Shown here: one piece after another, positions 1-64,000 of the stretch
Layout of the letters: the number at the start of each line of letters is the position of its first letter
Position numbering within the stretch: position 1 is the stretch's first letter
Source: Halobaculum saliterrae
GTDB taxonomy: Archaea > Halobacteriota > Halobacteria > Halobacteriales > Haloferacaceae
Direction: 5' to 3'
Length of the DNA stretch: 64,000 nucleotides
Assembly (NCBI RefSeq): GCF_009831625.1
Contig: NZ_WUUS01000001.1
Location: forward strand, 248,301-312,300
Notes under the pieces: generated by a model
The model's database searches: none
Seen by the model: only the letters and a program-made list of their open reading frames with translations
What the model was told of the DNA's origin: nothing
Made by a program: the position numbers and the translations under genes

Positions 1-474
1 CACGGTGAACGCGAACGCAACGGTCGCCAGGGCGACCCCCATCGAGATCCGCGCCCCGTAGATGATCCGGGTGAGGATGTCGTGGCCGAAGGAGTCGGTG
101 CCGAGGTAGTGCGTCACCGTCTCGGTCGTCCCGTCGCCGTCGACGTCGGCCGTCGACTGGCCCATCGGCTCCTGCATGAAGCCGAACTGTTGTTCCGGCC
201 CGTACGGCGCGACGTACGGGGCGAAGACGGCGACGAGCACGAGCGCCACGATGGTGACCGCCCCGGCGAGCGCCAGCTTGTTGTCGGTCAGCGCCTCGAC
301 GATCCGCTCGCCGGTCGACCGGTGGGCCGTGACGCGCTCGCCAGTCTCGTACTCCTGAGGCACCTCTCCGACGCCGAACTCGCCGGTGTTGCGAGCGTAC
401 GCGGGAGTTCCCCCGTCCGGGCGCGCCGCGTCGTCCGCCTCGGTGTCGGCCGACGCGTCGGTCGCGTCGGTCAC
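1..474 (-). CDS. dppC: Dipeptide/oligopeptide ABC transporter permease, DppC-like (3' part outside window)
   Basis: Second membrane subunit of a peptide-type ABC importer, cut off by the window edge; about 158 N-terminal codons remain. I start it at a GTG (472-474) whose GTGA overlaps the stop of the upstream permease, so the two are translationally coupled. It has a long acidic cytoplasmic N-terminus (about 65 residues), then a hydrophobic segment near residues 67-83 beginning LALAGAVTIV, and then the DppC-family sequence HYLGTDSFGHDILTRIIYGA that precedes the binding-protein-dependent transport core. The start and family follow from the sequence and gene order; substrate specificity is inferred only from the operon. 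Confidence 0.88.
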   Translation of the reverse strand, partial: MTDATDASADTEADDAARPDGGTPAYARNTGEFGVGEVPQEYETGERVTAHRSTGERIVEALTDNKLALAGAVTIVALVLVAVFAPYVAPYGPEQQFGFMQEPMGQSTADVDGDGTTETVTHYLGTDSFGHDILTRIIYGARISMGVALATVAFAFTV

Positions 475-1427
475 GCCTGTTCACCTCCGTACCTGACCCG
501 CGGATCGATCGCGGTGTATGCGATGTCGACGAGGAGATTCATGAAGACGAATATGCCGGATATCAGCAGGATGGCCACCTGCGTCACCGGGTAGTTGCGC
601 TCCAGGATCGAGTCGACGAGCAGTCGCCCGAGCCCCTGGATGCCGAAGACGATCTCGACCGTGACGGTTCCCCCCAAGACCAGCGCGAGCTGGATGCCGG
701 CGATCGTGACGACCGGCATGAGGGCGTTCTGCATCGCGTGTTTGTACAGCCGGACGCTGTCGCCGACGCCCTTCGCGCGGGCGGTCCGCATGTACTGCTC
801 GTCGAGCGTCTCGATGAGCGACGAGCGCATCATCCGGGTGACGCCGGCCGCGTACGGGAGGCCGACGGCGATGCCCGGGAGGACGATCCCGCGCAGCCAC
901 GGCACGACGCCCTCCGAGATGTTCGTGTAGCCGACGACGGGGAACCAGCCCAGCCAGACGCCGAAGACGACGGCCAGCAGGATCCCGACGAAGAACGCCG
1001 GCATAGAGATGCCCAGGAACGCCGCGATCGTGGCGGCGTAGTCGGCCGGCTCGTTGCGGCGGGTCGCCCCGATGACGCCGGCGGGGATCGCGACCAACAG
1101 TCCGAGCGTGACGCCGAAGGCGGCGATCGAGAGCGTCTTCGGGACCGCCTGGGCGACGAGCGTGCCGACGGCCTCGCTCGAGGTGATGCTGGTGCCGAAA
1201 TCGCCGACCAGCAGGTCCGTCATCCACTCGACGTACTGGACCGCCAGCGGCTCGTCGAGCCCGAGGTCCTCTCGCAGGCGCGCGACGGCCTCCTCCGTCG
1301 CCTCCTGACCGAGCATCCCTCTGACGGGGCCGCCCGGAACGGCCCGAAGCCCGAAGAACACCGTCGTGGCGACCATCCACATGACGAGGACGGCGTGTGC
1401 GACCCGTTTCGTGATGTACCGCCACAT
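471..1427 (-). CDS. dppB: Dipeptide/oligopeptide ABC transporter permease, DppB-like
   Basis: First permease of the importer, 318 residues, the usual DppB length. The N-terminal membrane helix (ITKRVAHAVLVMWMVATTVF) is followed by the large external loop ending near GDFGTSITS, and five more hydrophobic segments. The EAA loop that docks on the ATPase is visible as YMRTARAKGV near residue 210. It begins 3 nt after the binding-protein gene and overlaps dppC by 4 nt, so all three form one operon. The ATPase genes (DppD/DppF) would be expected beyond the left edge. Confidence 0.93.
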   Translation of the reverse strand: MWRYITKRVAHAVLVMWMVATTVFFGLRAVPGGPVRGMLGQEATEEAVARLREDLGLDEPLAVQYVEWMTDLLVGDFGTSITSSEAVGTLVAQAVPKTLSIAAFGVTLGLLVAIPAGVIGATRRNEPADYAATIAAFLGISMPAFFVGILLAVVFGVWLGWFPVVGYTNISEGVVPWLRGIVLPGIAVGLPYAAGVTRMMRSSLIETLDEQYMRTARAKGVGDSVRLYKHAMQNALMPVVTIAGIQLALVLGGTVTVEIVFGIQGLGRLLVDSILERNYPVTQVAILLISGIFVFMNLLVDIAYTAIDPRVRYGGEQA

Positions 1428-1430
1428 GAG

Positions 1431-3131
1431 CTACTCGTCGAGGTAGACCGTGTGGAAGTTGCGGAGACCGGGGATGTGGTTGAACCCCTTCACCTCGTTT
1501 CGGACGCCCGCGATGTCGTCCTGGTGGACCAGGTACGCGTGGGGGACGTCCTCGATGAGCTGGTCCTCGATGTCGTGGAGGATCCCCTTGCGCTCCTCCC
1601 GGTCCATCGTGCTGCGCTGCTCGGCCAGCATGTCGTGGACCTCCTGGCTCTCGTAGTCGACCCAGTTCCACACCCCGCCCTCGTCGGGGAGCCGGTAGAA
1701 GTTCCACAGCCCCTGTTCGGGGTCGGGATCGATGATGCTCCCGGAGATCGTCACGTCGTAATCGAGCTCCGCGTAGCGGCTCCAGTACGTCGAGGAGGTC
1801 ACCTGGTCGATATCGACGTCGAACCCGGCGCTGTTGAGCTGCTGGCGCATCGCCTTCGCCGCACGGAGGTTTCCGGAGTTGGCCAGGATCGAGAAACTGG
1901 CGCCCTCCGCGCCGCTCGACTCGAGGAGTTCCTGCGCCTCCTCCGGGGCGTGCGCCTGCGTGTCCGGCTTGTCTTCGCGCCACGCCCAGGCGGTTCCCTT
2001 GGAGATGACGCCGTTGTCCGGCAGCGCGTTGCCGAAGTACGCGGCCTCGACGAACGCCTCGTTGTCGATGCTCTTGGCGATGCCCAGCCGGGCGTCCCGG
2101 GAGCCGAACGGCTCGCGGTTCTGGTTCATGGCGAACCCGGTCCAGTTGATCCCCGGCTGCGCGCTCGCGACCGCCTCGTCGGAGCTCTCGATCTCGCTGA
2201 GGTTCTGGAGCGGGAGGAGGTTCGAGAAGTGGATGTCGCCCGAGCGCAGCGCGTTCACGATCGACGACGGCTCCGGGATCGGCTGCACGTCGATCCCGTC
2301 GAGGTACGGGAGCGCGTTGCCGTCCTCGTCGGTCTCGAAGTAGTCGTCGTACGCGTCCAGCGTGACGCTGGTGCCGACCTCGTGGTCGACGACCTGGAAC
2401 GGGCCCGTCCCGACGGGAGTGACGTTGTACTGTTCGGCCCCCATCTCCTCGATGGCGTCCTGACTGACGATCGTCGCCGCGCGGCCCGGTCCGCGGGAGA
2501 GGTACACGAGCGCGACGGCGTTCGGATCCTCGAACCGGACCGTCACCTCGTAGTCGCCGCCGACCTCGACGCCGCCCTCGTCGATCGGCTGGAGCGTGGA
2601 AAGCTTCGACGCCGCCGGCGCCTCCTCCTCGATGGTCCGACGGATCGTGTACAGCACGTCGTCGGCGGTGAACTCCGCCCCGTTGTGGAACGTGACGTCA
2701 TCGCGCAGCTGGAAGGTGAACGTCGCGCCGCCGTCCTCGACGGTCCAGTCCTCGGCGAGGTCCCCCCGGATCGTCAGGTCGCTGTTGAACGTCGTGAGTC
2801 CGCTGAACACGTTCGCCGCGAGCTGGAAGTACTGGCCGACGCTGATGTACGGCGGGTCGAGGTCCTCGATGGACCCCGTGAACCAGCCCGCCTGCAGCCG
2901 GCCACCCTGCTTGTCCTCCGGCGGGGCCGTCGTCTCCTCGGTGTCGCCGCCGTCGTCGCCCCCGGAGTCGCCCCCGGAGGCGTCGGTCTCCCCGTCGCCG
3001 CCGTCGTCGCCGCCGCCGCCGAGACAGCCCGCGAGGCCGCCCAGTCCTGCCGCCCCGAGGAGGGCGGTCGTCGTCCGGCGGTCCACCACGGGACCGCTCA
3101 GCGCTTCGTCCGTGAGCTCGTCCGATGCCAT
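1431..3131 (-). CDS. dppA: Peptide-type ABC transporter substrate-binding lipoprotein
   Basis: 566-residue family 5 extracellular solute-binding protein (DppA/OppA/NikA type), promoter-proximal gene of the importer. The N-terminus carries a Tat-style signal with a lipobox: DRRTTTALLGAAG followed by LGGLAGC, then a Gly/Asp/Ser/Thr/Glu-rich tether typical of haloarchaeal lipoproteins. Domain landmarks are the early PPYISVGQYF region and DDVTFHNGAEFTADDV at about residues 155-170. The protein is probably anchored by a lipid on the outer face of the membrane. The substrate could be peptides or another family 5 ligand; the sequence does not settle this. Confidence 0.92.
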   Translation of the reverse strand: MASDELTDEALSGPVVDRRTTTALLGAAGLGGLAGCLGGGGDDGGDGETDASGGDSGGDDGGDTEETTAPPEDKQGGRLQAGWFTGSIEDLDPPYISVGQYFQLAANVFSGLTTFNSDLTIRGDLAEDWTVEDGGATFTFQLRDDVTFHNGAEFTADDVLYTIRRTIEEEAPAASKLSTLQPIDEGGVEVGGDYEVTVRFEDPNAVALVYLSRGPGRAATIVSQDAIEEMGAEQYNVTPVGTGPFQVVDHEVGTSVTLDAYDDYFETDEDGNALPYLDGIDVQPIPEPSSIVNALRSGDIHFSNLLPLQNLSEIESSDEAVASAQPGINWTGFAMNQNREPFGSRDARLGIAKSIDNEAFVEAAYFGNALPDNGVISKGTAWAWREDKPDTQAHAPEEAQELLESSGAEGASFSILANSGNLRAAKAMRQQLNSAGFDVDIDQVTSSTYWSRYAELDYDVTISGSIIDPDPEQGLWNFYRLPDEGGVWNWVDYESQEVHDMLAEQRSTMDREERKGILHDIEDQLIEDVPHAYLVHQDDIAGVRNEVKGFNHIPGLRNFHTVYLDE

Positions 3132-3224
3132 ACATCATTGATACAGAGTAACAAGGTTCAAGGTGACCCCAAAAGGATTCGGTGTATGGTGACGAACGTC
3201 GCCGGGGAGGGAGCCGAACAGCCG

Positions 3225-3926
3225 ATGCGGGAGGTGACGCTTCGGATCAGACACAACGGACAACCGGAGTGTGAGGTATCCGCACGGTACCCCAGCGTGA
3301 CCATGCGCTCGATCTCTTCGATGACGGGGCGGACGACCGAGCGCAAGCGGATCATCGAGCTGAGCGGCGACCCCGACGAGGTGGCGGCGTTCATCGACGA
3401 CTTCCGCGACGGCGAGCCGATCATCGCCGCCGACCCGGTGACGCCGCTGGGGGAGCCGACGGTGCTCGTCGCGCTCACGTTCAACGCCGAGGAGTGGGAC
3501 AGCATCGGCGAGCAGTTCGCCGAACTCGGACTCCACTATCACACCGGCACCGTCATCAGCGGCGGGTGGGAGCGCTGGACGCTGTACCTGGAGCCGGACG
3601 ACGACCTCTCGGCCGTCATCCGGGCCGTCGAGGCGGACGGCAACGACGTCGAGCTCGTCCGTCAGGTGGAGATGGACGACATCGAGCCGTCCTCGCGGTT
3701 CGAGACGGTCGGCGCGCTCCACGAGCTCACCCAGCGCCAGCGCGAGGCGCTCGCGGCGGCGATCCGGGCGGGGTACTACGGCCACGAGAAGGACGCCGGG
3801 GTCGAGGACGTGGCCACGGAACTGGACGTCAGCACGACGACCGCGTGGGAGCACCTCGCGCGCGCCGAGGGGAAGGTGATGGACGACCTCGGCGAGTTCC
3901 TCGGTCGCGACGACCGGTCGGAGTGA
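3225..3926 (+). CDS. HTH-10 (Bat-type) transcriptional regulator
   Basis: Haloarchaeal regulator of the Bat/HTH-10 class, 233 residues from the ATG I prefer. The N-terminal two thirds is a sensory or ligand domain. The C-terminus carries the HTH: LTQRQREALAAAIRAGYY followed by VATELDVSTTTAWEHLARAE, which closely matches the family pattern. I chose the start at MREVTLRI because this family commonly begins there and a GGAGG lies about 12 nt upstream; an in-frame ATG at 3186 would add 13 residues. It is divergent from the peptide importer across a very short gap, so it could control dppABC, but this is inference. Confidence 0.85.
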   Translation: MREVTLRIRHNGQPECEVSARYPSVTMRSISSMTGRTTERKRIIELSGDPDEVAAFIDDFRDGEPIIAADPVTPLGEPTVLVALTFNAEEWDSIGEQFAELGLHYHTGTVISGGWERWTLYLEPDDDLSAVIRAVEADGNDVELVRQVEMDDIEPSSRFETVGALHELTQRQREALAAAIRAGYYGHEKDAGVEDVATELDVSTTTAWEHLARAEGKVMDDLGEFLGRDDRSE

Positions 3927-4016
3927 GCGCCGGACGGAGGACCCGCACGGACCCGGCGCGTCGGCCGGACTTCGGCCTCGCCCGCTCGGGGCCCGTCCCT
4001 GCTCCAGGTCCGCGTC

Positions 4017-5366
4017 CTACTCCAGGTCCGCGTACGGCCAGCGCCCGCCCATCCGCAGTTCCTGTTCGTACCCCTCGTCGATGGCGTCGCGCATCTCCGT
4101 GCGGGTTCGACCCGGCGTCTCTACGTCCGCCGAGGCGACGCGCGCGACCGCCTCGGCGACCTGAACGGCCACGTCGCGCAGGTCCCGCGAGTCGAGCTTG
4201 TCCAGCGTGTCGGCGTGGGTGTGTCCCCAGCCGCGGCCGGACTGCTCGGACGTGGTCGAGGTCATCACGGCCGGGACGCCCTCCTGCACGAACGCCCACT
4301 GGTCGCCGTGCGGGGAGATGGTGTCGTCCGTCGAGAGGCTGGCGTCGAGGTCGTCGGTCACCGCCTCGAACACCGCCCCGACCTCCTCGAACTCGTTCGT
4401 TCCCACGCGGAGGTTCCGGGACGAACAGGCGCCGTCGAGGTTGACGACGCACTTCGTGTCGTCGAGATCCGTCGTCTCCGCGCAGCGATACGCCCCCCAC
4501 AGGCCGATCTCCTCGGAGCCGAAGGTGACGAGGCGGACGCGCGTGTCCAGTTCCACGTCGTCGCGGGCGAGGATCCGGCCGACCTCCGCGACCAGCGCGG
4601 AGCCGGCGCCGTTGTCGTTGGCGCCGTCGGCGATGTCGTGGGCGTCGACGTGGGCGGTGAGGAGGACGTGCTCGTCGGTGTCGGGACCGACCTCCGCCTC
4701 GACGTTCACCGAGGTCGTCGGCTCGTTGCGGCAGTCCACGGAGACGGTCGCCTCACAGCCCTCCTCGGCGTAGCGCGCGAGCCGCTCGCCCACCTCGCGG
4801 GAGACGCCGACGGCCGGGATCGGCCCGGGGCGCTCGTGGTAGCCGACCTCGCCGGTCGGCGGCACCGACCCCTCGACGTGGTTCCGGAAGACGAACGCGA
4901 CGGCGCCGTGGTCGGCGGCGTTGACGTACTTCTCCATCCGGTGGATCCAGCGGTCGACCGACTCCGGCGTCGCCGACGACGCCATCGCGATGGCCCCGTC
5001 CAATTCGTCGGCCCGCTCCTCGAACTCCTCGTAGGTGCCGTCGCCCACGTCGACGACGCGGCCGGTCGCCTCACCCGCGGGGCAGCCGGGGAGCGCGAGC
5101 ACGTCCTGTCGCCCGTCGTGAACGCGCTCGTGGGGCTCGTGGATCGACAGCGACGAGTCGCCGCGCCACCAGCCGGGGATCTCGAACTCCTCGAGCCGGG
5201 CGTTCCGGGCGCCGGCGCGCTCGAACGCGTCGCGGACGACCTCGGCGCCCTCGCGCTCGCCAGCCTGCCCGGCCATCCGGCTCCCCACGTCGACCAGGTC
5301 GGTCAGCACGTCCCAGCCGAAGCCGCTCGTCTGTGCGTCGCCCACGGCCGCGTTCGACAGTCGCAT
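4017..5366 (-). CDS. M28 family zinc aminopeptidase-like protein
   Basis: 449-residue peptidase M28 homologue. A PA-type insert lies in the N-terminal half; the metal centre is visible in the C-terminal half: TAHVDAHDIADGANDNGAG (His, Asp), FGSEEIGLWG (Glu-Glu), VNLDGA (Asp) and GHTHADTLDKLD (His). The start is the ATG of MRLSNAAVGD; the longer open frame upstream has no support. No signal peptide is seen, so it is probably cytoplasmic. A clear paralogue lies at 34654-35982 with the same block order and the same GRGWGHTHAD motif. Exact substrate unknown. Confidence 0.9.
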   Translation of the reverse strand: MRLSNAAVGDAQTSGFGWDVLTDLVDVGSRMAGQAGEREGAEVVRDAFERAGARNARLEEFEIPGWWRGDSSLSIHEPHERVHDGRQDVLALPGCPAGEATGRVVDVGDGTYEEFEERADELDGAIAMASSATPESVDRWIHRMEKYVNAADHGAVAFVFRNHVEGSVPPTGEVGYHERPGPIPAVGVSREVGERLARYAEEGCEATVSVDCRNEPTTSVNVEAEVGPDTDEHVLLTAHVDAHDIADGANDNGAGSALVAEVGRILARDDVELDTRVRLVTFGSEEIGLWGAYRCAETTDLDDTKCVVNLDGACSSRNLRVGTNEFEEVGAVFEAVTDDLDASLSTDDTISPHGDQWAFVQEGVPAVMTSTTSEQSGRGWGHTHADTLDKLDSRDLRDVAVQVAEAVARVASADVETPGRTRTEMRDAIDEGYEQELRMGGRWPYADLE

Positions 5367-5597
5367 GCCCCCGGCTTCGACGCGACCGACTTGAGTTCCC
5401 GGATCCCGGCCGACGCCGCCGGTCGATCGGCCGTACCCGAGACGGCGATCGCGATCACGGCTGCACCCACGGCGGAGGCGCCGACGGCACCCGCGACCGA
5501 GGCCGACGACCACGACCACGACCACGGCGGTCGCCCCCGAACTCGATCGCTCGGCCTGCGACAAGTTCATGTGGTGTGGTACCGAATACCGCAAAAG

Positions 5598-5897
5598 ATG
5601 CCCGAACCCACGGACCTCTCCGACGCGGACGAACGAGTGTTGCGCCACCTGGCCGACACGAGCGCCGACTACCCGGCGCTGGTGGCCGCCAACACCGGCC
5701 TCCACATTCCGCTCGTGGAGCGGCGGATGGCGACGCTCGCGGAGCGTGGGTTCGTCGAGGTCGCGACGGCCGAACGGCTCTACCGGATCACCGAGGCGGG
5801 CCGCCGCGCGCTCGACGGCGGCTCGCCGGCCCCGTCGGGCACCCCGACCCCCGACGAGACGGTCGCCGACGGCGGGACCACCCCAGACACCGGTTGA
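5598..5897 (+). CDS. Small winged-helix transcriptional regulator
   Basis: 99-residue winged-helix protein of the PhiH1/MarR-like haloarchaeal type. The recognition region reads DERVLRHLADTSADYPALVA and IPLVERRMATLAERGFVEVA, followed by the wing YRITEAGRRAL. The last 25 residues are a Pro/Thr/Asp-rich tail. It is divergent from the M28 peptidase with a 231-nt shared upstream region, so it may regulate that gene or itself; no operator was identified. Confidence 0.82.
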   Translation: MPEPTDLSDADERVLRHLADTSADYPALVAANTGLHIPLVERRMATLAERGFVEVATAERLYRITEAGRRALDGGSPAPSGTPTPDETVADGGTTPDTG

Positions 5898-5915
5898 CGC
5901 CGGTCCCCTCCCGAC

Positions 5916-6560
5916 TCACGCCTCAGTCGACGCCAGCGCCGTCTCGAACGCCAGTTCCGCCGCCCGCTCGTCGAGGTCGATCGGGAGGCTCGGCCGCACG
6001 CTCCCGCCGCGGGCCGCCTCCCCCTCGGCCGCCGTCGCCGCGGCCTGCTCGGGCGTCGCGGGGAGGTGGAGGAACCCCGCAGGGGTGCCAGTCCCCTCCA
6101 GCAGCGCGAGCGTTCGATAGAGGATGCCGTTGCAGAGGTGGGTCCCGGCGGTGTTGGAGACGCGGGCCGGGACGCCCTCCGCCAGACACGCCTCGACCGT
6201 CTCGCGCACGGGCAGCGTCGCGAGGTGGGCGTCCCGACCGGCCGGGTCCAGCGGCTCGTCGACGGGGTCGTTCCCGGCGTTGTCGGGGACGCCGACCGTG
6301 TCCGCCACGTTGATCGCGACGCGCTCGACGCACACCGCCGAGCGCCCCGCCGCGAGCCCGGTGGCGACGACGGCGGCCGGGTCGTGCTCGTCGATCAGGT
6401 CGGCCATCGCGGGTCCCGCGGCGTCGAACGCGACCGGGAGAATCCGGCCGATCACCTCGTGGTCGGCGACGGTCCGACCGTCCAACGCCTCGGCGACGGT
6501 CCCGGAGGGGTTCACGTCGTGGTCGCCGAACGGCTCGTAGCCGGTGCAGAGTACGGTCAT
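5916..6560 (-). CDS. pcp: Pyroglutamyl-peptidase I (C15 family)
   Basis: 214-residue cysteine peptidase that removes N-terminal pyroglutamate from peptides. The family start TGYEPFGDHDVNPSG is clear, the catalytic-Glu region reads VCVERVAINV, the catalytic Cys lies in SNTAGTHLCNGILY, and the catalytic His is in FLHLPATPEQA. Length matches the family. A TATA-like CGCTTAGG lies about 28 nt upstream of the ATG, consistent with a leaderless transcript. It converges on the regulator at 5598-5897. Confidence 0.92.
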   Translation of the reverse strand: MTVLCTGYEPFGDHDVNPSGTVAEALDGRTVADHEVIGRILPVAFDAAGPAMADLIDEHDPAAVVATGLAAGRSAVCVERVAINVADTVGVPDNAGNDPVDEPLDPAGRDAHLATLPVRETVEACLAEGVPARVSNTAGTHLCNGILYRTLALLEGTGTPAGFLHLPATPEQAAATAAEGEAARGGSVRPSLPIDLDERAAELAFETALASTEA

Positions 6561-6739
6561 AGCCGGCGTCGTCGCCGACGACCCCTAAGCGTTCGCGTCG
6601 CCCGAAGGGGTCGCCGGTACGGCTCCAGTCGAAAGTGCTCGCTCGCCCTCGGCCCGCCGCTACTGGGCGAAGCGGACCGGGGACCGCTCCGCCGTTCCTC
6701 CGGGACGGTCACCTCGCTCCGCTCGGTTCGCGTCTCGCC

Positions 6740-8023
6740 TCAGTCGTCGCCGGCGACGGCCGCCGCCTCGGCCGCCGAGTCGTCCCGAAGCGTCGTCGCG
6801 GCGACGACGCCGGCGACGATGACGAGTCCCGCGCACGCGAGGTACTCGCCCGAGAGGCCGATCTCGGCCGCCAGCGGCAGCGCCACCAGCGGGCCGAGCG
6901 TCGATCCCAGATCGCCGAAGACGTTGTAGACCCCGCCGAGCTTTCCCACGTCCCCGCCGGGGGCGATGTCGCCGAGGTACGCGAGCAGCGGCGGGCCGGT
7001 CAGACCGGCGCCCGCGCCGACGAGGCCGACGCCAGCCAGCACGCCCGGCGCGGTCGGCACCAGCGCCGTGAGCGCGAACCCCGACCCGAACACGGCGAGT
7101 CCGGGGACGACCGTCGTGAGCCGGCCCATGCTGTCGGAGAAGCGACCGACCGCGAGGTTCGACACCGCCAGCGCGACGACGGAGACGGCCATCACGAGGC
7201 CGCTGGTGCCGGCGCCGGCGAACCCGCCCAACGAGATGTCGTTGGCCTCGGTGTACAGCACGACCGTCGACAGCAGGACGCCCGCGTAGAGGAACCGGAT
7301 CGTGAAGTTGACCGCGCCGACGGCCCCGATCCGGGGATCGGCGCGGACGAGCGCCGGCACGTCGCGCAGGCGGCTCTTCTCCCCGACCTCCGGCGACACG
7401 TCCGGGAGCACGCGGTAGGCGACGGCCGCCGCGAACAACCCCGCGGCGCCCGCGACCGCGAACGCCTCGCCGTAGCCGTACAGCTCCGTGACGACGCCGC
7501 CGAGGATCAGCCCCGTCGGGAAGCCGAGGCTCTGCCCGCCGCGCATGTACCCCACCCAACGGCCGCGGTTCGCCGACGTGGTCACGTGCGTCACCGTGGA
7601 GAACGCGCCGACGAACACGAACGCCGAGCCGATCCCCCACGCCGCCCGCGACACGAGGAAGACGGCCGACGATGGGACCCCGAACGGCGGGTTCAGCCCG
7701 ACGAGGTAGCCGAAGGGGACGAGCCCCTGCACGACGAACCCCGCGATCATCGGCCGGCGCGTCCCCATCCGGTCGAGGATGCTCCCCGCCGGCGTCGACA
7801 TCACCAGCCGCGTGAAGCGGTTGATCGAGAGGATCAGCCCGACGAGAACCGGCGCGATGCCGAGCACCGACCCCAACGCCGGGATGGTCGGAAACGCGAC
7901 GCCGCCACCCACCCCCCCGAAGAACACGCCGGCGACGAGGCTGAGAACGACGGTCCGCACCTGCTGCTCGGAGTAGGCGGGCGCGTCGTTCGGGGTGTCG
8001 GTCGGGTCCGTCGTGTCGGTCAT
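6740..8023 (-). CDS. MFS transporter
   Basis: 427-residue major facilitator superfamily carrier with about 12 hydrophobic segments. Landmarks are the glycine-rich first helix (VVLSLVAGVFFGGVGGG), the loop 2-3 signature region GSILDRMGTRRPMIAGF, and the mid-protein repeat VGRFSDSMGRLTTVVPG. I start at MTDTTDPTDT; the 52 upstream in-frame codons are low-complexity and run through the upstream region. Substrate cannot be told; the fold suggests a drug/metabolite exporter-like member. Confidence 0.88.
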   Translation of the reverse strand: MTDTTDPTDTPNDAPAYSEQQVRTVVLSLVAGVFFGGVGGGVAFPTIPALGSVLGIAPVLVGLILSINRFTRLVMSTPAGSILDRMGTRRPMIAGFVVQGLVPFGYLVGLNPPFGVPSSAVFLVSRAAWGIGSAFVFVGAFSTVTHVTTSANRGRWVGYMRGGQSLGFPTGLILGGVVTELYGYGEAFAVAGAAGLFAAAVAYRVLPDVSPEVGEKSRLRDVPALVRADPRIGAVGAVNFTIRFLYAGVLLSTVVLYTEANDISLGGFAGAGTSGLVMAVSVVALAVSNLAVGRFSDSMGRLTTVVPGLAVFGSGFALTALVPTAPGVLAGVGLVGAGAGLTGPPLLAYLGDIAPGGDVGKLGGVYNVFGDLGSTLGPLVALPLAAEIGLSGEYLACAGLVIVAGVVAATTLRDDSAAEAAAVAGDD

Positions 8024-8306
8024 GTCGATGCTCGTGTCTCGGCTGTCGAGATCGGTCGGTGGCGCGGTCGGCGGCGTCGCACCGTCGTCCCCGTCGCGCG
8101 AGTTCGAGTCGAAGCGGAGGGTGAACCGGTACGTGAGCGATCGGGACGCCGGAACGATCCGATCAGTAGTCGGACGCACCCGACCGCTCCGACGTACCGG
8201 ACTGCCTCCGACGTATCGGACGCTCCGGAGTTCGATGGGCTCCCGCTCACGTCGGTTGTCCGAGCACGTCGGTTACTCGCTCACGCCCCGTTCGGCACTG
8301 TCGCGC

Positions 8307-9518
8307 TCACCACGCGTACTCCTCGCGCGGGTCCACGTCGTCGCGCTCGCGGTCGAACACGACCTCGCCGTCGACGACGACGAACTGGCTGCGGGTGTCC
8401 ATCTCGTGGAACGGGCCGTCCCACACGACCAGGTCGGCGTCGGTCCCCTCGGCGAGGTCGCCGACGCGGTCGCCGATCCCGAGGATCTCCGCCGGGTTCG
8501 TCGTCACCGCGTCCAGCGCCGCCTGCTCGGGGAACCCCTCGCGGACCGCGAGGCCGACGCACACGTCGAGGTGCTGTTGGGGGAGCACCGGCGCGTCGGT
8601 CTGGATGGCGACGGTGACGCCCGCCTCGTGGAGGATGCCGGGCGTCTCGAAGGTGATGTTCCGGAGCTCGTACTTCGAGGCCGACGAGAACGACGGGCCG
8701 ACGATGGCGGGCACGTCGCGGTCGGCGAACTCCTCCGCGATCACGTGGCCCTCCGTGGCGTGCTCGATGGAGAGGCGGTCGATGCCGAACTCCTCGGCGA
8801 TCCGGAACACGGTCATGATGTCGTCCGAGCGGTGCGCGTGGACGCGCAGCGGGAGGTCGCCCTCCAGCACGCGCGCGAGGTTCTCCCGGCCGAGGTCGCG
8901 CTCGAACGGCTCGCCGTTCTCGCGGGCGTGCTCGCGCGCCTCGACGTAGTCCTCGGTCGCCATGAGTTCCTCGCGGAGGGTGGCGGCGACGCCCGGCCGC
9001 GTGGACGGCTGTCGGCCCTCGCGCTCGCCGTGGAAGCGCTTGGGGTTCTCGCCCATCGCGGCCTTCATCCCGTCCTCGGCGATCAGCATTCGGTCGGCCA
9101 CGTCGCCGTAGGTCTTCATCGAACAGATGACGCCGCCGATGACGTTGCCCGACCCCATCCGCGCGGAGACGGTGGTGACGCCGTTCTGGAACGCGCCCTG
9201 CAGCTCCTCGTCCCGCGGGTGGAATCCGTCGAGCGCGTTGACGTGCGGCGTCGTCGCGCTCGTCCCCTCGTTGAAGTCGCCGTCCTCCGGTTCCCCCCAC
9301 TCCGCCATCCCGGCGTGGCTGTGGGCGTCGATCAGCCCGGGGGTGACCTCCATCCCCGTCGCGTCGATCTCCGTCGCGCCGTCGGGGGCGTCGACGTCGC
9401 CGACGGCCGCGATCTCCCCGTCGACGACGAGGACGTCGCCCTCGATCGTTCCTCGCTCGGTCTGCGTGTGCACCGTCCCGCCCCGGACGACGAGCGCGTC
9501 CGCGTCTGCGTCGCTCAT
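8307..9518 (-). CDS. Amidohydrolase family metal-dependent hydrolase
   Basis: 403-residue amidohydrolase of the imidazolonepropionase-like group. The small beta domain (ALVVRGGTVHT, DVLVVDGEIAAVGD) is followed by the metal site GLIDAHSHAG (HxH) and by LRVHAHRSDD, LSIEHATEGH and AIQTDAPVLP, the last containing the conserved Asp of the TIM barrel. The C-terminus returns to the beta domain (GDLAEGTDADLVVWDG). It is probably cytosolic. The substrate is not deducible; neighbours give no pathway context. Confidence 0.9.
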   Translation of the reverse strand: MSDADADALVVRGGTVHTQTERGTIEGDVLVVDGEIAAVGDVDAPDGATEIDATGMEVTPGLIDAHSHAGMAEWGEPEDGDFNEGTSATTPHVNALDGFHPRDEELQGAFQNGVTTVSARMGSGNVIGGVICSMKTYGDVADRMLIAEDGMKAAMGENPKRFHGEREGRQPSTRPGVAATLREELMATEDYVEAREHARENGEPFERDLGRENLARVLEGDLPLRVHAHRSDDIMTVFRIAEEFGIDRLSIEHATEGHVIAEEFADRDVPAIVGPSFSSASKYELRNITFETPGILHEAGVTVAIQTDAPVLPQQHLDVCVGLAVREGFPEQAALDAVTTNPAEILGIGDRVGDLAEGTDADLVVWDGPFHEMDTRSQFVVVDGEVVFDRERDDVDPREEYAW

Positions 9519-9689
9519 TGGCTCGCGGTTGGCGAAGCGCTCGGAAAGCGTTTCGGTTCGAAACGGCCGGACCGTTGGGACGGTGACCGGGTCGAACCGC
9601 GAGCAATGGAGGACTGGGAGACGCGAGCGGGAAGGAGTCGACCGCGGCGACGGGCGGAAACCGATGCTGTCAGACGGAGCCGGACCGGC

Positions 9690-10472
9690 CTACAGCTGTC
9701 GACGCACCGTCTCGGCGAGGTCCGTGACCGGACCGGGGCGGAACGTCCAGACGCCGCGCCACACGTTCGGCTCCTCCTCCAGCGCGAGGAGTCCTGCGGG
9801 CGTGGTGTCGGGACCGATCGCGTCGGCCGGCGGGTCGAACACCACGAACCAGGAGTCGCTGTAGCCGTGGCCGTAGCCGGCGTGAGCGGTCACGTCCAGC
9901 CGCGGCTCGGGGTCCCAGTCCGGCTCGCCGTACACGTGTACGTCCACGTCGCCGTCGGAGAGGCGTTCGTACGCCCGCATGGTGCCGGTTTCGTCGTCGA
10001 TCCGCGAGAGGCGCTGGAAGGAGGCGTGGAGTTCGCCCCGGTCCGCGCGGTGCGCGCGCAACTCGATCTGCCTGCTCATCGCGATGAGCAGGAGCTTCTC
10101 CTTGTGTGCGAGCGGATACCCCCGCAGGCGGAAGGGCACGTCCGCGAGCTCGGTCAGCACCGAGGGCAGCGCCGCGTCGTCGAGGTCGAGCGTCCCGGTG
10201 GTGTAGATGTCCGAGTTGACCATGAGGATCGCACGCTCGAGCGACGCCAACGGCGAGGTCGCGACGACCTCGTCGTTCTCGACGAGGACCGCGACGTCGT
10301 CGTCGACGCCCTCGACGTCCGACGAGTCGACGGTGACCGTCACCGACTGGTCGGCGAACAGCCGACGGAGCATGGAGTCGAGGGGCGTGCTGCCGTCGCG
10401 ACGAACCACCGCGAGGCGCTTGTCGGTGGCCCCGTCGGACGCGAGCTTCTCGAACTGCGCGTCCAGCCTCAT
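9690..10472 (-). CDS. DICT sensory domain protein
   Basis: 260-residue protein dominated by a DICT domain, a sensory module of haloarchaeal and bacterial signalling proteins. Visible landmarks are LAVVRRDGSTPLDSMLRRLF, SDIYTTGTLDLDDAALPSVL, HASFQRLSRIDDE, MRAYERLSD, VDVHVYGEPDW and the tryptophan-containing DSWFVVFDPP. There is no kinase or HTH domain. I place the start at MRLDAQFEKL: a TATA box at 10498-10503 lies 28 nt upstream, which would make a leaderless mRNA, and it overlaps the upstream ATG at 10497-10499, so the longer version (269 residues) would start before the expected transcription start. Confidence 0.83.
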   Translation of the reverse strand: MRLDAQFEKLASDGATDKRLAVVRRDGSTPLDSMLRRLFADQSVTVTVDSSDVEGVDDDVAVLVENDEVVATSPLASLERAILMVNSDIYTTGTLDLDDAALPSVLTELADVPFRLRGYPLAHKEKLLLIAMSRQIELRAHRADRGELHASFQRLSRIDDETGTMRAYERLSDGDVDVHVYGEPDWDPEPRLDVTAHAGYGHGYSDSWFVVFDPPADAIGPDTTPAGLLALEEEPNVWRGVWTFRPGPVTDLAETVRRQL

Positions 10473-10497
10473 GTACGCCGGTCGAGTTCGAACCGAC

Positions 10498-10503
10498 ATA
10501 TAA
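10498..10503 (-). promoter_or_regulatory. TATA box of the DICT gene
   Basis: TTATAT on the minus strand, centred about 28 nt before the ATG at 10472, the spacing expected for leaderless haloarchaeal transcripts. It decides the start choice for the DICT gene. Confidence 0.6.
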
Positions 10504-10629
10504 GCCTGATTCTGTTGCAATCAACGACGAGAACTGAGGCGACGACGTGGTGAGGCCGACGGCGTTCGTCCGGATCGCGTGTCGGTTCAGAGCCGCGACG
10601 ACTGTCGCGTCCGCCACGTCGCGACCACC

Positions 10630-10646
10630 GTGACAACTCCTGTCAC
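10630..10646. promoter_or_regulatory. 17-bp inverted repeat upstream of a candidate promoter
   Basis: GTGAC-aactcct-GTCAC is a perfect 5-bp inverted repeat. It is followed by a TATA-like ACAATTAAGC near 10656-10665, which would place transcription start near 10688, just before the small frame at 10713-10907. The position just upstream of a TATA box is that of an activator or repressor site; the factor is unknown. Confidence 0.4.
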
Positions 10647-10712
10647 TGCGGAGGAACAATTAAGCATTGGGCCCCCATCGGCGGAAGTACGACGAACCAC
10701 GGAGGCCCCCCA

Positions 10713-10907
10713 ATGACCGACCACACCACTCCCGCACTCCGCTCGCCGCTCGGTAGCGGCGGGGACGGGTGGTCGGTCGCCGGCGCCCCCGCGGCCGTCC
10801 CGACTGTGGTCGCCGCCCCGAAGGCGACCGCGACCGGGACCGGCGTGGGTACCGCCGCGGGGAATATCGCCCCCGTGTACGGACCGTCCGTCTCCATCGC
10901 CGCGTGA
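10713..10907 (+). CDS. Candidate small protein or leader peptide
   Basis: 64-codon frame beginning MTDHTTPALRS, preceded by a good Shine-Dalgarno-like CGGAGG 8-10 nt upstream and by a TATA-like element. The product is Ala/Gly/Thr/Val-rich with one Trp and no recognised domain; its low complexity could also be chance in GC-rich DNA. About 20 nt after the stop lies a short hairpin, CTCGGG-ctcga-CCCGAG, which could end or attenuate the transcript. No biosynthetic gene follows directly. I see nothing else in 10504-11057. Confidence 0.35.
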   Translation: MTDHTTPALRSPLGSGGDGWSVAGAPAAVPTVVAAPKATATGTGVGTAAGNIAPVYGPSVSIAA

Positions 10908-11057
10908 CCCGGCGACGCGTCTCGGGCTCGACCCGAGCGGAGGCGGACGCCGTTCTCCACCTACCGTTCAGGTCCCCGTGACCCCGTCAGCCGGCTCGCG
11001 CGGCCGACCCGCTCCCCGGGAAGGCCCGCAGTCGCGTTCGAGCCGCGCAGGGAGTCT

Positions 11058-11396
11058 ATGTCGGTCCACCGACAGCGACTGGCCGACGCCAGCATGACCA
11101 TCGCAGTGTCCAGATCCGCGCCCGGCGATCTCGCCGACGGCGCCGAATCGAAGCTCGCCCGCGCCGACGCGGTCGGCGCCGTCGAGTCGCTCGACATCCG
11201 CGGCCTCCAGCCCGGCCTCAACGACCTCACGGTCGAGGCCGAGGCCACCGTCGCGCTCGCGAGCGACGCGAGCGAGGACCGGGAGGCCGTCGCCGACGCG
11301 CTCGCCGAGACGTTCGGCGTGACCGACGTGGCGGTGACGGCCGTCCGCTCGGTCCCGCCCGATAGCGCCGACGGCGCCGCCGTCGCCGGCGAGTAG
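11058..11396 (+). CDS. Conserved hypothetical protein upstream of pus10
   Basis: Up to 112 residues, not recognised beyond its resemblance to small haloarchaeal proteins found near tRNA-modification genes. The core ADAVGAVESLDIRGLQPGLND followed by LTVEAEATVAL suggests an alpha/beta fold; the last 15 residues are low-complexity. I use the ATG at 11058 because AGGGAG lies about 5 nt before it; an internal ATG at 11094 (MTIAVSRS) is a plausible alternative giving 100 residues. It lies 117 nt before pus10 in the same direction. Confidence 0.65.
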   Translation: MSVHRQRLADASMTIAVSRSAPGDLADGAESKLARADAVGAVESLDIRGLQPGLNDLTVEAEATVALASDASEDREAVADALAETFGVTDVAVTAVRSVPPDSADGAAVAGE

Positions 11397-11513
11397 CGTC
11401 GGCGACGGCGACCGGCGGCGACAGTCGCCGTCCCGTCCGCCGGAGCCACCGTCGAGCACGACGGGGGACCGCGGGACCGAAAGTGCCTACCGCCCGCCGC
11501 GACGACTCGGGGT

Positions 11514-12899
11514 ATGACCGACTCCGACGCTCCCGCGGACGCCGACGGCGACGACGCCGGCTCCTCCGGGGAGAGCGCCGTCCCCGACGTTCTCGACACC
11601 GCCCGGGCGCTCCTCGCGACAGGGCCGCTGTGTGACCACTGCCTCGGCCGCCCGTTCGCCGAGCGCTCGTTCGGCCTCGGCAACCACGAGCGCGGCCGCG
11701 GGCTCCGGATCGCCGTCGCCCTCGCGGACGACACCGACTACGAGAGCGGTGCGGCCGGGGACTGCTGGGTGTGCGAGGGCGTGTTCGAACGCGTCGACGA
11801 GTTCGCCGAGCGCGCTGCCGACGCGGTCGCCGACTACGAGTACGCCACGTACCAAGTCGGGACGCGCGTCCCGCCGCTGGCGGAGGAGAACGACCGACTA
11901 CTCCGGGAGGATGCCGGACTGGACCCGGAGACCGGCGAGCCGCTGCGCAAGGAACTCAACCGCGAGGTGGGCAAGCGCGTGGGGCAGGTGACCGACACCG
12001 AGGTCGACTTCGAGCGCCCGCACGTCCAGTTCCTCCTCGACGTGGACGCCGACCGCGTCGAGGCCACGGTCAACTCCGCGCACGTGTACGGCCGCTACCG
12101 GAAGCTGGAGCGCGACATCCCCCAGACCGAGTGGCCCTGCTCCGACTGCCGAGGCTCCGGCCGACAGGGCCGCGAGCCGTGCGACACCTGCGGCGGCTCG
12201 GGCTACCTGTACGACGAGAGCGTCGAACAGCTCACCGCGCCCGTCGTCGAGGAGGTCATGGAGGGCGTCGACTCGACGTTCCACGGCGCGGGCCGCGAGG
12301 ACGTGGACGCGCTGATGCTCGGCACCGGACGGCCGTTCGTGATCGAGGTGGACGAGCCCCGGCGCCGCGATATCGACGCGGACCGGCTGGAGGCGGACAT
12401 CAACGCCTTCGCCGACGGGAAGGTCGAGGTCGAGGGCCTGCGCCGCTGTACCCACGACATGGTCGAGCGCGTGAAGGAGCTCGACGCGACGAAGCGTTAC
12501 CACGCGGCCGTCGAGTTCGGCGCCGACGTGACCGCCGAGGAACTGGCCGACGCCGTCGACGAGCTCGACGGTGCGACCATCGAGCAGTACACGCCGAACC
12601 GCGTCGACCACCGGCGCGCCGCGAAGACGCGGACCCGCGTCGCCCACGACGTGACCGGCGAACTGGCGGACGCCCGCCACGCGGCCGTCGAGGTTCACGG
12701 CGCCGGCGGCCTCTACATCAAGGAGCTGATCTCCGGCGACGAGGGGCGGACGGAACCGAGCCTCGCGGGCCTGCTCGGCGTCGACGCCACGGTGACGACG
12801 CTGGACGTCCTCGCCGTCGAGGGGCGCGACGAGCCGTTCGAGCACTCCGGGTTCTTCCTCGACGACGAGGATCGCGACACCGACGCCGACGGGGAGTGA
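11514..12899 (+). CDS. pus10: tRNA pseudouridine(54/55) synthase Pus10
   Basis: 461-residue archaeal Pus10, which makes pseudouridine 54 and 55 in the tRNA T-loop. The N-terminal region has the zinc-type cysteines CDHCLGRPFAER and CWVC; an additional Cys-rich hairpin reads CSDCRGSGRQGREPCDTCGG. The catalytic block is DALMLGTGRPFVIEVDEPRR (residues about 263-282). The C-terminal PUS domain ends in GGLYIKELISGDEGRT followed by EPSLAGLLG. The double CxxCxG hairpin is DnaJ-like and appears as an insertion relative to bacterial-type synthases. It runs 3 nt before rnhB, so the two are probably cotranscribed. Confidence 0.95.
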   Translation: MTDSDAPADADGDDAGSSGESAVPDVLDTARALLATGPLCDHCLGRPFAERSFGLGNHERGRGLRIAVALADDTDYESGAAGDCWVCEGVFERVDEFAERAADAVADYEYATYQVGTRVPPLAEENDRLLREDAGLDPETGEPLRKELNREVGKRVGQVTDTEVDFERPHVQFLLDVDADRVEATVNSAHVYGRYRKLERDIPQTEWPCSDCRGSGRQGREPCDTCGGSGYLYDESVEQLTAPVVEEVMEGVDSTFHGAGREDVDALMLGTGRPFVIEVDEPRRRDIDADRLEADINAFADGKVEVEGLRRCTHDMVERVKELDATKRYHAAVEFGADVTAEELADAVDELDGATIEQYTPNRVDHRRAAKTRTRVAHDVTGELADARHAAVEVHGAGGLYIKELISGDEGRTEPSLAGLLGVDATVTTLDVLAVEGRDEPFEHSGFFLDDEDRDTDADGE

Positions 12900-12902
12900 A
12901 TC

Positions 12903-13649
12903 ATGCTCGGCGCAGACGAGGCCGGAAAGGGACCGGTGCTGGGCCCGATGGTCGCCGGCGCGGTCCGCGCCGATCCCGCGGCGATCCCCGAGGACGTGGA
13001 CGACTCGAAGCGCCTCTCCGCGACGAGACGCGAGGAACTCGACGCCGTCCTCCGCGACGACGACCGCGTCGGCGTCTCGGTCGCCGTCGTCTCCGTCGAC
13101 CGGATCGACGACCCCGCGACCGACATGAACACCCTCACCGTCGCGGGGCAGGCCGAGGCGCTCGCGGCGGTCGCCCGCGACGGCGACCGCGCGGTCGTCG
13201 ACGCCGGCGACGTGAGCGAGTCCCGGTTCGCCGATCGCGTCGCGGACGGGATCGCTGACGCCTTCGCCGACGACGGCACAACCGACGACGGTGGTGACCG
13301 CGACCGCGTCGGCGACCGCGATGGCGACGGTGCCGGCGAACACGGTTCGGGCCCGAACGTCGACGTGACGGCCGAGCACGGCGCCGACGAGTCGTACTCG
13401 ATCGTCGCGGCCGCGAGCGTCGTCGCCAAGGTGGAGCGCGACCGGATCGTCGCCGGGTTGGACGCGACCTACCGCGACCGCGGCTACGACGGGATCGGCA
13501 GCGGCTATCCCTCGGATCCGAACACTCGCGAGTTCCTCCGGGAGTACGTTCGCCGCGAGGGCGACCTGCCGGAGTGCGCCCGCACGTCGTGGAGCACCTG
13601 CGACGACGTGCTCGCGGCGAGCGAGCAGTCGGCGCTCGGGGAGTTCTAG
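12903..13649 (+). CDS. rnhB: Ribonuclease HII
   Basis: 248-residue RNase HII, which removes ribonucleotides and RNA primers from DNA. Catalytic acidic residues sit in LGADEAGKGPVLGP (Asp, Glu) and AVVDAGDV; the C-terminal block SIVAAASVVAKVERD and YDGIGSGYPSDPNT are typical. An Asp/Gly/Arg-rich insertion of about 28 residues lies near positions 120-147, between the third strand and the HGADESYSI block. The start ATG is 3 nt after the pus10 stop. Confidence 0.94.
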   Translation: MLGADEAGKGPVLGPMVAGAVRADPAAIPEDVDDSKRLSATRREELDAVLRDDDRVGVSVAVVSVDRIDDPATDMNTLTVAGQAEALAAVARDGDRAVVDAGDVSESRFADRVADGIADAFADDGTTDDGGDRDRVGDRDGDGAGEHGSGPNVDVTAEHGADESYSIVAAASVVAKVERDRIVAGLDATYRDRGYDGIGSGYPSDPNTREFLREYVRREGDLPECARTSWSTCDDVLAASEQSALGEF

Positions 13650-13727
13650 GGCGGACCGTGCGCTTCGGGGTCGGAACGACGGTTGTGCTGACCAGCATCG
13701 CCAGGGCCACAAAGCGGAGCCGCCGGC

Positions 13728-14087
13728 TCACCGGAACGGCGGCAGCCGCCAGCCGTAGGCGACGAGCGCCGCGGCCGCGAGCAGCGCCGCGGCCGCGAGC
13801 AGCGGGATCGGAACGCCCGCGTCGGCCAGCGCGCCGACCACGGCGCCCGACAGCGGGACGAGCACGAGCAGGCCGACGACGGCGCCCGCGAGGACGGTCC
13901 AGACGGAGCCGGAGCGGTCGTCGCGCGCGGCTAACTCCTCGCGGACGGCGCGGCGGGTGATCCGCTCGACGTCGGCCTCGGTCAGTCGGTCGCCGCGGTC
14001 GGTTCCGTCGCCGTCGCTCGATCGGTCGTCGGTCGGGCCGTCGAGGCCCGGATCGCCGTCGCCCGGACTGGCGGACTCGGAGGGCAT
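13728..14087 (-). CDS. Small membrane protein, two transmembrane segments
   Basis: 119 residues. The first 45 are acidic and Ser/Gly-rich, then comes a charged helix (DVERITRRAVREELAARDD) and two hydrophobic stretches, VLAGAVVGLLVLVPLSGAVV and LLAAAALLAAAALVAYG. No known family recognised. It lies downstream of secD on the same strand with a 77-nt gap and could be cotranscribed. Function unknown. Confidence 0.7.
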   Translation of the reverse strand: MPSESASPGDGDPGLDGPTDDRSSDGDGTDRGDRLTEADVERITRRAVREELAARDDRSGSVWTVLAGAVVGLLVLVPLSGAVVGALADAGVPIPLLAAAALLAAAALVAYGWRLPPFR

Positions 14088-14164
14088 GGTCGGCGACACA
14101 CACGACGAAGCGAAAAGCGGTTCGGCGCGACGGGGGGAACCGGAAGCGCCGCGCCGCGTCGGGC

Positions 14165-15736
14165 TCAGCGGTCGGTCAGCAGCGCACGGAGGATGTCGCC
14201 GTACGCCGGTCGGGTGATGAGCACGCCGACGAGCACTCCGAGGATCGTGAAGATGGCGAAGCCCTGGAGGTCGCCCAGCGAGAGCCACGGCGAGGCCAGC
14301 GGAGCCATCGCGACGATCGTCGTCGCGGCCGCGGCGCCGACGACCCAGAACGCCTTCCGGAAGCGCGACTGGAAGACGCGCCGGGAGTTCACGTCGCCCT
14401 CGGCCATCACCTCGTCGGCGATGATCACGAGGTCGTCGACGCCGGTCCCGATGACCGCGATGAACCCCGCGATGACCGAGAGGTCCAGCGGGTACTGGAT
14501 GAACGCCGCGAACCCGAGGAGGATCAGCACCTCGGAGAACGCGGTGACGACCATCGGCGCGGCGACCTTCGGGTCGCCGTAGCGGAAGAACACGACGCCC
14601 GCGACCGTGAGCACCGCGAGGAGTCCGATGATCAGGGAGTCGCGCTTGAAGTCGTCACCCTGTGCGGCGCTGATGGAGGTCGCGGTCCCCTCGTCGAGCG
14701 CCAGCCCCGCCGGGAGCGCGCCGGCGCGGAGGTCGACCGAGACGTCCTGCGCGCGCTCGAAGGAACCGGTGACGAGGATGAACTGCGGGTCCTGCGCCCA
14801 CTCGCCGTTTCGCATCGACTGCGCGAGCGAGGGGTTCATCCCGAACGAGGAGACGACGGTCCCGTCGCGGATGATCAGGATACACGGCTCCGTGGTGCTC
14901 GGCCCGTTCTCCTGACTGAAGGTGCAGTCGGTGCCGCCCTGTCCGGCGACGCCCGTCTCGACGAACAGCCGCTGGACGCGCTCGGCCTCGCTCTGTCGAA
15001 CCGAGACGGGGACGTTCGGGCCCGGACCCTGCTCTCCTTGCTGGGCGGTGCCGACCGTCTGGAAGTCCTCCTGCCGGATGACGGTCGTGTTCACGTACTC
15101 GGTCGTGTTGTTCCGCTGGACCTCGTGGTACGCCGCGATCTGCACCGTCCCGCGGGAGTTCACCAGGTCGCGCACCTCGCTGAGGTCGTCGTTGGGGACC
15201 TCGATGAGGACGAAGTCGCCGTTGCCGATCGTCCGGACGCTCCCGCCCGAGAGGCCGGCGGCGTTGATCTTCGACTCGAGCACCTCGATCGTCTGTTGGC
15301 GCGTCTCGTCGGTGACGCCGTCGCGGACGGTCTCGTACTCGTAGCCGGCGGCGTCGAGCGCGTTCCGGAGGTCGGCCTGCGTGGCGTTCTCCGTGACGAG
15401 TTCGACCGTCCCGCTGGAGTTCGTCGAGAAGCGGGCGATCACGTCGGAGCTGTCGCCGGTTTCCAGCTCCGCGGCGACCTGGCGTTCGACCTCGGCGGTG
15501 TCGCGACCCTCGAACTGGACCTCCTCGGCCGTGACGCCGACGAGGGGCGCCCGGATCCGCGACCCGCCAGACAACTCCAGCCCGTACTGGAGGTTCGTCG
15601 CGCTCTCCTGGGCGGCCGGTCCCTGGCTCCCGGACGGCTCGAACGCCGGCGCGAACAGGAACAGCGTCGAGAGGACGAGCATGAACACGAGCATGACGAC
15701 CCGCCAGTTTTCCTTGATCGTCTCCCAGGCGCTCAT
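14165..15736 (-). CDS. secD: Preprotein translocase subunit SecD
   Basis: 523 residues, RND-fold partner of SecF that helps Sec-dependent export in the membrane. The N-terminal helix (VVMLVFMLVLSTLFLFAPAF) is followed by the D1 motif YGLELSGGSRIRAPL. A large external domain spans about residues 60-340, and five C-terminal helices contain VIGTGVDDLVIIADEVMAEG. Archaeal gene order is kept: secF first, secD second, with ATGA overlap. Confidence 0.95.
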   Translation of the reverse strand: MSAWETIKENWRVVMLVFMLVLSTLFLFAPAFEPSGSQGPAAQESATNLQYGLELSGGSRIRAPLVGVTAEEVQFEGRDTAEVERQVAAELETGDSSDVIARFSTNSSGTVELVTENATQADLRNALDAAGYEYETVRDGVTDETRQQTIEVLESKINAAGLSGGSVRTIGNGDFVLIEVPNDDLSEVRDLVNSRGTVQIAAYHEVQRNNTTEYVNTTVIRQEDFQTVGTAQQGEQGPGPNVPVSVRQSEAERVQRLFVETGVAGQGGTDCTFSQENGPSTTEPCILIIRDGTVVSSFGMNPSLAQSMRNGEWAQDPQFILVTGSFERAQDVSVDLRAGALPAGLALDEGTATSISAAQGDDFKRDSLIIGLLAVLTVAGVVFFRYGDPKVAAPMVVTAFSEVLILLGFAAFIQYPLDLSVIAGFIAVIGTGVDDLVIIADEVMAEGDVNSRRVFQSRFRKAFWVVGAAAATTIVAMAPLASPWLSLGDLQGFAIFTILGVLVGVLITRPAYGDILRALLTDR

Positions 15737-16629
15737 CGTGCCACCCCCTCGAACTTGTACCAGCGAAGCAGCGACACGTTCAGCAGGTACGTGTTCATCA
15801 GGTCGGCAGCGAGCCCGAACACGAGGATCGTCCCGATGCTCGCGAGCAGCCCGATGCCGAAGAACGACGCGACGACCGCCATCACGGCCATCGCCGCGAT
15901 GGAGGTGAGCGTCATCGTGACGCCGGTGCGCATCGCGCGGTACGTGGACTCATAGAAGTCGCCCGAGCGCCGGAGCACGCTGTTGTTCAGGAGGATGTCG
16001 GAGTCGACGGAGTAGCCGATGAGCATCAACAGCGCCGCGACCGTCCCGAGCGTGAGTTCGATGCCGAGGAGGTTCATCAGCGCGACCGGGATGACGATGT
16101 CCGAGAACGCCGAGACCACGACGGCGATGCTCGGGACGAAGGTCCGGAACAGCGCGAACACCAGCGCGGCCATCCCGGCGAAGGCGGCGACGACCCCGAT
16201 CAGCGCGCGTTGCTGGGTCTCGGACCCGAAGGCCGCCCCGACGCCCTCGATCGACCGGACGTCGAACCCGGCCGCGTCGGCCTCCGACTCGAGCTGTCGG
16301 GTGAGCTCGCTCTGTTCGGTCTCTGATCCCTCCGTCTGGAAGGTGGCGATGTACACGTCGCTGTTCCCGACCCGCTGGATGCTGTTCGGCGTCGCGGTGA
16401 ACGCCTCGCGGATGTCTTCGCGTGCCTGTGCGTCGCTCGGGGCGTCGACGGCGACACGCATCTCCGTGCCGCCGGTGAAATCGAGCCCCGGATCGACCGG
16501 CGTACCGGTCGTCACGTACGCCCCGCCGATGACGAGGATCGCGACGGCCAACACCGCGAGCGGTATCGCGGCGAGTTGCCGGTTGGTGTACCGGGTGTAA
16601 TCGACCTCCGGTACCTCGAATCGAGCCAT
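15733..16629 (-). CDS. secF: Preprotein translocase subunit SecF
   Basis: 298 residues. The start MARFEVPEVDYTRYTNRQLA is followed by helix 1 (IPLAVLAVAILVIGGAYV) and the SecF motif DPGLDFTGGTEMRVAV. The C-terminal helices contain LLMLIGYSVDSDILLNN and MRTGVTMTLTSIAAMAV. A TATA-like box about 28 nt upstream of the ATG argues against the longer open frame that continues upstream. It overlaps secD by 4 nt. Confidence 0.95.
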   Translation of the reverse strand: MARFEVPEVDYTRYTNRQLAAIPLAVLAVAILVIGGAYVTTGTPVDPGLDFTGGTEMRVAVDAPSDAQAREDIREAFTATPNSIQRVGNSDVYIATFQTEGSETEQSELTRQLESEADAAGFDVRSIEGVGAAFGSETQQRALIGVVAAFAGMAALVFALFRTFVPSIAVVVSAFSDIVIPVALMNLLGIELTLGTVAALLMLIGYSVDSDILLNNSVLRRSGDFYESTYRAMRTGVTMTLTSIAAMAVMAVVASFFGIGLLASIGTILVFGLAADLMNTYLLNVSLLRWYKFEGVAR

Positions 16630-16651
16630 GGGTTCCGGTCCCCCCGCGCAC

Positions 16652-16659
16652 CGAATAAG
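16652..16659 (-). promoter_or_regulatory. TATA box of the secFD operon
   Basis: CTTATTCG on the minus strand, centred about 27 nt before the secF ATG, the leaderless spacing seen for many genes in this window. Confidence 0.55.
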
Positions 16660-17026
16660 CCTTCTTCTTCGCGGCCACCGGTGTTTCAGCGGTATTCGCC
16701 GTTGAGGGTCCTGCTCCCGCCCGATCCCGGTTGGGGCCCCACACCGGTTCTCCCGTGGTCGCCTGGTCCACCGTCGAGTTCGCGCTATCGGAGTTCCGCA
16801 GACGCCCTCGCCGAGCCGGAGCGATACAGCGCGTCGTGGATACGGAGCGAGCCGCGGACCTGAACCGGCTGGGCCGCCCCGCCCTGCACCCGGAACTGAC
16901 GGGGCTGACCCGCCCGCCACCCGGACCGACGCGCCCGTGTCCGCCGATCCTCGCGGCGGGGTCCGCTCCGGTGTCCCGCGAGCACACGGACGACAGACCG
17001 ATGTGTCGACGGCCCGTAGTCGGCCT
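16660..17026. other. Intergenic region without a supported gene
   Basis: About 370 nt between the divergent secF and the small gene at 17027. Open frames on both strands are Arg/Pro-rich GC shadows with no recognisable domain, no tRNA-like T-arm and no TATA-flanked start. It holds the promoters for both neighbours; nothing else was identified. Confidence 0.5.
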
Positions 17027-17338
17027 ATGGGTGAGGACGTGACGCGCGTGGTCCTCTCGTTCCCCGACGGGTTGAGCGAGTGGGGCCGCGACCAGATCCG
17101 GACGGACCGCTACCGGAACTACCTCCGGCGGATGCTCGACGAGCCGCGGGTCGGCGACGAGCGCGAGGAGTTCGTCGACGTGGGCTGTTGCGGCGACTCG
17201 CTGGATCTCACGTTCCGCGTCGAGGCCGTCGAGGGGGGCGCCCGCATCGGCGACGGGACCGTCGTCGAGTTGGTCGAACGCACGGGCGCGGTCGATGGCG
17301 GATGGCGCGTGCAGTCTGCCGCCGGACCGAGGGAGTGA
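17027..17338 (+). CDS. Conserved haloarchaeal hypothetical protein
   Basis: 103 residues beginning MGEDVTRVVLSFPDGLSEWG. It has a mixed alpha/beta pattern with a conserved-looking block RTDRYRNYLRRMLDEPR and FVDVGCCGDSLDLTFRVE. There is no signal peptide or membrane segment. It resembles haloarchaea-only families but I cannot assign a function; it stands alone between divergent secF and convergent NUDIX. Confidence 0.7.
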   Translation: MGEDVTRVVLSFPDGLSEWGRDQIRTDRYRNYLRRMLDEPRVGDEREEFVDVGCCGDSLDLTFRVEAVEGGARIGDGTVVELVERTGAVDGGWRVQSAAGPRE

Positions 17339-17439
17339 GTCGGGCACTGCGCCGCGGTCGGTCCCGCGCCCGCCGGGTCGACGCCGAACCCCGTGTCGGC
17401 GCCACTCGCGTGCCGGTGCGTCGCTCCGGCGAGTGAGAG

Positions 17440-17973
17440 TCAATCGTCGAGCATCGTCTCTATCGCCTCCCGGTCGATCCGTCTCGTTGCGTCCGGCGAG
17501 GACAGGATCCGAGCGATCGACCAGAACTCGACGTCCGTCGCCTCCTCGCCGGGGGTCGGGGTCCCGTCGGTCTCCGAGTAGTCGACGACGTACGTGATCA
17601 TCGTGTAATGCCGATCCCGATGCGTGCTGTGGACCGCCGAGAGGAGATCGAGGGAGGACGGGTCCGCCGCGATCCCCGTCTCCTCCTCGAGTTCTCGAAC
17701 GGCCGCGTTCGCGGGTTCCTCGTCGAACTCGGGATGTCCCCCGGGAAGCTCCCATTCGTCCCGGGCGACCGGGTCGATCAGGAGCACGGCGTCGTCGGCC
17801 CGAACGACGACGTCCACCGCGGGAACCGCGTTTCGAAAGTGACGGTGGCCACAGTCGGGACACGACCGTCGCTCTCGGCCGTGGATCTCCCGGCGCGTCA
17901 ACTCGGCCCCGCACTGATGACAGTAGGACGGCTCGATGGCGACGATAGAGACGATGCCCGTCTCGTCCACCAT
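17440..17973 (-). CDS. NUDIX hydrolase with N-terminal zinc ribbon
   Basis: 177 residues. The zinc ribbon near residues 18-42 shows CHQC and CPDC pairs, followed by a complete Nudix box (GGHPEFDEEPANAAVRELEEE, then TGI). Nudix enzymes cleave nucleoside diphosphate linked to another group; the zinc ribbon is like NudC/NADH pyrophosphatase types but the specificity motif is not evident. Start chosen at MVDETGIVSI; 44 upstream in-frame codons look non-coding. Confidence 0.87.
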   Translation of the reverse strand: MVDETGIVSIVAIEPSYCHQCGAELTRREIHGRERRSCPDCGHRHFRNAVPAVDVVVRADDAVLLIDPVARDEWELPGGHPEFDEEPANAAVRELEEETGIAADPSSLDLLSAVHSTHRDRHYTMITYVVDYSETDGTPTPGEEATDVEFWSIARILSSPDATRRIDREAIETMLDD

Positions 17974-18216
17974 AATCGTGGGGGACGGACGGTACTCGGA
18001 GCAGTGGCCGGTACTGAAGCGAGCGACGGCGCTCCGCCCGGACGGATCGTGAGCAGTGGCGTTCGCGAGACGACTCGAACGGGTTGGGCACACGCACCCG
18101 ATCACAGGTCTCCGGCGAGTTGATATCGCGATATGAAATTTACGACAGGGGGCAGCGGACCCAGTGGTTCTACGGGATAAGTGCCGAGGATCGGCCGAGA
18201 GGACGGTAGCAGCGGG

Positions 18217-18777
18217 TTACGGCATGTACCGCACGGCGACGACTCCCGGAGCCGACCGTATCTCCACGCGGTTCACCCCGAGGCGTGCCGCGCGGGTTCG
18301 GCTGGCGTCGGCGTCGGCGAGCACGTCGGCGACCGCCCGATCGGTGTCGTCCTCGGGTACGGAGATGACGTGGATCTCGCCGGTCCCGGCGCGTTCGGTG
18401 CGGGCGAGCTCGCCGGTCTCGCGGTCGGCGGCGAGGTCGAGCGAGTGCTGCGTCGGGGGCTCCTCGCTCTCCTCGACGGCGATCTCCCGACGGTCGTGGA
18501 CCTCGACGAGCTGCCAGGAGACGTTCATCGGCGGATCGGGTGCGACAACACCCTCGACGGCCTCGCCCTCGGCGACGCCGGGGTTCGAGGACAGCGTGTG
18601 CACCTGCCCGGAGTCGACGTCCCGAAGCACGGCCGAGCCGTCGTCCGCGTGGGTGACGAGGAAGACGCCGTCCCGCTCGCCGCCCGCGGTGTCGGCCGGG
18701 CCGGCGTCGCCGGCGGCCGCCGCGAGCGCGTCGCGGACGGCGTCCAGTTCGGATCCATCGGGGTCATCGTCGGTCAT
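18217..18777 (-). CDS. Haloarchaeal conserved protein (resembles DUF5812)
   Basis: 186 residues. The central part GVFLVTHADDGSAVLRDVDS and GQVHTLSSNPGVAEGEAVEG followed by VVAPDPPMNVSW looks like the uncharacterised haloarchaeal DUF5812 family by memory, not by search. The C-terminal third carries a second small alpha/beta block ending in VEIRSAPGVVAVRYMP. No membrane segment. Function unknown; single-gene unit. Confidence 0.75.
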   Translation of the reverse strand: MTDDDPDGSELDAVRDALAAAAGDAGPADTAGGERDGVFLVTHADDGSAVLRDVDSGQVHTLSSNPGVAEGEAVEGVVAPDPPMNVSWQLVEVHDRREIAVEESEEPPTQHSLDLAADRETGELARTERAGTGEIHVISVPEDDTDRAVADVLADADASRTRAARLGVNRVEIRSAPGVVAVRYMP

Positions 18778-18820
18778 GGGCGGGATACGTGGGGAGGGGT
18801 TTTCCGGGTTTCGTGACCGG

Positions 18821-18853
18821 CGAGGGCGAGCGAACCTCGTGAGCGAGCCCTCG
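18821..18853. repeat. Intergenic inverted repeat after the 18879-19481 gene
   Basis: CGAGGGC (18821-18827) and GCCCTCG (18847-18853) form a 7-bp inverted repeat around a 19-nt loop containing GAGCGA twice. It lies just past the stop of the minus-strand membrane protein and could end its transcript. It resembles the GC hairpins found in other gaps of this window. Confidence 0.45.
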
Positions 18854-18878
18854 GAGGACGACGGAGCGAGGCAGTCCG

Positions 18879-19481
18879 TCAGCGACGGAAGTAGTGGACC
18901 AGCGGGACGAGCAGCGCGGCCCCCGCGGGGATCGCGAGCCCGGACAGCCGCGGCAGGTCGTACAGCACCGCGATCAGCGGCGCGAACGCGCCGGACGGCG
19001 GCGGTCGTGCGACCGTCTCGCCGTCGAGGACGAACGTCTCGGGAAGGGCGGCGACCAGACCGAGGTACAGCGACGCGAGGAACAGGTACCCGGCCAGCGC
19101 GAGGCCGAGTTCGTAGCCGGGGCGTCCCGGCGTTCCGCGGCGGCGCGAGCGCGCGACGAGCAACACGGGCGTGATCGTCGGGGCGACGGCGCCGAGCGCG
19201 ACGACGACGTAGAACGCCCGGACGATCGAGAAGCGCGCCTGCGCGGTCGCACCGAACAGCGTGATCAGCGCGAGCGTGAACAGCAGGGTCAACAGCGCCG
19301 CCGCGAGGCCGCCGACGAGGACGTACGACTTGAACGTCAGCGACTCGCTGGCGCGTGCGGCGTACGGGAACGCGCCGAACACGCCGCGGTACCCGTCGTC
19401 GCTCCCGCCGGACTCGACTCCGGCGGGGTCGTCCCCGCCGGACGCCGTCGCGGCCTCGGGCGTCGCCTCGGCGTCTGTCAT
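18879..19481 (-). CDS. Multi-pass membrane protein of unknown function
   Basis: 200 residues with an acidic Gly/Ser-rich N-terminus (about 30 residues) then a short conserved-looking GVFGAFPYAARASESLTFKS and four or five hydrophobic segments: YVLVGGLAAALLTLLFTLAL, AFYVVVALGAVAPTITPVLL, LALAGYLFLASLYLGLVAAL and a last one near IPAGAALLVPLVHYF. No transporter or enzyme motif recognised. ATG at 19481 chosen; the 150 upstream codons are non-coding-like. Confidence 0.75.
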   Translation of the reverse strand: MTDAEATPEAATASGGDDPAGVESGGSDDGYRGVFGAFPYAARASESLTFKSYVLVGGLAAALLTLLFTLALITLFGATAQARFSIVRAFYVVVALGAVAPTITPVLLVARSRRRGTPGRPGYELGLALAGYLFLASLYLGLVAALPETFVLDGETVARPPPSGAFAPLIAVLYDLPRLSGLAIPAGAALLVPLVHYFRR

Positions 19482-19671
19482 CGCCCGTGGTTGGGTCGCG
19501 GCGGTGTTAAGCGCGCCGTCCGCGGTTCCGGGTTCCGCGGTCGTCGGATCGGCACACGCGACGGAACGACGGCGCGGCGAAGGCGGCATCGTCGTCGCGA
19601 GCCGTCCCGCGTGGCGTCGGGAGGGTGGCGAGGACGGCAGGGTTTTGCCGGCGGCGGACGGCGGTTCCCGC

Positions 19672-20955
19672 ATGAACGTCGACATCGGCAACGCCCTCGG
19701 CGGCGACCTCGGGCTGGAACGGGGGGACCTCGACACCCTCGACGAACGCGTCGCCGACGCCCACGAGCGCATCGAGCGCGGACGCGCCCGGTCGGAACAC
19801 GGGTACGCCGCGTTGAACCTCCCCGACACGTGCGACCCCGACGCGATCCGACGAGCGGCCGACGGCTTCGACCCGGAGCACCTCCTGACGGTCGGGATCG
19901 GCGGGAGCGCGCTGGGAGCCGCGACCCTCACCGGCGCGCTCGGGGCGGGCGTCGACTGCCGCTACCTCGACAACGTCGACCCCGTGTGGGTCCGCGCGAT
20001 CGTGGACGAGGTGGACCTCTCGTCGACCGTCGTCAACGTCGTCTCCCGCTCCGGGACGACCGCGGAGACGCTCTCGAACTTCCTCGTCGTCCGCGAGGCG
20101 ATGGAGGCCGCGGGCGTCGACTGGACCGAACGCACCGTCGTCACCACGGGCACTGAGGGGAACCTCCGGTCGATGGCCGCCCGCCACGACCTCCCCGCGC
20201 TGGACGTGCCCGACGGCGTCCCGGGCCGCTTCTCCGCGCTGTCGACCGTGGGGCTGTTCGCCGCAGAGGTCGCCGGCGTCGATCTGGACGCGGTGCTCGC
20301 GGGGGCAGCCGACGAGGCCGACCGCCTCGCGGGATCGCTGTTCGAGTCGCCGGCGTACGCCTACGGCGCGACGACGTACGCGCTGGCCGAACGCGGCGCG
20401 GCGACGAACGCCGTGATGCCGTACGCCGAGTCGCTGGAGCGGTTCGCCGAGTGGTTCGCCCAGCTCTGGGCCGAGTCGCTCGGGAAGGACGGACGGGGAC
20501 AGACGCCCGCGAGGGCGCTCGGCGCGACCGACCAGCACAGTCAGCTCCAGTTGTATCGCGCCGGCCCGGCGGACAAGCTCGTCACGCTCGTTCGACCTCG
20601 CGAATCGAACGACGTGGGCATCCCCGAGACGGATCTGGAGGGGCTGTCGTACCTCGGCGGCTCGTCGCTCGGGGAGCTGCTGGACGCGGAGTTCCGCGCG
20701 ACCGAGGCGAGCCTCGCGGCCGCCGGGCGCGAGAACGTCCGGATCGAGATCGACCGGGTCGACGAGCGCGGGCTCGGCGAACTGCTGTACGGGATGGAGG
20801 CCGCGTGCGTCCTCTACGGCGAACTCGCCGAGGTCTCGACGTTCACCCAGCCCGCAGTCGAGTGGGGGAAGAACGCCGCACGCGGCCTGCTCGGCGGCGG
20901 CGAGTTCAGTGAGGCCGACGCCGTCACCGAGAAGCGGCGCCTGGAGGTGGAGTGA
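19672..20955 (+). CDS. pgi: Glucose-6-phosphate isomerase
   Basis: 427-residue archaeal member of the bacterial-type PGI superfamily, interconverting glucose-6-phosphate and fructose-6-phosphate. The SIS-domain motifs are clear: TVGIGGSALGA, NVVSRSGTTAETLSNF and TTGTEGNLRSMA. The catalytic Glu/His/Lys region includes DQHSQLQLYRAGP and QPAVEWGKNAARGLL. The start ATG gives a normal length. A CPBP protease gene begins 1 nt after its stop, so the two share a transcript. Confidence 0.95.
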   Translation: MNVDIGNALGGDLGLERGDLDTLDERVADAHERIERGRARSEHGYAALNLPDTCDPDAIRRAADGFDPEHLLTVGIGGSALGAATLTGALGAGVDCRYLDNVDPVWVRAIVDEVDLSSTVVNVVSRSGTTAETLSNFLVVREAMEAAGVDWTERTVVTTGTEGNLRSMAARHDLPALDVPDGVPGRFSALSTVGLFAAEVAGVDLDAVLAGAADEADRLAGSLFESPAYAYGATTYALAERGAATNAVMPYAESLERFAEWFAQLWAESLGKDGRGQTPARALGATDQHSQLQLYRAGPADKLVTLVRPRESNDVGIPETDLEGLSYLGGSSLGELLDAEFRATEASLAAAGRENVRIEIDRVDERGLGELLYGMEAACVLYGELAEVSTFTQPAVEWGKNAARGLLGGGEFSEADAVTEKRRLEVE

Positions 20956-20956
20956 G

Positions 20957-21697
20957 GTGAGCGTCGAACTCGGCCCGCCCGACGGGACGATCGAGGCCCG
21001 GGCGGTCGCGATCCGCGGGGGGCAGGCGCTGCTCGCGGTGTTCGCCGGCGTCGTCGCCGTGGGCGCCATGGTTCCGGCGTTCGAGTGGGCGGCCCTGGCG
21101 GTCGGATTCGGGGCCGAGTCGGCGGCGACGGCGGTGTTCGTCACCGTCGGCAACGCCGCCGGCTTCACCGCCGCGGCGCTGTTGTTCCTCCTGTACGCCG
21201 GCGACCTCGACGTCCTGCGCGTCCGGCGGCCGACGGGCCGCGACGCCGCGGTCGCCGTCGGCGGCGCGATCGGTCTCATCGTCGCCGGCTACGGGATCCT
21301 CCTGGCGTTCTCGGCCGCGGGGCTGTCACCGAGCACGAATGAGGCGCTCACCAACCCGCCGGCGTACTTTCTGGCGATGATCCCGCTGTCGTTTCTCACG
21401 GTCGCCGTCGGCGAGGAGCTGCTCTTCCGGGGCGTCGTGCAGGGCGAGTTGCGGCGCGCGCTCGGCCCGGCTGGCGCCATCGCGGGCGCGTCGCTGCTGT
21501 TCGGGCTGTTGCACTACGTCGCCGGGACGGGGACGCCGGCCGAGAAGCTCGTCTACGTCGCCGTCGCGGCGACGCTCGGGATCGGGTTGGGCGCGCTGTA
21601 CGAGTACACCGACACCATCGTCGTACCGATCGTGGTCCACGGCGCGTACAACGCCGTCCAGTACGCTGTCCAGTACCTGGAGACGGCCGGTATCTGA
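20957..21697 (+). CDS. CPBP family intramembrane metalloprotease
   Basis: 246 residues from a GTG that follows the pgi stop by 1 nt, preceded by AGTGAGG-type purines. It has about eight hydrophobic segments. The Abi/CPBP motifs are visible: VGEELLFRGVVQGEL (EExxxR), SLLFGLLHYV (His) and VVHGAYNAVQY (His/Asn). Members are Rce1/bacteriocin-immunity-like membrane endopeptidases. The target is unknown; coupling to pgi is by position only. Confidence 0.88.
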   Translation: MSVELGPPDGTIEARAVAIRGGQALLAVFAGVVAVGAMVPAFEWAALAVGFGAESAATAVFVTVGNAAGFTAAALLFLLYAGDLDVLRVRRPTGRDAAVAVGGAIGLIVAGYGILLAFSAAGLSPSTNEALTNPPAYFLAMIPLSFLTVAVGEELLFRGVVQGELRRALGPAGAIAGASLLFGLLHYVAGTGTPAEKLVYVAVAATLGIGLGALYEYTDTIVVPIVVHGAYNAVQYAVQYLETAGI

Positions 21698-21722
21698 GGC
21701 GCCGTCTGGTTCTTCCGGGAGG

Positions 21723-22181
21723 CTATGCCGGGTTCTTCCGGGTCAGGTCGCTCCCGCAGATCCGACAGCGGTCGCGGTTCTCGTCGAAGGTTCGGCCACA
21801 GCCCGTACACTGGAACCGCCAGTCGCGCTCCTCCTCGATGCCCTCGCGGGCGATGACGCGGACGCGGACGTCCATGTGCTCGGCGACGTTCTGCATGGCG
21901 TAGTCGTCGGTGACGAGCGTCGCGTCGAGCTCGAACGCCGCCGCGAGCAGGCGCAGGTCCGTGTCGGACAGCTCCGCGAGGTCGCCGGTCTCCTCGGCGG
22001 CGCTGCGGACGCGGCCGACGGCCCCCTCGCCGGGGACGTGGATGTGCATCCCGGCGCCCTCCTCGGCGTCGAACCGGAGCGCGGTCTCGCCGGTGAGTTC
22101 CGCCTGGACCGCGGGGATCGAGGCGGTTCGGTCGTCGCTGTCGTACCCGTGGATGAACGCGGACGAATCGAGGACTTCCAT
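21723..22181 (-). CDS. nob1: Endoribonuclease Nob1 (PIN plus zinc ribbon)
   Basis: 152 residues. The N-terminal PIN domain begins EVLDSSAFIHG (metal Asp), has LSDTDLRLLAAAFELDATLV and TDDYAMQNVA (acidic site), and is followed by a zinc ribbon with CTGCGRTFD and CRICGSDL. Archaeal Nob1 matures the 3' end of 16S rRNA. The start ATG shares one base with the stop of the PRC-barrel gene upstream (TAATG), so translation is probably coupled. Confidence 0.93.
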   Translation of the reverse strand: MEVLDSSAFIHGYDSDDRTASIPAVQAELTGETALRFDAEEGAGMHIHVPGEGAVGRVRSAAEETGDLAELSDTDLRLLAAAFELDATLVTDDYAMQNVAEHMDVRVRVIAREGIEEERDWRFQCTGCGRTFDENRDRCRICGSDLTRKNPA

Positions 22182-22426
22182 TACGTGCGAACGACGATGT
22201 AGTCTTTCACGGCCTGCACGTCCGCGACCGGGACGTGGAATCGGCCCGACTCGTCGCGATCGAACGGCACCTGCGCCGGCGAGAGCTCCTCGTTCGGCGT
22301 GACGAGCAGGTCCGACAGCGAGCCCGTCTTCAGGTCCATCGTGATGTTGTACAGCATGCCCAGCTCGGTGCCGTCCGAGCCCATGACCGCCTTCCCCGAG
22401 AGGTTCTCGGCGAGGATGTCTGCCAT
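22181..22426 (-). CDS. PRC-barrel domain protein
   Basis: 81 residues forming one PRC barrel: ENLSGKAVMGSDGTELGMLY, TMDLKTGSLSDLLVTP and FHVPVADVQAVKDYIVV. PRC barrels in archaea bind RNA-processing and, more recently shown, cell-division partners; the immediate partner here is Nob1, whose start overlaps its stop. A TATA-like TTTATG 28 nt upstream sets the leaderless start at 22426. Confidence 0.9.
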   Translation of the reverse strand: MADILAENLSGKAVMGSDGTELGMLYNITMDLKTGSLSDLLVTPNEELSPAQVPFDRDESGRFHVPVADVQAVKDYIVVRT

Positions 22427-22451
22427 ACGTGCGGTCACTGACGCGACGAGC

Positions 22452-22457
22452 ATAAAC
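22452..22457 (-). promoter_or_regulatory. TATA box of the PRC-barrel/nob1 operon
   Basis: TTTATG on the minus strand about 28 nt before the PRC-barrel ATG. Confidence 0.5.
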
Positions 22458-22678
22458 GCCACGCTGGCGTCCGACGCGGGGCGGACACCACGCGTTCGGG
22501 GGAATCGGATCCGTCGGCGCCCCCGCCGGCCACGCAGTATCCGCCGCCGCTAGCGACGCCGCGTTCGTCGCCGGCGACGAGCGCGGTCGCCCCGCTTTCG
22601 ACGGAGTCGAAGCCCTTACTTCACGCGGCCGTCCAGTACCGACAAGAGCCGTTCTTCGCCGTAGAGAGGATCTCAGCC

Positions 22679-24499
22679 ATGTCAGACACGAATTCCGACG
22701 CCGATACCGAGGAGACGTTCGACGCCGGCTCGCTCCGCACGCCCATCGTTGCGGTGCTCGGCCACGTCGACCACGGGAAGACGACGCTGCTCGACCGCAT
22801 CCGCGGGTCCGCCGTTCAGGAGGGCGAGGCGGGAGCCATCACCCAGCACATCGGCGCGACCGCCGTGCCGCTGTCGACGATCTCCGAGATGGCCGGCGCG
22901 CTCGTCGACCCGACCGACTTCGACCTGCCCGGCCTGCTGTTCATCGACACGCCCGGTCACCACTCGTTCTCGACGCTGCGCTCTCGCGGCGGCGCCCTCG
23001 CCGACATCGCGGTGCTGGTCGTCGACGTGAACGACGGCTTCCAGCCGCAGACGGAGGAGGCGATCAACATCCTCAAGCGGACCGGCACGCCGTTCGTCGT
23101 CGCCGCGAACAAGGTCGACACGACGCCCGGCTGGAACCCGCAGAACGGCCAGCCGATCCAGCAGTCCCTGGAGCAGCAGTCCGAGCGCGCGACCTCCCGC
23201 CTCAACGAGAACCTCTACGAGCTCATCGGCGACCTCTCGGACGAGGGGTTCTCGGCGGACTTCTACTGGCGCGTGCAGGACTTCCAGTCCAACATCGGCG
23301 TCGTCCCCCTCTCGGCGATGACCGGCGAGGGGATCCCCGACCTGCTCACCGTCCTGATGGGCCTGTCCCAGCGCTACATGAAGGAGGAGATGTCCGTCGA
23401 CGTGGCCGGCCCCGGCGTCGGGACGGTGCTCGAGGTGAAAGACGAGCAGGGGTTCGGCGCGACGCTGGACGTGGTGCTGTACGACGGCGTCGTCCGCGAG
23501 GGCGACACCGTCGTCGTCGGCGGCCGCGACGAGCCGATCGTGACGGAGGTGCGCGCGCTGCTCCAGCCGCGCCCGAACGCCGAGATCCGCACGGAGAAGC
23601 GCTTCGAGCGCGTCGAGGAGGTCCGCGCGGCCGCGGGTGTCAAGATCGCCGCGCCCGACCTGGACGACGCGATGTCGGGCGCGCCGGTCCGCGTCGTCCG
23701 CGGCGACGACGTCGACGCCGTGACAGAGGAGGTCAGGAAGGAACTCGCCAAGATCGAGGTCGACACCACGGAGGACGGGGTCGTGGTGAAGGCCGACACG
23801 CTCGGGAGCCTGGAGGCGATGGCGAACGCCCTCGACGAGGCCGAGATCCCGATCCTCCGTGCGGAGGTCGGCGACGTGGCCCCGCGCGACGTGACCGTCG
23901 CCCAGACCGCCAAGGAGGACGTCCACAAGGTGATCCTCGGGTTCAACGTCGACGTGCTCCCCGACGCCGAGGAGGCGCTCGAACACGGCGACGTGCGCCT
24001 GTTCGACGACGACGTGATCTATCAGCTCGTCGAGGAGTACGACGAGTACGTCGAGGAACTCGAGCGCGCACAACAGGAGACGGTGCTCGACAAGATCACC
24101 AAGCCCGCGCGCTTCCGCATCCTCCAGGACCACACCTTCCGCCAGAACGACCCCGCGGTCGTCGGCGTCGAGATCCTCTCGGGGACCGTCCAGAACAACC
24201 GGCCGGTCGCGAAGTTCGAGGGCAGCGAGCCGAACCGCGTCGGCACCCTCTCGGGCATCCAGCATCAGGGCGACGACGTGGAGTCGGCGCAGGCGGGCGA
24301 GCGCGTCTCCGTCGCCATCGACGGGCCCACCGTCGGCCGCCAGATCGAGGAGGGCGACGAGCTGTGGGTCGAACTCCCCGAGAAACACGCGAAGATCCTC
24401 GAACAGGAGCTCGCCTCGGAGATCCGCGCCGACGAGATCGAGGCGCTGAAGGCGTACCTGGAGAAGCGACGGAAGGCGGACCCGTTCTGGGGGAAGTAG
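22679..24499 (+). CDS. infB: Translation initiation factor aIF5B/IF-2
   Basis: 606-residue GTPase that joins ribosomal subunits and positions initiator tRNA. G-domain motifs: GHVDHGKT (G1), FIDTPGHHSF (G3) and NKVD (G4). Domain II follows (EVKDEQGFGATLDVVLYDG), then the alpha/beta domain with ADTLGSLEAMANALDEA, and the C-terminal domain ending in RRKADPFWGK. The length is standard for archaea without N-terminal extension; no intein is present. A GC hairpin follows the stop. Confidence 0.97.
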   Translation: MSDTNSDADTEETFDAGSLRTPIVAVLGHVDHGKTTLLDRIRGSAVQEGEAGAITQHIGATAVPLSTISEMAGALVDPTDFDLPGLLFIDTPGHHSFSTLRSRGGALADIAVLVVDVNDGFQPQTEEAINILKRTGTPFVVAANKVDTTPGWNPQNGQPIQQSLEQQSERATSRLNENLYELIGDLSDEGFSADFYWRVQDFQSNIGVVPLSAMTGEGIPDLLTVLMGLSQRYMKEEMSVDVAGPGVGTVLEVKDEQGFGATLDVVLYDGVVREGDTVVVGGRDEPIVTEVRALLQPRPNAEIRTEKRFERVEEVRAAAGVKIAAPDLDDAMSGAPVRVVRGDDVDAVTEEVRKELAKIEVDTTEDGVVVKADTLGSLEAMANALDEAEIPILRAEVGDVAPRDVTVAQTAKEDVHKVILGFNVDVLPDAEEALEHGDVRLFDDDVIYQLVEEYDEYVEELERAQQETVLDKITKPARFRILQDHTFRQNDPAVVGVEILSGTVQNNRPVAKFEGSEPNRVGTLSGIQHQGDDVESAQAGERVSVAIDGPTVGRQIEEGDELWVELPEKHAKILEQELASEIRADEIEALKAYLEKRRKADPFWGK

Positions 24500-24525
24500 T
24501 CCGCGGGACCCGCTCCGACCCCGGT

Positions 24526-24554
24526 CGCGTCCGATCTCGGACGCGGTCTCGTTT
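24526..24554 (+). terminator. Hairpin after infB
   Basis: CGCGTCCGA (24526-24534) and TCGGACGCG (24537-24545) form a 9-bp inverted repeat with a 2-nt loop, followed by GTCTCGTTT. Position 26 nt after the infB stop fits a termination or 3' processing signal. Confidence 0.5.
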
Positions 24555-24740
24555 CCGATCCCGTTCGCCGTCTCCTCCCCGCGACCAGCGCCGGCGCCAC
24601 GATCCCCTCGGCCGACGTGACCTCGTGGTCACCGGACAACCGGAGGAACAACACTCGTCACTCACAGAAATTATTCTCGTATTATTTCAGACGTAACAGA
24701 TTTTACGGCCCGGATAGTACCGTTAAGCTGGTGAGAGTCG

Positions 24741-24986
24741 ATGAGTGTCCGAGACCCATCCAGCGACGACGTCGTCCCCGGGGCCGACCGCGTCGGTCCC
24801 GTATCGCCGTCGAAGTACGACCTGCTGCTCGCGGCCGTGCCTGCGTTGCTCCTCGCCGGGGCGGCCGCGGCCACGCGGTTGGCGCTGCCCGCGTCGGTCG
24901 GGACGGGGCTCGGCTCGCTGCTCGCGGCGCTGCTCGTCGGCTACGGCCTGTTCGTCGACCCGCCCCTCGGCGGCCGCGACACCTGA
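24741..24986 (+). CDS. Small membrane protein
   Basis: 81 residues. A 26-residue polar N-terminus ends PVSPSKYD, then two hydrophobic segments LLLAAVPALLLAGAAAATRL and VGTGLGSLLAALLVGYGLFV. It resembles short haloarchaeal integral proteins of unknown role. The AT-rich stretch at about 24660-24715 upstream is the likely promoter region. It stands alone between infB and a convergent gene. Confidence 0.7.
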   Translation: MSVRDPSSDDVVPGADRVGPVSPSKYDLLLAAVPALLLAGAAAATRLALPASVGTGLGSLLAALLVGYGLFVDPPLGGRDT

Positions 24987-25234
24987 CCGCACGGGCGACG
25001 CGCCGATCCGCTCGGCATCGACCAGCGTTCCCAGATCCGGCGACGGTCAGGCTCCGATCCGTCGTCACGCCGGGCGATCTCCGTTCAATCGCTCTGCACA
25101 GCGAAACCGCAAGACGACAGTTCGGATCGGAGTAGTGCCGACGACCGATCCACTTGTCGGTCGGCGAGCGCGCGGATCGGCGGACGGCGTCCCTCACCGA
25201 CGGGACGGAGAACGAGTCCGAGCGGCCGAAGCGC

Positions 25235-25615
25235 CTATCGCGCGGTCGGTTCGAGGTCGTCGCCGACGGCGGACATGACCTGCGCGGCCGCGCTGGCCGC
25301 GAGGCCGCGGGCGACCTCCTCGCGGTCCTCGTCGTCGAGGCCGGCCTCGATGTCCTCCAGATCGGGCGAGAAGCCCGCGCTGACGGCGTGACCGATCGGC
25401 GGCTGGACCGCGACGGTGGCCTGCGCCCCGTTCGTGCCGTAGGAGAGTTCGGAGCCGACGGCGTAGCCGTCGGGGAGATACGACTCGGTTCGCGTGACGA
25501 TGGTGGCGACCGCCCGGCGAAGCGCGTCCTTCTGGTCGGCCGTGAGGTCGACCTCCTCGGGACGGCCCGCCTCGACGACGCCAGGCGCCCCCGCATAGGG
25601 GTTGTTGCCGTTCAT
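25235..25615 (-). CDS. Haloarchaeal conserved protein (resembles DUF5811)
   Basis: 126 residues beginning MNGNNPYAGAPG. The block LTADQKDALRRAVATIVTRT, then VQPPIGHAVSAGFSPDLEDI and the end EEVARGLAASAAAQVMSAVG match my memory of the haloarchaea-only DUF5811 family. No membrane segment or catalytic motif. It follows the arginine decarboxylase gene on the same strand after 96 nt; function unknown. Confidence 0.78.
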   Translation of the reverse strand: MNGNNPYAGAPGVVEAGRPEEVDLTADQKDALRRAVATIVTRTESYLPDGYAVGSELSYGTNGAQATVAVQPPIGHAVSAGFSPDLEDIEAGLDDEDREEVARGLAASAAAQVMSAVGDDLEPTAR

Positions 25616-25711
25616 TAGGGTCGGCGATGATATGGGTGGTCCGCGTAAAAAGGCGTCGGCGATCTGTCGGGTGAATACACTATCGAGCCCCCGAGAGCCG
25701 GGGCGGCCGGC

Positions 25712-26194
25712 TCACGCGATCGGTTCGCTCTCGCCGTAGGCGGCGACGACGACCGCGGCGACGTACGCCGAGTCGTCGGTCTCGACGGTCGCACACCGGG
25801 TCCCCTCGTGGTCGAACGTCCAATCGCGGAGGTCGCGGCCGGCGTCGAGGCCGGTCGAGACGGTCTCGCGGACCGCGTCGGCGTCGCTGCCGTCGGCCTC
25901 GTAGAACAGCCCCGGACCCGGACCCGTCGCCCACCCGAGGCAGGCCGTGACGCTCTCGGTCTCGTGGGCGTCCTCCGGCGAGGCGGCCGCGTGCGCCTGC
26001 ACGACGGTGAGGCGGTCGCCGGCGGGCCCGAGATCCGGGGCGGTGTCGACGGCGCGGACGGTCGCGTCGGCGGGAACGACCGACGAGACGGTGACGAGGT
26101 TGAAGTCGCCGACGCCGGCGTCGGAGAGCGCGGCGTCGTAGGCGGCCAGCTCGGTCGGCCCCCGGCCGATGCCGTCGGCGACGTGGATGTCCAT
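25712..26194 (-). CDS. pdaD: Pyruvoyl-dependent arginine decarboxylase
   Basis: 160 residues. The proenzyme self-cleaves at the Ser-Ser of FNLVTVSSVVPADA (about residues 35-48), making the pyruvoyl group on the second Ser. It decarboxylates arginine to agmatine. In archaea agmatine feeds polyamines and agmatidine in tRNA-Ile2; that role is family knowledge. Other landmarks are VVQAHAAAS and ACLGWATGPGPGLFYEADG. A 54-bp double-hairpin repeat lies 93 nt upstream of its start. Confidence 0.92.
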   Translation of the reverse strand: MDIHVADGIGRGPTELAAYDAALSDAGVGDFNLVTVSSVVPADATVRAVDTAPDLGPAGDRLTVVQAHAAASPEDAHETESVTACLGWATGPGPGLFYEADGSDADAVRETVSTGLDAGRDLRDWTFDHEGTRCATVETDDSAYVAAVVVAAYGESEPIA

Positions 26195-26286
26195 ATCGGG
26201 AGTGGTGTGTCGGGGCGAAAGTGGGTGTCGATAGCGAGGCGTGAGGGAGTGAGCGAAGCGAACGACCGAAGGCCTCGGCGACCGGC

Positions 26287-26340
26287 GTTCACGAATCGCT
26301 GCGCGATTCGTGCGCTCATGGGACCGCAGGTCCCGTGAAC
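26287..26340. repeat. Dispersed double-hairpin repeat, copy A
   Basis: Bounded by GTTCAC and GTGAAC. Hairpin 1 has arms CACGAATCGC (26290-26299) and GCGATTCGTG (26303-26312) with loop TGC; hairpin 2 has arms CATGGGACC (26317-26325) and GGTCCCGTG (26329-26337) with loop GCA. GGCCTCG lies just upstream and GGCGAGG...GGGCCGAGCCGC just downstream. Copy B (49831-49884) has the same layout and compensatory base changes. It lies between pan and pdaD, both on the minus strand. Confidence 0.85.
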
Positions 26341-26444
26341 GGCGAGGTTCGAAGGGCCGAGCCGCTCAGAAAACAGTGAGCCGTGGGGAAGGCAACGAAA
26401 CGAGATCGAAAAACCGCCGGACGCGACCGCGAATCGGAGCCGAG

Positions 26445-27680
26445 TCAGTACTGGTAGCGACCGAACTCGCCGTCGTTGAACACCGGACCCTCGGTGTCGG
26501 TTTCGATCTTCTCGCGGGCGTCGTCGAAGTCCGCGCGGCGGACGGTCGTGCGCTCGTCGCGGATGGCGAACATCCCGGCCTCGGTCGTGAGCGCGGCGAT
26601 GTCGGCGCCCGAGTAGTCGTCGAGGTCCGCCGCGAGGTCGGCGAAGTCGACGTCGTCGGCGATCGTCATGTCGGCGGTGTGGATCTCGAGGATGCGCTCG
26701 CGACCCTCGGGACCGGGCTTGGGCACCTCGATGAGGCGGTCGAAGCGGCCGGGCCGGAGGATCGCCTCGTCGAGCATGTCGAAGCGGTTCGTCGCCGCGA
26801 TGATCCGCACCTCGCCGCGGTCGTCGAAGCCGTCCATCTCCGAGAGCAACTGCATCATCGTGCGCTGGACCTCGGCGTCGCCGGAGGTCTTCGAGTCCGT
26901 CCGCTTGGCGGCGACGGCGTCGATCTCGTCGATGAAGATGACCGCGGGCTCGCGCTCGCCGGCGAGATCGAACAGGTCGCGCACGAGGCGCGCCCCCTCC
27001 CCGATGAACTTCCGGACCAGCTCCGAGCCGGCCATCTTGATGAACGTCGCGTCGGTCTCGTTGGCGACCGCCTTCGCGAGCATCGTCTTGCCCGTGCCGG
27101 GCGGTCCGTGCAGGAGGACGCCGCTGGGTGGGGTGATCCCGACCTCGCGGAACGCGTCGGCGTTGACGAGCGGGTCCTCGACGGCCTCGCGCACCTCGCG
27201 GACCTGGTCGTCGATGCCGCCGATGTCGGCGTAGGTGACGTCCGGGGAGGCGTCGACCTCCATCGCCTGCGCGCGGGCGTCGGTCTCGTCGTCGAGCACC
27301 GTCTGCACGCTGAAGGAGTCGTTGATGGCGACCCGGTCGCCGGCCTCCAGTTCGTCCTCCAACTGGGGCGAGAGGTCGGTGAGCACCTCCTGGTTGTTGC
27401 CGTGCTGTTTGATCACCGCGCCGTCCTCGGTGAGCTCCTCGACGGTCGCGATGTACAGCGAGGCCGTCTTCAGCGCCTCGTTTCGGCGCTTGAGCTCGTC
27501 GACCTCCTCCCGAAGGTCCGAGCGGCGACTCTGAGCCTCATCGAGGCGGTCGTCCAACTCGTCGTTGACCTGGACGATCCGCTCGAAGTGCTTGCGAAGC
27601 GCCTCCAGCCGCTCGGCCTCGTTCATGTCGGGATCCAGATCGAGGCGGGGCCGGTCGGGGAGAGACGGACTCCGAGACAT
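26445..27680 (-). CDS. pan: Proteasome-activating nucleotidase (PAN)
   Basis: 411-residue AAA+ ATPase that unfolds substrates for the 20S proteasome. An N-terminal coiled coil (about residues 20-75) is followed by an OB fold, then the AAA module: Walker A GPPGTGKT, Walker B VIFIDEIDAV, SRH ATNRFDMLDEAILRPGRFDR. The C-terminus is RYQY, so the last three residues are YQY rather than a strict HbYX (Tyr is not penultimate). A TATA-like CTTTACC lies about 29 nt before the ATG. Several haloarchaea have two PAN paralogues; only one is here. Confidence 0.95.
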   Translation of the reverse strand: MSRSPSLPDRPRLDLDPDMNEAERLEALRKHFERIVQVNDELDDRLDEAQSRRSDLREEVDELKRRNEALKTASLYIATVEELTEDGAVIKQHGNNQEVLTDLSPQLEDELEAGDRVAINDSFSVQTVLDDETDARAQAMEVDASPDVTYADIGGIDDQVREVREAVEDPLVNADAFREVGITPPSGVLLHGPPGTGKTMLAKAVANETDATFIKMAGSELVRKFIGEGARLVRDLFDLAGEREPAVIFIDEIDAVAAKRTDSKTSGDAEVQRTMMQLLSEMDGFDDRGEVRIIAATNRFDMLDEAILRPGRFDRLIEVPKPGPEGRERILEIHTADMTIADDVDFADLAADLDDYSGADIAALTTEAGMFAIRDERTTVRRADFDDAREKIETDTEGPVFNDGEFGRYQY

Positions 27681-27799
27681 TTCTTGCCCGTCCTTAGGCA
27701 CCGCCGGTAAAGGGGCTTTGGGTGCCGGGAGCGTTCGCCTCCGTGTTACGGTCCTCCCCGCCGTCCACGACATCCGCGTCGGACGGCGGCGCCGTCCGC

Positions 27800-29602
27800 T
27801 TACAGGTCCAGCAGCGCCTCCGCCTCGTCGAGGTAGTCGTCGTACACGCCGATCGCCGACTCGATCGGGCCGGACTCCGTCATGTCGATGCCGGCGATCT
27901 CCAGCACGTCGATCGGGTACTCCGAACCGCCCGCGCGCAGGGCCGCCCGGTACTCCTCGGCGGCGACCTCGCCCTCGTCCTCGATTCGGTCGACGATGGC
28001 CGCGGCCGCCGAGATGCCCGTCGAGTACTGGTAGACGTAGAAGTTGTAGTAGAAGTGAGGAATACGCATCCACTCGCGGCGGATGTGTTCGTCGACGTCG
28101 GCGTCGGCGTGGCCGTAGAACTCCGCCTTCAGGTCGCCGTACAGCTCGTCGAAGACGTCCGGCGTGAGCGGCTTGCCCGCCTCGTCGTGCTCGTGGATGG
28201 CCTGCTCGAACGCCGCGAACATCGTCTGGCGGAAGAGGGTGGACCGGAAGCGTTCGAGGTACTGGTCGAGCGCGTGGACCCGAAGCTCGTCGGACTCGGC
28301 GTTCTCGAGCAGGTGCCTCGTCAGCAGCGTCTCGTTCACCGTGGAGGCGACCTCGGCGACGAAGATCTCGTAGTCGGCGTACTGCCACGGCTGGGCCTCC
28401 TTCGCCAGCTCCGAATGCATCGAGTGACCCAGTTCGTGGGCCAGCGTGTACATCGAGGACACGTCGTCCTGATAGTTCATCATGATGAACGGCTGGGTGT
28501 CGTACGTGCCCGCCGAGTAGGCGCCCGAGCGCTTCCCGCGGTTCTCGTACACGTCGACCCAGCGCGACTCCAGCCCCTCGGCCATCCGCCGCTGGTACTC
28601 CTCGCCGAGCGGTGCGACCGCCTCGACCACGTGTTCCTTGGCCTCCTCGTAGCTGATCTCGGGGCCCTCGTCGCCCGTCAGCGACATGTACAGGTCCCAC
28701 ATCTCCAGGGTGTCGACGTCGAGCGCCCGACGCTTCAGGTCGGCGTGACGCCCCAGCGAGTCGAGGTTGTCGCGGACGGTGTCGACGAGCGTGTCGTACA
28801 CCTCGACCGGAACGTTCGGCCCGTTCAGGGCGGCCTGTCGGGCGGAGTCGTAGTTACGGGCCTCGGCCATCTTCACGTCCTTCTTGACGCTCTTCGCGAG
28901 CGTCGTCCCCACCGTGTTGCGGACGGTCTCCCACTCGGAGTAGAACTCCTCGTGAACGCGCCGGCGGAACTCCCGATCCGGCTTCTGGAGCAGCGTCGTG
29001 AAGTTGCCCTGGGAGATCTCGACCTCGTCGCCGTCGGGGTCCGTCACCGTCGGGAACGTCATGTCCGCGTCCGACAGCATCGAGTACGCCTCGCCCGCGG
29101 CCCCGGTGACCTCGCTCAGGTCCGCGAGCAGTTCCTCGACCTCCGCCGAGCGCGTGTGCGGCTTCATCCGAAGCACATCGTCGAGGAAGTGCTCGTACTC
29201 CGCGAGCGCGGGCTCCTCGTCGATCATGTCCTCGACGTCCGACCACTCCAGCTCCTGCAGTTCGGGTTCGAGATAACTCGACGCGCTCGACGCCTCGGCC
29301 GACAGCGCCTGTGCCTTCGAGGACATGGCCTGATACTCCTGATCGCGAGTGTCCTCGTTCGAGCGCAGTCGCGCGTACGACGTGACCTTCGACACCTCGC
29401 GGAACACCGCCTCGTAGGTGTCGAGCAGCTCGCGAAGCGTCGCCGCGCTCTCGGTCGCGCGCCCCTCGTACGCCCGGAGGTCGTCGAGTCGCGCCTCCAC
29501 GTCCTCGTAGGCGGCCTCCCAGGCCTCGTCGTCCGCGTAGATGGAGTCGATGCTCCACTTGTACTCCTCGTCGATCTCCGAGCGGTCGGGAACCGAACTC
29601 AT
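27800..29602 (-). CDS. pepF: Oligoendopeptidase F (M3 family)
   Basis: 600-residue cytosolic zinc peptidase that cleaves short peptides. The active site is TLAHELGHSMHSEL (HExxH-type) at about residues 375-388, with the third ligand downstream in ADYEIFVAEVASTVNETLL. The N-terminal helical domain (EYKWSIDSIYADDEAWEAAY) and PHFYYNFYVYQYSTGISAA near the C-terminus are typical. ATG at 29602 chosen, with a TATA-like CTTACC 29 nt upstream. Confidence 0.95.
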   Translation of the reverse strand: MSSVPDRSEIDEEYKWSIDSIYADDEAWEAAYEDVEARLDDLRAYEGRATESAATLRELLDTYEAVFREVSKVTSYARLRSNEDTRDQEYQAMSSKAQALSAEASSASSYLEPELQELEWSDVEDMIDEEPALAEYEHFLDDVLRMKPHTRSAEVEELLADLSEVTGAAGEAYSMLSDADMTFPTVTDPDGDEVEISQGNFTTLLQKPDREFRRRVHEEFYSEWETVRNTVGTTLAKSVKKDVKMAEARNYDSARQAALNGPNVPVEVYDTLVDTVRDNLDSLGRHADLKRRALDVDTLEMWDLYMSLTGDEGPEISYEEAKEHVVEAVAPLGEEYQRRMAEGLESRWVDVYENRGKRSGAYSAGTYDTQPFIMMNYQDDVSSMYTLAHELGHSMHSELAKEAQPWQYADYEIFVAEVASTVNETLLTRHLLENAESDELRVHALDQYLERFRSTLFRQTMFAAFEQAIHEHDEAGKPLTPDVFDELYGDLKAEFYGHADADVDEHIRREWMRIPHFYYNFYVYQYSTGISAAAAIVDRIEDEGEVAAEEYRAALRAGGSEYPIDVLEIAGIDMTESGPIESAIGVYDDYLDEAEALLDL

Positions 29603-29685
29603 GCGAGTGACTCGCCCGTGGCCGGTGGTAAGTCTTGCCAAGACGATCCGGCAGTATCGCCCGACAGCGACGCCGGCTGTACCGT

Positions 29686-30729
29686 TCAGTTCCGATCCGG
29701 ATACGGAGCTTCGACCAGCTGTAGCTTGACTCCGGGAGCGCGCCTGAACCGCTTCGTGTCGACCGTGGACAGCCCCGCGTCCCCGAGCCACCGGTTCACC
29801 GCGTCGAGGTCGAGCGTGCCGCCGCCGAGCGTGATCAGGTAGGTGAGGTCGATCAGCGCGACGCCCACGTCGGCGATCGACGAGTCGCCGCCTCAACCGA
29901 ACTGGTCGAGTATCGCGAGCCGACCGCCGGGCGCGAGCGCGGCGGCGGCGCGGTCGAGCAGCGTCGCCGCCTCCGCCGGAGAGTGCCCGTGGAGGACGTT
30001 GAACAGGAGAACGAGGTCGTAGCCCGAGTCCGCGTCGCTGTCAGCGTCGCTGTCGGTCCCCGGCTCCCCGTCGACGTCGGCGTCGGCGGCCGCCTCGCGT
30101 GCCGGCTCCAGCGCGGGAGACCGATCGACCAGCGTCACCGACGCGCCGCGGCGCGCGAGTTCGACCGCGTAGGTGCCGTGACCGCCGCCGAGGTCGAGGA
30201 CGCGGGCGCCGGAAACGTCGCCGAGAGCCTCAGCGACCGGGTCGACCAACAGCGACGCCGACGAACGGAACCCCGCCTGCGTCGTCGCCCACGCCGCCTC
30301 GTCGTCGCCGAGCCAGTCGTACAGCGACTCGCCGGGGTCCCCCTCGCGGACGGCGCGCTCAGCGTGATCGCGCCAGTACGGGAGGACCACGTCGACCCAG
30401 AACCGCGCGAACGGCGCGAGGTTCGCGTCGCCGCCGTCGGTGAGCCACCGCTCGGTCGTCCGTGTCCGCCAGTATTCGTCCCCCGAGCGGCCGACGTACC
30501 CGACCGCGACGAGCGCGTCGAGCAGGCATCGCAGGGCGTCCTCCTCGCACGCGAGCGCGGCAGCGAGGTCCGACAGCGTGCGCGGCCCATGGAGGGCCGC
30601 GAACACGCCGAGCTCGTCGGCGAGCGCGACGGTATGCAGTGAGGCCGCGCCGTGGACGTCGAGGATCGCCACCGGCGCGAGGTTTGCACGAAAGGCGAGC
30701 CGTTCGAGGAACCCCGGAATGACCGGCAT
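29686..30729 (-). pseudogene. SAM-dependent methyltransferase interrupted by an in-frame TGA
   Basis: Class I methyltransferase with an N-terminal winged-helix dimerisation domain (PRTLSDLAAALACEEDALRC), like O-methyltransferases. The SAM motif is VLDLGGGHGTYAVELARRG (about residues 174-192) and the post-motif is RLAILDQFG. A TGA stop (29893-29895) follows DQFG; the same frame then continues GGDSSIADVGVALIDLTYLI and on to residue 347, which reads as the normal family C-terminus. So this is one nonsense codon, not a frameshift. The 278-residue product lacks the last strands of the Rossmann fold. It could be a true null, a still-active truncated enzyme or a base error. Confidence 0.8.
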
Positions 30730-31053
30730 CAGCCGATCACCGGGTGCTGGGCGCTCATGTTCGGTGAACGGTTCGGGCGGTGATAACCACCACTACACGA
30801 TCCATAAATCGAATAACGCGATATAAAATCAGCTTCGGTGGATAGGACGCCGTCGGATAGAACCGGTCCGAGAGCAGAACCACGGACACCCGCATGGATT
30901 CACTGTTCGATTGCCGAGACGGAATTCTTCGAGAGATCGGCCGTCCTCTTCACGTACTCTGGAGTCGTTGACAACGAACAGCCTCACCTCCGATGCAGAA
31001 CACCTGGTTTGAAACGAACCGCCAGAGAAGTCGATCGCACATTCGCTCCGCCG
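30730..31053. other. Divergent upstream region, AT-rich centre
   Basis: About 320 nt between the methyltransferase remnant and the HEAT-repeat gene. Its centre (about 30785-30835) is unusually AT-rich and contains ACGATCCATAAATCG and CGCGATATAAAATC, which could serve as TATA elements for either side. The plus-strand frame from 30838 into the HEAT gene has no family support. No other feature seen. Confidence 0.45.
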
Positions 31054-32052
31054 ATGACCGACATCGACCCGCCACCGTCGCCTGACGGTCCGACTGATCT
31101 CCTCATCGACGGGACCCGAGAGGAGGTGGTGGCGTGTCTAGATCGGATCGGCGCGGCCGACGCCGAGGCCCGAAGACGTGCGCTGCGGGCGATTCGAGAT
31201 GTCGCCAGCGAGGATCCGAGCGTCTTCGACGGACTCGCGGACCCGCTCGCGTCGTTCCTGACCGACGAGGGCCGGGCGGTGCGGCTGACGACGGCGAAGC
31301 TGTTCGTCACCCTCGCCGACTCGGAACCGGGTGTCGTGCTCCCGGTCGTCGACCCGCTCGCCGAACGACTGGCCGACGAGGAGGAGTTCTACTACGTCCG
31401 AGCGCGGTGTGCGGAGGCGCTCGGCTATCTCGGTCGCGACAGCCCCGAATCGGTCAGCGACCCGGAGATCCTCGCGGACTTCCGCATCGGGCTGTCGTTC
31501 GACGAACCGGAAGTCAAGGAGAAACTGGCCAAGGCCCTGGAGTGTGTCGCGCTGGGCGACCCGAGTCGACTCCGCCACCAGGTAGAGTCGCTCGCCGAGC
31601 ACCTCGACGACGACGAAGAACTCGTTCGCTACCACCTCTGTACGGCGCTGACGGCGATAGGCTGTGAGCACCCTGCGAAGCTCGCTCCGGGCCGTGACGC
31701 GCTCGCGGCCCGACTGTCGGATGACGACGAGGACCCGCACGTCCGCGGGCGGGCCGCCGAGGCACTCGGGCTGTTAACCCGCGTCTCCGACGAGCGTGGT
31801 ACCGTGTCGCCAGCGATCGGCACTGACGACGACGAGTTCGTCCGCTCGCGGGTCGCGTTCCTTCAGGAGACACACGACGACTCGCCGGTCGATCGAGACG
31901 ATCGCGTAGGGACGCTCGAATCGATTCGAGACGGTACCGAGAAGGCCGTCGATGCGATGAGGACACCCGACGAGTACGAATGCCCTCACTGTGGGGTTGC
32001 GCTTCCGGACGGCGGGTTACCGATGTGCCCGAACTGCGGTTCACCGCGCTGA
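31054..32052 (+). CDS. HEAT-repeat protein with C-terminal zinc ribbon
   Basis: 332 residues. Helical HEAT-like repeats run from about residue 25 to 265 (for example RRRALRAIRDVASEDPSVFD and VRLTTAKLFVTLADSEPG, YYVRARCAEALGYLGRDSPE, VRYHLCTALTAIGCEHPAKL, VRGRAAEALGLLTRVS). A linker leads to a CxxC...CxxC ribbon at the C-terminus: CPHC and CPNC. Such scaffolds bind proteins; the role is unknown. I start at MTDIDPPPSP because the 72 upstream codons lack repeat structure. Confidence 0.83.
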   Translation: MTDIDPPPSPDGPTDLLIDGTREEVVACLDRIGAADAEARRRALRAIRDVASEDPSVFDGLADPLASFLTDEGRAVRLTTAKLFVTLADSEPGVVLPVVDPLAERLADEEEFYYVRARCAEALGYLGRDSPESVSDPEILADFRIGLSFDEPEVKEKLAKALECVALGDPSRLRHQVESLAEHLDDDEELVRYHLCTALTAIGCEHPAKLAPGRDALAARLSDDDEDPHVRGRAAEALGLLTRVSDERGTVSPAIGTDDDEFVRSRVAFLQETHDDSPVDRDDRVGTLESIRDGTEKAVDAMRTPDEYECPHCGVALPDGGLPMCPNCGSPR

Positions 32053-32089
32053 CCGACCGGCCGTCTCCCATCCGCAGGGATTAAGCGCT

Positions 32090-32105
32090 TTTAGCCGAGC
32101 CTAAA
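32090..32105. promoter_or_regulatory. Iron-box-like palindrome, copy 1
   Basis: TTTAGCCGAGCCTAAA, a nearly symmetric 16-mer that ends 4 nt before the ATG at 32110 and directly follows a TATA-like ATTAAGCGC. It matches copy 2 (32770-32785) at 13 of 16 positions and contains most of the TTAGG...CCTAA core associated with DtxR/SirR/Idr-type metal repressors. Confidence 0.65.
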
Positions 32106-32109
32106 CCGC

Positions 32110-32733
32110 ATGGCAGAAGATGAATCGACTCCTGAAGGGGCCCGTGACTCTACCGCAGGGGACGTGAGCCGGTAGATGGCTACCGACGCCGGAGAGTTCG
32201 AAACTGAACTGGACGCCTACCGCGATCGCGTCGAGAAACCGCTGTGGCGGCTGTTCGTGGCGTACGGCCGCGGCGAGTGGCGGTGGCTCGCGGTCGGTCT
32301 CCTCACGAGCGTGTTCACCTACGCCGCGCTGCTGGTGACGCCGATCGTCCTCGGGACGACCATCGACGCGGTGTTCACACAGGAGAGCGCGTACGCGCTC
32401 CCGCTGGTGCCCGAGGCGTGGCTGCCGACGGCGCGCACCGACCAGTTCAGGCTGTCGGCGACGATCATCGGCGTCGCGCTGCTGGGCGGCGCGGTGCTCC
32501 AGTGGGTCCGCGGCGTCTCGATTAACTTCTTCGCCCACGGCGTGATGTACGCGATCCGGGTCGACGCCTACGAGAAGATGCAGCGGCTCGACATGACGTT
32601 CTTCGACAAAGCGCTGGGCGATGCGGTCCGGACCGGCGTGATCGTCCTCGGCGTCACCGCCGCGCTGGAGTGCACGAACCGGCAGCCCACCCTCGTGACG
32701 CTCGGGGCGGTGCCGCTGGTCGGCGGAGGGTAG
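32110..32733 (+). pseudogene. Decayed ABC half-transporter (membrane domain remnant)
   Basis: Remnant of an ABC exporter-type permease/ATPase normally near 600 residues. Reading starts at the ATG 5 nt after the iron box (MAEDESTPEG), meets TAG at 32173-32175, then resumes in the same frame with MATDAGEFETELDAYRDRVE. Two helices follow (WLAVGLLTSVFTYAALLVTP) up to MQRLDMTFFD, where sequence jumps to a region that belongs about 25-30 residues later (ALGDAVRTGVIVLGVTAAL). It stops after VPLVGGG; the whole ATPase is missing. A 186-residue product from 32176 is possible but cannot work as an ATP-driven pump. Confidence 0.8.
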
Positions 32734-32769
32734 GTTCCCGCGGACCGCGGATCGGAGGTGTTATCAATT

Positions 32770-32785
32770 TTTAGGCCCGCCTAAA
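32770..32785. promoter_or_regulatory. Iron-box-like palindrome, copy 2
   Basis: TTTAGGCCCGCCTAAA is a near-perfect palindrome (TTTAGGC-CC-GCCTAAA) ending 5 nt before the ATG at 32791 and directly following a TATA-like TTATCAATTT. A bound repressor here would block a leaderless promoter. The core TTAGG...CCTAA is that of DtxR-family iron/manganese regulators by established knowledge; binding here is inferred. Confidence 0.72.
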
Positions 32786-32790
32786 GATGT

Positions 32791-34014
32791 ATGTCGGAAG
32801 ACGACACGGAACGCGGGGCACCGACGCGACGAGACTACGTGAAGTACGGCGGCGCGATCGTCGGCGGCGGACTGCTCGCCGGCTGTACCGGCGACGGTGC
32901 CGGGGGCGACAACACCGAGACCGACACCTCGACACCGGGAGAGTCGACAGACGGGGAGACGTCCACGTCCGAAGACGAGAGCTACTCGGTGACGATGGCG
33001 CCGATGGGCGAGGTCACGTTCGAGCGGGTGCCGGAGACGGCCGTCCTGTTCGACGACGTCTGGGCCGACCACCTCGTCGCCCTCGGACAGCACGACAAGA
33101 TCGTCGCCACGGGCAGGCCAGGCGGATACTTCACCGGCTTCTACGACCAGCTTCCGGGCGTGTCCTTCGACACGGAGGGGCTCACCGCGATGTGGAGCGA
33201 CGGCCTCTCGAAGGAGCTGTTCTACGAACTCGACGCGGACGTCCATCACCTCGACCCGTGCCGGTGGCTCTCGTTCGACTCGGGCTGGGACCGGGACGAC
33301 TTCGAGGAGGTGACCGACACCGTCGCCCCGTTCTTCTGCAACCGGTTCAGCCGGGCTCACGCCGAGCCGCCGGAGGGGGAGTGCCGCGACTCCTACGAGT
33401 ACTACAGCGTGTGGGAGCTCGCGGCGAAGTTCAGCCGGGTGTACCAGGCGGAGAACAGAGGGGAGCAGCTCCGCGCCGTTCGCGAGGAGATGGTCGCCGA
33501 GATCCGCGATCGGCTCCCGCCCGCCGACGACCGCCCGACCGTCGCGCTGGTCGTCTTCAACCCCAAGGAGCAGACGTTCGGCACCTACGAGATCAACGGC
33601 CCGGGGTTCGCCAAGGCACACTACCGACCGCTCGAGCCGGTCGGAGCGTTCGCTGACAGCGACAAGACGTACGCGAACGACTACAGCGACGTCGACCTCG
33701 AGGAGATGCTGGAGGTCGATCCCGACGTGATCATCCACCACTGGGACATCGAGCCCTCCGACCGGTTCAACGCGATGTTGGATCTGGAGGAGGACGCGGT
33801 CGGCAGCGAGCTCACCGCGATCCGGAACGACCGCGTCTACGTCGGCGGGACGCCGATGCAGGGACCGATCTTCAACCTGTTCCAGTTGGAGAACGCCGCC
33901 CAGCAGATCTATCCCGAGGAGTTCGGCGAGTTCCGGGGCGCGACGGAGACCCCAGAGGAACAGCAGCTGTTCGACCGCCAGCGGGTCGCGGACATCATCA
34001 ACGGGACCGCCTGA
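32791..34014 (+). CDS. Siderophore/iron-type ABC transporter substrate-binding lipoprotein
   Basis: 407 residues. The N-terminus has a Tat-type lipoprotein signal (TRRDYVKYGGAIVGGGLLAG, then Cys) and a Ser/Thr/Asp/Glu tether. The periplasmic-binding fold of the FhuD/BtuF class is seen in ERVPETAVLFDDVWADHLVA, LVALGQHDKIVATG, LEEMLEVDPDVIIHHWD and NDRVYVGGTPMQGP. The iron-box palindrome at its start points to iron control. No intact permease or ATPase is adjacent, so transport partners must be elsewhere or lost. Confidence 0.88.
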   Translation: MSEDDTERGAPTRRDYVKYGGAIVGGGLLAGCTGDGAGGDNTETDTSTPGESTDGETSTSEDESYSVTMAPMGEVTFERVPETAVLFDDVWADHLVALGQHDKIVATGRPGGYFTGFYDQLPGVSFDTEGLTAMWSDGLSKELFYELDADVHHLDPCRWLSFDSGWDRDDFEEVTDTVAPFFCNRFSRAHAEPPEGECRDSYEYYSVWELAAKFSRVYQAENRGEQLRAVREEMVAEIRDRLPPADDRPTVALVVFNPKEQTFGTYEINGPGFAKAHYRPLEPVGAFADSDKTYANDYSDVDLEEMLEVDPDVIIHHWDIEPSDRFNAMLDLEEDAVGSELTAIRNDRVYVGGTPMQGPIFNLFQLENAAQQIYPEEFGEFRGATETPEEQQLFDRQRVADIINGTA

Positions 34015-34187
34015 TGCGAGCGCGCGAGTGGGCTGTGGCCGCATCGTTCGGAGATCCGTCCGAGTACGGGATCCCGGATCCGCCGGCGGTTCGTGCGTGC
34101 CGTCTCGACTGCGGCGGGCTGGCCCTCTCGTCCGAAGGCGACGAACTGTTCATCGCGGCCGAACGACCGGTCCGGGTCCGGCGATAG
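34014..34187 (+). CDS. Small hypothetical protein, possible remnant
   Basis: 57 codons starting with an ATG that overlaps the previous stop (TGATG): MRAREWAVAASFGDPSEYGI, ending in LALSSEGDELFIAAERPVRV-RR. The composition is protein-like rather than shadow-like, but no domain is recognised. It may be a true coupled gene or the scrambled end of a larger lost gene; a decayed oxidoreductase scrap lies 50 nt downstream. Confidence 0.4.
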   Translation: MRAREWAVAASFGDPSEYGIPDPPAVRACRLDCGGLALSSEGDELFIAAERPVRVRR

Positions 34188-34237
34188 CGAGATCACCGAG
34201 CCCACACACTGCCGCAAGCGACTCGGACTCTCCGATC

Positions 34238-34359
34238 GATACCGCTGTCGCGATCGGCGGCGGCACCGGCACCTCGACGGCCCCGTCGCCGCCCGCCACG
34301 GCCTCGATACGCTCGTCGTCGATTCGGCGAACCCGTCCTCCGAAGCGGCGCTCGACTGG
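34238..34359 (+). pseudogene. Frameshifted fragment of an FAD/NAD-dependent oxidoreductase
   Basis: The first frame reads DTAVAIGGGTG, a dinucleotide-binding loop; after a shift the second frame reads LDGPVAARHGLDTLVVDS followed by ANPSSEAALDW. Joined, this is the start of a thioredoxin-reductase-like FAD enzyme (GGGTGGL..ALFAARHGLDTLVVD in relatives, from memory). Nothing of the remaining 300 or so residues is present. Confidence 0.4.
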
Positions 34360-34653
34360 AGGACTTCACTCCATCCCTATGCGAGCAGGCGGGGGTGGCG
34401 GGGACAACACGCAGGACGCCGATCGTCAACCGAGTCGAGGCGACGCGGCGACGAGTCCGTTCGGTACAGCTGCACTCCAGCTGACAGACTGATGAATAGT
34501 ATGTGGTCCGATAGATGTCTCAAGTGCGAACGGTGAAACAGGTCTGGTCCGCCGTTCGAGGTCGGAGGGAACTCTCGAGGGAGTCCGGTCGGCCGATAGC
34601 GTGGCACCGCAGCCACCCGCGGGTTTTTGCCTCAGCTGAGCGATCTGTTCGAC
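34360..34653. other. Non-coding stretch before the second M28 gene
   Basis: About 290 nt of mixed composition with a lower-GC patch near 34480-34550. No supported gene; open frames are Arg/Ser-rich. It may contain further debris of lost genes and the promoter of the peptidase gene. Confidence 0.4.
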
Positions 34654-35982
34654 ATGGACCTCGACGACGACCTCGCCGCGGCGGTCGGGCGCGCCTGGAC
34701 CGACACCGCACCGTGGGAGTTCATCACCGAGTTGACGGCGCTGGGGAGTCGGATGGGTGCGAGCGAGGGTGAGGCGCGCGCGGCCGACCTCGTCGCCGAG
34801 ACCTTCGAGGAGGTCGGACTCGACGGCGTTCGACGACAGCGGTTCGACGCGACCGAGTGGCGCCGCGGCGGGACGACGCTTCGACTCACCGCGCCCGCCG
34901 ACCGCGCGTTCGACGCCATCGCGCTGCCGTACAGCCCCGCGGGCGAGGCGTCGGGCGAGCTCGTCGACGTGGGCCACGGCACGCCCGAGGAGATCGAAGC
35001 GACCGACGTGGAGGGGAAGATCGCCGTCGCCTCGACGACGACGCCCGGGAACTCGCGGTTCATCCACCGGATGGAGAAGTTCGGCACCGCCGCGGAGGCG
35101 GGCGCGGACGGGTTCGTCTTCGTCAACCACGTCCCCGGACAGCTGCCGCCGACGGGGTCGCTCACCTTCGGGGAGGAGGCGTCGATCCCGGCGGTGGGCG
35201 TGAGCAAGGAGACGGGAGCGTGGCTCACCGAGTACGCCGGCGAGGGCGGGGAGGTCGACCTGTCGGTCGACGCCGAGACCGTGCAGGGGGAGTCACAGAA
35301 CGTCCTCGCGCGCACGGGGCCGGAGACCGACGAGTTCGTGCTCGTGCTCGCCCACTACGACGGCCACGACATCTCGGAGGGGGCGCTGGACAACGGCTGC
35401 GGCGTCGCGACGCTCGTCGTCGCCGCCCGCGTGCTCGCCGCCGCCGACCTCGACATCGGCGTCCGGTTCGCCGCCGTCGGCTGCGAGGAGACGGGACTGC
35501 TCGGCTCCGAGCACCTCGCGGAGACGACGGACCCGGACGGGGTGAAGGCCGTCGTCAACCTCGACGGAGCGGGTCGCTTCCGGGACCTGATCGCCATGAC
35601 ACACACTTCGGAGGCGACCGCGCGGGTGGCCCGGCGCGTGGGCGATCGGACGCGCCAGCCGGTGGACGTGCGCGAGGAGCCGCACCCCTTCTCCGACCAG
35701 TGGCCGTTCGTCCGGCGGGGGACGGCGGGGCTCCAACTGCACTCCGACTCCGGCGAGCGCGGCCGCGGGTGGGGGCACACCCACGCCGACACGCGGGACA
35801 AGGTCGACGACCGGTGCATCCGCGAGCACGGCGTCCTGGCGGCGCTCATGGTCCGCGAGCTGGCGGACGAGGCGACGGAGGTTCCGATCCTCGATCAGTA
35901 CGACCTGGAGGACGCGTTCCGCGAGGCCGACTTCGAACCGGGGATGAGGGCCGCCGGGCTGTGGCCCGAGGAGTGGGAGTGA
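34654..35982 (+). CDS. M28 family zinc aminopeptidase-like protein (paralogue)
   Basis: 442 residues. Metal-site motifs are VLAHYDGHDISEGALDNGCG (His, Asp), GCEETGLLGSEHLA (Glu-Glu), VNLDGAGRF (Asp) and GHTHADTRDKVDD (His). The N-terminal half with FIHRMEKFGTAAEAGADGFV and VNHVPGQLPPTG matches the protein at 4017-5366 in order and wording. I start at MDLDDDLAAA; an in-frame TTG 27 nt upstream is less likely. No signal peptide, so probably cytoplasmic. It ends 7 nt from the convergent truA. Confidence 0.9.
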   Translation: MDLDDDLAAAVGRAWTDTAPWEFITELTALGSRMGASEGEARAADLVAETFEEVGLDGVRRQRFDATEWRRGGTTLRLTAPADRAFDAIALPYSPAGEASGELVDVGHGTPEEIEATDVEGKIAVASTTTPGNSRFIHRMEKFGTAAEAGADGFVFVNHVPGQLPPTGSLTFGEEASIPAVGVSKETGAWLTEYAGEGGEVDLSVDAETVQGESQNVLARTGPETDEFVLVLAHYDGHDISEGALDNGCGVATLVVAARVLAAADLDIGVRFAAVGCEETGLLGSEHLAETTDPDGVKAVVNLDGAGRFRDLIAMTHTSEATARVARRVGDRTRQPVDVREEPHPFSDQWPFVRRGTAGLQLHSDSGERGRGWGHTHADTRDKVDDRCIREHGVLAALMVRELADEATEVPILDQYDLEDAFREADFEPGMRAAGLWPEEWE

Positions 35983-35989
35983 CCGCGGC

Positions 35990-36823
35990 TCACTCCGACG
36001 CCGCGGCGACCACGTCGTCGAACACTCGCCCCCGAGCGAGCGCGTCGGCGCGGCGCTCGGAGAACACCGCCCGAAGCGCCGCGACCGCCTCGGGGTCGGG
36101 CTCGAACTCGACGCCGGGGTAGGTCACGTCGGCGAGCACGAGCGGCTCGGGCGCCGCGGGGGCGACACCCGCCGGCCCCGACAGGGGTTCGTCGCCGAGC
36201 ACCGCCTCGACCCGGTCGAGTCCGGTGTCGCCGACGGCGACCCCGCGGACGACCGTCGCGAGCCGGCGGACGAACTCGCGTGGGAACCCCCCGGCGGCGA
36301 CCGTGAGCGTCAGGAACTCGCCGGCACCGGGCGCGTTCACGTCGGCCTCGTCGACCGTGATCGAGAGGTCGCGTCGAGTCTTCGGCCCGCGCGGATCGCT
36401 CGTGAGGTTGTGGACGTCGTGCTCGCCGGAGAGCGCCGCGGCGGCGTCGCGAGCGCGGTCGCTGTCGGCGCCGGGCGCGTGGAGGTGATACCGGTACGCC
36501 CGGCGGGCGGCGTCGTGGGTCGCGTGGAAGTCGGCGGACACGCCGGCGGCGGCCCACACCCGCACGCCGGCGGGGAGCTCGCTGGAGAACGCTCGCGGCG
36601 TGAGCCACTCGGGTGCATCGAAGGCGACCGTCTGGCGGACCGCCGAGACGCCGCGGTCGGTGCGGCCGGCGGCGGCGTACCCCGGCGGGGTGTCCGCATC
36701 GTGTGCGAGGACGTCGAGCGCACGGAGCGCGTCCAGCAGCGCGTCCTCGACGGTCGGCACGTCCGGCTGTCGCTGGAAGCCGAAGAACGGGCGGCCGTCG
36801 TAGGCGACGCGGTAGGCGCGCAT
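35990..36823 (-). CDS. truA: tRNA pseudouridine(38-40) synthase TruA
   Basis: 277 residues. The catalytic Asp is in AAGRTDRGVSAVRQ; the start MRAYRVAYDGRPFFGFQRQP and RRAYRYHLHAPG are typical. The enzyme modifies the anticodon arm at positions 38-40. C-terminal GGFPREFVRRLATVVRGVAV completes the fold. A TATA-like CGTATCACC lies about 27 nt before the ATG, favouring this start over the longer open frame. Confidence 0.95.
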   Translation of the reverse strand: MRAYRVAYDGRPFFGFQRQPDVPTVEDALLDALRALDVLAHDADTPPGYAAAGRTDRGVSAVRQTVAFDAPEWLTPRAFSSELPAGVRVWAAAGVSADFHATHDAARRAYRYHLHAPGADSDRARDAAAALSGEHDVHNLTSDPRGPKTRRDLSITVDEADVNAPGAGEFLTLTVAAGGFPREFVRRLATVVRGVAVGDTGLDRVEAVLGDEPLSGPAGVAPAAPEPLVLADVTYPGVEFEPDPEAVAALRAVFSERRADALARGRVFDDVVAAASE

Positions 36824-36881
36824 ACGTAGCTGAACGGACGTGGGGGTGATACGATCCCCGGACCCGGCGAGTTCGCTCCGT

Positions 36882-38270
36882 TCAGTTCGACGTCCACACC
36901 GCCTCCAGTGGGAGCGCGACCACCGACGCGTCGCCGGTCCCGACCAGCGCGACGTCGCCGGCCCGTTCGACCGTGAACAGGATCGCGTCGTCGCCGAAGG
37001 ACCGTCGGCGGGTCGCCTCGCCCGAGCCGGCGTCGACCGCGTACAGCGCACGCCCCTCGGCGAACCCCTCGACGACCGCGGTCCCCGTCGTCGCCGCGAC
37101 CGGCCACGCGTACCGCTCGCCGGGGTCGACCGACCAGCGGTGTGTCCCGTCGGGGAGCGAGAAGGCCTCCGCCGTCGACCCGCCGCCGCGCGTGTATAAC
37201 GCCTCTCTCGCTCCGTCGAGGAGGAGAGGATGGCCGCCGTGAACGTCCCGCCGCCACGCGACCGAACCGTCCTCCTTCAACGCCATCGTGACGTCTCCCG
37301 CGGCGTACAACCGTTCTCGCTCACGGTCGAGGAGGACGTCTCGGATCCGGCGTCGGTCGCCCCAGTCGCGCGTGCCGTCGAGGGCGTACCCGCGGAGGGG
37401 ACGAAGGGACCCGTCGCCCTCGCCGAGGAAGAACACTCGGTCGGCGGTCGCCTCGACGGCGGTCCCGGCGATGCCCGTGTCGACGGCGAACCGCTCGTCC
37501 CCCTCCGGCGTGAGGCCGACGAGCCGCGTGCCCGCGGCGACGAAGACGCCGGCAGGGGAGACGGCCACGTCGCCGACGCCGGCGAACTGTCGCGACCAGC
37601 GGACCGTCCCGTCGGCGACGTCCACCGCCAGCAGGTCGCTCGTCAGCGGCTCCTCGGGCGTGTCGTGGGAGTGCTCGGGCGCGAAGAACTCCAGCGAAGT
37701 GACGTACGCCGTCCCGTCGCGGACGCCGCGAACTGCGAGCTTCCGCTCGCGGCGCAGGGGCCACGTCACCTCCCCGGTCGCCCGGTCGAGCGCGCGGAGG
37801 GCGGTCCACTCGTTCCGGTCGGCGTGGCCCGTCACCGCGAACACCCTGTCGTCGGTGACGGTAACGCCCCACTGGTCGTCGCCGTCGTTCGGCTCCGCGT
37901 AGGCTTGGCCCTCCAGTTCGCCCGGCGTCGGCGTGCGCCACAGTTCCGTTCCGTCGGCCGGGTCGAGCGCGGCGACGGCGCTCGGACCGCCCTCGTTCGA
38001 CAGCGAGGCGTACACCGTTCCGTCGTGGGTGTCGAGGCCGAGGACGTGTCGCTCCTCGACCGTCCGGGTCCACGCCGGCTGCCAGTCGGGGAGGTCCTCC
38101 GGGGGCGTTCGGTCGGTCGGCGAGTCGGGTCGCGAGTCCGGCGACGCCGATCGCTCGGTCGGCGTCGGCGAATCGGTCGACCCGTCCGGTCCGGCGGTTC
38201 GATCGGCACAGCCGGCGGCAGGGAGGAGAGCCACACCGGCGAGTCGCAGCGCAGTTCTGCGGGAGACCAT
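36882..38270 (-). CDS. PQQ-binding-like beta-propeller lipoprotein
   Basis: 462 residues. A Tat lipoprotein signal (MVSRRTALRLAGVALLPAAG, then Cys) is followed by a Ser/Thr/Pro/Asp-rich tether to about residue 60. The rest is a WD/PQQ-like propeller with repeated blade motifs: VAALDPADGTELWRT, ALDRATGEVTWPLRR, AVDVADGTVRWSRQF and YAVDAGSGEATRRR. Probably membrane-anchored on the outside. Such proteins act as assembly scaffolds (BamB-like) or quinoprotein-like binders; no cofactor residues can be confirmed. Confidence 0.87.
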   Translation of the reverse strand: MVSRRTALRLAGVALLPAAGCADRTAGPDGSTDSPTPTERSASPDSRPDSPTDRTPPEDLPDWQPAWTRTVEERHVLGLDTHDGTVYASLSNEGGPSAVAALDPADGTELWRTPTPGELEGQAYAEPNDGDDQWGVTVTDDRVFAVTGHADRNEWTALRALDRATGEVTWPLRRERKLAVRGVRDGTAYVTSLEFFAPEHSHDTPEEPLTSDLLAVDVADGTVRWSRQFAGVGDVAVSPAGVFVAAGTRLVGLTPEGDERFAVDTGIAGTAVEATADRVFFLGEGDGSLRPLRGYALDGTRDWGDRRRIRDVLLDRERERLYAAGDVTMALKEDGSVAWRRDVHGGHPLLLDGAREALYTRGGGSTAEAFSLPDGTHRWSVDPGERYAWPVAATTGTAVVEGFAEGRALYAVDAGSGEATRRRSFGDDAILFTVERAGDVALVGTGDASVVALPLEAVWTSN

Positions 38271-38385
38271 GCGGGGACCCCGTGTCCCGCACCTCATAAG
38301 CTTTCTACGGGAGCAGGGGGAGTCGGTCCAAGCCCGGTACGACGTGGTCGGGAACCCGGGACCGGCCGCCCGATCCGGACGGGCG

Positions 38386-39702
38386 TTACGCGAAGTCGTC
38401 GAACGTCGGGCGGTCGGACTCGCCCGGGAACTCGTCGACCGGCGCGGTCGTCTGGTCGCCGGAGGCCATGTCCTTCAGCGTCACCTCGTCGTTCGCGAGG
38501 TCCTGCTCGCCGACGATGACGACCGTCTCGGCGTTGATCGAGTCGGCGTAGTTCAGCTGCGCGCCGAAGCTGCGGTCGGAGACGTCCGACTCGACGACGT
38601 GGCCGCGGCCCCGGAGGTCGCGGGCGATCCGGGCGGCCGTCGTCCGGGTGTCGCCCACCTGCAGCACGTAGTAGTCCGTCTCGATGGCCGCCTCCGGAGC
38701 GACGCCCGCACGTTCTAGAAGGAGCCCGAGCGGCGCGTGTCCGGGGGCGACGCCGACGGCGGGCGTGGGCTGGCCGCCGAACTCCTCGATGAGGTCGTCG
38801 TAGCGGCCGCCGCCGAAGACGGATCGACCGATCTCGCCGGTCGCGTCGAAGCACTCGAAGACGGCGCCGGTGTAGTAGTCCAGCCCGCGAGCGGTGCGAA
38901 GCGAGAGGTCGCAGTGCTCGCCGACGCCGAGGTCGTCGGCCGCCGCGAGGACGGCCCGGAGGTTCTCGACCGCGTCCGCGAGGTCCTCGGAGCCGGACGC
39001 GAAGTCGGTGAGTTCGTCGAGGTCGGCGGGGTCGTCGACGCCGAGCAGGTCGTCGAACTCGCGCGCCTCGTCGAACCCGAGGCCCGCGTCGTTGAGCAGG
39101 TCGAGGTACTCGTTCTCGTCGACCTTCTCGGACTTGTCGACCGCGCGGATCGCCGCCCGAACGTCCACGTCGTCACCGAACGAGCGCAGCAGCGACCCGA
39201 GGATGTCGCGGTGGCTGACGCGGAACTCGAAGTCGTCGGCCGACAGGCCGAGTTCGGTCAGGGCGTCGGCCGCGGTCGCGAGCACCTCGGCGTCCGCGGC
39301 GGGTTCGGCCGACCCGAAGACGTCGATGTTCGTCTGATAGAACTCCCGGAAGCGGCCCTGCTGAACGGCCTCGTAGCGCCAGAACGGGCGCGTCGAGAAC
39401 CACTTCACCGGCTTGGACAGCTCCTGCGCCTTCGCGGCGTACATCCGCGCGACAGTGGGCGTCAGCTCCGGCGCGAGCGTGACGTGGCGGCCGCCGTGGT
39501 CCTCGAAGGCGTACAGCTCGTCGACGATGTCGTCGCCGGACTTGTCCGTCCACATCTCCGCCGGCTCCAGCCGGGGCGTGTCGATCTCGCGGAAGCCGTA
39601 GCCGCGCGCGACCGACTCCAGCGTGTCGGTCACCTCGCGGCGGACGGCCATCTCGGGGGGGTAGAAGTCGCGGAACCCCTTCAGGCGCTCGTACGTTGGC
39701 AT
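38386..39702 (-). CDS. hisS: Histidyl-tRNA synthetase
   Basis: 438-residue class II synthetase. Motif 1 starts after RLKGFRDFYPPEMAVRREV; motif 2 shows FSTRPFWRYEAVQQGRFREF; the histidine-binding motif is LDYYTGAVFECFD, and motif 3 is FGGGRYDDLIEEFGG followed by AVGVAPG. A C-terminal anticodon-binding domain runs from about residue 340. The start ATG gives the normal length. Confidence 0.96.
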   Translation of the reverse strand: MPTYERLKGFRDFYPPEMAVRREVTDTLESVARGYGFREIDTPRLEPAEMWTDKSGDDIVDELYAFEDHGGRHVTLAPELTPTVARMYAAKAQELSKPVKWFSTRPFWRYEAVQQGRFREFYQTNIDVFGSAEPAADAEVLATAADALTELGLSADDFEFRVSHRDILGSLLRSFGDDVDVRAAIRAVDKSEKVDENEYLDLLNDAGLGFDEAREFDDLLGVDDPADLDELTDFASGSEDLADAVENLRAVLAAADDLGVGEHCDLSLRTARGLDYYTGAVFECFDATGEIGRSVFGGGRYDDLIEEFGGQPTPAVGVAPGHAPLGLLLERAGVAPEAAIETDYYVLQVGDTRTTAARIARDLRGRGHVVESDVSDRSFGAQLNYADSINAETVVIVGEQDLANDEVTLKDMASGDQTTAPVDEFPGESDRPTFDDFA

Positions 39703-39782
39703 TACCGGGTACCTCGCGCGTCCGGGAGTTTAACCCCGTGGTTCGCCGTCGCGGTCGGAGCGGTCCCCCGGCCGATCCGCGC

Positions 39783-40676
39783 TCACACCGCGAGCAGCCC
39801 GACGCCGACGACCGCGAGCGCGGCGGCGACGAGGCGGGTGCCGAGCCGGCGCTCTCCGAGGAACACGCCGCCGAGCACGACCGCGACGACCGCCTGCGTG
39901 TTGATCACCGGCGAGGCGATGCTCGCGGGAAGGGCGGCGAACGCGACGCTCGTGAGGTGTTCGGCCGTCGCGACGACCAGCCCGAGCGCGAGAAACGTCG
40001 GCACCGGCGTCTCCCACGACCGGGGGCCGCGCCAGTCGCGGACGGCGAGCGGGAGGAGGACGAGCAACACCCCGCCGAGCACCAGCACCACGAGCGCCTC
40101 CGGCGGGAGGCCGACGCGGTCGAGGACGGCGCGTTTGGAAACGTCGCCGACGGCGTAGGCGACCGCCGACAGCAGCGCGAGCTGTGCGGGGCGAGCGGAG
40201 ATCGCCCGTCGGAACGGTTCGAGCGGGTCGCCGCCGTGGTAGTTCGCGACGTACACCGCGGCGGTAACGACGGCGATGCCCGCGAACGCCAGCGCCGGGA
40301 GGTCGGCGCCGAGGAGGAGCAGCTCCAGCGGCAGGACGAACACGGGGACGACCTTGTTGATCGGCGTGACGTACGATACCTCGCCGAGCGCGAGCGCGTT
40401 CACGAACAGAACGAAGCCGACGCCGACGCCCAGCACGGCGCCGGCGAGTGCGAGTACCGCGGGCACGCCGAGGGTCGCCGGGTGCGGGAGCGCGTCGGCC
40501 GACAGCCGGGTGATGACGACGGGGGCGTACCACGCCAGCGCGCAGACGTTGACGAGGACCGTGAGCACGGTCGCGGGGACGCCCGCGACGTAGCGCTTCA
40601 GCGCGAAGAGATAGACGCCCCACAGCACCGCGGCCGCGACGGCGACGGCGATGCCGGGGGAGACGAGTGCGGACAC
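39783..40676 (-). CDS. DMT superfamily (EamA-like) transporter
   Basis: 297 residues from a GTG. About ten hydrophobic segments in two repeated halves, as in EamA carriers: IAVAVAAAVLWGVYLFALKR begins the first, and AQLALLSAVAYAVGDVSKRA the second. The end TQAVVAVVLGGVFLGERRLG is the usual EamA C-terminal motif. Substrate unknown. Upstream in-frame codons to 40739 look non-coding. Confidence 0.85.
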   Translation of the reverse strand: MSALVSPGIAVAVAAAVLWGVYLFALKRYVAGVPATVLTVLVNVCALAWYAPVVITRLSADALPHPATLGVPAVLALAGAVLGVGVGFVLFVNALALGEVSYVTPINKVVPVFVLPLELLLLGADLPALAFAGIAVVTAAVYVANYHGGDPLEPFRRAISARPAQLALLSAVAYAVGDVSKRAVLDRVGLPPEALVVLVLGGVLLVLLPLAVRDWRGPRSWETPVPTFLALGLVVATAEHLTSVAFAALPASIASPVINTQAVVAVVLGGVFLGERRLGTRLVAAALAVVGVGLLAV

Positions 40677-40765
40677 GGTTCGGGGTCGACGGTCGGCGGT
40701 GAAAACGCCGCGGATGACGGCGCGCCGGGCGGGCGGCACCGAGGGGAAGAGTCAGTGTGGCCGAC

Positions 40766-41356
40766 TCAGCGTTTCCCGCGCACGTACGTCTGTTCGTGTT
40801 CGGGGAACACCTCGGCGACCGCGTCGTCGCCGGCCTCCTCGCGGAGGAGGGCGCGGAGTTCCCCCTCGTAGTCGGCCTTCGGTACCTCCTCGGAGGGCCC
40901 CGACTCCACGTCGAGCGTGGCGTCGACGAGGCGGTCGACGGCGCCGCGACCGAACCCGGAGAGGGGCGAGATGTAGTCGACGCCGTGGCGGTCCTCCAGC
41001 GACTGGGCGAACGCCCGAGAGACAGAGGGGACGCGGTCGTCGCGGCGGGTGCCGTCGGCGACCGCGTCCACGTCGCGGGAGGCGACCGACTCCAGCGCGT
41101 GTTCGTGGACGCGCTGGATCCCGTTGCGGGGGAAGCCGTCCGCGCGCATCGTTTCGACGGCCTCCAAGGCGACCTCGCGGTCGAGGTCGTGGGTGTCGAA
41201 CGGGAAGCCGAGCGCCTCCGCGGCCCGGCGGGCGTGCTCGTGGTCGTCGGTCACGCCGAAGTGGGCGGTGACGAGCGTCACGTCGTAGAATCGGTCGAGG
41301 ACGAGCGCGGCGAGCGAGGAGTCCTTCCCGCCGCTGTAGCAGAGCGCGAGGTCCAC
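40766..41356 (-). CDS. PP-loop ATPase-like protein
   Basis: 196 residues of the adenine-nucleotide alpha-hydrolase (PP-loop) superfamily, with the ATP-pyrophosphate loop CYSGGKDSSLAALVL at residues 6-20. Other blocks are THDLDREVALEAVETM and DAVADGTRRDDRVPSVSRAF, then YISPLSGFGRGAVDRLV. It resembles a small haloarchaeal family tentatively recalled as DUF7411. A tRNA- or amide-forming role is possible but not shown. It starts 7 nt after the PDCD5-like gene ends, in a likely operon with rps19e. Confidence 0.82.
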   Translation of the reverse strand: MDLALCYSGGKDSSLAALVLDRFYDVTLVTAHFGVTDDHEHARRAAEALGFPFDTHDLDREVALEAVETMRADGFPRNGIQRVHEHALESVASRDVDAVADGTRRDDRVPSVSRAFAQSLEDRHGVDYISPLSGFGRGAVDRLVDATLDVESGPSEEVPKADYEGELRALLREEAGDDAVAEVFPEHEQTYVRGKR

Positions 41357-41363
41357 GCGTGCG

Positions 41364-41720
41364 TCAGCGGCGGCGGATGTCGAAACTCTTCTGGTCCGGC
41401 TGCAGCTCGCGCAGCAGCTCCTTCATCTGGTCCTCGTCGATGCGGCCGTTCACTCGGCCGCTGCGCGCCAGCGCCGTGACCTGCTGTTTCACCTTCGCGG
41501 CGAAGTCGGGCTTGCTCATCTCGACGGCGTTGAGCCGCTGGCGGGCGCCGTCGGTGAGGTACTGCTTGAGCATCGCCTCCTGCTGGCGCTCGGCCTGCTC
41601 CTGGGCGGCCTGCTGTGCCTCCGCGTCTCCCTGCCCCTGTCCCTGTGCCTGCTCCTGGAGCTCCTGCATCTTCTGCTCGCGCAGTTCCTCCAGCCGCTCG
41701 TCGTCGGGATTCTCGCTCAT
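41364..41720 (-). CDS. PDCD5-like DNA-binding protein
   Basis: 118 residues of the archaeal PDCD5/TFAR19 family. A long Gln/Glu-rich helix ([20 protein letters not shown]) is followed by the conserved core [20 protein letters not shown], then [20 protein letters not shown] and the basic end KSFDIRRR. It is small, helical and nucleic-acid binding. It sits between S19e and the PP-loop gene, the usual archaeal arrangement. Confidence 0.93.
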
Positions 41721-41855
41721 GTCAAGCCGAGGTTGCCGCCGAGCGGTCAAAACGGTTGTGGGTGCCGGGAGCACGGCGATATCCGGCGGGGAACCGGCGA
41801 CGACGCCGTCGCTGGCGATGCGGAGGTCGGAGAGCTCGTCCGCGTATCCGGCCGG

Positions 41856-42311
41856 TTACGCGTAGCGCTCGAGCTCGGGGCGGTCGAGCTCCTCGAGCAC
41901 GTCGCCGGCGACCTCGTCGAGGAACGAGCGACCGTCTTCGGTGACGCGGCGACCCTCGCCCTGCGCTGTCTCGACGAGCCCCTCGTCCTCCAGCTGCTGG
42001 AGCGCGACACGGATGATCTTCCGGGAGCCGCCCTCGTGGTTCGGGGGGGAGACGACGTAGCGGTTCGAGCCGCGCTTGGCGCCGCCGTACTCGGTGGCGA
42101 GGCGCTCGACGCCGATGGGGCCGCGGTCGGCGACCTTGCGCAGCAGCGAGGCCGCACGGCGGAACCAGAAGTCCTCCTGCTGGGGCGGGAGGTCTCGGCT
42201 CTGTCCGGACTTGGTGAACTGCACCCACTCCGGCTGCTCGATGCGATCCTCCAGTCGAACGGCGACCTCGTCGTTGAGGTCCGCCGCCGGGACGTCGTAG
42301 AGGGTAACCAT
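41856..42311 (-). CDS. rps19e: 30S ribosomal protein S19e
   Basis: 151 residues. Start MVTLYDVPAADLNDEVAVRL, core DFWFRRAASLLRKVADRGPI and YGGAKRGSNRYVVSP, then IIRVALQQLEDEGLVETAQG, all typical of archaeal S19e, a small-subunit protein needed for late 16S maturation. It leads a unit with the PDCD5-like gene 135 nt downstream. Confidence 0.96.
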   Translation of the reverse strand: MVTLYDVPAADLNDEVAVRLEDRIEQPEWVQFTKSGQSRDLPPQQEDFWFRRAASLLRKVADRGPIGVERLATEYGGAKRGSNRYVVSPPNHEGGSRKIIRVALQQLEDEGLVETAQGEGRRVTEDGRSFLDEVAGDVLEELDRPELERYA

Positions 42312-42471
42312 ACGGGCGATTTCACCGTCGTTCCGTTTAAAGCCGTCGTATCACCCGCCGCGTGTGAGGCGTCCCCGCGGTCGTGCCGACGCGGTTCCGA
42401 GGCGTCGCTCGTCGATCCGTGACCGGGTTCGATCCGCGACCGGTGTCGGTCCGCGGCTGCTCGGTCGGCGA

Positions 42472-43500
42472 CTACCCGACGCTGTCGACGCCGATCACGC
42501 TCACGACCGTCCCGCCGATGATCACCGGGACCCAGTAGACCGCACTGCGATAGATGACGACGGCGCCCAGCGCCGCCGTCGCGGGGACGGAGATCGACGG
42601 GAGCGCCGCGAGCACGGCCACGAGCACCGCCTCGATGCCGCCCGCGCCGCCCGGAAGCGGGGTGACGCCCGCGATCGCGCCCATCGGCACGACGAACAGC
42701 ATCGCCGAGAACGGTACCGGCTGACCGATCGCCATGAACGCGAGGTAGAGGGCGACCATCTGGAGAACCCAGCCGAGCGTCGACGCCGCGAGCGACACCA
42801 CGATGCCGGTGCGGTCGGTGGCGACGCGCTCGATGGCGCCGAAGAAGTGGCCGATACGAGACTCGACCGACTCCTCGGTCGGGGGGGAGAACACCGGGAG
42901 GAAACCGGCGATCCGGCGGATCAGCGGGACGAACGTGCCGACGACGCGCACCTCGAGCGCGTAGCGGTTGCGCCAGCCGAGGTAGACGAGCCCGGGAACG
43001 ACCAGCGCGAGCGCGACGACGACGCCCGTCGCCAGCTGGAGACGGGTTCCGAACGTCGTCTCGGTGGCGAAGTACGCCGCGCCGACGAGCGCGAGCGTGA
43101 TGGAGGGAACGAAGTTGAGCGTGTCGACGCTCGCGATCGCTGCGAGGCCCCGCTCGTACTCGGTGTCCGCCACCTTCGCGATGAGCAGGGCGGTGACGGG
43201 CTCGCCCCCCGCCTGACCGAACGGCGTGACGTTGTTCGAGAACATCGCGCCGTTGAACACGAGGAACGACCGAACGACCGACAGCCGGATACCGAGCACG
43301 CCGAGGACGGTTCTGAGCGCGATCGACCAGGCGACGAGCCACCCGAGCGTAGCGAGCACGACGAGCCCGACCGTCTCGATCGAGGCCCGCCGGAGCACGT
43401 CGAGGAGGTCGCCGACGCCGACCAGATACAGGAGCGCGCCGAGGACCGCGAACGCGCCGAGAAACCCCACGACGGTGGCGCGTAGCTGGTCCGAATCCAT
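42472..43500 (-). CDS. AglD/flippase-like integral membrane protein (LPG synthase TM family)
   Basis: 342 residues, eight or so hydrophobic segments, of the lysylphosphatidylglycerol synthase transmembrane/UPF0104 family. Landmarks are SFLVFNGAMFSNNVTPFGQA and the C-terminal GAIAGVTPLPGGAGGIEAVL, the family signature. Members act in lipid-linked sugar handling, for example with dolichol-phosphate. Start chosen at MDSDQLRATV; the longer frame upstream lacks support. It is divergent from thiL across a 130-nt gap. Confidence 0.88.
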   Translation of the reverse strand: MDSDQLRATVVGFLGAFAVLGALLYLVGVGDLLDVLRRASIETVGLVVLATLGWLVAWSIALRTVLGVLGIRLSVVRSFLVFNGAMFSNNVTPFGQAGGEPVTALLIAKVADTEYERGLAAIASVDTLNFVPSITLALVGAAYFATETTFGTRLQLATGVVVALALVVPGLVYLGWRNRYALEVRVVGTFVPLIRRIAGFLPVFSPPTEESVESRIGHFFGAIERVATDRTGIVVSLAASTLGWVLQMVALYLAFMAIGQPVPFSAMLFVVPMGAIAGVTPLPGGAGGIEAVLVAVLAALPSISVPATAALGAVVIYRSAVYWVPVIIGGTVVSVIGVDSVG

Positions 43501-43630
43501 ACCCGGACGGTCGCCCGGCGACCGCTTCAAGCCTCCGAAACCGTGGGGCCGCGGTGTCGCGGCTCCGCGGCGCGGTCGCCGACGCGGGCGCCCCGAAGGG
43601 AAACACCGTAGGTGTCGGCGCGGAAACGGG

Positions 43631-44524
43631 ATGTCGATGGACGAACGCGAGGCGCTCGCCCGGTTGGCCGACACGCTCCCGGGCGCGGGCGACGACTGCG
43701 CCGTCGTCGGCGACAGGGTACTCACGACGGACATGCTCCACGAGACGACCGACTTCCCCGCCGGCGTCGACCGCTACACCGCCGGGTGGCGGGCCGTCGG
43801 CGCCTCGCTGTCGGACGTAGCAGCGATGGGCGCCGACGCGGAGGCCGCCGTCGCGGCCTACGGGGCGCCGCGGTTCGATCCCGACGAGGTCCACGACTTC
43901 GTGCGCGGCGCCCGGGAGGTGTGCGAGGCGGTCGAGGGCGAGTACGTCGGCGGCGACCTCGACAGCCACGACGAGTTCACCGTCGCGACGACCGCGCTCG
44001 GGCGGACCGACGACCCGATCCGACGCGGCGGCGCCGAGCGCGGCGACGCGGTGTGCGTGACCGGCGCGTTCGGCCGGAGCGCCGCCGCGGTCCGCGCGTT
44101 CGAGACCGGTGATGTCGAGCGTGGAAACGAGCTGTTCAGGTTCACCCCTCGCGTCGCCGCCGGGGTCGCCCTCCAGCCCTACGCGACGGCGATGATGGAC
44201 TCCAGCGACGGGCTCGCGCGGTCGCTCCACCAGCTCGTCGAGGCGAGCGACGTGAGCGACCTGGGGATGGACATCACCGAGTCGTACGTCCCCGTCGCCG
44301 ACGCGGTCCGCGAGGCGTTCGACGACCCCGAGCGGCGCCGGGAGGCGGCGCTGTTCTTCGGCGAGGACTTCGAACTCGTGTTCACGGTCGCGAGCGACGA
44401 CGTGGAGGCGGCGCGGGCGGCCTCGCCGACGCCGATCGCCGTGATCGGGAACGTGACCTGGGACGGGATCAGGATGGACGGCGAGCCGCTTCCGGACCGG
44501 GGCTACGGCCACGGAGAGGAGTGA
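43631..44524 (+). CDS. thiL: Thiamine-monophosphate kinase
   Basis: 297 residues. The N-terminal ATP-binding domain begins with GAGDDCAVV and TTDMLHETTDF, then GWRAVGASLSDVAAMGADAE; the second half has VTGAFGRSAAAVRAF, MMDSSDGLARSLHQLVEAS and FFGEDFELVFTV. It makes thiamine diphosphate. An ATG at 43631 is used because the upstream frame is Arg-rich shadow. Confidence 0.95.
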   Translation: MSMDEREALARLADTLPGAGDDCAVVGDRVLTTDMLHETTDFPAGVDRYTAGWRAVGASLSDVAAMGADAEAAVAAYGAPRFDPDEVHDFVRGAREVCEAVEGEYVGGDLDSHDEFTVATTALGRTDDPIRRGGAERGDAVCVTGAFGRSAAAVRAFETGDVERGNELFRFTPRVAAGVALQPYATAMMDSSDGLARSLHQLVEASDVSDLGMDITESYVPVADAVREAFDDPERRREAALFFGEDFELVFTVASDDVEAARAASPTPIAVIGNVTWDGIRMDGEPLPDRGYGHGEE

Positions 44525-44571
44525 GGCAGTGGGTACGGGGACTGAACGGGAGGCGCCGACGACGGGCGCGC

Positions 44572-45708
44572 TCAGAGGGTCGTTACCTGGATCGGGACGA
44601 GCATGAAGCACAGCAGCCCCAGCGCGAACGTGAGCACGCCGACGGCGATGCGCTTCGGGCCGAGCGACGAGTCGTCGATGGGGTCCGCCGGGCCGCGGTA
44701 GGCGATGAACGCCGAGAACAGCCCCCAGAACGCCCACAGCCCCACCGACTCGTTGAGCCCGAGGTCGCGAACGAAGTAGAGGTACGCGGAGATGCCGAAC
44801 AGCGCGGTGGGCACGAACGCCGCGAGCGTCTCCTGGCGCCGTCCGACCATCGCGCGGACGATGTGTCCCCCGTCGAGCTGGCCGACCGGGAGGAGGTTGA
44901 GGACGGTGAAGAACATCCCGACCCACGCGCCCATGATCACCGGGTGGGCCGTCTTCGTCGGGTCGGTGTACCCCGTCGGCTGGTTCAGCGCGGCCGCGAT
45001 GAGGTCCAACAACGGCGGGTTGTTGAATATGATGACCTGCCCGCCGCCGCCGAGCACCGACTGCGGAACCGTGAACGGACCCAGCAGGAGCCCGACCACC
45101 GTGACGACGATGGTGGCGGCGAGCCCCGCGAGCGGACCGGCGACGCCGATGTCGAACAGCGCCTCCCGGTCGGGCATCTGCCCGCGCATGCGGATGATCG
45201 CGCCCATCGTTCCGAACGGGAGGATGAACGGGATCACGTACGGGAGCGACACGTCGACGCCGTGGTAGCGACCCAGCGCGTAGTGGCCGAGCTCGTGTGT
45301 CAACAGAACACCGAGAACGGCGGCGGTGAACGGCCACGCCTGTAGCACGGCGAGGGGATTCTCCTGAATTACCGGGATGGGGACGTAGTACCACGCGATC
45401 GCGCCGACGAGCAGCGTCGAAACCACCGTCGCGATCAACAGCGCGACGTTGAGCCACGGGATCCCGTCGATCCCGTCGGAGTAGGGACTCGCTACCACGA
45501 CGTCGAGGCCGCTGTCGGTGGTGACGACCTGTACCTCGTAGCCGGCCTCTCTGAACGCGGGCCAGACACGACGGATCAGTTCGCGCTCGCCGACGTCGCT
45601 GACCCCGTAGTAGAGGATCCGATCGTCGTCGCGCCGGATCTCCGAGCAGTGGAAGACGGCGTCGAGTTCGGGGGGACGGGGGGCATCGGCTGCGGCCGCC
45701 TCACTCAT
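44572..45708 (-). CDS. M50 family site-2-type membrane zinc protease
   Basis: 378 residues. The zinc motif is THELGHYALGRYHGVDVSL (HExxH); the second ligand motif is NLLPVGQLDGGHI. Six or more hydrophobic segments follow a 120-residue soluble N-terminal domain. There is no PDZ domain, unlike the M50 protein at 50718. Substrates are unknown. An in-frame ATG 27 nt upstream (MPVRGERPPM) is possible. Confidence 0.92.
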   Translation of the reverse strand: MSEAAAADAPRPPELDAVFHCSEIRRDDDRILYYGVSDVGERELIRRVWPAFREAGYEVQVVTTDSGLDVVVASPYSDGIDGIPWLNVALLIATVVSTLLVGAIAWYYVPIPVIQENPLAVLQAWPFTAAVLGVLLTHELGHYALGRYHGVDVSLPYVIPFILPFGTMGAIIRMRGQMPDREALFDIGVAGPLAGLAATIVVTVVGLLLGPFTVPQSVLGGGGQVIIFNNPPLLDLIAAALNQPTGYTDPTKTAHPVIMGAWVGMFFTVLNLLPVGQLDGGHIVRAMVGRRQETLAAFVPTALFGISAYLYFVRDLGLNESVGLWAFWGLFSAFIAYRGPADPIDDSSLGPKRIAVGVLTFALGLLCFMLVPIQVTTL

Positions 45709-45921
45709 CGGCGGACGTTCGCCGCGAACGGGCATAAGTCCTCGGCGCCGTGCGCGTCAGGGACGGTGTAACGGACAAGCGGCGTGACGGACAGCTCGGG
45801 GGCGTGACAAACAGGACGGACGACGGTGTGAACGTGGGGTGAAAGCGCGAACGGAACAGTCGGGGACCGAAACGGGGACCACCCGCGAGTCGGGGACCGA
45901 CAGGGAGTCCGGTACGTCTCG

Positions 45922-46188
45922 TCAGTTCGTCGGCTCGATGCGCCAGGTCGTCGCCGACGTGTACGACCACTTCTCGATCGTGAGCCCGCAGGCGGAGTCC
46001 TTGAGCTTCACCATCAGGGCGCCGATCTCCTTCGCGGAGAGGCCGACCTCGTCGGCGATGAACTTGCTCTTGAAGTAGAGCTCGCCGTCCTCGGCCTTCT
46101 CGCGCAGGAACGTCGCGAGACGCTCCTCCTTGGAGGGGGTGTCGGTCGAGGCACGGTCGGTGTCGGAGGGTTGCACGGTTGCGCTCAT
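45922..46188 (-). CDS. Small conserved haloarchaeal protein (resembles DUF7123)
   Basis: 88 residues: a polar N-terminus then EERLATFLREKAEDGELYFK, FIADEVGLSAKEIGALMVKL and IEKWSYTSATTWRIEPTN, a compact winged-helix-like fold. It matches a haloarchaea-only family I recall as DUF7123. The start is set by a TATA box at 46225-46232 and a GAGGTGAC Shine-Dalgarno-like site just upstream, so this mRNA has a short leader, unlike most genes nearby. Function unknown. Confidence 0.82.
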   Translation of the reverse strand: MSATVQPSDTDRASTDTPSKEERLATFLREKAEDGELYFKSKFIADEVGLSAKEIGALMVKLKDSACGLTIEKWSYTSATTWRIEPTN

Positions 46189-46224
46189 TGTGTCACCTCG
46201 ATTCACCCTACGGCCGTCCGGGGG

Positions 46225-46232
46225 CATATAAA
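46225..46232 (-). promoter_or_regulatory. TATA box of the DUF7123-like gene
   Basis: TTTATATG on the minus strand, about 40 nt before the ATG, giving a predicted leader of about 15 nt with GAGGTGA in it. It rules out an upstream in-frame ATG at 46225-46227, which lies within the box. Confidence 0.6.
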
Positions 46233-46473
46233 GTCCAGTTCGTTGGGGGTGATTCGGGTCCGTTCAGGAGAGTTCTGCCGTGAAAGGATCGATCCGAACG
46301 TTTTACGATCGTTTGAGAGACCGTTAGACAGTTCATACTCTTCTATGAATCCGTTTCGTCTGGATCATCGGCTGTCGTACTGATCGAGGTGAATGCTTAT
46401 ATATTCACATCAGAGAGTGAGAAATTATCCTGAAAGCGGCTCTCGCGCGGCGACGACGCACGACCGTTCCCAC

Positions 46474-47259
46474 TCACTCGGAGCGTTCGTGGACCCAGAA
46501 CTCCTCCGACTCGGTGGTCTCCTTCTTGAAGATGGGGACCTCGTCCTTGAGCCGATTGATGCCGTCCTCGACGGTCCGGAACGCCTCGGTACGATGCCCC
46601 GCGAGCACGACGACGAAGACGATGTCCTCGCCGTCGGCGACGGTGCCGACGCGGTGGTGCATCCGCACGTCGAGGACGCCGTCGCGCTCCTCCAGTTCCC
46701 GCTCGATCCGCGCCATGCGATCGGCGGCGACGTCCTCGTACTTCTCGAACGTCAGCGCCTCCGTCCGATCGTCGTCGGGGGCGTCCTTCGCGCGGACGCG
46801 ACCCGTGAAGGTCGCGATCGCCCCCGCCCGGTCGGCGTCCTCGCTGGCTTTCGCCTCGTCGACGAGGGTCTCGAGCGTGACGTGGGGTTCGGCCGACTCC
46901 ACGGCCTCAACCAGTCCGTCGACGGAGAGGTCGGCCGCGTCGTCGACGCGCTCTACCACGTCGCCGGGAACGCGCTCGTCGCCGACGACGACCGTCGGGA
47001 GCCGGAGCTTCGAGACGCCGGTCACGAGCGCGTAGTCGAACTCGGGGGCGAGCCGGTCGAGCAGATCGGGGAACGTCTCGCCGGCGCCGGCGCCGGTCCA
47101 CCCGCCGTCGTCGCCCAGGCGGTATGCGGCGTCGGCGTCGGTGTCGGCGGAATCGGTCACGTCGTCGCGGCGGACGGTGACCACGCGGCCGTCGAGTCGG
47201 GCAGCCAGGGAGTCGACGATGTCGGCCGATCCGGGGCCGACGAGCGAGAGCGTGCGCAT
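46474..47259 (-). CDS. moaE: MobB-like/MoaE fusion, molybdopterin synthase catalytic subunit
   Basis: 261 residues. Residues about 1-95 resemble MobB (LSLVGPGSADIVDSLAARLD, DYALVTGVSKLRLPTVVVGD) but lack the GKT of a P-loop. Residues 130-261 are MoaE: GAIATFTGRVRAKDAPDDD, LTFEKYEDVAADRMARIERE, VRMHHRVGTVADGEDIVFVV and a C-terminal VPIFKKETTESEEFWVHERS. It inserts sulfur in molybdopterin. A GGCCTAAG TATA element lies about 28 nt before the ATG. Confidence 0.9.
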   Translation of the reverse strand: MRTLSLVGPGSADIVDSLAARLDGRVVTVRRDDVTDSADTDADAAYRLGDDGGWTGAGAGETFPDLLDRLAPEFDYALVTGVSKLRLPTVVVGDERVPGDVVERVDDAADLSVDGLVEAVESAEPHVTLETLVDEAKASEDADRAGAIATFTGRVRAKDAPDDDRTEALTFEKYEDVAADRMARIERELEERDGVLDVRMHHRVGTVADGEDIVFVVVLAGHRTEAFRTVEDGINRLKDEVPIFKKETTESEEFWVHERSE

Positions 47260-47295
47260 GTCACAGGGAGGGCGAGCGACCGGCTTAGGCCTTCG

Positions 47296-47315
47296 GCTCG
47301 AACCTCGGTTCGAGC
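47296..47315. promoter_or_regulatory. 20-bp palindrome between moaE and pyrH
   Basis: GCTCGAACC-TC-GGTTCGAGC, a perfect 9-bp inverted repeat with 2-nt centre. It lies just upstream of the moaE TATA element and about 50 nt upstream of the pyrH TATA (CCTTAAGA, about 47362-47369). The placement suits an operator; the regulator is unknown. Confidence 0.55.
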
Positions 47316-47393
47316 GGTTCGGCGCCTGATAGTCGGTACCGTGCCGAGATCGCTCCGGGAGCCTTAAGAGCGAAACGGAGGTAAGCGACTGCA

Positions 47394-48110
47394 ATGAGAG
47401 TAGTCCTGTCGCTCGGCGGGAGCGTCCTCGCGCCGGAGCTCGATCCGGAGCGGGTGGCCGCGTACGCGAACGCCATCGAGCGTCTGGTCGGCGAGGGCTG
47501 TGAGCTGGGGGTCGTCGTCGGCGGCGGCGGCATCGCGCGCGACTACATCGGCGCCGCGCGGGAACTGGACGCCAACGAGGTCCAGCTCGACCAGCTCGGC
47601 ATCGACGTGACGCGGGTGAACGCTCGCCTGCTGATCACGGCGCTCGGATCCTCCGTGGACCCGTCGCCGGCCCACGACTACGACGAGGCCGCCGACGCCA
47701 TCCGCCGCGGCGACGTGTCGGTGATGGGCGGCATCACGCCGGGACAGACCACCGACGCCGTCGCGGCCGCGCTCGGGGAGTACGTCGACGCGGACCTGCT
47801 CGTGTACGCGACGAGCGCGGACGGGATCTACGACGCCGACCCGAACGTCGACGACTCGGCCGAGCAGTTCGCCGAGATGACCCCCGAGGAGCTCGTCGAG
47901 GTCATCGTCCCGATGAGCCGCGACGCCGGCGCCTCCGCCCCGGTCGACCTGCTGGCGGCGAAGCTCATCCAACGCGCCGGAATGCGGACCGTCGTCCTCG
48001 ACGGGCACGACCCCGAGGCGGTCGAGAACGCGGTACTGTACGGCGAACACACCGGGACCGACGTGGTTCCCGCCGGCGGGGAGGAGCCGACCTACTGGGC
48101 ACAGCGATGA
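47394..48110 (+). CDS. pyrH: UMP kinase
   Basis: 238 residues of the amino-acid kinase fold. The start MRVVLSLGGSVLAPELDPER, VVVGGGGIARDYIGAARELD, VMGGITPGQTTDAVAAALGE and DGIYDADPNVDD are diagnostic. It phosphorylates UMP in pyrimidine synthesis. A TATA-like GCCTTAAGAG lies about 28 nt upstream, giving a leaderless mRNA. Its stop overlaps the lysS start (ATGA). Confidence 0.95.
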   Translation: MRVVLSLGGSVLAPELDPERVAAYANAIERLVGEGCELGVVVGGGGIARDYIGAARELDANEVQLDQLGIDVTRVNARLLITALGSSVDPSPAHDYDEAADAIRRGDVSVMGGITPGQTTDAVAAALGEYVDADLLVYATSADGIYDADPNVDDSAEQFAEMTPEELVEVIVPMSRDAGASAPVDLLAAKLIQRAGMRTVVLDGHDPEAVENAVLYGEHTGTDVVPAGGEEPTYWAQR

Positions 48111-49792
48111 GCGCCGACAGCGAGGACGGAACCATCGATCCGCACGAGGTCGGAAGTCGCGGTGGCGACGACGGGGGCGACGGCGACGCGCACCACGCCT
48201 TCTGGGCCGACGAGGTCGCCGACGCGGTCGAGGCGCGCGACCCCGACGAGCCGATCGTCATCAAGGGCGGCGTCTCCCCCTCGGGCATCGCCCACATCGG
48301 CAACTTCAACGAGATCATCCGCGGCTACTTCGTCGCCGCGGTGCTGCGCGAACGCGGCCACGAGGTCCGGCAGGTGTTCACCAGTGACGACAAGGACGCC
48401 CTCCGGAAGCTCCCCCGGACGCTCGCGGACACCGACGGCGACATCGTCGAGTTGGGGGACGTGAACGCCGGCGCGCTCGGGCAGAACCTCGGGAAGCCGT
48501 ACACGGACATCCCCGACCCGTTCGAGGACGGGCACGACTCCTACGCCGCCCACTTCGCGGCGCTGCTCTCGGCCGACGCCGAGGCGCTCGGGATCCCCGT
48601 CGAGATGGTGTCCAACACGGAGCTGTACGCCGACGGCACGTTCGACGAGGTCGTCGAGCGGGTCCTGCGCAACGCCGACGCCGCACGCGACACGCTCGGG
48701 GAGTATCAGGACAAGGTCGACGAGGACTACGTTCCCTTCATGCCGCAGTGTTCCGAGTGCGGCATGCTCACACAGGACGTGATCGAGGTCGACGTCGACG
48801 CCCGCGAGGTCCACTACCGCTGCTCGGGCATCGAGGCCGGCGATCGCTTCATGGAGGGCTGCGGCCACGAGGGAGTCGCCTCCTTCCGCGAGGGCAAGCT
48901 CCCGTGGCGCTTCGAGTGGCCCGCTCAGTGGGAGGTGCTCGGCGTCGACTTCGAGCCGTTCGGGAAGGACCACGCCGAGGGCTCGTGGCCCAGCGGCGTC
49001 GACATCGCCCGGGAGGTGCTCGGGAACGATCCGCCCGTCCCGATGGTGTACGAGTGGTTCACGCTCAACGGCGAGTCGCTGTCGTCGTCGGAGGGGCACG
49101 TCGTCACGGTCCAAGAGGTACTGGACCTGATCGAGCCGGAGGTGCTGCGCTACTTCTTCGCGCGCAACCCGAAGAAGGCGAAGGACTTCGATATCGAGCG
49201 GCTGGACCAACTGGTCAACGAGTTCGACCGCTTCGAGCGGGCGTACTTCGGGGAGGAGGGCCCCGACGAGCGCTTCGCGGCGTTCGCCGAGCGGGCGTAC
49301 CCGTTCGTCGTCGACGAGGTGCGCGAGGGACGCGTCCGTCTGCCGTACACGTTCGCCGCGGTGCTGGGCATGGTCGACGACCGCGAGTTCCGGATCCAGC
49401 TCGCGCGCGACGAGGGACACTTCACCGAGGACACGCCCGAGTGGGCCATCGAGGACGCGCTGGAGCGCGTCGAGCGCGCCCGGCGGTGGGCCGAGCGCTG
49501 CGACAACGAGTACAACTACCGGCTCCAGTCGGAGTTGCCCGACCACGACTTCGACGCCGACGTCGAGGCGGCGCTGGAGGACCTCGCCGACTTCGTCGCG
49601 GATGGCCACGACGGCGAGGCGATCCAGGGCGAGATCTACGAGACGGCCCGACGCCACGACGTGGAGGTCGGCGACTTCTTCGCAGCCGGCTACCGGCTGT
49701 TCTTCGACGAGACGCAGGGGCCGCGGCTTGGCGAGTTCCTCGGGGAGTTGGAACGCGAGTTCGTCGTCGATCGACTCCGGCGCGAGGCGTGA
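48107..49792 (+). CDS. lysS: Lysyl-tRNA synthetase, class I
   Basis: 561-residue archaeal class I LysRS. The HIGH-type motif is SPSGIAHIGNFNE; a zinc-type site shows CSECGMLTQD. The second class I signature is NGESLSSSEGHVVTV, in which the KMSKS lysines are replaced (K to S and K to E). The C-terminal helical anticodon domain follows, ending GEFLGELEREFVVDRLRREA. It is translationally coupled to pyrH by 4-nt overlap. Confidence 0.94.
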   Translation: MSADSEDGTIDPHEVGSRGGDDGGDGDAHHAFWADEVADAVEARDPDEPIVIKGGVSPSGIAHIGNFNEIIRGYFVAAVLRERGHEVRQVFTSDDKDALRKLPRTLADTDGDIVELGDVNAGALGQNLGKPYTDIPDPFEDGHDSYAAHFAALLSADAEALGIPVEMVSNTELYADGTFDEVVERVLRNADAARDTLGEYQDKVDEDYVPFMPQCSECGMLTQDVIEVDVDAREVHYRCSGIEAGDRFMEGCGHEGVASFREGKLPWRFEWPAQWEVLGVDFEPFGKDHAEGSWPSGVDIAREVLGNDPPVPMVYEWFTLNGESLSSSEGHVVTVQEVLDLIEPEVLRYFFARNPKKAKDFDIERLDQLVNEFDRFERAYFGEEGPDERFAAFAERAYPFVVDEVREGRVRLPYTFAAVLGMVDDREFRIQLARDEGHFTEDTPEWAIEDALERVERARRWAERCDNEYNYRLQSELPDHDFDADVEAALEDLADFVADGHDGEAIQGEIYETARRHDVEVGDFFAAGYRLFFDETQGPRLGEFLGELEREFVVDRLRREA

Positions 49793-49830
49793 GAGGCGAG
49801 GCCGACCAGAGGGAGGCCTCGTAGAACGGC

Positions 49831-49884
49831 GTTCACAAATCGCGGAGCGATTTGTGCGCTCACGAGACCGCAGGTCTCGTGAAC
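49831..49884. repeat. Dispersed double-hairpin repeat, copy B
   Basis: Same layout as copy A: outer GTTCAC/GTGAAC; hairpin 1 arms CACAAATCGC (49834-49843) and GCGATTTGTG (49847-49856), loop GGA; hairpin 2 arms CACGAGACC (49861-49869) and GGTCTCGTG (49873-49881), loop GCA. GAGGCCTCG (49813-49821) lies upstream and GGCGAGG...GGCCGAGCCGC downstream. It follows lysS. Confidence 0.85.
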
Positions 49885-50003
49885 GGCGAGGTCTCCAGGC
49901 CGAGCCGCCCACAGGGGAGGCGAGGCCGACTCGCGCTGTCCGCCCCGGGGCGGTGGGCATTCGCGCCGAAATCGGGCGAACCCGGATCGGCCGCGAGACC
50001 AAC

Positions 50004-50017
50004 TGACTGGTAAGTCA
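50004..50017. promoter_or_regulatory. PadR-gene operator candidate
   Basis: TGACT-GGTA-AGTCA, a perfect 5-bp inverted repeat about 20 nt upstream of a TATA-like ACCCTTAG and 54 nt before the PadR-family ATG. PadR proteins often repress their own gene through such dyads (family knowledge); binding here is inferred. Confidence 0.45.
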
Positions 50018-50071
50018 GCACGGGTTTCGCCGACCGAAACCCTTAGTGAGTGACGGCGAAACCGTCGAGTA

Positions 50072-50686
50072 ATGCGGAAGAGCGGCCCGCCGCGTGGCCT
50101 CATCTCGTACATCGTGCTGGAACTCCTCGAGGAGAAGCCGCGGTACGGCTACGAGATCCTCAAGGAGATCACCGACATCAGCGGGGGTCACTGGGAGCCG
50201 TCCTACGGCTCCGTCTACCCCATCCTCTACAAGTTCGAGGAGGAGGGGTACGCCGAACGGATCGAGCGCGAGGACGAGCCCGACCGGAAGTACTTCGCGC
50301 TGACCGAGGAGGGGCACGACCACCTCGCGGAGAAGCGGACGGAGATCGGCGGGAACGCGCGCGACTTCGCGGACGTGATCCTGGGCTTCTATCACATGTA
50401 CGTCGCGTTCGCCACCGACGGCCGCTTCGACGTCGACCCGTCGGACGACGACTGGTGTTTCGACGACGAGTACTCCGGCTGGATCGCAGAACAGGTGATC
50501 CGCCACCACGAGCGGGACTTCGGCGAGTTCGAGCGCGTCCCCGACACCCCCGAGGAGTTCCACGCCCGCCAGGGCGACGCCGACGCTCCCGACGGCGACG
50601 GGACGGGGGACGGCGACGTGAGCGGTGACCCCGACGACGACGAACGTCCGGAGGAGGCCGCCACCGACGGCGGGACGAACGCCTGA
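50072..50686 (+). CDS. PadR family transcriptional regulator
   Basis: 204 residues. The N-terminal winged helix reads LISYIVLELLEEKPRYGYEI, HWEPSYGSVYPILYKFEEEG and YFALTEEGHDHLAEKR, a clear PadR match. A C-terminal helical region (residues about 95-165) and an Asp/Gly-rich tail follow. Ligand unknown. A TATA-like CCTTAG about 28-30 nt upstream suggests a leaderless mRNA; the dyad at 50004 is its likely operator. It converges on the PDZ-M50 gene. Confidence 0.9.
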   Translation: MRKSGPPRGLISYIVLELLEEKPRYGYEILKEITDISGGHWEPSYGSVYPILYKFEEEGYAERIEREDEPDRKYFALTEEGHDHLAEKRTEIGGNARDFADVILGFYHMYVAFATDGRFDVDPSDDDWCFDDEYSGWIAEQVIRHHERDFGEFERVPDTPEEFHARQGDADAPDGDGTGDGDVSGDPDDDERPEEAATDGGTNA

Positions 50687-50717
50687 ACGCGGCGCCGAGG
50701 CGGAACCCGGCGTCGGC

Positions 50718-52508
50718 TCAGAGGAACTGTGGCGCGAACACGACGACCAGCAGCGCCGTCAGCATCGTGAGTCCCACCGAGGTGGTGAGTGTCGTGACCA
50801 GCCGGTCCCGGTTCGACACCGGGAGCCGGGAGACGAGCCCCTCCGCCCCCATCCGAAGGAGTCGACCGCCGTCGAGCGGGTAGCCGGGGATGCAGTTGAA
50901 GATCCCCAGTTGGACGTTGATCCACCCGGTCCAGAAGAGGACGTTCGCGATGAGGAACACCGGACCCTCACCCAGCGGCGCGAGCGGACCGGTCACGTCG
51001 TAGAAGCCGGCGAACTCGCCGTAGAATCCAGCGAAGTTGTACGGGAGCGCCGCCGAGACGGCGCTCGCGAGCGGGAGGAGGAGCGCGGCGTACACCAGCC
51101 CCAGCGGCGTGCCCGCGATGCCGCCCAAGCCGGGCGGGAGGTCGCCGGCATCCCCGCCGAGCAGCGCGAGGTACGCCTCGGCCGGGTATCGCTCGATCCC
51201 GAGGTCGTCGACGACGACGCCGGAGACGCCACGGGTCACGACGATCCCGACGCGCGGATCGTCGTCGGTGCCGCCGAGCGCGACGTCGACCTCGCGGAAT
51301 TCCCCGTCGGCGTACACCCGCAGCGTCACCGTGTCGCCGGCGTCGTACGCGTCGCCGGAGAGCGTGCGGTCGAGGTCCTCGTAGTCGAGGATCCGCTGTC
51401 CGTCGATCCGGGTGACGGTGAGCGTGCCGGAGAGGTTCGTCTGGTTGGCCAGCGCGCCGGTCTCGGAGACGTTCGTGACGTACGCGCCGAGGGGAGCGGT
51501 GACCTCGCCCTCGCTGGTGGAGAGGCGAGCGATCTCGTGCTCGCTGGCGACCTCACGGAACGCCTCGACCGTGGACACCTCGGTGCCGTTGACGGCGGTG
51601 ATCTGTGCGGCGTCGCCCTCCGGATCGACCGAGAGCCCGAGCGGGTTCCCCTCGACGGCGCCGACGACGGTGACGCGCCTGTCGACGGTGACCGTCTCCT
51701 CGCCGTTGACCGTCATCTCGACGGACGGGTCCTCGGTCGCCGAGAGCGCCGACCGGAAGGCCGCGGGATCCGAGACCTCCGTCCCGCCGACCGCGGTGAT
51801 CCGGTCGCCGCCCTCGATGCCGGCGTCGGACGCCGGCGCGCCCGCGTACGCGCCGCCGACCGCGAGCCCCGCCGCGGGGGTGATCGACGCGATGACGGGG
51901 CCGAACAGCAGCGCGAACGCGACGGCGGTGATCGCGAAGTTGTTCGTGACGCCGGCGGCGAACATCCGGCTTCGCGCGCCGCGGTCGGCGTTCGACTGGC
52001 TCTCCTCGTCGGGTTCGACGAACGCGCCGACGGGGATGATCGCGAGGAGGACGAGCCCGAGCGAGTCGATGTCGATGTCCTCGACGCGACACAGCAGGCC
52101 GTGGCCGCCCTCGTGGACCACGAGGGCGACCAACAGGCCGAGGACGATCTCCGGGGCGACCGCCAGCGGGAGGAAGTCGTTGACGCCCGGGATGATGAGG
52201 AAGTTCGATGGCTGGTTCGCCTGCGTCTGAACGGGGCTCTGGAGGGTCGCGAGCGCCGACCACACGAGGAACGCGAACATCGCGACCATGACGACGACGG
52301 CGATGCCGACGCCGAGGTTGCTCCAGGCGCGCCAGAACCGTCTGGGCCCCGAGAGCCAGTTGAGGAACGCGCGACCGCGTTGCGTGTGGATCGTCGTCAG
52401 CGGCCCCTGGACGCGCACGGCGTCCGGGAGATAGCCCCTCGTGTACAACGCCATGAGGACGACGGAGTACGCGAGGGCTCCCACGAGGACCCACAGGAGC
52501 GTATTCAT
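50718..52508 (-). CDS. Site-2-type M50 protease with PDZ domains
   Basis: 596 residues. The zinc site is ALVVHEGGHGLLCRVEDIDI (HExxH), with the second part FNCIPGYPLDGGRLL near the C-terminus. Between them lie an external region with PDZ-type blocks GAPASDAGIEGGDRITAVGG and a second LSGTLTVTRIDGQRILDYED. About six hydrophobic segments. Members do regulated intramembrane proteolysis (RseP/S2P); the substrate is unknown. ATG at 52508 chosen; upstream frame is shadow. Confidence 0.92.
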   Translation of the reverse strand: MNTLLWVLVGALAYSVVLMALYTRGYLPDAVRVQGPLTTIHTQRGRAFLNWLSGPRRFWRAWSNLGVGIAVVVMVAMFAFLVWSALATLQSPVQTQANQPSNFLIIPGVNDFLPLAVAPEIVLGLLVALVVHEGGHGLLCRVEDIDIDSLGLVLLAIIPVGAFVEPDEESQSNADRGARSRMFAAGVTNNFAITAVAFALLFGPVIASITPAAGLAVGGAYAGAPASDAGIEGGDRITAVGGTEVSDPAAFRSALSATEDPSVEMTVNGEETVTVDRRVTVVGAVEGNPLGLSVDPEGDAAQITAVNGTEVSTVEAFREVASEHEIARLSTSEGEVTAPLGAYVTNVSETGALANQTNLSGTLTVTRIDGQRILDYEDLDRTLSGDAYDAGDTVTLRVYADGEFREVDVALGGTDDDPRVGIVVTRGVSGVVVDDLGIERYPAEAYLALLGGDAGDLPPGLGGIAGTPLGLVYAALLLPLASAVSAALPYNFAGFYGEFAGFYDVTGPLAPLGEGPVFLIANVLFWTGWINVQLGIFNCIPGYPLDGGRLLRMGAEGLVSRLPVSNRDRLVTTLTTSVGLTMLTALLVVVFAPQFL

Positions 52509-52670
52509 TGTCGATGGAAGTCGGCGCGCGGTCAAAGGGGTTCGGGTCTCGTCACGGTCGCCGACGGCGACGCGTCGGCGAGCCGTTCGGTCGGCGGCGG
52601 CCGCGAGGCGGATGGCGGTCCGTCGCCGCGGTGACGCAAGCCACAAGCCCCCTCCACTCGAACTACGCAC

Positions 52671-54242
52671 ATGACGAATCCCCCCCGCACCGAGGAGGGC
52701 TGGTACGCGCTGCACGACTTCCGAACCGTCGACTGGGACGCCTGGCGCGCGGCGCCCCAGCGGGAGCGCGAGTCGGCCATCGAGGACGGCGTCGCGTACC
52801 TCGAGGAGCACGAGCGCGTCGTCGACGCCGAGGAGGGCGCCTCGGCCGTGTTCTCCGTGCTCGGGCACAAGGCCGACCTCATGATCGTCCACTTCCGCCC
52901 GACGCTGGACGCGCTGTCGGCGGCCGAGCGCCGCTTCGAGTCGACGGCGTTGGCGGAATTCACCGATCAGGCGACCTCGTACGTGTCGGTGACCGAGGTG
53001 TCCGACTACGTCTCGGACAGCTACTTCGACGACGACGAGGAGGAGACCGACGAGGGCATCCGCCGGTACATCGAGGGGAAGCTAAAGCCGGATATCCCGG
53101 ACACCGAGTACGTCTCCTTCTACCCGATGAACCGCAAGCGGGAGGCCGAGCAGAACTGGTACACCCTCGAGTACGAGGAGCGCGCGGACCTGCTGTCGGC
53201 CCACGGCGAGATCGGGAAGCAGTACGCCGGGAAGATCAAGCAGGTGATCGCCTCCTCGGTCGGGTTCGACGACTACGAGTGGGGCGTCACCCTGTTCGGC
53301 GGCGACCCCGCCGACATCAAGGACATCGTCTACGAGATGCGCTTCGACGAGGCCTCGGCCGAGTACGGCGAGTTCGGGCCGTTCTACGTCGGCCGGCGCT
53401 TCCCGCCGACCGACCTGGCCGCGTACCTCGACGGCGAACAGGTCCCCACGAGCGAGCACGGCGGCGAGTCCGGTCACGGGGACTCCCATGACGCACACGG
53501 CGAAGGTGGTCATCACGGCGACGGGCATCCCGGCGGCCACGGGGACGACCATCACGGCGGACACGGCGAAGGCGATCACCACGGCGGAGACGACGGCGGC
53601 CACGGCGAGGGCAGCCACCACGGCGACGAGGACGCCAGCGATGCGGACGCCGACGAGGAGGCGTCGATCCGGTCGGAACTGGAGGACCTCGACATCTACG
53701 CGGGCAAGCCCCACGGCGAGGACGTGTTCGCGACCGTCCTCTACTCCGAGGCGGACGCCGACGAACTCTTCGAGGAGGTCGACGGCCTGCGGAAGAACTT
53801 CGACCACTACGGCACCCACGTGAAGACGGCCGTCTACACCGGGACGGAAACGGACCGTGCCGGAGTCGTGAGCATCTGGGAGACCGCCAGCGCCGCCGAG
53901 ACGGCCGCGGGCTTCCTCTCGGAGCTACCCGGAATCGTCGAGCGCGCCGGCGAGGAGTCCGGCTTCGGGACGATGGGGATGTTCTACACCGTCAAGCCCG
54001 AGCACCGCGGGGACTTCGTCGAGAAGTTCGACGTCGTCGGCGACGTCCTCGACGACATGGAGGGCCACTACGAGACGGACCTGATGGTGAACCGCGAGGA
54101 CGAGAACGACATGTTCATCGCCAGCCAGTGGGCCTCCCGCGACGACGCGATGACCTTCTTCCGGTCGGACGAGTTCCGGGACACCGTCTCGTGGGGCCGG
54201 GACGTGCTCGCGGACCGACCGCGCCACGTGTTCCTGGCGTGA
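52671..54242 (+). CDS. pitA: HemQ/chlorite-dismutase-like and ABM-domain fusion (PitA)
   Basis: 523 residues in three parts. Residues 1-255 are a chlorite dismutase/HemQ domain with the Tyr motif FYPMNRKREAEQNWYTL and the haem-side SAHGEIGKQYAGKIKQV and GFDDYEWGVTLF. Residues about 259-325 are a His/Gly/Asp linker with 16 His in its first 60 residues. Residues about 335-523 hold antibiotic-biosynthesis-monooxygenase-like (ABM) domains. The layout matches Haloferax PitA (known from the literature). A coprohaem decarboxylase role is inferred from HemQ; no N-terminal signal is seen. Confidence 0.9.
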   Translation: MTNPPRTEEGWYALHDFRTVDWDAWRAAPQRERESAIEDGVAYLEEHERVVDAEEGASAVFSVLGHKADLMIVHFRPTLDALSAAERRFESTALAEFTDQATSYVSVTEVSDYVSDSYFDDDEEETDEGIRRYIEGKLKPDIPDTEYVSFYPMNRKREAEQNWYTLEYEERADLLSAHGEIGKQYAGKIKQVIASSVGFDDYEWGVTLFGGDPADIKDIVYEMRFDEASAEYGEFGPFYVGRRFPPTDLAAYLDGEQVPTSEHGGESGHGDSHDAHGEGGHHGDGHPGGHGDDHHGGHGEGDHHGGDDGGHGEGSHHGDEDASDADADEEASIRSELEDLDIYAGKPHGEDVFATVLYSEADADELFEEVDGLRKNFDHYGTHVKTAVYTGTETDRAGVVSIWETASAAETAAGFLSELPGIVERAGEESGFGTMGMFYTVKPEHRGDFVEKFDVVGDVLDDMEGHYETDLMVNREDENDMFIASQWASRDDAMTFFRSDEFRDTVSWGRDVLADRPRHVFLA

Positions 54243-54330
54243 TACTGACTCCGGTCTCCGTCGGAAACCGCACGACAGCGTAGCCTCTATTCGGGGCTCC
54301 GAATATCCGAGTTGATGCTTGCGGACCGAG

Positions 54331-54340
54331 GTTTATACTC
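54331..54340 (+). promoter_or_regulatory. TATA box of the GAF kinase gene
   Basis: GTTTATACTC centred about 27 nt before the ATG at 54362, a leaderless arrangement. Confidence 0.6.
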
Positions 54341-54361
54341 ACCCTCCGAGACCGATCGACA

Positions 54362-56020
54362 ATGACGGCCAACGAGGCCGCGGCCGACGCCGACGATCGA
54401 CTCCGATCGCTGTACGCGGCGACGCGGGATCTCATGAGCGCGACCAGCCGGCCGGCGCTGTGTCGGACCGTGGTCGACGTGAGCGAGCGCGTCCTCGGCT
54501 ACACGCTGACCGGCGTCCACCTCCGCGGCGACGACGGGCCGGGGCTGGTCCCTATGGCGTACCCCGAGTCCGTTCGCGAACGGTTCGACGACGACCCGCC
54601 GACGTACGTTCCCGGCGACGAGGTGTACGGGGTGTACGAACGGGACGATCCGCTTCGGCTCGGGGCCGTGTCCGAGCGCCGGTCGGCGTCCCACCGCGGG
54701 ATCGTGGTTCCGATCCCCGATCACGGCGTGTTGATCGCCGGACGCGAGCGGGGCGGGGACGCCGACACCGCGTGTCTGGAGCTGGTCGAACTGCTCGGAC
54801 AGCACGCCGCGGTGGCGTTGGACGCGATCGAACGCGAGTCCCGGCTGAACGGGCTCCACGAGACGACGAGGGAGCTGATGGAGGCACGTGACAGCGCCGC
54901 TGTCGCCGCGTCGGCGACGAACACCGCCCACGAGGTGCTCGATCTGCGCTCGAACGCGGTGTACCTCGCCTCCGGCGACGGCCGCCGGCTCGTCCCCGTG
55001 AGCGTGACCGGCGAGGCACGAGCGCTGTTCGGCGAGGTCCCGGCGCTGTCGACCGACTCGCTCCCGTGGCGGGTGTTCGAGTCGGGCGAGATGGTCCACC
55101 GGGAGGACGCACGGCTCTCGATCGGCGACGCGGCGGCCGAGTCGACGATCCGCAGCACGTTGATCGTCCCCCTCGGCGACCACGGCGTGTTCCTCGCGGG
55201 AAGCGAGTGTCCCGGTCGGTTCGACGAGAGCGACGTGGCGCTGACACGACTGTTCGCGGACACGGTCGAGGCGGCGCTGGACCGCGCCGAACGGGAGGCG
55301 CTCCTCCGCCGGCGCGAGGGCGACCTCGCCAGACAGAACGAGCGGCTCGACGAGTTCGCCAGCGTCGTCTCACACGACCTTCGAAACCCGCTCAACGTCG
55401 CACAGGGACGCCTCGAGCTGCTCGGCGACGACTGTGACAGCCCGCACATCGATCGGATGGAGACCGCCCACGAGCGGATGGACGCGCTCATCGGGGACCT
55501 GCTCGCGCTCGCACGCACCGGACGAAGCGTGGGTGACACCGAGCCGGTGTCGGTGGAGCGGACCGTCAAGGAGGTGTGGCGGACGGTCGACGGGACCGGG
55601 TCGCTCTCGGTCGCCGACGACGTCGGCTACGTCGAGGCCGACGCCTCCCGGCTGCAGGAGCTTCTGGAGAACCTCTTCCGCAACGCCGTCGACCACGCCG
55701 GGGACGGCGTCGACGTCGCCGTCGGGGCCCTCGACGGAGGATGTGACACGGCCGGTCGCGGTGCCGGCGAGTGCGAGGCCGGCGGCGACGGCGCCGCCGG
55801 TCCCGACGCTCCGTCCGGGTTCTACGTCGCCGACGACGGTCCGGGGATCCCCCCTGAACGGCACGAGGCGGTGTTCGAGCGCGGGCACACGACCGCCGAC
55901 GACGGCACGGGGTTCGGCCTCGCGATCGTCGAGGAGATCGCCGGCGCCCACGGCTGGTCCGTCCGCGTGGCCGAGGCCGACGCCGGCGGCGCGCGGTTCG
56001 AGGTCGTCGTCGACGAATAG
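54362..56020 (+). CDS. Soluble GAF-domain sensor histidine kinase
   Basis: 552 residues without membrane segments. Two GAF-like domains (about residues 10-160 and 165-320) precede a HisKA domain whose phospho-accepting His is in VVSHDLRNPLNVAQ (about residue 337). The HATPase follows: NLFRNAVDHAGDGV (N box), VADDGPGIPPERHE (G1) and GTGFGLAIVEEIAG (G2). A low-complexity Gly/Ala insertion lies in the ATP lid at about residues 460-480. No receiver or HTH partner is adjacent, so it is an orphan kinase. Confidence 0.92.
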   Translation: MTANEAAADADDRLRSLYAATRDLMSATSRPALCRTVVDVSERVLGYTLTGVHLRGDDGPGLVPMAYPESVRERFDDDPPTYVPGDEVYGVYERDDPLRLGAVSERRSASHRGIVVPIPDHGVLIAGRERGGDADTACLELVELLGQHAAVALDAIERESRLNGLHETTRELMEARDSAAVAASATNTAHEVLDLRSNAVYLASGDGRRLVPVSVTGEARALFGEVPALSTDSLPWRVFESGEMVHREDARLSIGDAAAESTIRSTLIVPLGDHGVFLAGSECPGRFDESDVALTRLFADTVEAALDRAEREALLRRREGDLARQNERLDEFASVVSHDLRNPLNVAQGRLELLGDDCDSPHIDRMETAHERMDALIGDLLALARTGRSVGDTEPVSVERTVKEVWRTVDGTGSLSVADDVGYVEADASRLQELLENLFRNAVDHAGDGVDVAVGALDGGCDTAGRGAGECEAGGDGAAGPDAPSGFYVADDGPGIPPERHEAVFERGHTTADDGTGFGLAIVEEIAGAHGWSVRVAEADAGGARFEVVVDE

Positions 56021-56150
56021 AGCGGAGTGAACGTGAACGGGTCCGGCGATACCTCTCCGCAGTATGCGGGTTTCGAGCCGAAGTGAAGGGGTCGTCAGCA
56101 GCGCGAGGACGGCGAGCGACAGCCGCCGGCGGACGGCCGTCGCGCGTGGC

Positions 56151-56345
56151 TCACCGGCGACGGAGGTATCCCGCGAGGCCGAACAGGCCGCCGATCAGGG
56201 TGAGCGCGGCCCAGCGCCCGCCGGAGACATCGCGGTCGACGGCGTCTCGGTAGACGAGCCACGCGAGCACGACGTGGACGGCGGCGGTGACGCCGGCGAG
56301 GCGGGCGAGCCGTCGGGCGTACTGCCGCGTGCGGTCGTCGGTCAC
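56151..56345 (-). CDS. Small membrane protein downstream of the aldo/keto reductase
   Basis: 64 residues. A basic start (MTDDRTRQYARRLARLA) leads into a hydrophobic stretch GVTAAVHVVLAWLVY, a polar turn YRDAVDRDVSGGR, and WAALTLIGGLFGLAGYLRRR. Two membrane helices are likely. It follows the reductase stop by 10 nt on the same strand, so it is probably cotranscribed. Function unknown. Confidence 0.65.
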   Translation of the reverse strand: MTDDRTRQYARRLARLAGVTAAVHVVLAWLVYRDAVDRDVSGGRWAALTLIGGLFGLAGYLRRR

Positions 56346-56355
56346 GTCGCGGCCC

Positions 56356-57420
56356 TCAGTCGGCCGGCTCCGGCGGGAGCACGCCGGCGCCGCGGAGGTC
56401 GTCGCCGCCGACGGACGTGCGGAAGTCCTCCGGGTTCATGCCGTCGTCGCGGTCGATCCCGAAGTTCTCGGCGTACAACTCGTCGACACGCGTGCGCTCC
56501 TCGTCGCTGAGGCGGGGCGTGTCCGGCGCGGCGGCCCACTCGTCGATGTCGTCGATCGAGCGGAAGGTGGGGATGACGCTCGCGACCTCCTCGTCGTCGA
56601 GGAGGTACTGGATCGACGCCTGCCCCATGGTCCGCTCGCCGTCCCGTTCGAGGAACTCGATCGCCTCGATCTTCTCCCAGCCCGTCTCGAACCACGCCTG
56701 CGGTCGGTGCGCGCGGTGGTCGCCCTTGCCGAGTTCGGTGTCGGGGGTGACCTGCTTGTTGAGGAGGCCCGAGGAGTGCGGGACGCGGGCGATGAGGCTC
56801 GTGTCGGCGCCCTCCTCGCGGATCGTGTCGAGGAAGTGTCGCCCGGGCGTCTGCTCGAAGAGGTTGTAGACGGTCTGGACCGCGTCGAAGTCGAGCTCGA
56901 CCGCGCGGTCGCCCTCGGCGAGCCAGCCGATCGAGGGGCCGAGCGCCCAGCCGAGCGCGTCGTACAGTCCCTCCTCGCGCATGGCGTACAGCTCCTCCAG
57001 CACATCGTCGGTCACCTCGTCGACGTTCGCGTTGTGGAGGAACAGCACGTCGAGGTACTCCATGTCGAGCCGGTCGAGGCTCCGCTCGACGGCGTTGCGG
57101 AGGTACTCCGGCGAGAGGTCCTTGGGTATCTCCCCGTGGCCGGCCTGCGCGTTGTTGTAGAAGTCGTATCCGACCTTCGTGCCGACGGTGACCTCGTCGC
57201 GATGCTCGCCGAGCGCCTCCCCGATGAGCTCCTCCGAGCGGCCGTGCCCGTACACGTCGCCGGTGTCGAAGAACGTGACGCCCTCGTCCAGCGCGTGCTG
57301 GACCATGTCGACGGCGTCCTCGTCCGAGCGGTCGCCCCACCAGTCCGTGCCGACGACCCACGCACCGAAGGCCACCTCGCTCACTTCGACGCCCGAGTCG
57401 CCGAGTTCTCGGTACTGCAT
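56356..57420 (-). CDS. Aldo/keto reductase
   Basis: 354 residues of the AKR superfamily. Catalytic tetrad regions are visible: GVTFFDTGDVYGHGRSEELI (Asp, Tyr), VTVGTKVGYDF (Lys) and DVLFLHNANVD (His). The start MQYRELGDSGVEVSEVAFG is typical. It uses NADPH to reduce carbonyls; the substrate is unknown. Longer than the usual 320 residues because of a C-terminal extension after RVDELYAENFG. Confidence 0.92.
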   Translation of the reverse strand: MQYRELGDSGVEVSEVAFGAWVVGTDWWGDRSDEDAVDMVQHALDEGVTFFDTGDVYGHGRSEELIGEALGEHRDEVTVGTKVGYDFYNNAQAGHGEIPKDLSPEYLRNAVERSLDRLDMEYLDVLFLHNANVDEVTDDVLEELYAMREEGLYDALGWALGPSIGWLAEGDRAVELDFDAVQTVYNLFEQTPGRHFLDTIREEGADTSLIARVPHSSGLLNKQVTPDTELGKGDHRAHRPQAWFETGWEKIEAIEFLERDGERTMGQASIQYLLDDEEVASVIPTFRSIDDIDEWAAAPDTPRLSDEERTRVDELYAENFGIDRDDGMNPEDFRTSVGGDDLRGAGVLPPEPAD

Positions 57421-57638
57421 ACACCGAGGTTGGCACCGCCGCCACTTATCCGACCCGGTTGTCGCGTCGGCAGGGCGGAAACGGCGGACGGTCGCCGCGT
57501 CGCGGCGTCTCCGTTTTCGGTCGTTGTCGCTCGCGGGGAAGGCGGGGCCGAACCGCAGTCGGTTCCTCGCACGCCGCGGGTCGGCGCCGACTTCGCATAT
57601 CCGAACCCCTATGACTCGTCGCGGCGAATCGGGCCGGT

Positions 57639-58562
57639 ATGACCAAGCGCCACGTGTCCCTCCCGGCCGAAGCGGACGAGGGGGTCACGGCCTTCATCGA
57701 GCAGGTGGACGCCCGGCTATCGTCCGATGAGGACACCTGCGAGGTCGTCCGCGAGACGCTCGTGGACCTGTTCGGCGACCGCGACGCCTACGAACGGTGG
57801 CAGGCCGGCGGTGACGTGACGCCCGCCGAGCGCGTCCGGCTCCAGGGGTACGACCCGTGTAACGCGACGCTGGAGTCGGAGTACTACGCAGAGAAGGACG
57901 AGGACCGGTACACCCGCTCGAAGCACCTCCAGTGGCTGTGGCGACAGTTCGACGCGACGCCGATGGCCGACAACATCGCGTTCGCGCTCCGCTTCCGACA
58001 GATGCTCGCGAACCACCTGTTCGCCGACGCCGGGGACGACCTCCGGCTGTTCAAGGGGATCACGTTCACCTACGGCCACAACATCGAGATCGGCGACAAC
58101 ACCGTCGTCCACGACGACGTGCACCTCGACGACCGCGGGAAGCTCACGATCGGCGACCGCGTCTCGATCTCGGACTCCGCACACGTCTACAGCCACGACC
58201 ACGACGTCGTCGACCAGACGCACGTCGACAACTACCACACGATCATCGACGACGACGCGCGCGTCACCTACGACTCGATGATCTCGGCGGGCTGCCGCGT
58301 CGGCAGGAACGCCGTCGTCGGCGCGAAGGCCACCGTTCAGGGCGACGTGCCCGATCACCACATCGCGGTCGGCTCGCCCGCCCGGAGCATCCGCGTGAAA
58401 CCCGGGTGGGAGTCCGTCGCCGACCCGGTCGAGGACAAGTTGACCAACCGCGCCGACGAGCGGCGGGTCGAGTTCGATCTCCCCGACGACCTCGACGTCT
58501 TCGACGAGTTCCAGCGCGACCTCACGCCGCCGGACGGCGTCGACGCGCCCGACGCCGAGTGA
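57639..58562 (+). CDS. Left-handed beta-helix (hexapeptide) acyltransferase
   Basis: 307 residues. The C-terminal half carries hexapeptide repeats of the maltose/galactoside acetyltransferase type: TYGHNIEIGDNTVVHDDVHL, GKLTIGDRVSISDSAHVYSH, ARVTYDSMISAGCRVGRNAV and VGAKATVQGDVPDHHIAVGS, ending GSPARSIRVKPG. The His of SHDHDV is the likely catalytic base. The N-terminal 130 residues are helical and specific to this subfamily. Substrate unknown. Confidence 0.9.
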   Translation: MTKRHVSLPAEADEGVTAFIEQVDARLSSDEDTCEVVRETLVDLFGDRDAYERWQAGGDVTPAERVRLQGYDPCNATLESEYYAEKDEDRYTRSKHLQWLWRQFDATPMADNIAFALRFRQMLANHLFADAGDDLRLFKGITFTYGHNIEIGDNTVVHDDVHLDDRGKLTIGDRVSISDSAHVYSHDHDVVDQTHVDNYHTIIDDDARVTYDSMISAGCRVGRNAVVGAKATVQGDVPDHHIAVGSPARSIRVKPGWESVADPVEDKLTNRADERRVEFDLPDDLDVFDEFQRDLTPPDGVDAPDAE

Positions 58563-58577
58563 GCGGGGAGGCCTCGA

Positions 58578-58596
58578 CGGACCGCGAAGCGGTCCG
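58578..58596. repeat. GC hairpin flanked by GAGGCCTCG repeats
   Basis: CGGACCGC-GAA-GCGGTCCG (8-bp arms) lies after the acyltransferase stop, flanked by GAGGCCTCG at 58568-58576 and again at 58625-58633. GAGGCCTCG also flanks double-hairpin copy B, and GGCCTCG flanks copy A, so this may be a reduced relative of that repeat. It could also serve as a terminator for the converging genes. Confidence 0.5.
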
Positions 58597-58644
58597 AACG
58601 GCCGAACCGACCCACGACGGAAGCGAGGCCTCGCTACCGCCGCC

Positions 58645-59025
58645 TCACTCCCGGTCCTGAGGGACCGTCACGACCGGCACGTCGGCCCCGCGCAACACGA
58701 GCTGGAGGACGCTCCCGAGCACGACCTTCCCGGCCGGCGTCCGCCGGCTCGACCCGAGTACCGCGTACGTCGGCTCCAGTCGGTCGACCTCGTTGAGGAC
58801 GCGCTCGGCCGGGTTCCCCTCCAGCACGTGGACGGTCACCTCATCGGGGTCGGCGACCGCGTCCGCGACGATCGATTCCACGGTCCGCTCGGCGTCGTCG
58901 AGGTTCCTCGCGGACGCGGCGTGGATCACCACCGCGTCCTCGCCGAGCCGCGACGCCAGCTCCACGCCCGCCGCGGCGACCGTCTCGCTTCCCTCCTCAC
59001 CGTCGATGGCAGTCAGTACTGTCAT
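58645..59025 (-). CDS. Universal stress protein (UspA family)
   Basis: 126 residues. The start MTVLTAIDGEEGSETVAAAG, the central DAVVIHAASARNLDDAERTV, and the ATP-binding type motif GSSRRTPAGKVVLGSVLQLV (G-x2-G-x9-G-S type) are clear. Small cytosolic ATP/AMP-sensing protein, target unknown. It converges on the acyltransferase. Confidence 0.9.
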   Translation of the reverse strand: MTVLTAIDGEEGSETVAAAGVELASRLGEDAVVIHAASARNLDDAERTVESIVADAVADPDEVTVHVLEGNPAERVLNEVDRLEPTYAVLGSSRRTPAGKVVLGSVLQLVLRGADVPVVTVPQDRE

Positions 59026-59150
59026 ACACGGGAGATTTCGTGTCGGTGAACCGTCAGTCCGTCCGATGAGTCCCGCTCATTGAGAAGGACCGACTGCGGG
59101 TGGATCCTCGGGGCGATCAGTCGAACACGCACGTCTCGACGTTCACTCAC

Positions 59151-59819
59151 TCACGCCCGCGGGTCCCGGTCCGGACCTGGATACTCCCCGTCTCCCACCT
59201 CCGGATAGAGCTTCTCGGCGTCGAACAGCGCCGCGAACGCCCGCGGCTCGCGCACGCTCACCGGGAAGCGATCGTGGAGTCCCGCGCCCGCTCCGGGCGT
59301 CGTAAGTCGGTCGTCGAACGACAGCACGTGCATCGCGCCGCCGCGGAACGCCGACGCCAGCGCCGGGTGATCGCCGGGCGGCTGCGCGACCGGCTCGCGC
59401 CACTCGTCGATCCGCTCGCGCCAGTCGGCCGCGAGATCTGAGTCGGCAAGGGAAGCGATCACCGCTGCGGCGTCGTCGACGAGGGCGTCGCTGGCGACGA
59501 GCGTCGTCCACGAGTGCCCGCGTGGGCCGTCCAGCGCCTCGCGTGCGTCGCTGCCGACGAGGAGATCCGCCGCCAACACGTCCGCGTCGGCGACGATCCG
59601 TGCCGGCGAAGGGTCGGCCGGATCCGGGACGTCGTCGGTGTCGTCGCCGGGGCTGTCATCCGCGTCGCCGGCTCCCTCGCCCGCGGTATCGCCCCCGCGG
59701 TCATCGGCGTTGTCGCCGTCCGTCCCGCGCTCGCGCCGCTCGGCGAGCGCCGCCCGAATCGCTTCCTCGTCGACGCCGAACCCCTCGGCCCGCTCGAACA
59801 GCGCGGCCCACGTCTCCAT
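59151..59819 (-). CDS. PIN-like domain protein (resembles DUF7384)
   Basis: 222 residues. An N-terminal helical stub with an acidic Gly/Asp linker (about residues 30-65) leads to a PIN-like fold: ARIVADADVLAADLLVGSDA, WTTLVASDALVDDAAAVIAS, PPGDHPALASAFRGGAMHVL and SFDDRLTTPGAG, with acidic residues in nuclease-like positions. The family is one I recall as DUF7384 in haloarchaea. An RNase role is not shown; no antitoxin is adjacent. ATG at 59819 chosen over the Arg/Ser-rich upstream frame. Confidence 0.78.
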   Translation of the reverse strand: METWAALFERAEGFGVDEEAIRAALAERRERGTDGDNADDRGGDTAGEGAGDADDSPGDDTDDVPDPADPSPARIVADADVLAADLLVGSDAREALDGPRGHSWTTLVASDALVDDAAAVIASLADSDLAADWRERIDEWREPVAQPPGDHPALASAFRGGAMHVLSFDDRLTTPGAGAGLHDRFPVSVREPRAFAALFDAEKLYPEVGDGEYPGPDRDPRA

Positions 59820-59862
59820 ATCCGATCGAGAGTCTGTGAGACAAAAAGCGGAGCCGTTTCCC

Positions 59863-60963
59863 TCAGGTCGCCGCGAGGCGTCGCCGGACGGCGTCGACGC
59901 CGACGCCGAGGAGGAACGCCGCGCCGACGTTCCACAGGAGGCCCACACACCCGACGAGCGCGACCAGCGCGAGCGCGCGCCGGCCCTCCACGTCGACCGC
60001 GCGGCGGCCGAGGTGGACCGCGACGACGACGAGCAGCACCCCGAGGACGGCCATCGGGAACGCCGCGACGACGCCCGCGAACGGGACGGCCGCGAGGTAG
60101 AGGCCGCCGAGCACGAGGTTCGCGCCCCCGGTGCGGGCGCCGAAGGCGTGCTTGCCCGCGAGGCCGCCGGATCCGTGACACATGGGGATCCCGCCCAGCG
60201 GGACCGCCGAGAGACACATCGCGCCCATGCTCCCCGAGAGCCGGTCGGCGGACACGTCGGCGTCGTACAGATCCGACAGGAGGAGGCTCGTCGCGACGGC
60301 GGCGTTTCCGACGGTCATCGCCAGTTGGCCGGTCGTCGCCGAGAGCGCGTCCGCCGTGAGTGCGGGCGCACCGGACGGGAAGACCGCGAGGGCGGGAAGC
60401 GTCGCCGCGGGAACGCCGGCGTCGGCGACGGCGAGCGCGAGACCGACGCCGAGGACCGCGAGCGCGGCACCCCGTCGGTAGCCAGCCAGCGCGACGACGC
60501 CCGCGACGCCGACGGCCGCGATGGCGAGGGTCGGGTCCGCGACGCCGAGGTCCACGCCGGCGCGGAGGAGCAGCAGCGCGACCGCCAGTTGGATCCCACG
60601 GATCACCGGCTCGCTCACGTACCGGCGGAGCCGGGAGAGCGCGCCGGTCCCCGCCGCGAGGAGGAGGACGACTCCCGCGAGGAGGCCGGCGGCGACGTAC
60701 TCGCCGGCGGAGATGGTGCCCGCCAGCGCCAGCCCCGCCAGCGCCTTCATCGGCTCGACCGACAGCGGGAGCCCGTAGACGAGCCCCCACACGACCTGGA
60801 AGACGCCGAAGAACAGCAGCGCGTGTGCCAACGAGACCGGGGTGAGCGCCGACAGACCGACGACTATCGGGAGGACCGTAACCGAATCCCCCAACGCACC
60901 GGTCCACTCGCCGGCTTCGAACCGGAGCTCGCGTCCGGTCCGAAATCGCTCCGATATCGCCAC
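59863..60963 (-). CDS. Putative molybdate/sulfate transporter (SulP/MOT-like)
   Basis: 366 residues from a GTG, ten or more hydrophobic segments. Landmarks: FEAGEWTGALGDSVTVLPIV, LPLSVEPMKALAGLALAGTI and the strongly conserved GGIPMCHGSGGLAGKHAFGA, RTGGANLVLGGLYLA. This is the MOT-like/SulP branch of anion carriers known for molybdate or sulfate. It lies 107 nt after the Mo/W importer genes on the same strand, so it likely shares their role; two palindromes fill the gap. Confidence 0.85.
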   Translation of the reverse strand: MAISERFRTGRELRFEAGEWTGALGDSVTVLPIVVGLSALTPVSLAHALLFFGVFQVVWGLVYGLPLSVEPMKALAGLALAGTISAGEYVAAGLLAGVVLLLAAGTGALSRLRRYVSEPVIRGIQLAVALLLLRAGVDLGVADPTLAIAAVGVAGVVALAGYRRGAALAVLGVGLALAVADAGVPAATLPALAVFPSGAPALTADALSATTGQLAMTVGNAAVATSLLLSDLYDADVSADRLSGSMGAMCLSAVPLGGIPMCHGSGGLAGKHAFGARTGGANLVLGGLYLAAVPFAGVVAAFPMAVLGVLLVVVAVHLGRRAVDVEGRRALALVALVGCVGLLWNVGAAFLLGVGVDAVRRRLAAT

Positions 60964-61020
60964 GTTCGAGAGTTGCCAGCGTTCTACTTGAGGCTGTCCG
61001 GAAACCGGTCGGGGCCACTC

Positions 61021-61048
61021 CGAACGTGTTCGATAACTATATTTAGTT
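61021..61048. promoter_or_regulatory. Tandem palindromes in front of the SulP-like gene
   Basis: CGAAC-GT-GTTCG (61021-61032) is followed by AACTA-TATT-TAGTT (61035-61048), the latter doubling as an AT-rich promoter element about 80 nt upstream of the GTG. The pair could be an operator for an internal promoter of the transport cluster. Confidence 0.45.
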
Positions 61049-61070
61049 ACATTCCGGGATCGGTCCGCCG

Positions 61071-61835
61071 TCAGTACACCAGTTCCCCGGAGATGAACTT
61101 CCGCGTCCGCTCGTCCGAGGGGTCCTCGAAGATGGTCTCCGTGGGACCGATCTCGGTGAAGCCGTCGCCGAGCAGGACGCCGACCCGGTCCGCGATCCGC
61201 TCGGCCTGGTGCATGTCGTGGGTCGCGACGACGACCCCGATGTCCCGGTCGCGGGCCTCGCGGATCGCGTCCTCGATCAGCCCCGTGTTCCGCGGATCCA
61301 GATCGGAGGTCGGCTCGTCGAGCAGGAGGAACCGCGGCTCGTACGCCAGCGCCCGCGCGAACGAGACGCGCTGGGCCTCGCCGCCCGACAGCGAGTCGGC
61401 CTCCTGGTCGAGCGTGTCGCTCAGCCCGACGACGTCGAGCGCCTCCTCGACCGCCCGAGGCGTCCCGTTCGACCCGAGGACCGACCGGAGCCCGTCGCGG
61501 ATCCGGTCGTTCCACCCGCGGCGGACCCGCAGCCCGTACTCGACGTTCCGGGCGACGGTGGCGTCGAAGAGGCTCGCGTCCTGAAACACCATCCCGACCC
61601 GTCGGCGAAGCGCCAGCCGCCGGTCCTCGTCGGCGTCCCACACCGAGTCGCCGTCGAGTTCGACGGTTCCGGCGTCCGGTTCGAGGGACAGCGAGAGCAC
61701 CCGCAGCAGCGTCGTCTTCCCGACGCCCGAGGGGCCGATGATCGCCACGACCTCGCCCGGTTCGACCGAGAGGGACGCGTCGTCGACGACGGGCTCCCCG
61801 TCGTAGGCGTGCGAGACGTTCGAGAGCCGGATCAT
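61071..61835 (-). CDS. tupC: Tungstate/molybdate ABC transporter ATPase
   Basis: 254 residues. Walker [11 protein letters not shown]-loop [10 protein letters not shown], signature [17 protein letters not shown], Walker [13 protein letters not shown] and switch His in [16 protein letters not shown]-terminus lacks the extra TOBE domains of ModC. The start ATG overlaps the permease stop by 4 nt. Metal specificity (W or Mo) is inferred from the operon. Confidence 0.92.
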
Positions 61836-62548
61836 CGGTTCACCCCCGTGTCGCCCAGTCTGACGACGATCGCGTTGACCGTCAGCACGACCGCCACCAG
61901 CACCGCGCCGAGCACCATCGCGGTCTCGTAGCGCCCCTGACGGGCCTCCAGTTGGATGGCGGTCGTCAGCGTTCGCGTCTTCGAGACCCCGTCGGCGCCG
62001 GTGATGTTCCCGCCGACGATGAGGACGGAGCCGACCTCGCTGATCGCGCGGCCGAAGCCCGCGAGCACCGCGGTCGCGATGCCGTAGCGCGCCTCCTTGA
62101 TCACGACCAGCGCCGTGTCGAGGCGGGTGCCGCCGAGCACGCGAGCGGCGTCGCGGACGTTGTCGCTCACGCCGGTGATGGCCGCGAGACTGATCGCCGT
62201 GATCGGCGGCGTCGCGAGCACGAACTGGGACATGATCATCGCCTCCTTGGTGAACACGAGATCCAGCGCGCCCAGCGGCCCCCGATTGGAGACGGCGAAC
62301 AGGACGAGCAGCCCGACGACGACGCTCGGGAACCCCATTCCCGTGTTTATCACCGACTTCACGAACTGCTTTCCGGGGAAGTCGGTGAACCCCATCGCGA
62401 GCGCGGCCGGGATGCTGAACAGCGTGCTCAGCGCCACCGCGATCACGCTCACGTACAGCGAGACGTAGACGACGCTGGGAACGTAGCCGTCCCGAAACGG
62501 GAGATCGAGGAACCCCTGAAGCAGTCCGACGACCGGTTCGAGCGGCAC
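61832..62548 (-). CDS. tupB: Tungstate/molybdate ABC transporter permease
   Basis: 238 residues with about five helices. The EAA region reads [20 protein letters not shown] followed by [20 protein letters not shown], which is characteristic of the TupB/ModB-like permeases. It begins 2 nt after the binding-protein stop, overlaps tupC by 4 nt. Confidence 0.92.
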
Positions 62549-62550
62549 GC

Positions 62551-63513
62551 TTACTCGCTGTCCGAGCTATTACTCCAGCCTTCCGGAACGTACTGCTGGA
62601 AGTTCGGGTCCTCGGAGACCGCCTCGGGGAAGAACAACTGTTCGCCGTTGACCTGATAGTTCGAGATCGCGTCCTGGGTTCCGGGGCTCGTGATCCAGCC
62701 GATGTACGCCATCGCGAGGTCGTAGTTCGCGTTCTCGTGCACACCGGGGTTGACCGCCATGATCCCGTACGGGTTCGCGAGGATCTCCGGGCCGTCCTCG
62801 ATGGGACCCTGCACCAGAACGACGAGATCGATCTCCGAGCGCTGGGAGATGAACGTCCCGCGGTCCGAGAGCGTGTACGCGCCCTGCTGGGTGGCGACGT
62901 TCAGCGCCTCGCCCATTCCGGTGCCGGTCTCCTGATACCAGTCGCCGCCGGGGTCGACCCCCGCGGCCTCCCAGAGGTTCAACTCCTTCGTGTGGGTTCC
63001 GGAGTTGTCGCCCCGCGAGACGAACGTCGCCCCCGCGTCCGCGATGGTCGCAAGCGCCTCTGTCGCGGAGTCCGCCCCCTCGATTCCCGCGGGGTCGTCC
63101 TCGGGCCCGACGATCACGAAGTCGTTGAACATCAGATCGCGACGATTGATCCCGTAGCCGTTGCGCATGAACTCGTCCTCGAGCCCGCGGGCGTGGACCA
63201 TCACCACGTCCGAGTCGCCGTTGCGGGCCGTCTCCAGCGCGGCGCCGGTCCCCTGCGCGACCGCGTCGACGGTCGCGCCGTACAGGTCCTCGAAGTCGGG
63301 GTGGATCTCGTCGAGCAGCCCCGTGTCGTACGTGCTCGTCGTCGTCGTGAGCGTCAGCGTCTCGCCGGCCACCCCGGGGCGCTGGTCGTCGCTCCGTCCG
63401 CCGCCGAGCCCCACACAGCCCGCGAGCGCGCCCGTGGCGCCGGTCGCCGTCGCGGCCAGAAACGCCCGCCTGCTCGCCGCCCCCTCGCGGCCGCCGGGAC
63501 GTTGTTTCGACAT
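62551..63513 (-). CDS. tupA: Tungstate/molybdate-binding lipoprotein
   Basis: 320 residues. A Tat lipoprotein signal ([20 protein letters not shown]) is followed by the TupA-type core: [57 protein letters not shown] and [17 protein letters not shown], then [20 protein letters not shown]. The [11 protein letters not shown] motif is that of TupA rather than ModA. A TATA element about 27 nt upstream gives a leaderless start at 63513. Confidence 0.92.
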
Positions 63514-63527
63514 GGAAACAACGATCG

Positions 63528-63551
63528 CCCACGACCGTATATACTTGTGGG
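63528..63551 (-). promoter_or_regulatory. tupA promoter with overlapping dyad
   Basis: GTATATAC (63537-63544) is the TATA box, about 27 nt before the tupA ATG. CCCAC (63528-63532) and GTGGG (63547-63551) flank it as an inverted repeat, and a second GTATAC lies at 63570-63575. A repressor on the dyad would cover the TATA box; a ModE-like regulator is encoded divergently at 63684. Confidence 0.5.
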
Positions 63552-63683
63552 AATCGGTTACCTCAAATCGTATACACACAAATTCGAAACCGTTTTTGAT
63601 TTCAGCGCCCCGACAGCACAGCCGTGATCGAATAGAACCGCCGCACGCAACGGTTTTCCGCCGAGTCGCCGAACCGGTCGTCG

Positions 63684-64000
63684 ATGCGATCGAACGACGG
63701 GAGCGACGGGGACGGGTCCGGCGGCGACGGCGGCGCGGCGGGGTTCGAGGCGAGTCTCGTCGCCGCCGGCGTGACGTTCGACGGACGCGACGCGACGCTG
63801 TTGCGCGCGATCGCGGACGCGGGATCGGTGAGCGGCGCCGCGAGCGAGCTCGGCAGGTCCCGGGCGCGGGCGCTCTCGCGGCTGGAGACGCTGGAGGACG
63901 CCTTCGGCGACCTCGTCGAGCGGCGCCGCGGCGGCGCAGACGGCGGGGGAAGCAGGCTGACGCGGGGCGCGAGGGCGCTGCTCGCGCGGTTCGACCGCCT
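63684..64000 (+). CDS. ModE-like molybdate/tungstate-responsive regulator (partial)
   Basis: 105 codons before the window ends. A Gly/Asp-rich start is followed by a LysR/ModE-type w[43 protein letters not shown] and [16 protein letters not shown], then [14 protein letters not shown], matching ModE N-termini. The C-terminal ligand domain, if any, lies outside. Divergence from the tupABC operon supports control of it. Confidence 0.8.

Follow-up and report, generated by a model that had tools for sequence, protein, structure and literature searches.

A 54-bp Double Hairpin of Halobaculum saliterrae as a Probable Small Mobile Repeat within Palindromes of Other Haloarchaeal Repeats

The double hairpin D, which occurs twice in the 64,000-nucleotide stretch of the Halobaculum saliterrae genome analyzed here (the window), is probably a non-coding small mobile repeat, a reading that comes from sequence comparison, and the copies in the window most likely lack any gene function of their own. 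The unit consists of 52 bp plus one CG, arranged as CG-TTCAC, a 10-bp hairpin with a 3-nucleotide loop, a 3-nucleotide joint, a second 10-bp hairpin, and GTGAA-CG, and would insert at a CG within one palindrome arm of another repeat. The targets would be the palindrome GGCGCT...AGC^GCC in the left ends of IS200/IS605-IS1341 elements and, in the genus, GGC^GGC...GCCGCC of a repeat designated R. Insertion would leave a 2-bp CG duplication or would be a clean C^G insertion, both of which fit the filled sites, and D is found in either orientation and can be gained or lost precisely.

RESULTS

Copies of D in the Window

An earlier note on this DNA, made from the letters alone, had described a double hairpin at 26287-26340 and 49831-49884; the coordinates proved exact, and folding and shuffling support the structure. 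The two copies and the genes beside them are as follows.

26287..26340, + strand: copy A of D, a 54-bp double hairpin (sequence, DNA fold, pattern shuffles, and absence of D from orthologous R units)
Arms 26290-26299/26303-26312, loop 26300-26302: hairpin 1 of copy A
Arms 26316-26325/26329-26338, loop 26326-26328: hairpin 2 of copy A
49831..49884, + strand: copy B of D, a 54-bp double hairpin (sequence, fold, shuffles, and D at the same locus in genome G017)
25712..26194, - strand: pyruvoyl-dependent arginine decarboxylase family, neighbor of copy A (PF01862, 95.3 bits)
26445..27650, - strand: proteasome-activating AAA ATPase, neighbor of copy A (PF00004, PF16450; long open reading frame, start approximate)
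48107..49792, + strand: class I lysyl-tRNA synthetase, neighbor of copy B (PF01921, 333 bits)
50072..50686, + strand: PadR-like regulator, neighbor of copy B (PF03551, 82.3 bits)

The pattern GTTCAC-N17-GTGNGCTC-N17-GTGAAC matches the window only at copies A and B, in each case on both strands, as expected of a near-palindromic unit, and the fixed-block pattern has 0 matches in 100 dinucleotide shuffles of the window. In single-strand DNA folding each copy forms two 10-bp hairpins with 3-nucleotide loops (z = -5.5 and -6.8 for A and B, respectively; equally stable shuffles, 0 of 200), and with longer flanks the fold becomes a branched, T-shaped structure. The two copies are not a product of chance. 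They differ at 7 of 54 positions, comprising two compensated pairs (4 bases), a one-sided change (G-T in A, G-C in B), and two first-loop bases (TGC vs GGA), whereas the second loop, GCA, and the flanks GGCCTCG and GGCCGAGCCGC are common to both. The shared features and the matched stem differences reported in the earlier note are thus borne out, with the one-sided change in addition.

Both copies are intergenic, copy A having the arginine decarboxylase gene on one side and the proteasome-activating ATPase gene on the other, and copy B lying between the genes for lysyl-tRNA synthetase and the PadR regulator. A terminator scan of the surroundings of copy A found 0 (0.3 in shuffles), and a T-run terminator at copy A is unlikely. 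It should be noted that general repeat finding in the window was swamped by GC-rich coding sequence.

The Host Repeat R and Orthologous Sites

The whole source genome (3.78 Mb, 21 contigs) contains seven strong copies of D. All seven stand after CGGC and before GGC, and six have GGCGAGG and a GAGCCGC block 3' of D. The flanks of D form a separate repeat, R, of ~82-87 bp, which is also found without the hairpins and which consists of a variable-stem hairpin (hp0) and a GGCGGC...GCCGCC palindrome. The parts of R around the window copies are listed below.

26232..26286, + strand: left part of R around copy A, hairpin 0 followed by ACCGGC (by-eye comparison with empty units of G017, G014, and G016)
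26341..26366, + strand: right part of R around copy A, GGCGAGG...CCGAGCCGC (comparison with other R units)
49793..49830, + strand: left part of R around copy B, starting right after the lysyl-tRNA synthetase stop codon
49885..49909, + strand: right part of R around copy B (sequence comparison)

D is a discrete, optional 54-bp insert in R at ACGGC^GGC. Contig C4 of the source genome has four tandem R units, all without D; locus L087 of G017 has three empty R units followed by a filled one; and the tandem units of L117 are likewise unlike in the presence of D. The arrays at L087 and on C4 (L260, ~15505-15848) are built of 82-87-bp units. The stem of hp0 varies between genomes with pairing kept (GTTGC/GCAAC vs GTGG/CCAC). 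R was also considered as an IS605 end, to which it has no likeness in sequence except for a hairpin before the site. Only one plasmid record, from Halobaculum roseum, matches D together with R.

The loci of copies A and B were compared across 11 genomes of the genus. At the copy A locus, R contains D in the source genome and is present as one or two empty units in G017, G016, and G014. In G018, a filled unit in which hairpin 1 differs accompanies three empty ones, and a complete R was not seen in the other six genomes. At the copy B locus, R with D is present in the source genome and in its nearest relative, G017, an empty R is present in G015, and a complete R was not seen in the other eight. 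Copy A shares its right flank (CGAAGGGCCGAGCCGC), with the locus-specific CGAAGGG stretch, with the empty G017 ortholog and not with the other D-bearing R units of the source genome. Locus-specific flanks thus come to within ~10 bp of D, indicating that D was gained or lost at this locus without its surroundings, and simple gene conversion between R units is unlikely for copy A. A further filled and empty pair is provided by L041 (G016) and L080 (G014), whose flanks are near-identical, the second R unit containing D in the former and lacking it in the latter. Of the relatives compared at the copy A locus, the closest in sequence, G017, is empty and the less similar G018 is filled, so that D may have been lost there repeatedly through slippage between the CGs on its two sides. 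At another orthologous pair, L119 (G014) and L125 (G017), D is present in both but the two stems differ (AAGACGC/GAGAGC vs AAATCGC/GAGACC), which reflects either replacement or two compensated rewrites.

Insertion of D in IS200/IS605-IS1341 Left Ends

A second subtype of D, GGATACAGC[D]GCCGCAC, was traced to IS200/IS605 and IS1341 left ends. All eight loci at which it was first seen have a TnpA- or TnpB-type reading frame within ~600 bp, a call based on the likeness of open reading frame starts; phmmer matches to TnpB confirm it for loci that include L051 and L062. Left ends of this type without D are found in plasmid records, and the insertion point can be aligned to the base; the empty sequence is ATACAGCGCCGCAC and the filled one is ATACAG-CG-TTCAC...GTCAA-CG-CCGCAC, which places D at ATACAGC^GCCG, within the left-end palindrome GGCGCT...AGC^GCC. 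Sixty left ends, hand-picked from blast and model hits, comprised 21 filled and 30 empty sites, with 9 classed as other or unclear, counts that should not be read as a population frequency. The palindrome arms pair at 6 of 6 positions in 21 of the 30 empty sites and, once rejoined, in 19 of the 21 filled ones. CG is present on both sides of D in all 21 filled IS sites and in 35 of 37 other copies (56/58), the right CG not being kept in the remaining two. The length of D is 54 bp in 16 of the 21 IS inserts and 53-57 bp in the rest.

After omission of 6 sites without a TnpB hit and of L206, for which the hit was weak, the 51 filled or empty sites gave a TnpB tree of 44 rows (17 filled, 27 empty). 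The 17 filled rows have D in two orientations at the one IS site, 13 vs 4. The presence of D changes 13 times on the tree, compared with a shuffled mean of 13.9, and well-supported branches force at least 4 changes, gain and loss being indistinguishable in this count. L211 and L213, a sister pair from one genome, differ in the presence of D. Other forms are seen at the D site, namely three hairpins in a row in L210 (G153) and a single 24-bp hairpin in L212 (G166), and these are possible steps in the growth or decay of D. L198 and L199 (G012), which are sisters on the TnpB tree, have the same D in two IS605-type copies, a hint that D-bearing IS copies can still move, contrary to the idea that D silences them.

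No enzyme that mobilizes D was found. The window's genome (G000) has 0 matches to Y1_Tnp, for which 6 of the 11 genomes of the genus are positive, and 0 matches to an IS left end of the D-host type; its two tnpB genes are both on contig C3, which has no copies of D. The proposition that D always lies beside tnpA or tnpB is therefore false for this genome. It follows from the lack of a Y1 transposase and of such a left end, and from the location of tnpB away from D, that the seven copies do not depend on TnpA at present for their existence, with a past need for TnpA in this genome being a possibility.

Pairing and Loop Changes

Across an alignment of 45 copies that represent several genera, 97.5% of the stem cells pair, but these rows were chosen by sequence and structure, which biases the percentage upward, and the counts of double changes relative to shuffles are a safer guide. 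Changes on both sides are found in 10 of the 20 stem pairs, and the double-change cells number 82, as compared with 27.0 +/- 3.4 in shuffles, none of 500 of which was as high; on one of five measures, that of further pair types, there is no clear excess, as 52 of 500 shuffles reach the value of the alignment. When the structure is slid, 21-49% of the cells pair. Mean column identity among the aligned copies is 83%, and a single IS site may contain wholly different stems (AGAAATC, AGAATC, AGAACGC, GAGAGC), all of which are still paired. The covariation in the stems of D is real.

The loops are nearly free, with 22 and 17 different triplets in the 45 copies. Among the 14 loops of seven orthologous pairs, 4 are unchanged, 3 are related as exact reverse complements, and 7 differ in other ways; this count omits two pairs with the second D of L041 (one with itself, one with the wrong L080 unit) and pairs with one matching flank. 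The probability of at least 3 flipped loops in 10 is 4e-4 at 1/64 and 0.024 at the observed background of 6.6%. The clearest case is that of L041 and L080, between which D has changed only in three loop bases, GGT to ACC, with the stems the same. In the pattern listing across all loci, chance matches and reverse-orientation duplicates were removed by eye.

Spacer inversion and arm homogenization are described as marks of template switching in the account of PMC8604942, and that of PMC8794818 indicates that template switching can yield compensatory changes. The matched stem changes of D look to be, at least in part, the result of arm-to-arm copying. Because template switching homogenizes arms, compensated stems can arise without selection, and compensations alone are therefore no proof of selection on RNA. 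The earlier note had taken the matched changes as a sign of selection on base pairing; the pairing and covariation have held up, but selection does not follow from them, given that 3 of 10 changed loops are exact reverse complements, which points to template switching in the DNA itself.

Distribution of D

The exact genus-type pattern matched a single record in genome contigs, that of Halobonum tyrrellensis, and is too strict to reveal spread; covariance models were therefore used, as the earlier note had suggested. Model R2 matches 76 of 392 genomes of the phylum at E <= 1e-4, including 74 of 81 in the order of the window's genome and 2 of 311 outside it (G314 and G375), where the assignment to order assumes that the genome listing is sorted by kinship and weak matches may be other double hairpins. 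An earlier family-wide count of 137 of 170 genomes was made at a low threshold, with at most 29 candidates scored in each genome; weak double hairpins are therefore among those counted, and the figure does not give copy number. Among plasmid records, 93 have IS-type matches and 33 have a Halorubrum-type unit, the named organisms among the matches listed all being haloarchaea. Viral contigs gave 0 matches to D in three scans, and phage records gave none for one IS-type query.

A longer dispersed element around D-like hairpins occurs in at least twenty copies in G146 (Halorubrum-like g21), at L065, L071, L077, L083, L089, and L101-L115. This element contains CCAAAGCCCC...CCCCTTTGAG, its outer stem covaries between copies (GTCGCGAGGACG/CGTCCTCGCGAC and others), several copies have a TATAAAT-like box upstream, and a second double hairpin (GTTCG...CGAAC) is sometimes present. 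It could be a multicopy non-coding RNA gene or a mobile element.

DISCUSSION

Mobility and Alternative Explanations

The distribution of D would result from spread, beyond loss alone, with an enzyme acting in trans that may recognize the folded DNA ends and move D, while replication template switching across the hairpins may keep the arms matched. An alternative reading is that D is old in each host repeat and is only lost, many times, by precise replication slippage between the CGs, homologous exchange among R units or among IS left ends serving to re-spread it. It is established that palindromes lying between short direct repeats can be deleted precisely, D always occupies one site per host type, and its scatter on the TnpB tree is compatible with gain or loss. 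However, the several host contexts and the two orientations imply that true insertions or inversions took place at least a few times, and the locus-specific flanks of copy A lie close to D; this explanation is improbable. The fixed site that D has in each host type could nevertheless also result from homologous copying among the host repeats. The view that D is a structured RNA or an mRNA 3'-region element, or part of one, kept by selection on pairing, likewise has little probability. It would account for the strong covariation, for the intergenic location beside gene ends, and for the related hairpins of G146, which form part of a longer conserved element, several copies of which are preceded by a TATAAA-like box. 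It does not fit with the presence or absence of D at the same orthologous places, its occurrence in IS left ends without agreement with the TnpB tree, the two orientations at one site, or the nearly free loop sequence; moreover, template switching can produce the compensations, and the window has no Rfam match at the gathering score. For nine related loci the only Rfam match is to mir-2774 (23.4 bits, gathering score 51; L077, 1849-1891), which does not overlap D.

The presence of one subtype in IS605/IS1341 left ends at 8 of 8 first-seen loci, together with the hairpins of IS605 ends and the view, as presented in PMC3733652, that REPs are moved by related enzymes, might suggest that D is itself an end derived from IS200/IS605, a PATE or REP-like unit that the Y1 transposase TnpA mobilizes. 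This is very improbable, since 30 complete left ends of the same type have no D, the genome with seven copies has neither Y1_Tnp nor such left ends and has tnpB only on a contig free of D, and the stems of D are mostly perfect, with a 3-nucleotide loop and no GTAG foot. With respect to an origin as IS or MITE ends, which the earlier note had named as a contrary outcome, D does lie inside IS605 left ends but is an optional insert within the palindrome rather than the end or the palindrome itself.

The small mobile repeat remains the preferred reading of D. A more specific and rather doubtful form of it is that D is a structure-addressed insertion element, for which a broadly conserved haloarchaeal enzyme recognizes the folded T-shape and inserts it at a palindromic CG in palindromes. 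If so, the self-complementary dinucleotide core would explain the two orientations at one site, and recognition of the fold would let template switching rewrite the stems (AAATCGC, GAGACGC, AGAACGC, AGAAATC) with mobility kept; insertion into IS605 left ends may also tame those transposons.

Relationship to Known Elements

The nearest described kind is SMR-A of Haloquadratum, of which D looks to be a shorter, order-wide, structure-conserved relative in kind. SMR-A, comprising HqIRS42, HqIRS43, and HqIRS55 of Haloquadratum walsbyi, is portrayed in PMC3119063 as transposase-free and present in many copies, with inverted-repeat ends and no clear target duplication, and its mobilization is called "enigmatic." Like SMR-A as so described, D is too short for a transposase, has inverted ends (CGTTCAC...GTGAACG), and is inserted within near-terminal palindromes of IS605-type elements, in 21 left ends in the case of D (PMC3119063). 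SMR-A has no target duplication on that account; D sites fit either C^G insertion without duplication or 2-bp CG duplication. The two differ in length, ~110 bp for SMR-A and 54 bp for D, the comparison being with the description of SMR-A rather than its sequences (PMC3119063). Furthermore, identity within SMR-A types is commonly >95%, while the stems and loops of D change freely (mean column identity as above), and D, unlike SMR-A as characterized in PMC3119063, also occupies a non-IS repeat, R, and extends across the order.

Similar comparisons can be made with other palindromic elements. The double-hairpin elements of Allomyces mitochondrial DNA (Paquin et al. 2000, as summarized in PMC2800124) resemble D in being adjacent hairpin pairs that are optionally inserted, thought to be mobile, and without a flanking duplication, but they are mitochondrial and fungal and are analogues in form; no homology is claimed. 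The REP/REPIN sequences associated with RAYT/TnpA-REP are, like D, dispersed short palindromes regarded as non-autonomous mobile DNA, but D does not have at its unit ends (45 aligned copies) the GTAG foot that PMC3733652 gives as a rule for REPs, the window's genome is without a Y1 transposase, and D is inserted precisely inside other palindromes. The palindrome-associated transposable elements (PATEs), for which a 52-bp terminal-only form is reported in PMC3119063, are also short, non-coding, palindromic, and IS605-linked; a PATE as defined there is made up of IS605-type termini, however, whereas D is inserted within a palindrome, and many complete left ends lack it. No earlier description of the D unit was found in the literature searched, which took in few subscription papers.

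Implications

With D, the transposase-free small mobile repeats of haloarchaea gain an order-wide family that has exact boundaries, an exact target, and many comparisons of empty and filled sites, and a family so defined makes the mobilization of D testable in Haloferax or Halorubrum. The stems of D also carry a warning, in that paired compensatory changes, which are usually taken as proof of a functional RNA, can stem from template switching in mobile DNA hairpins.
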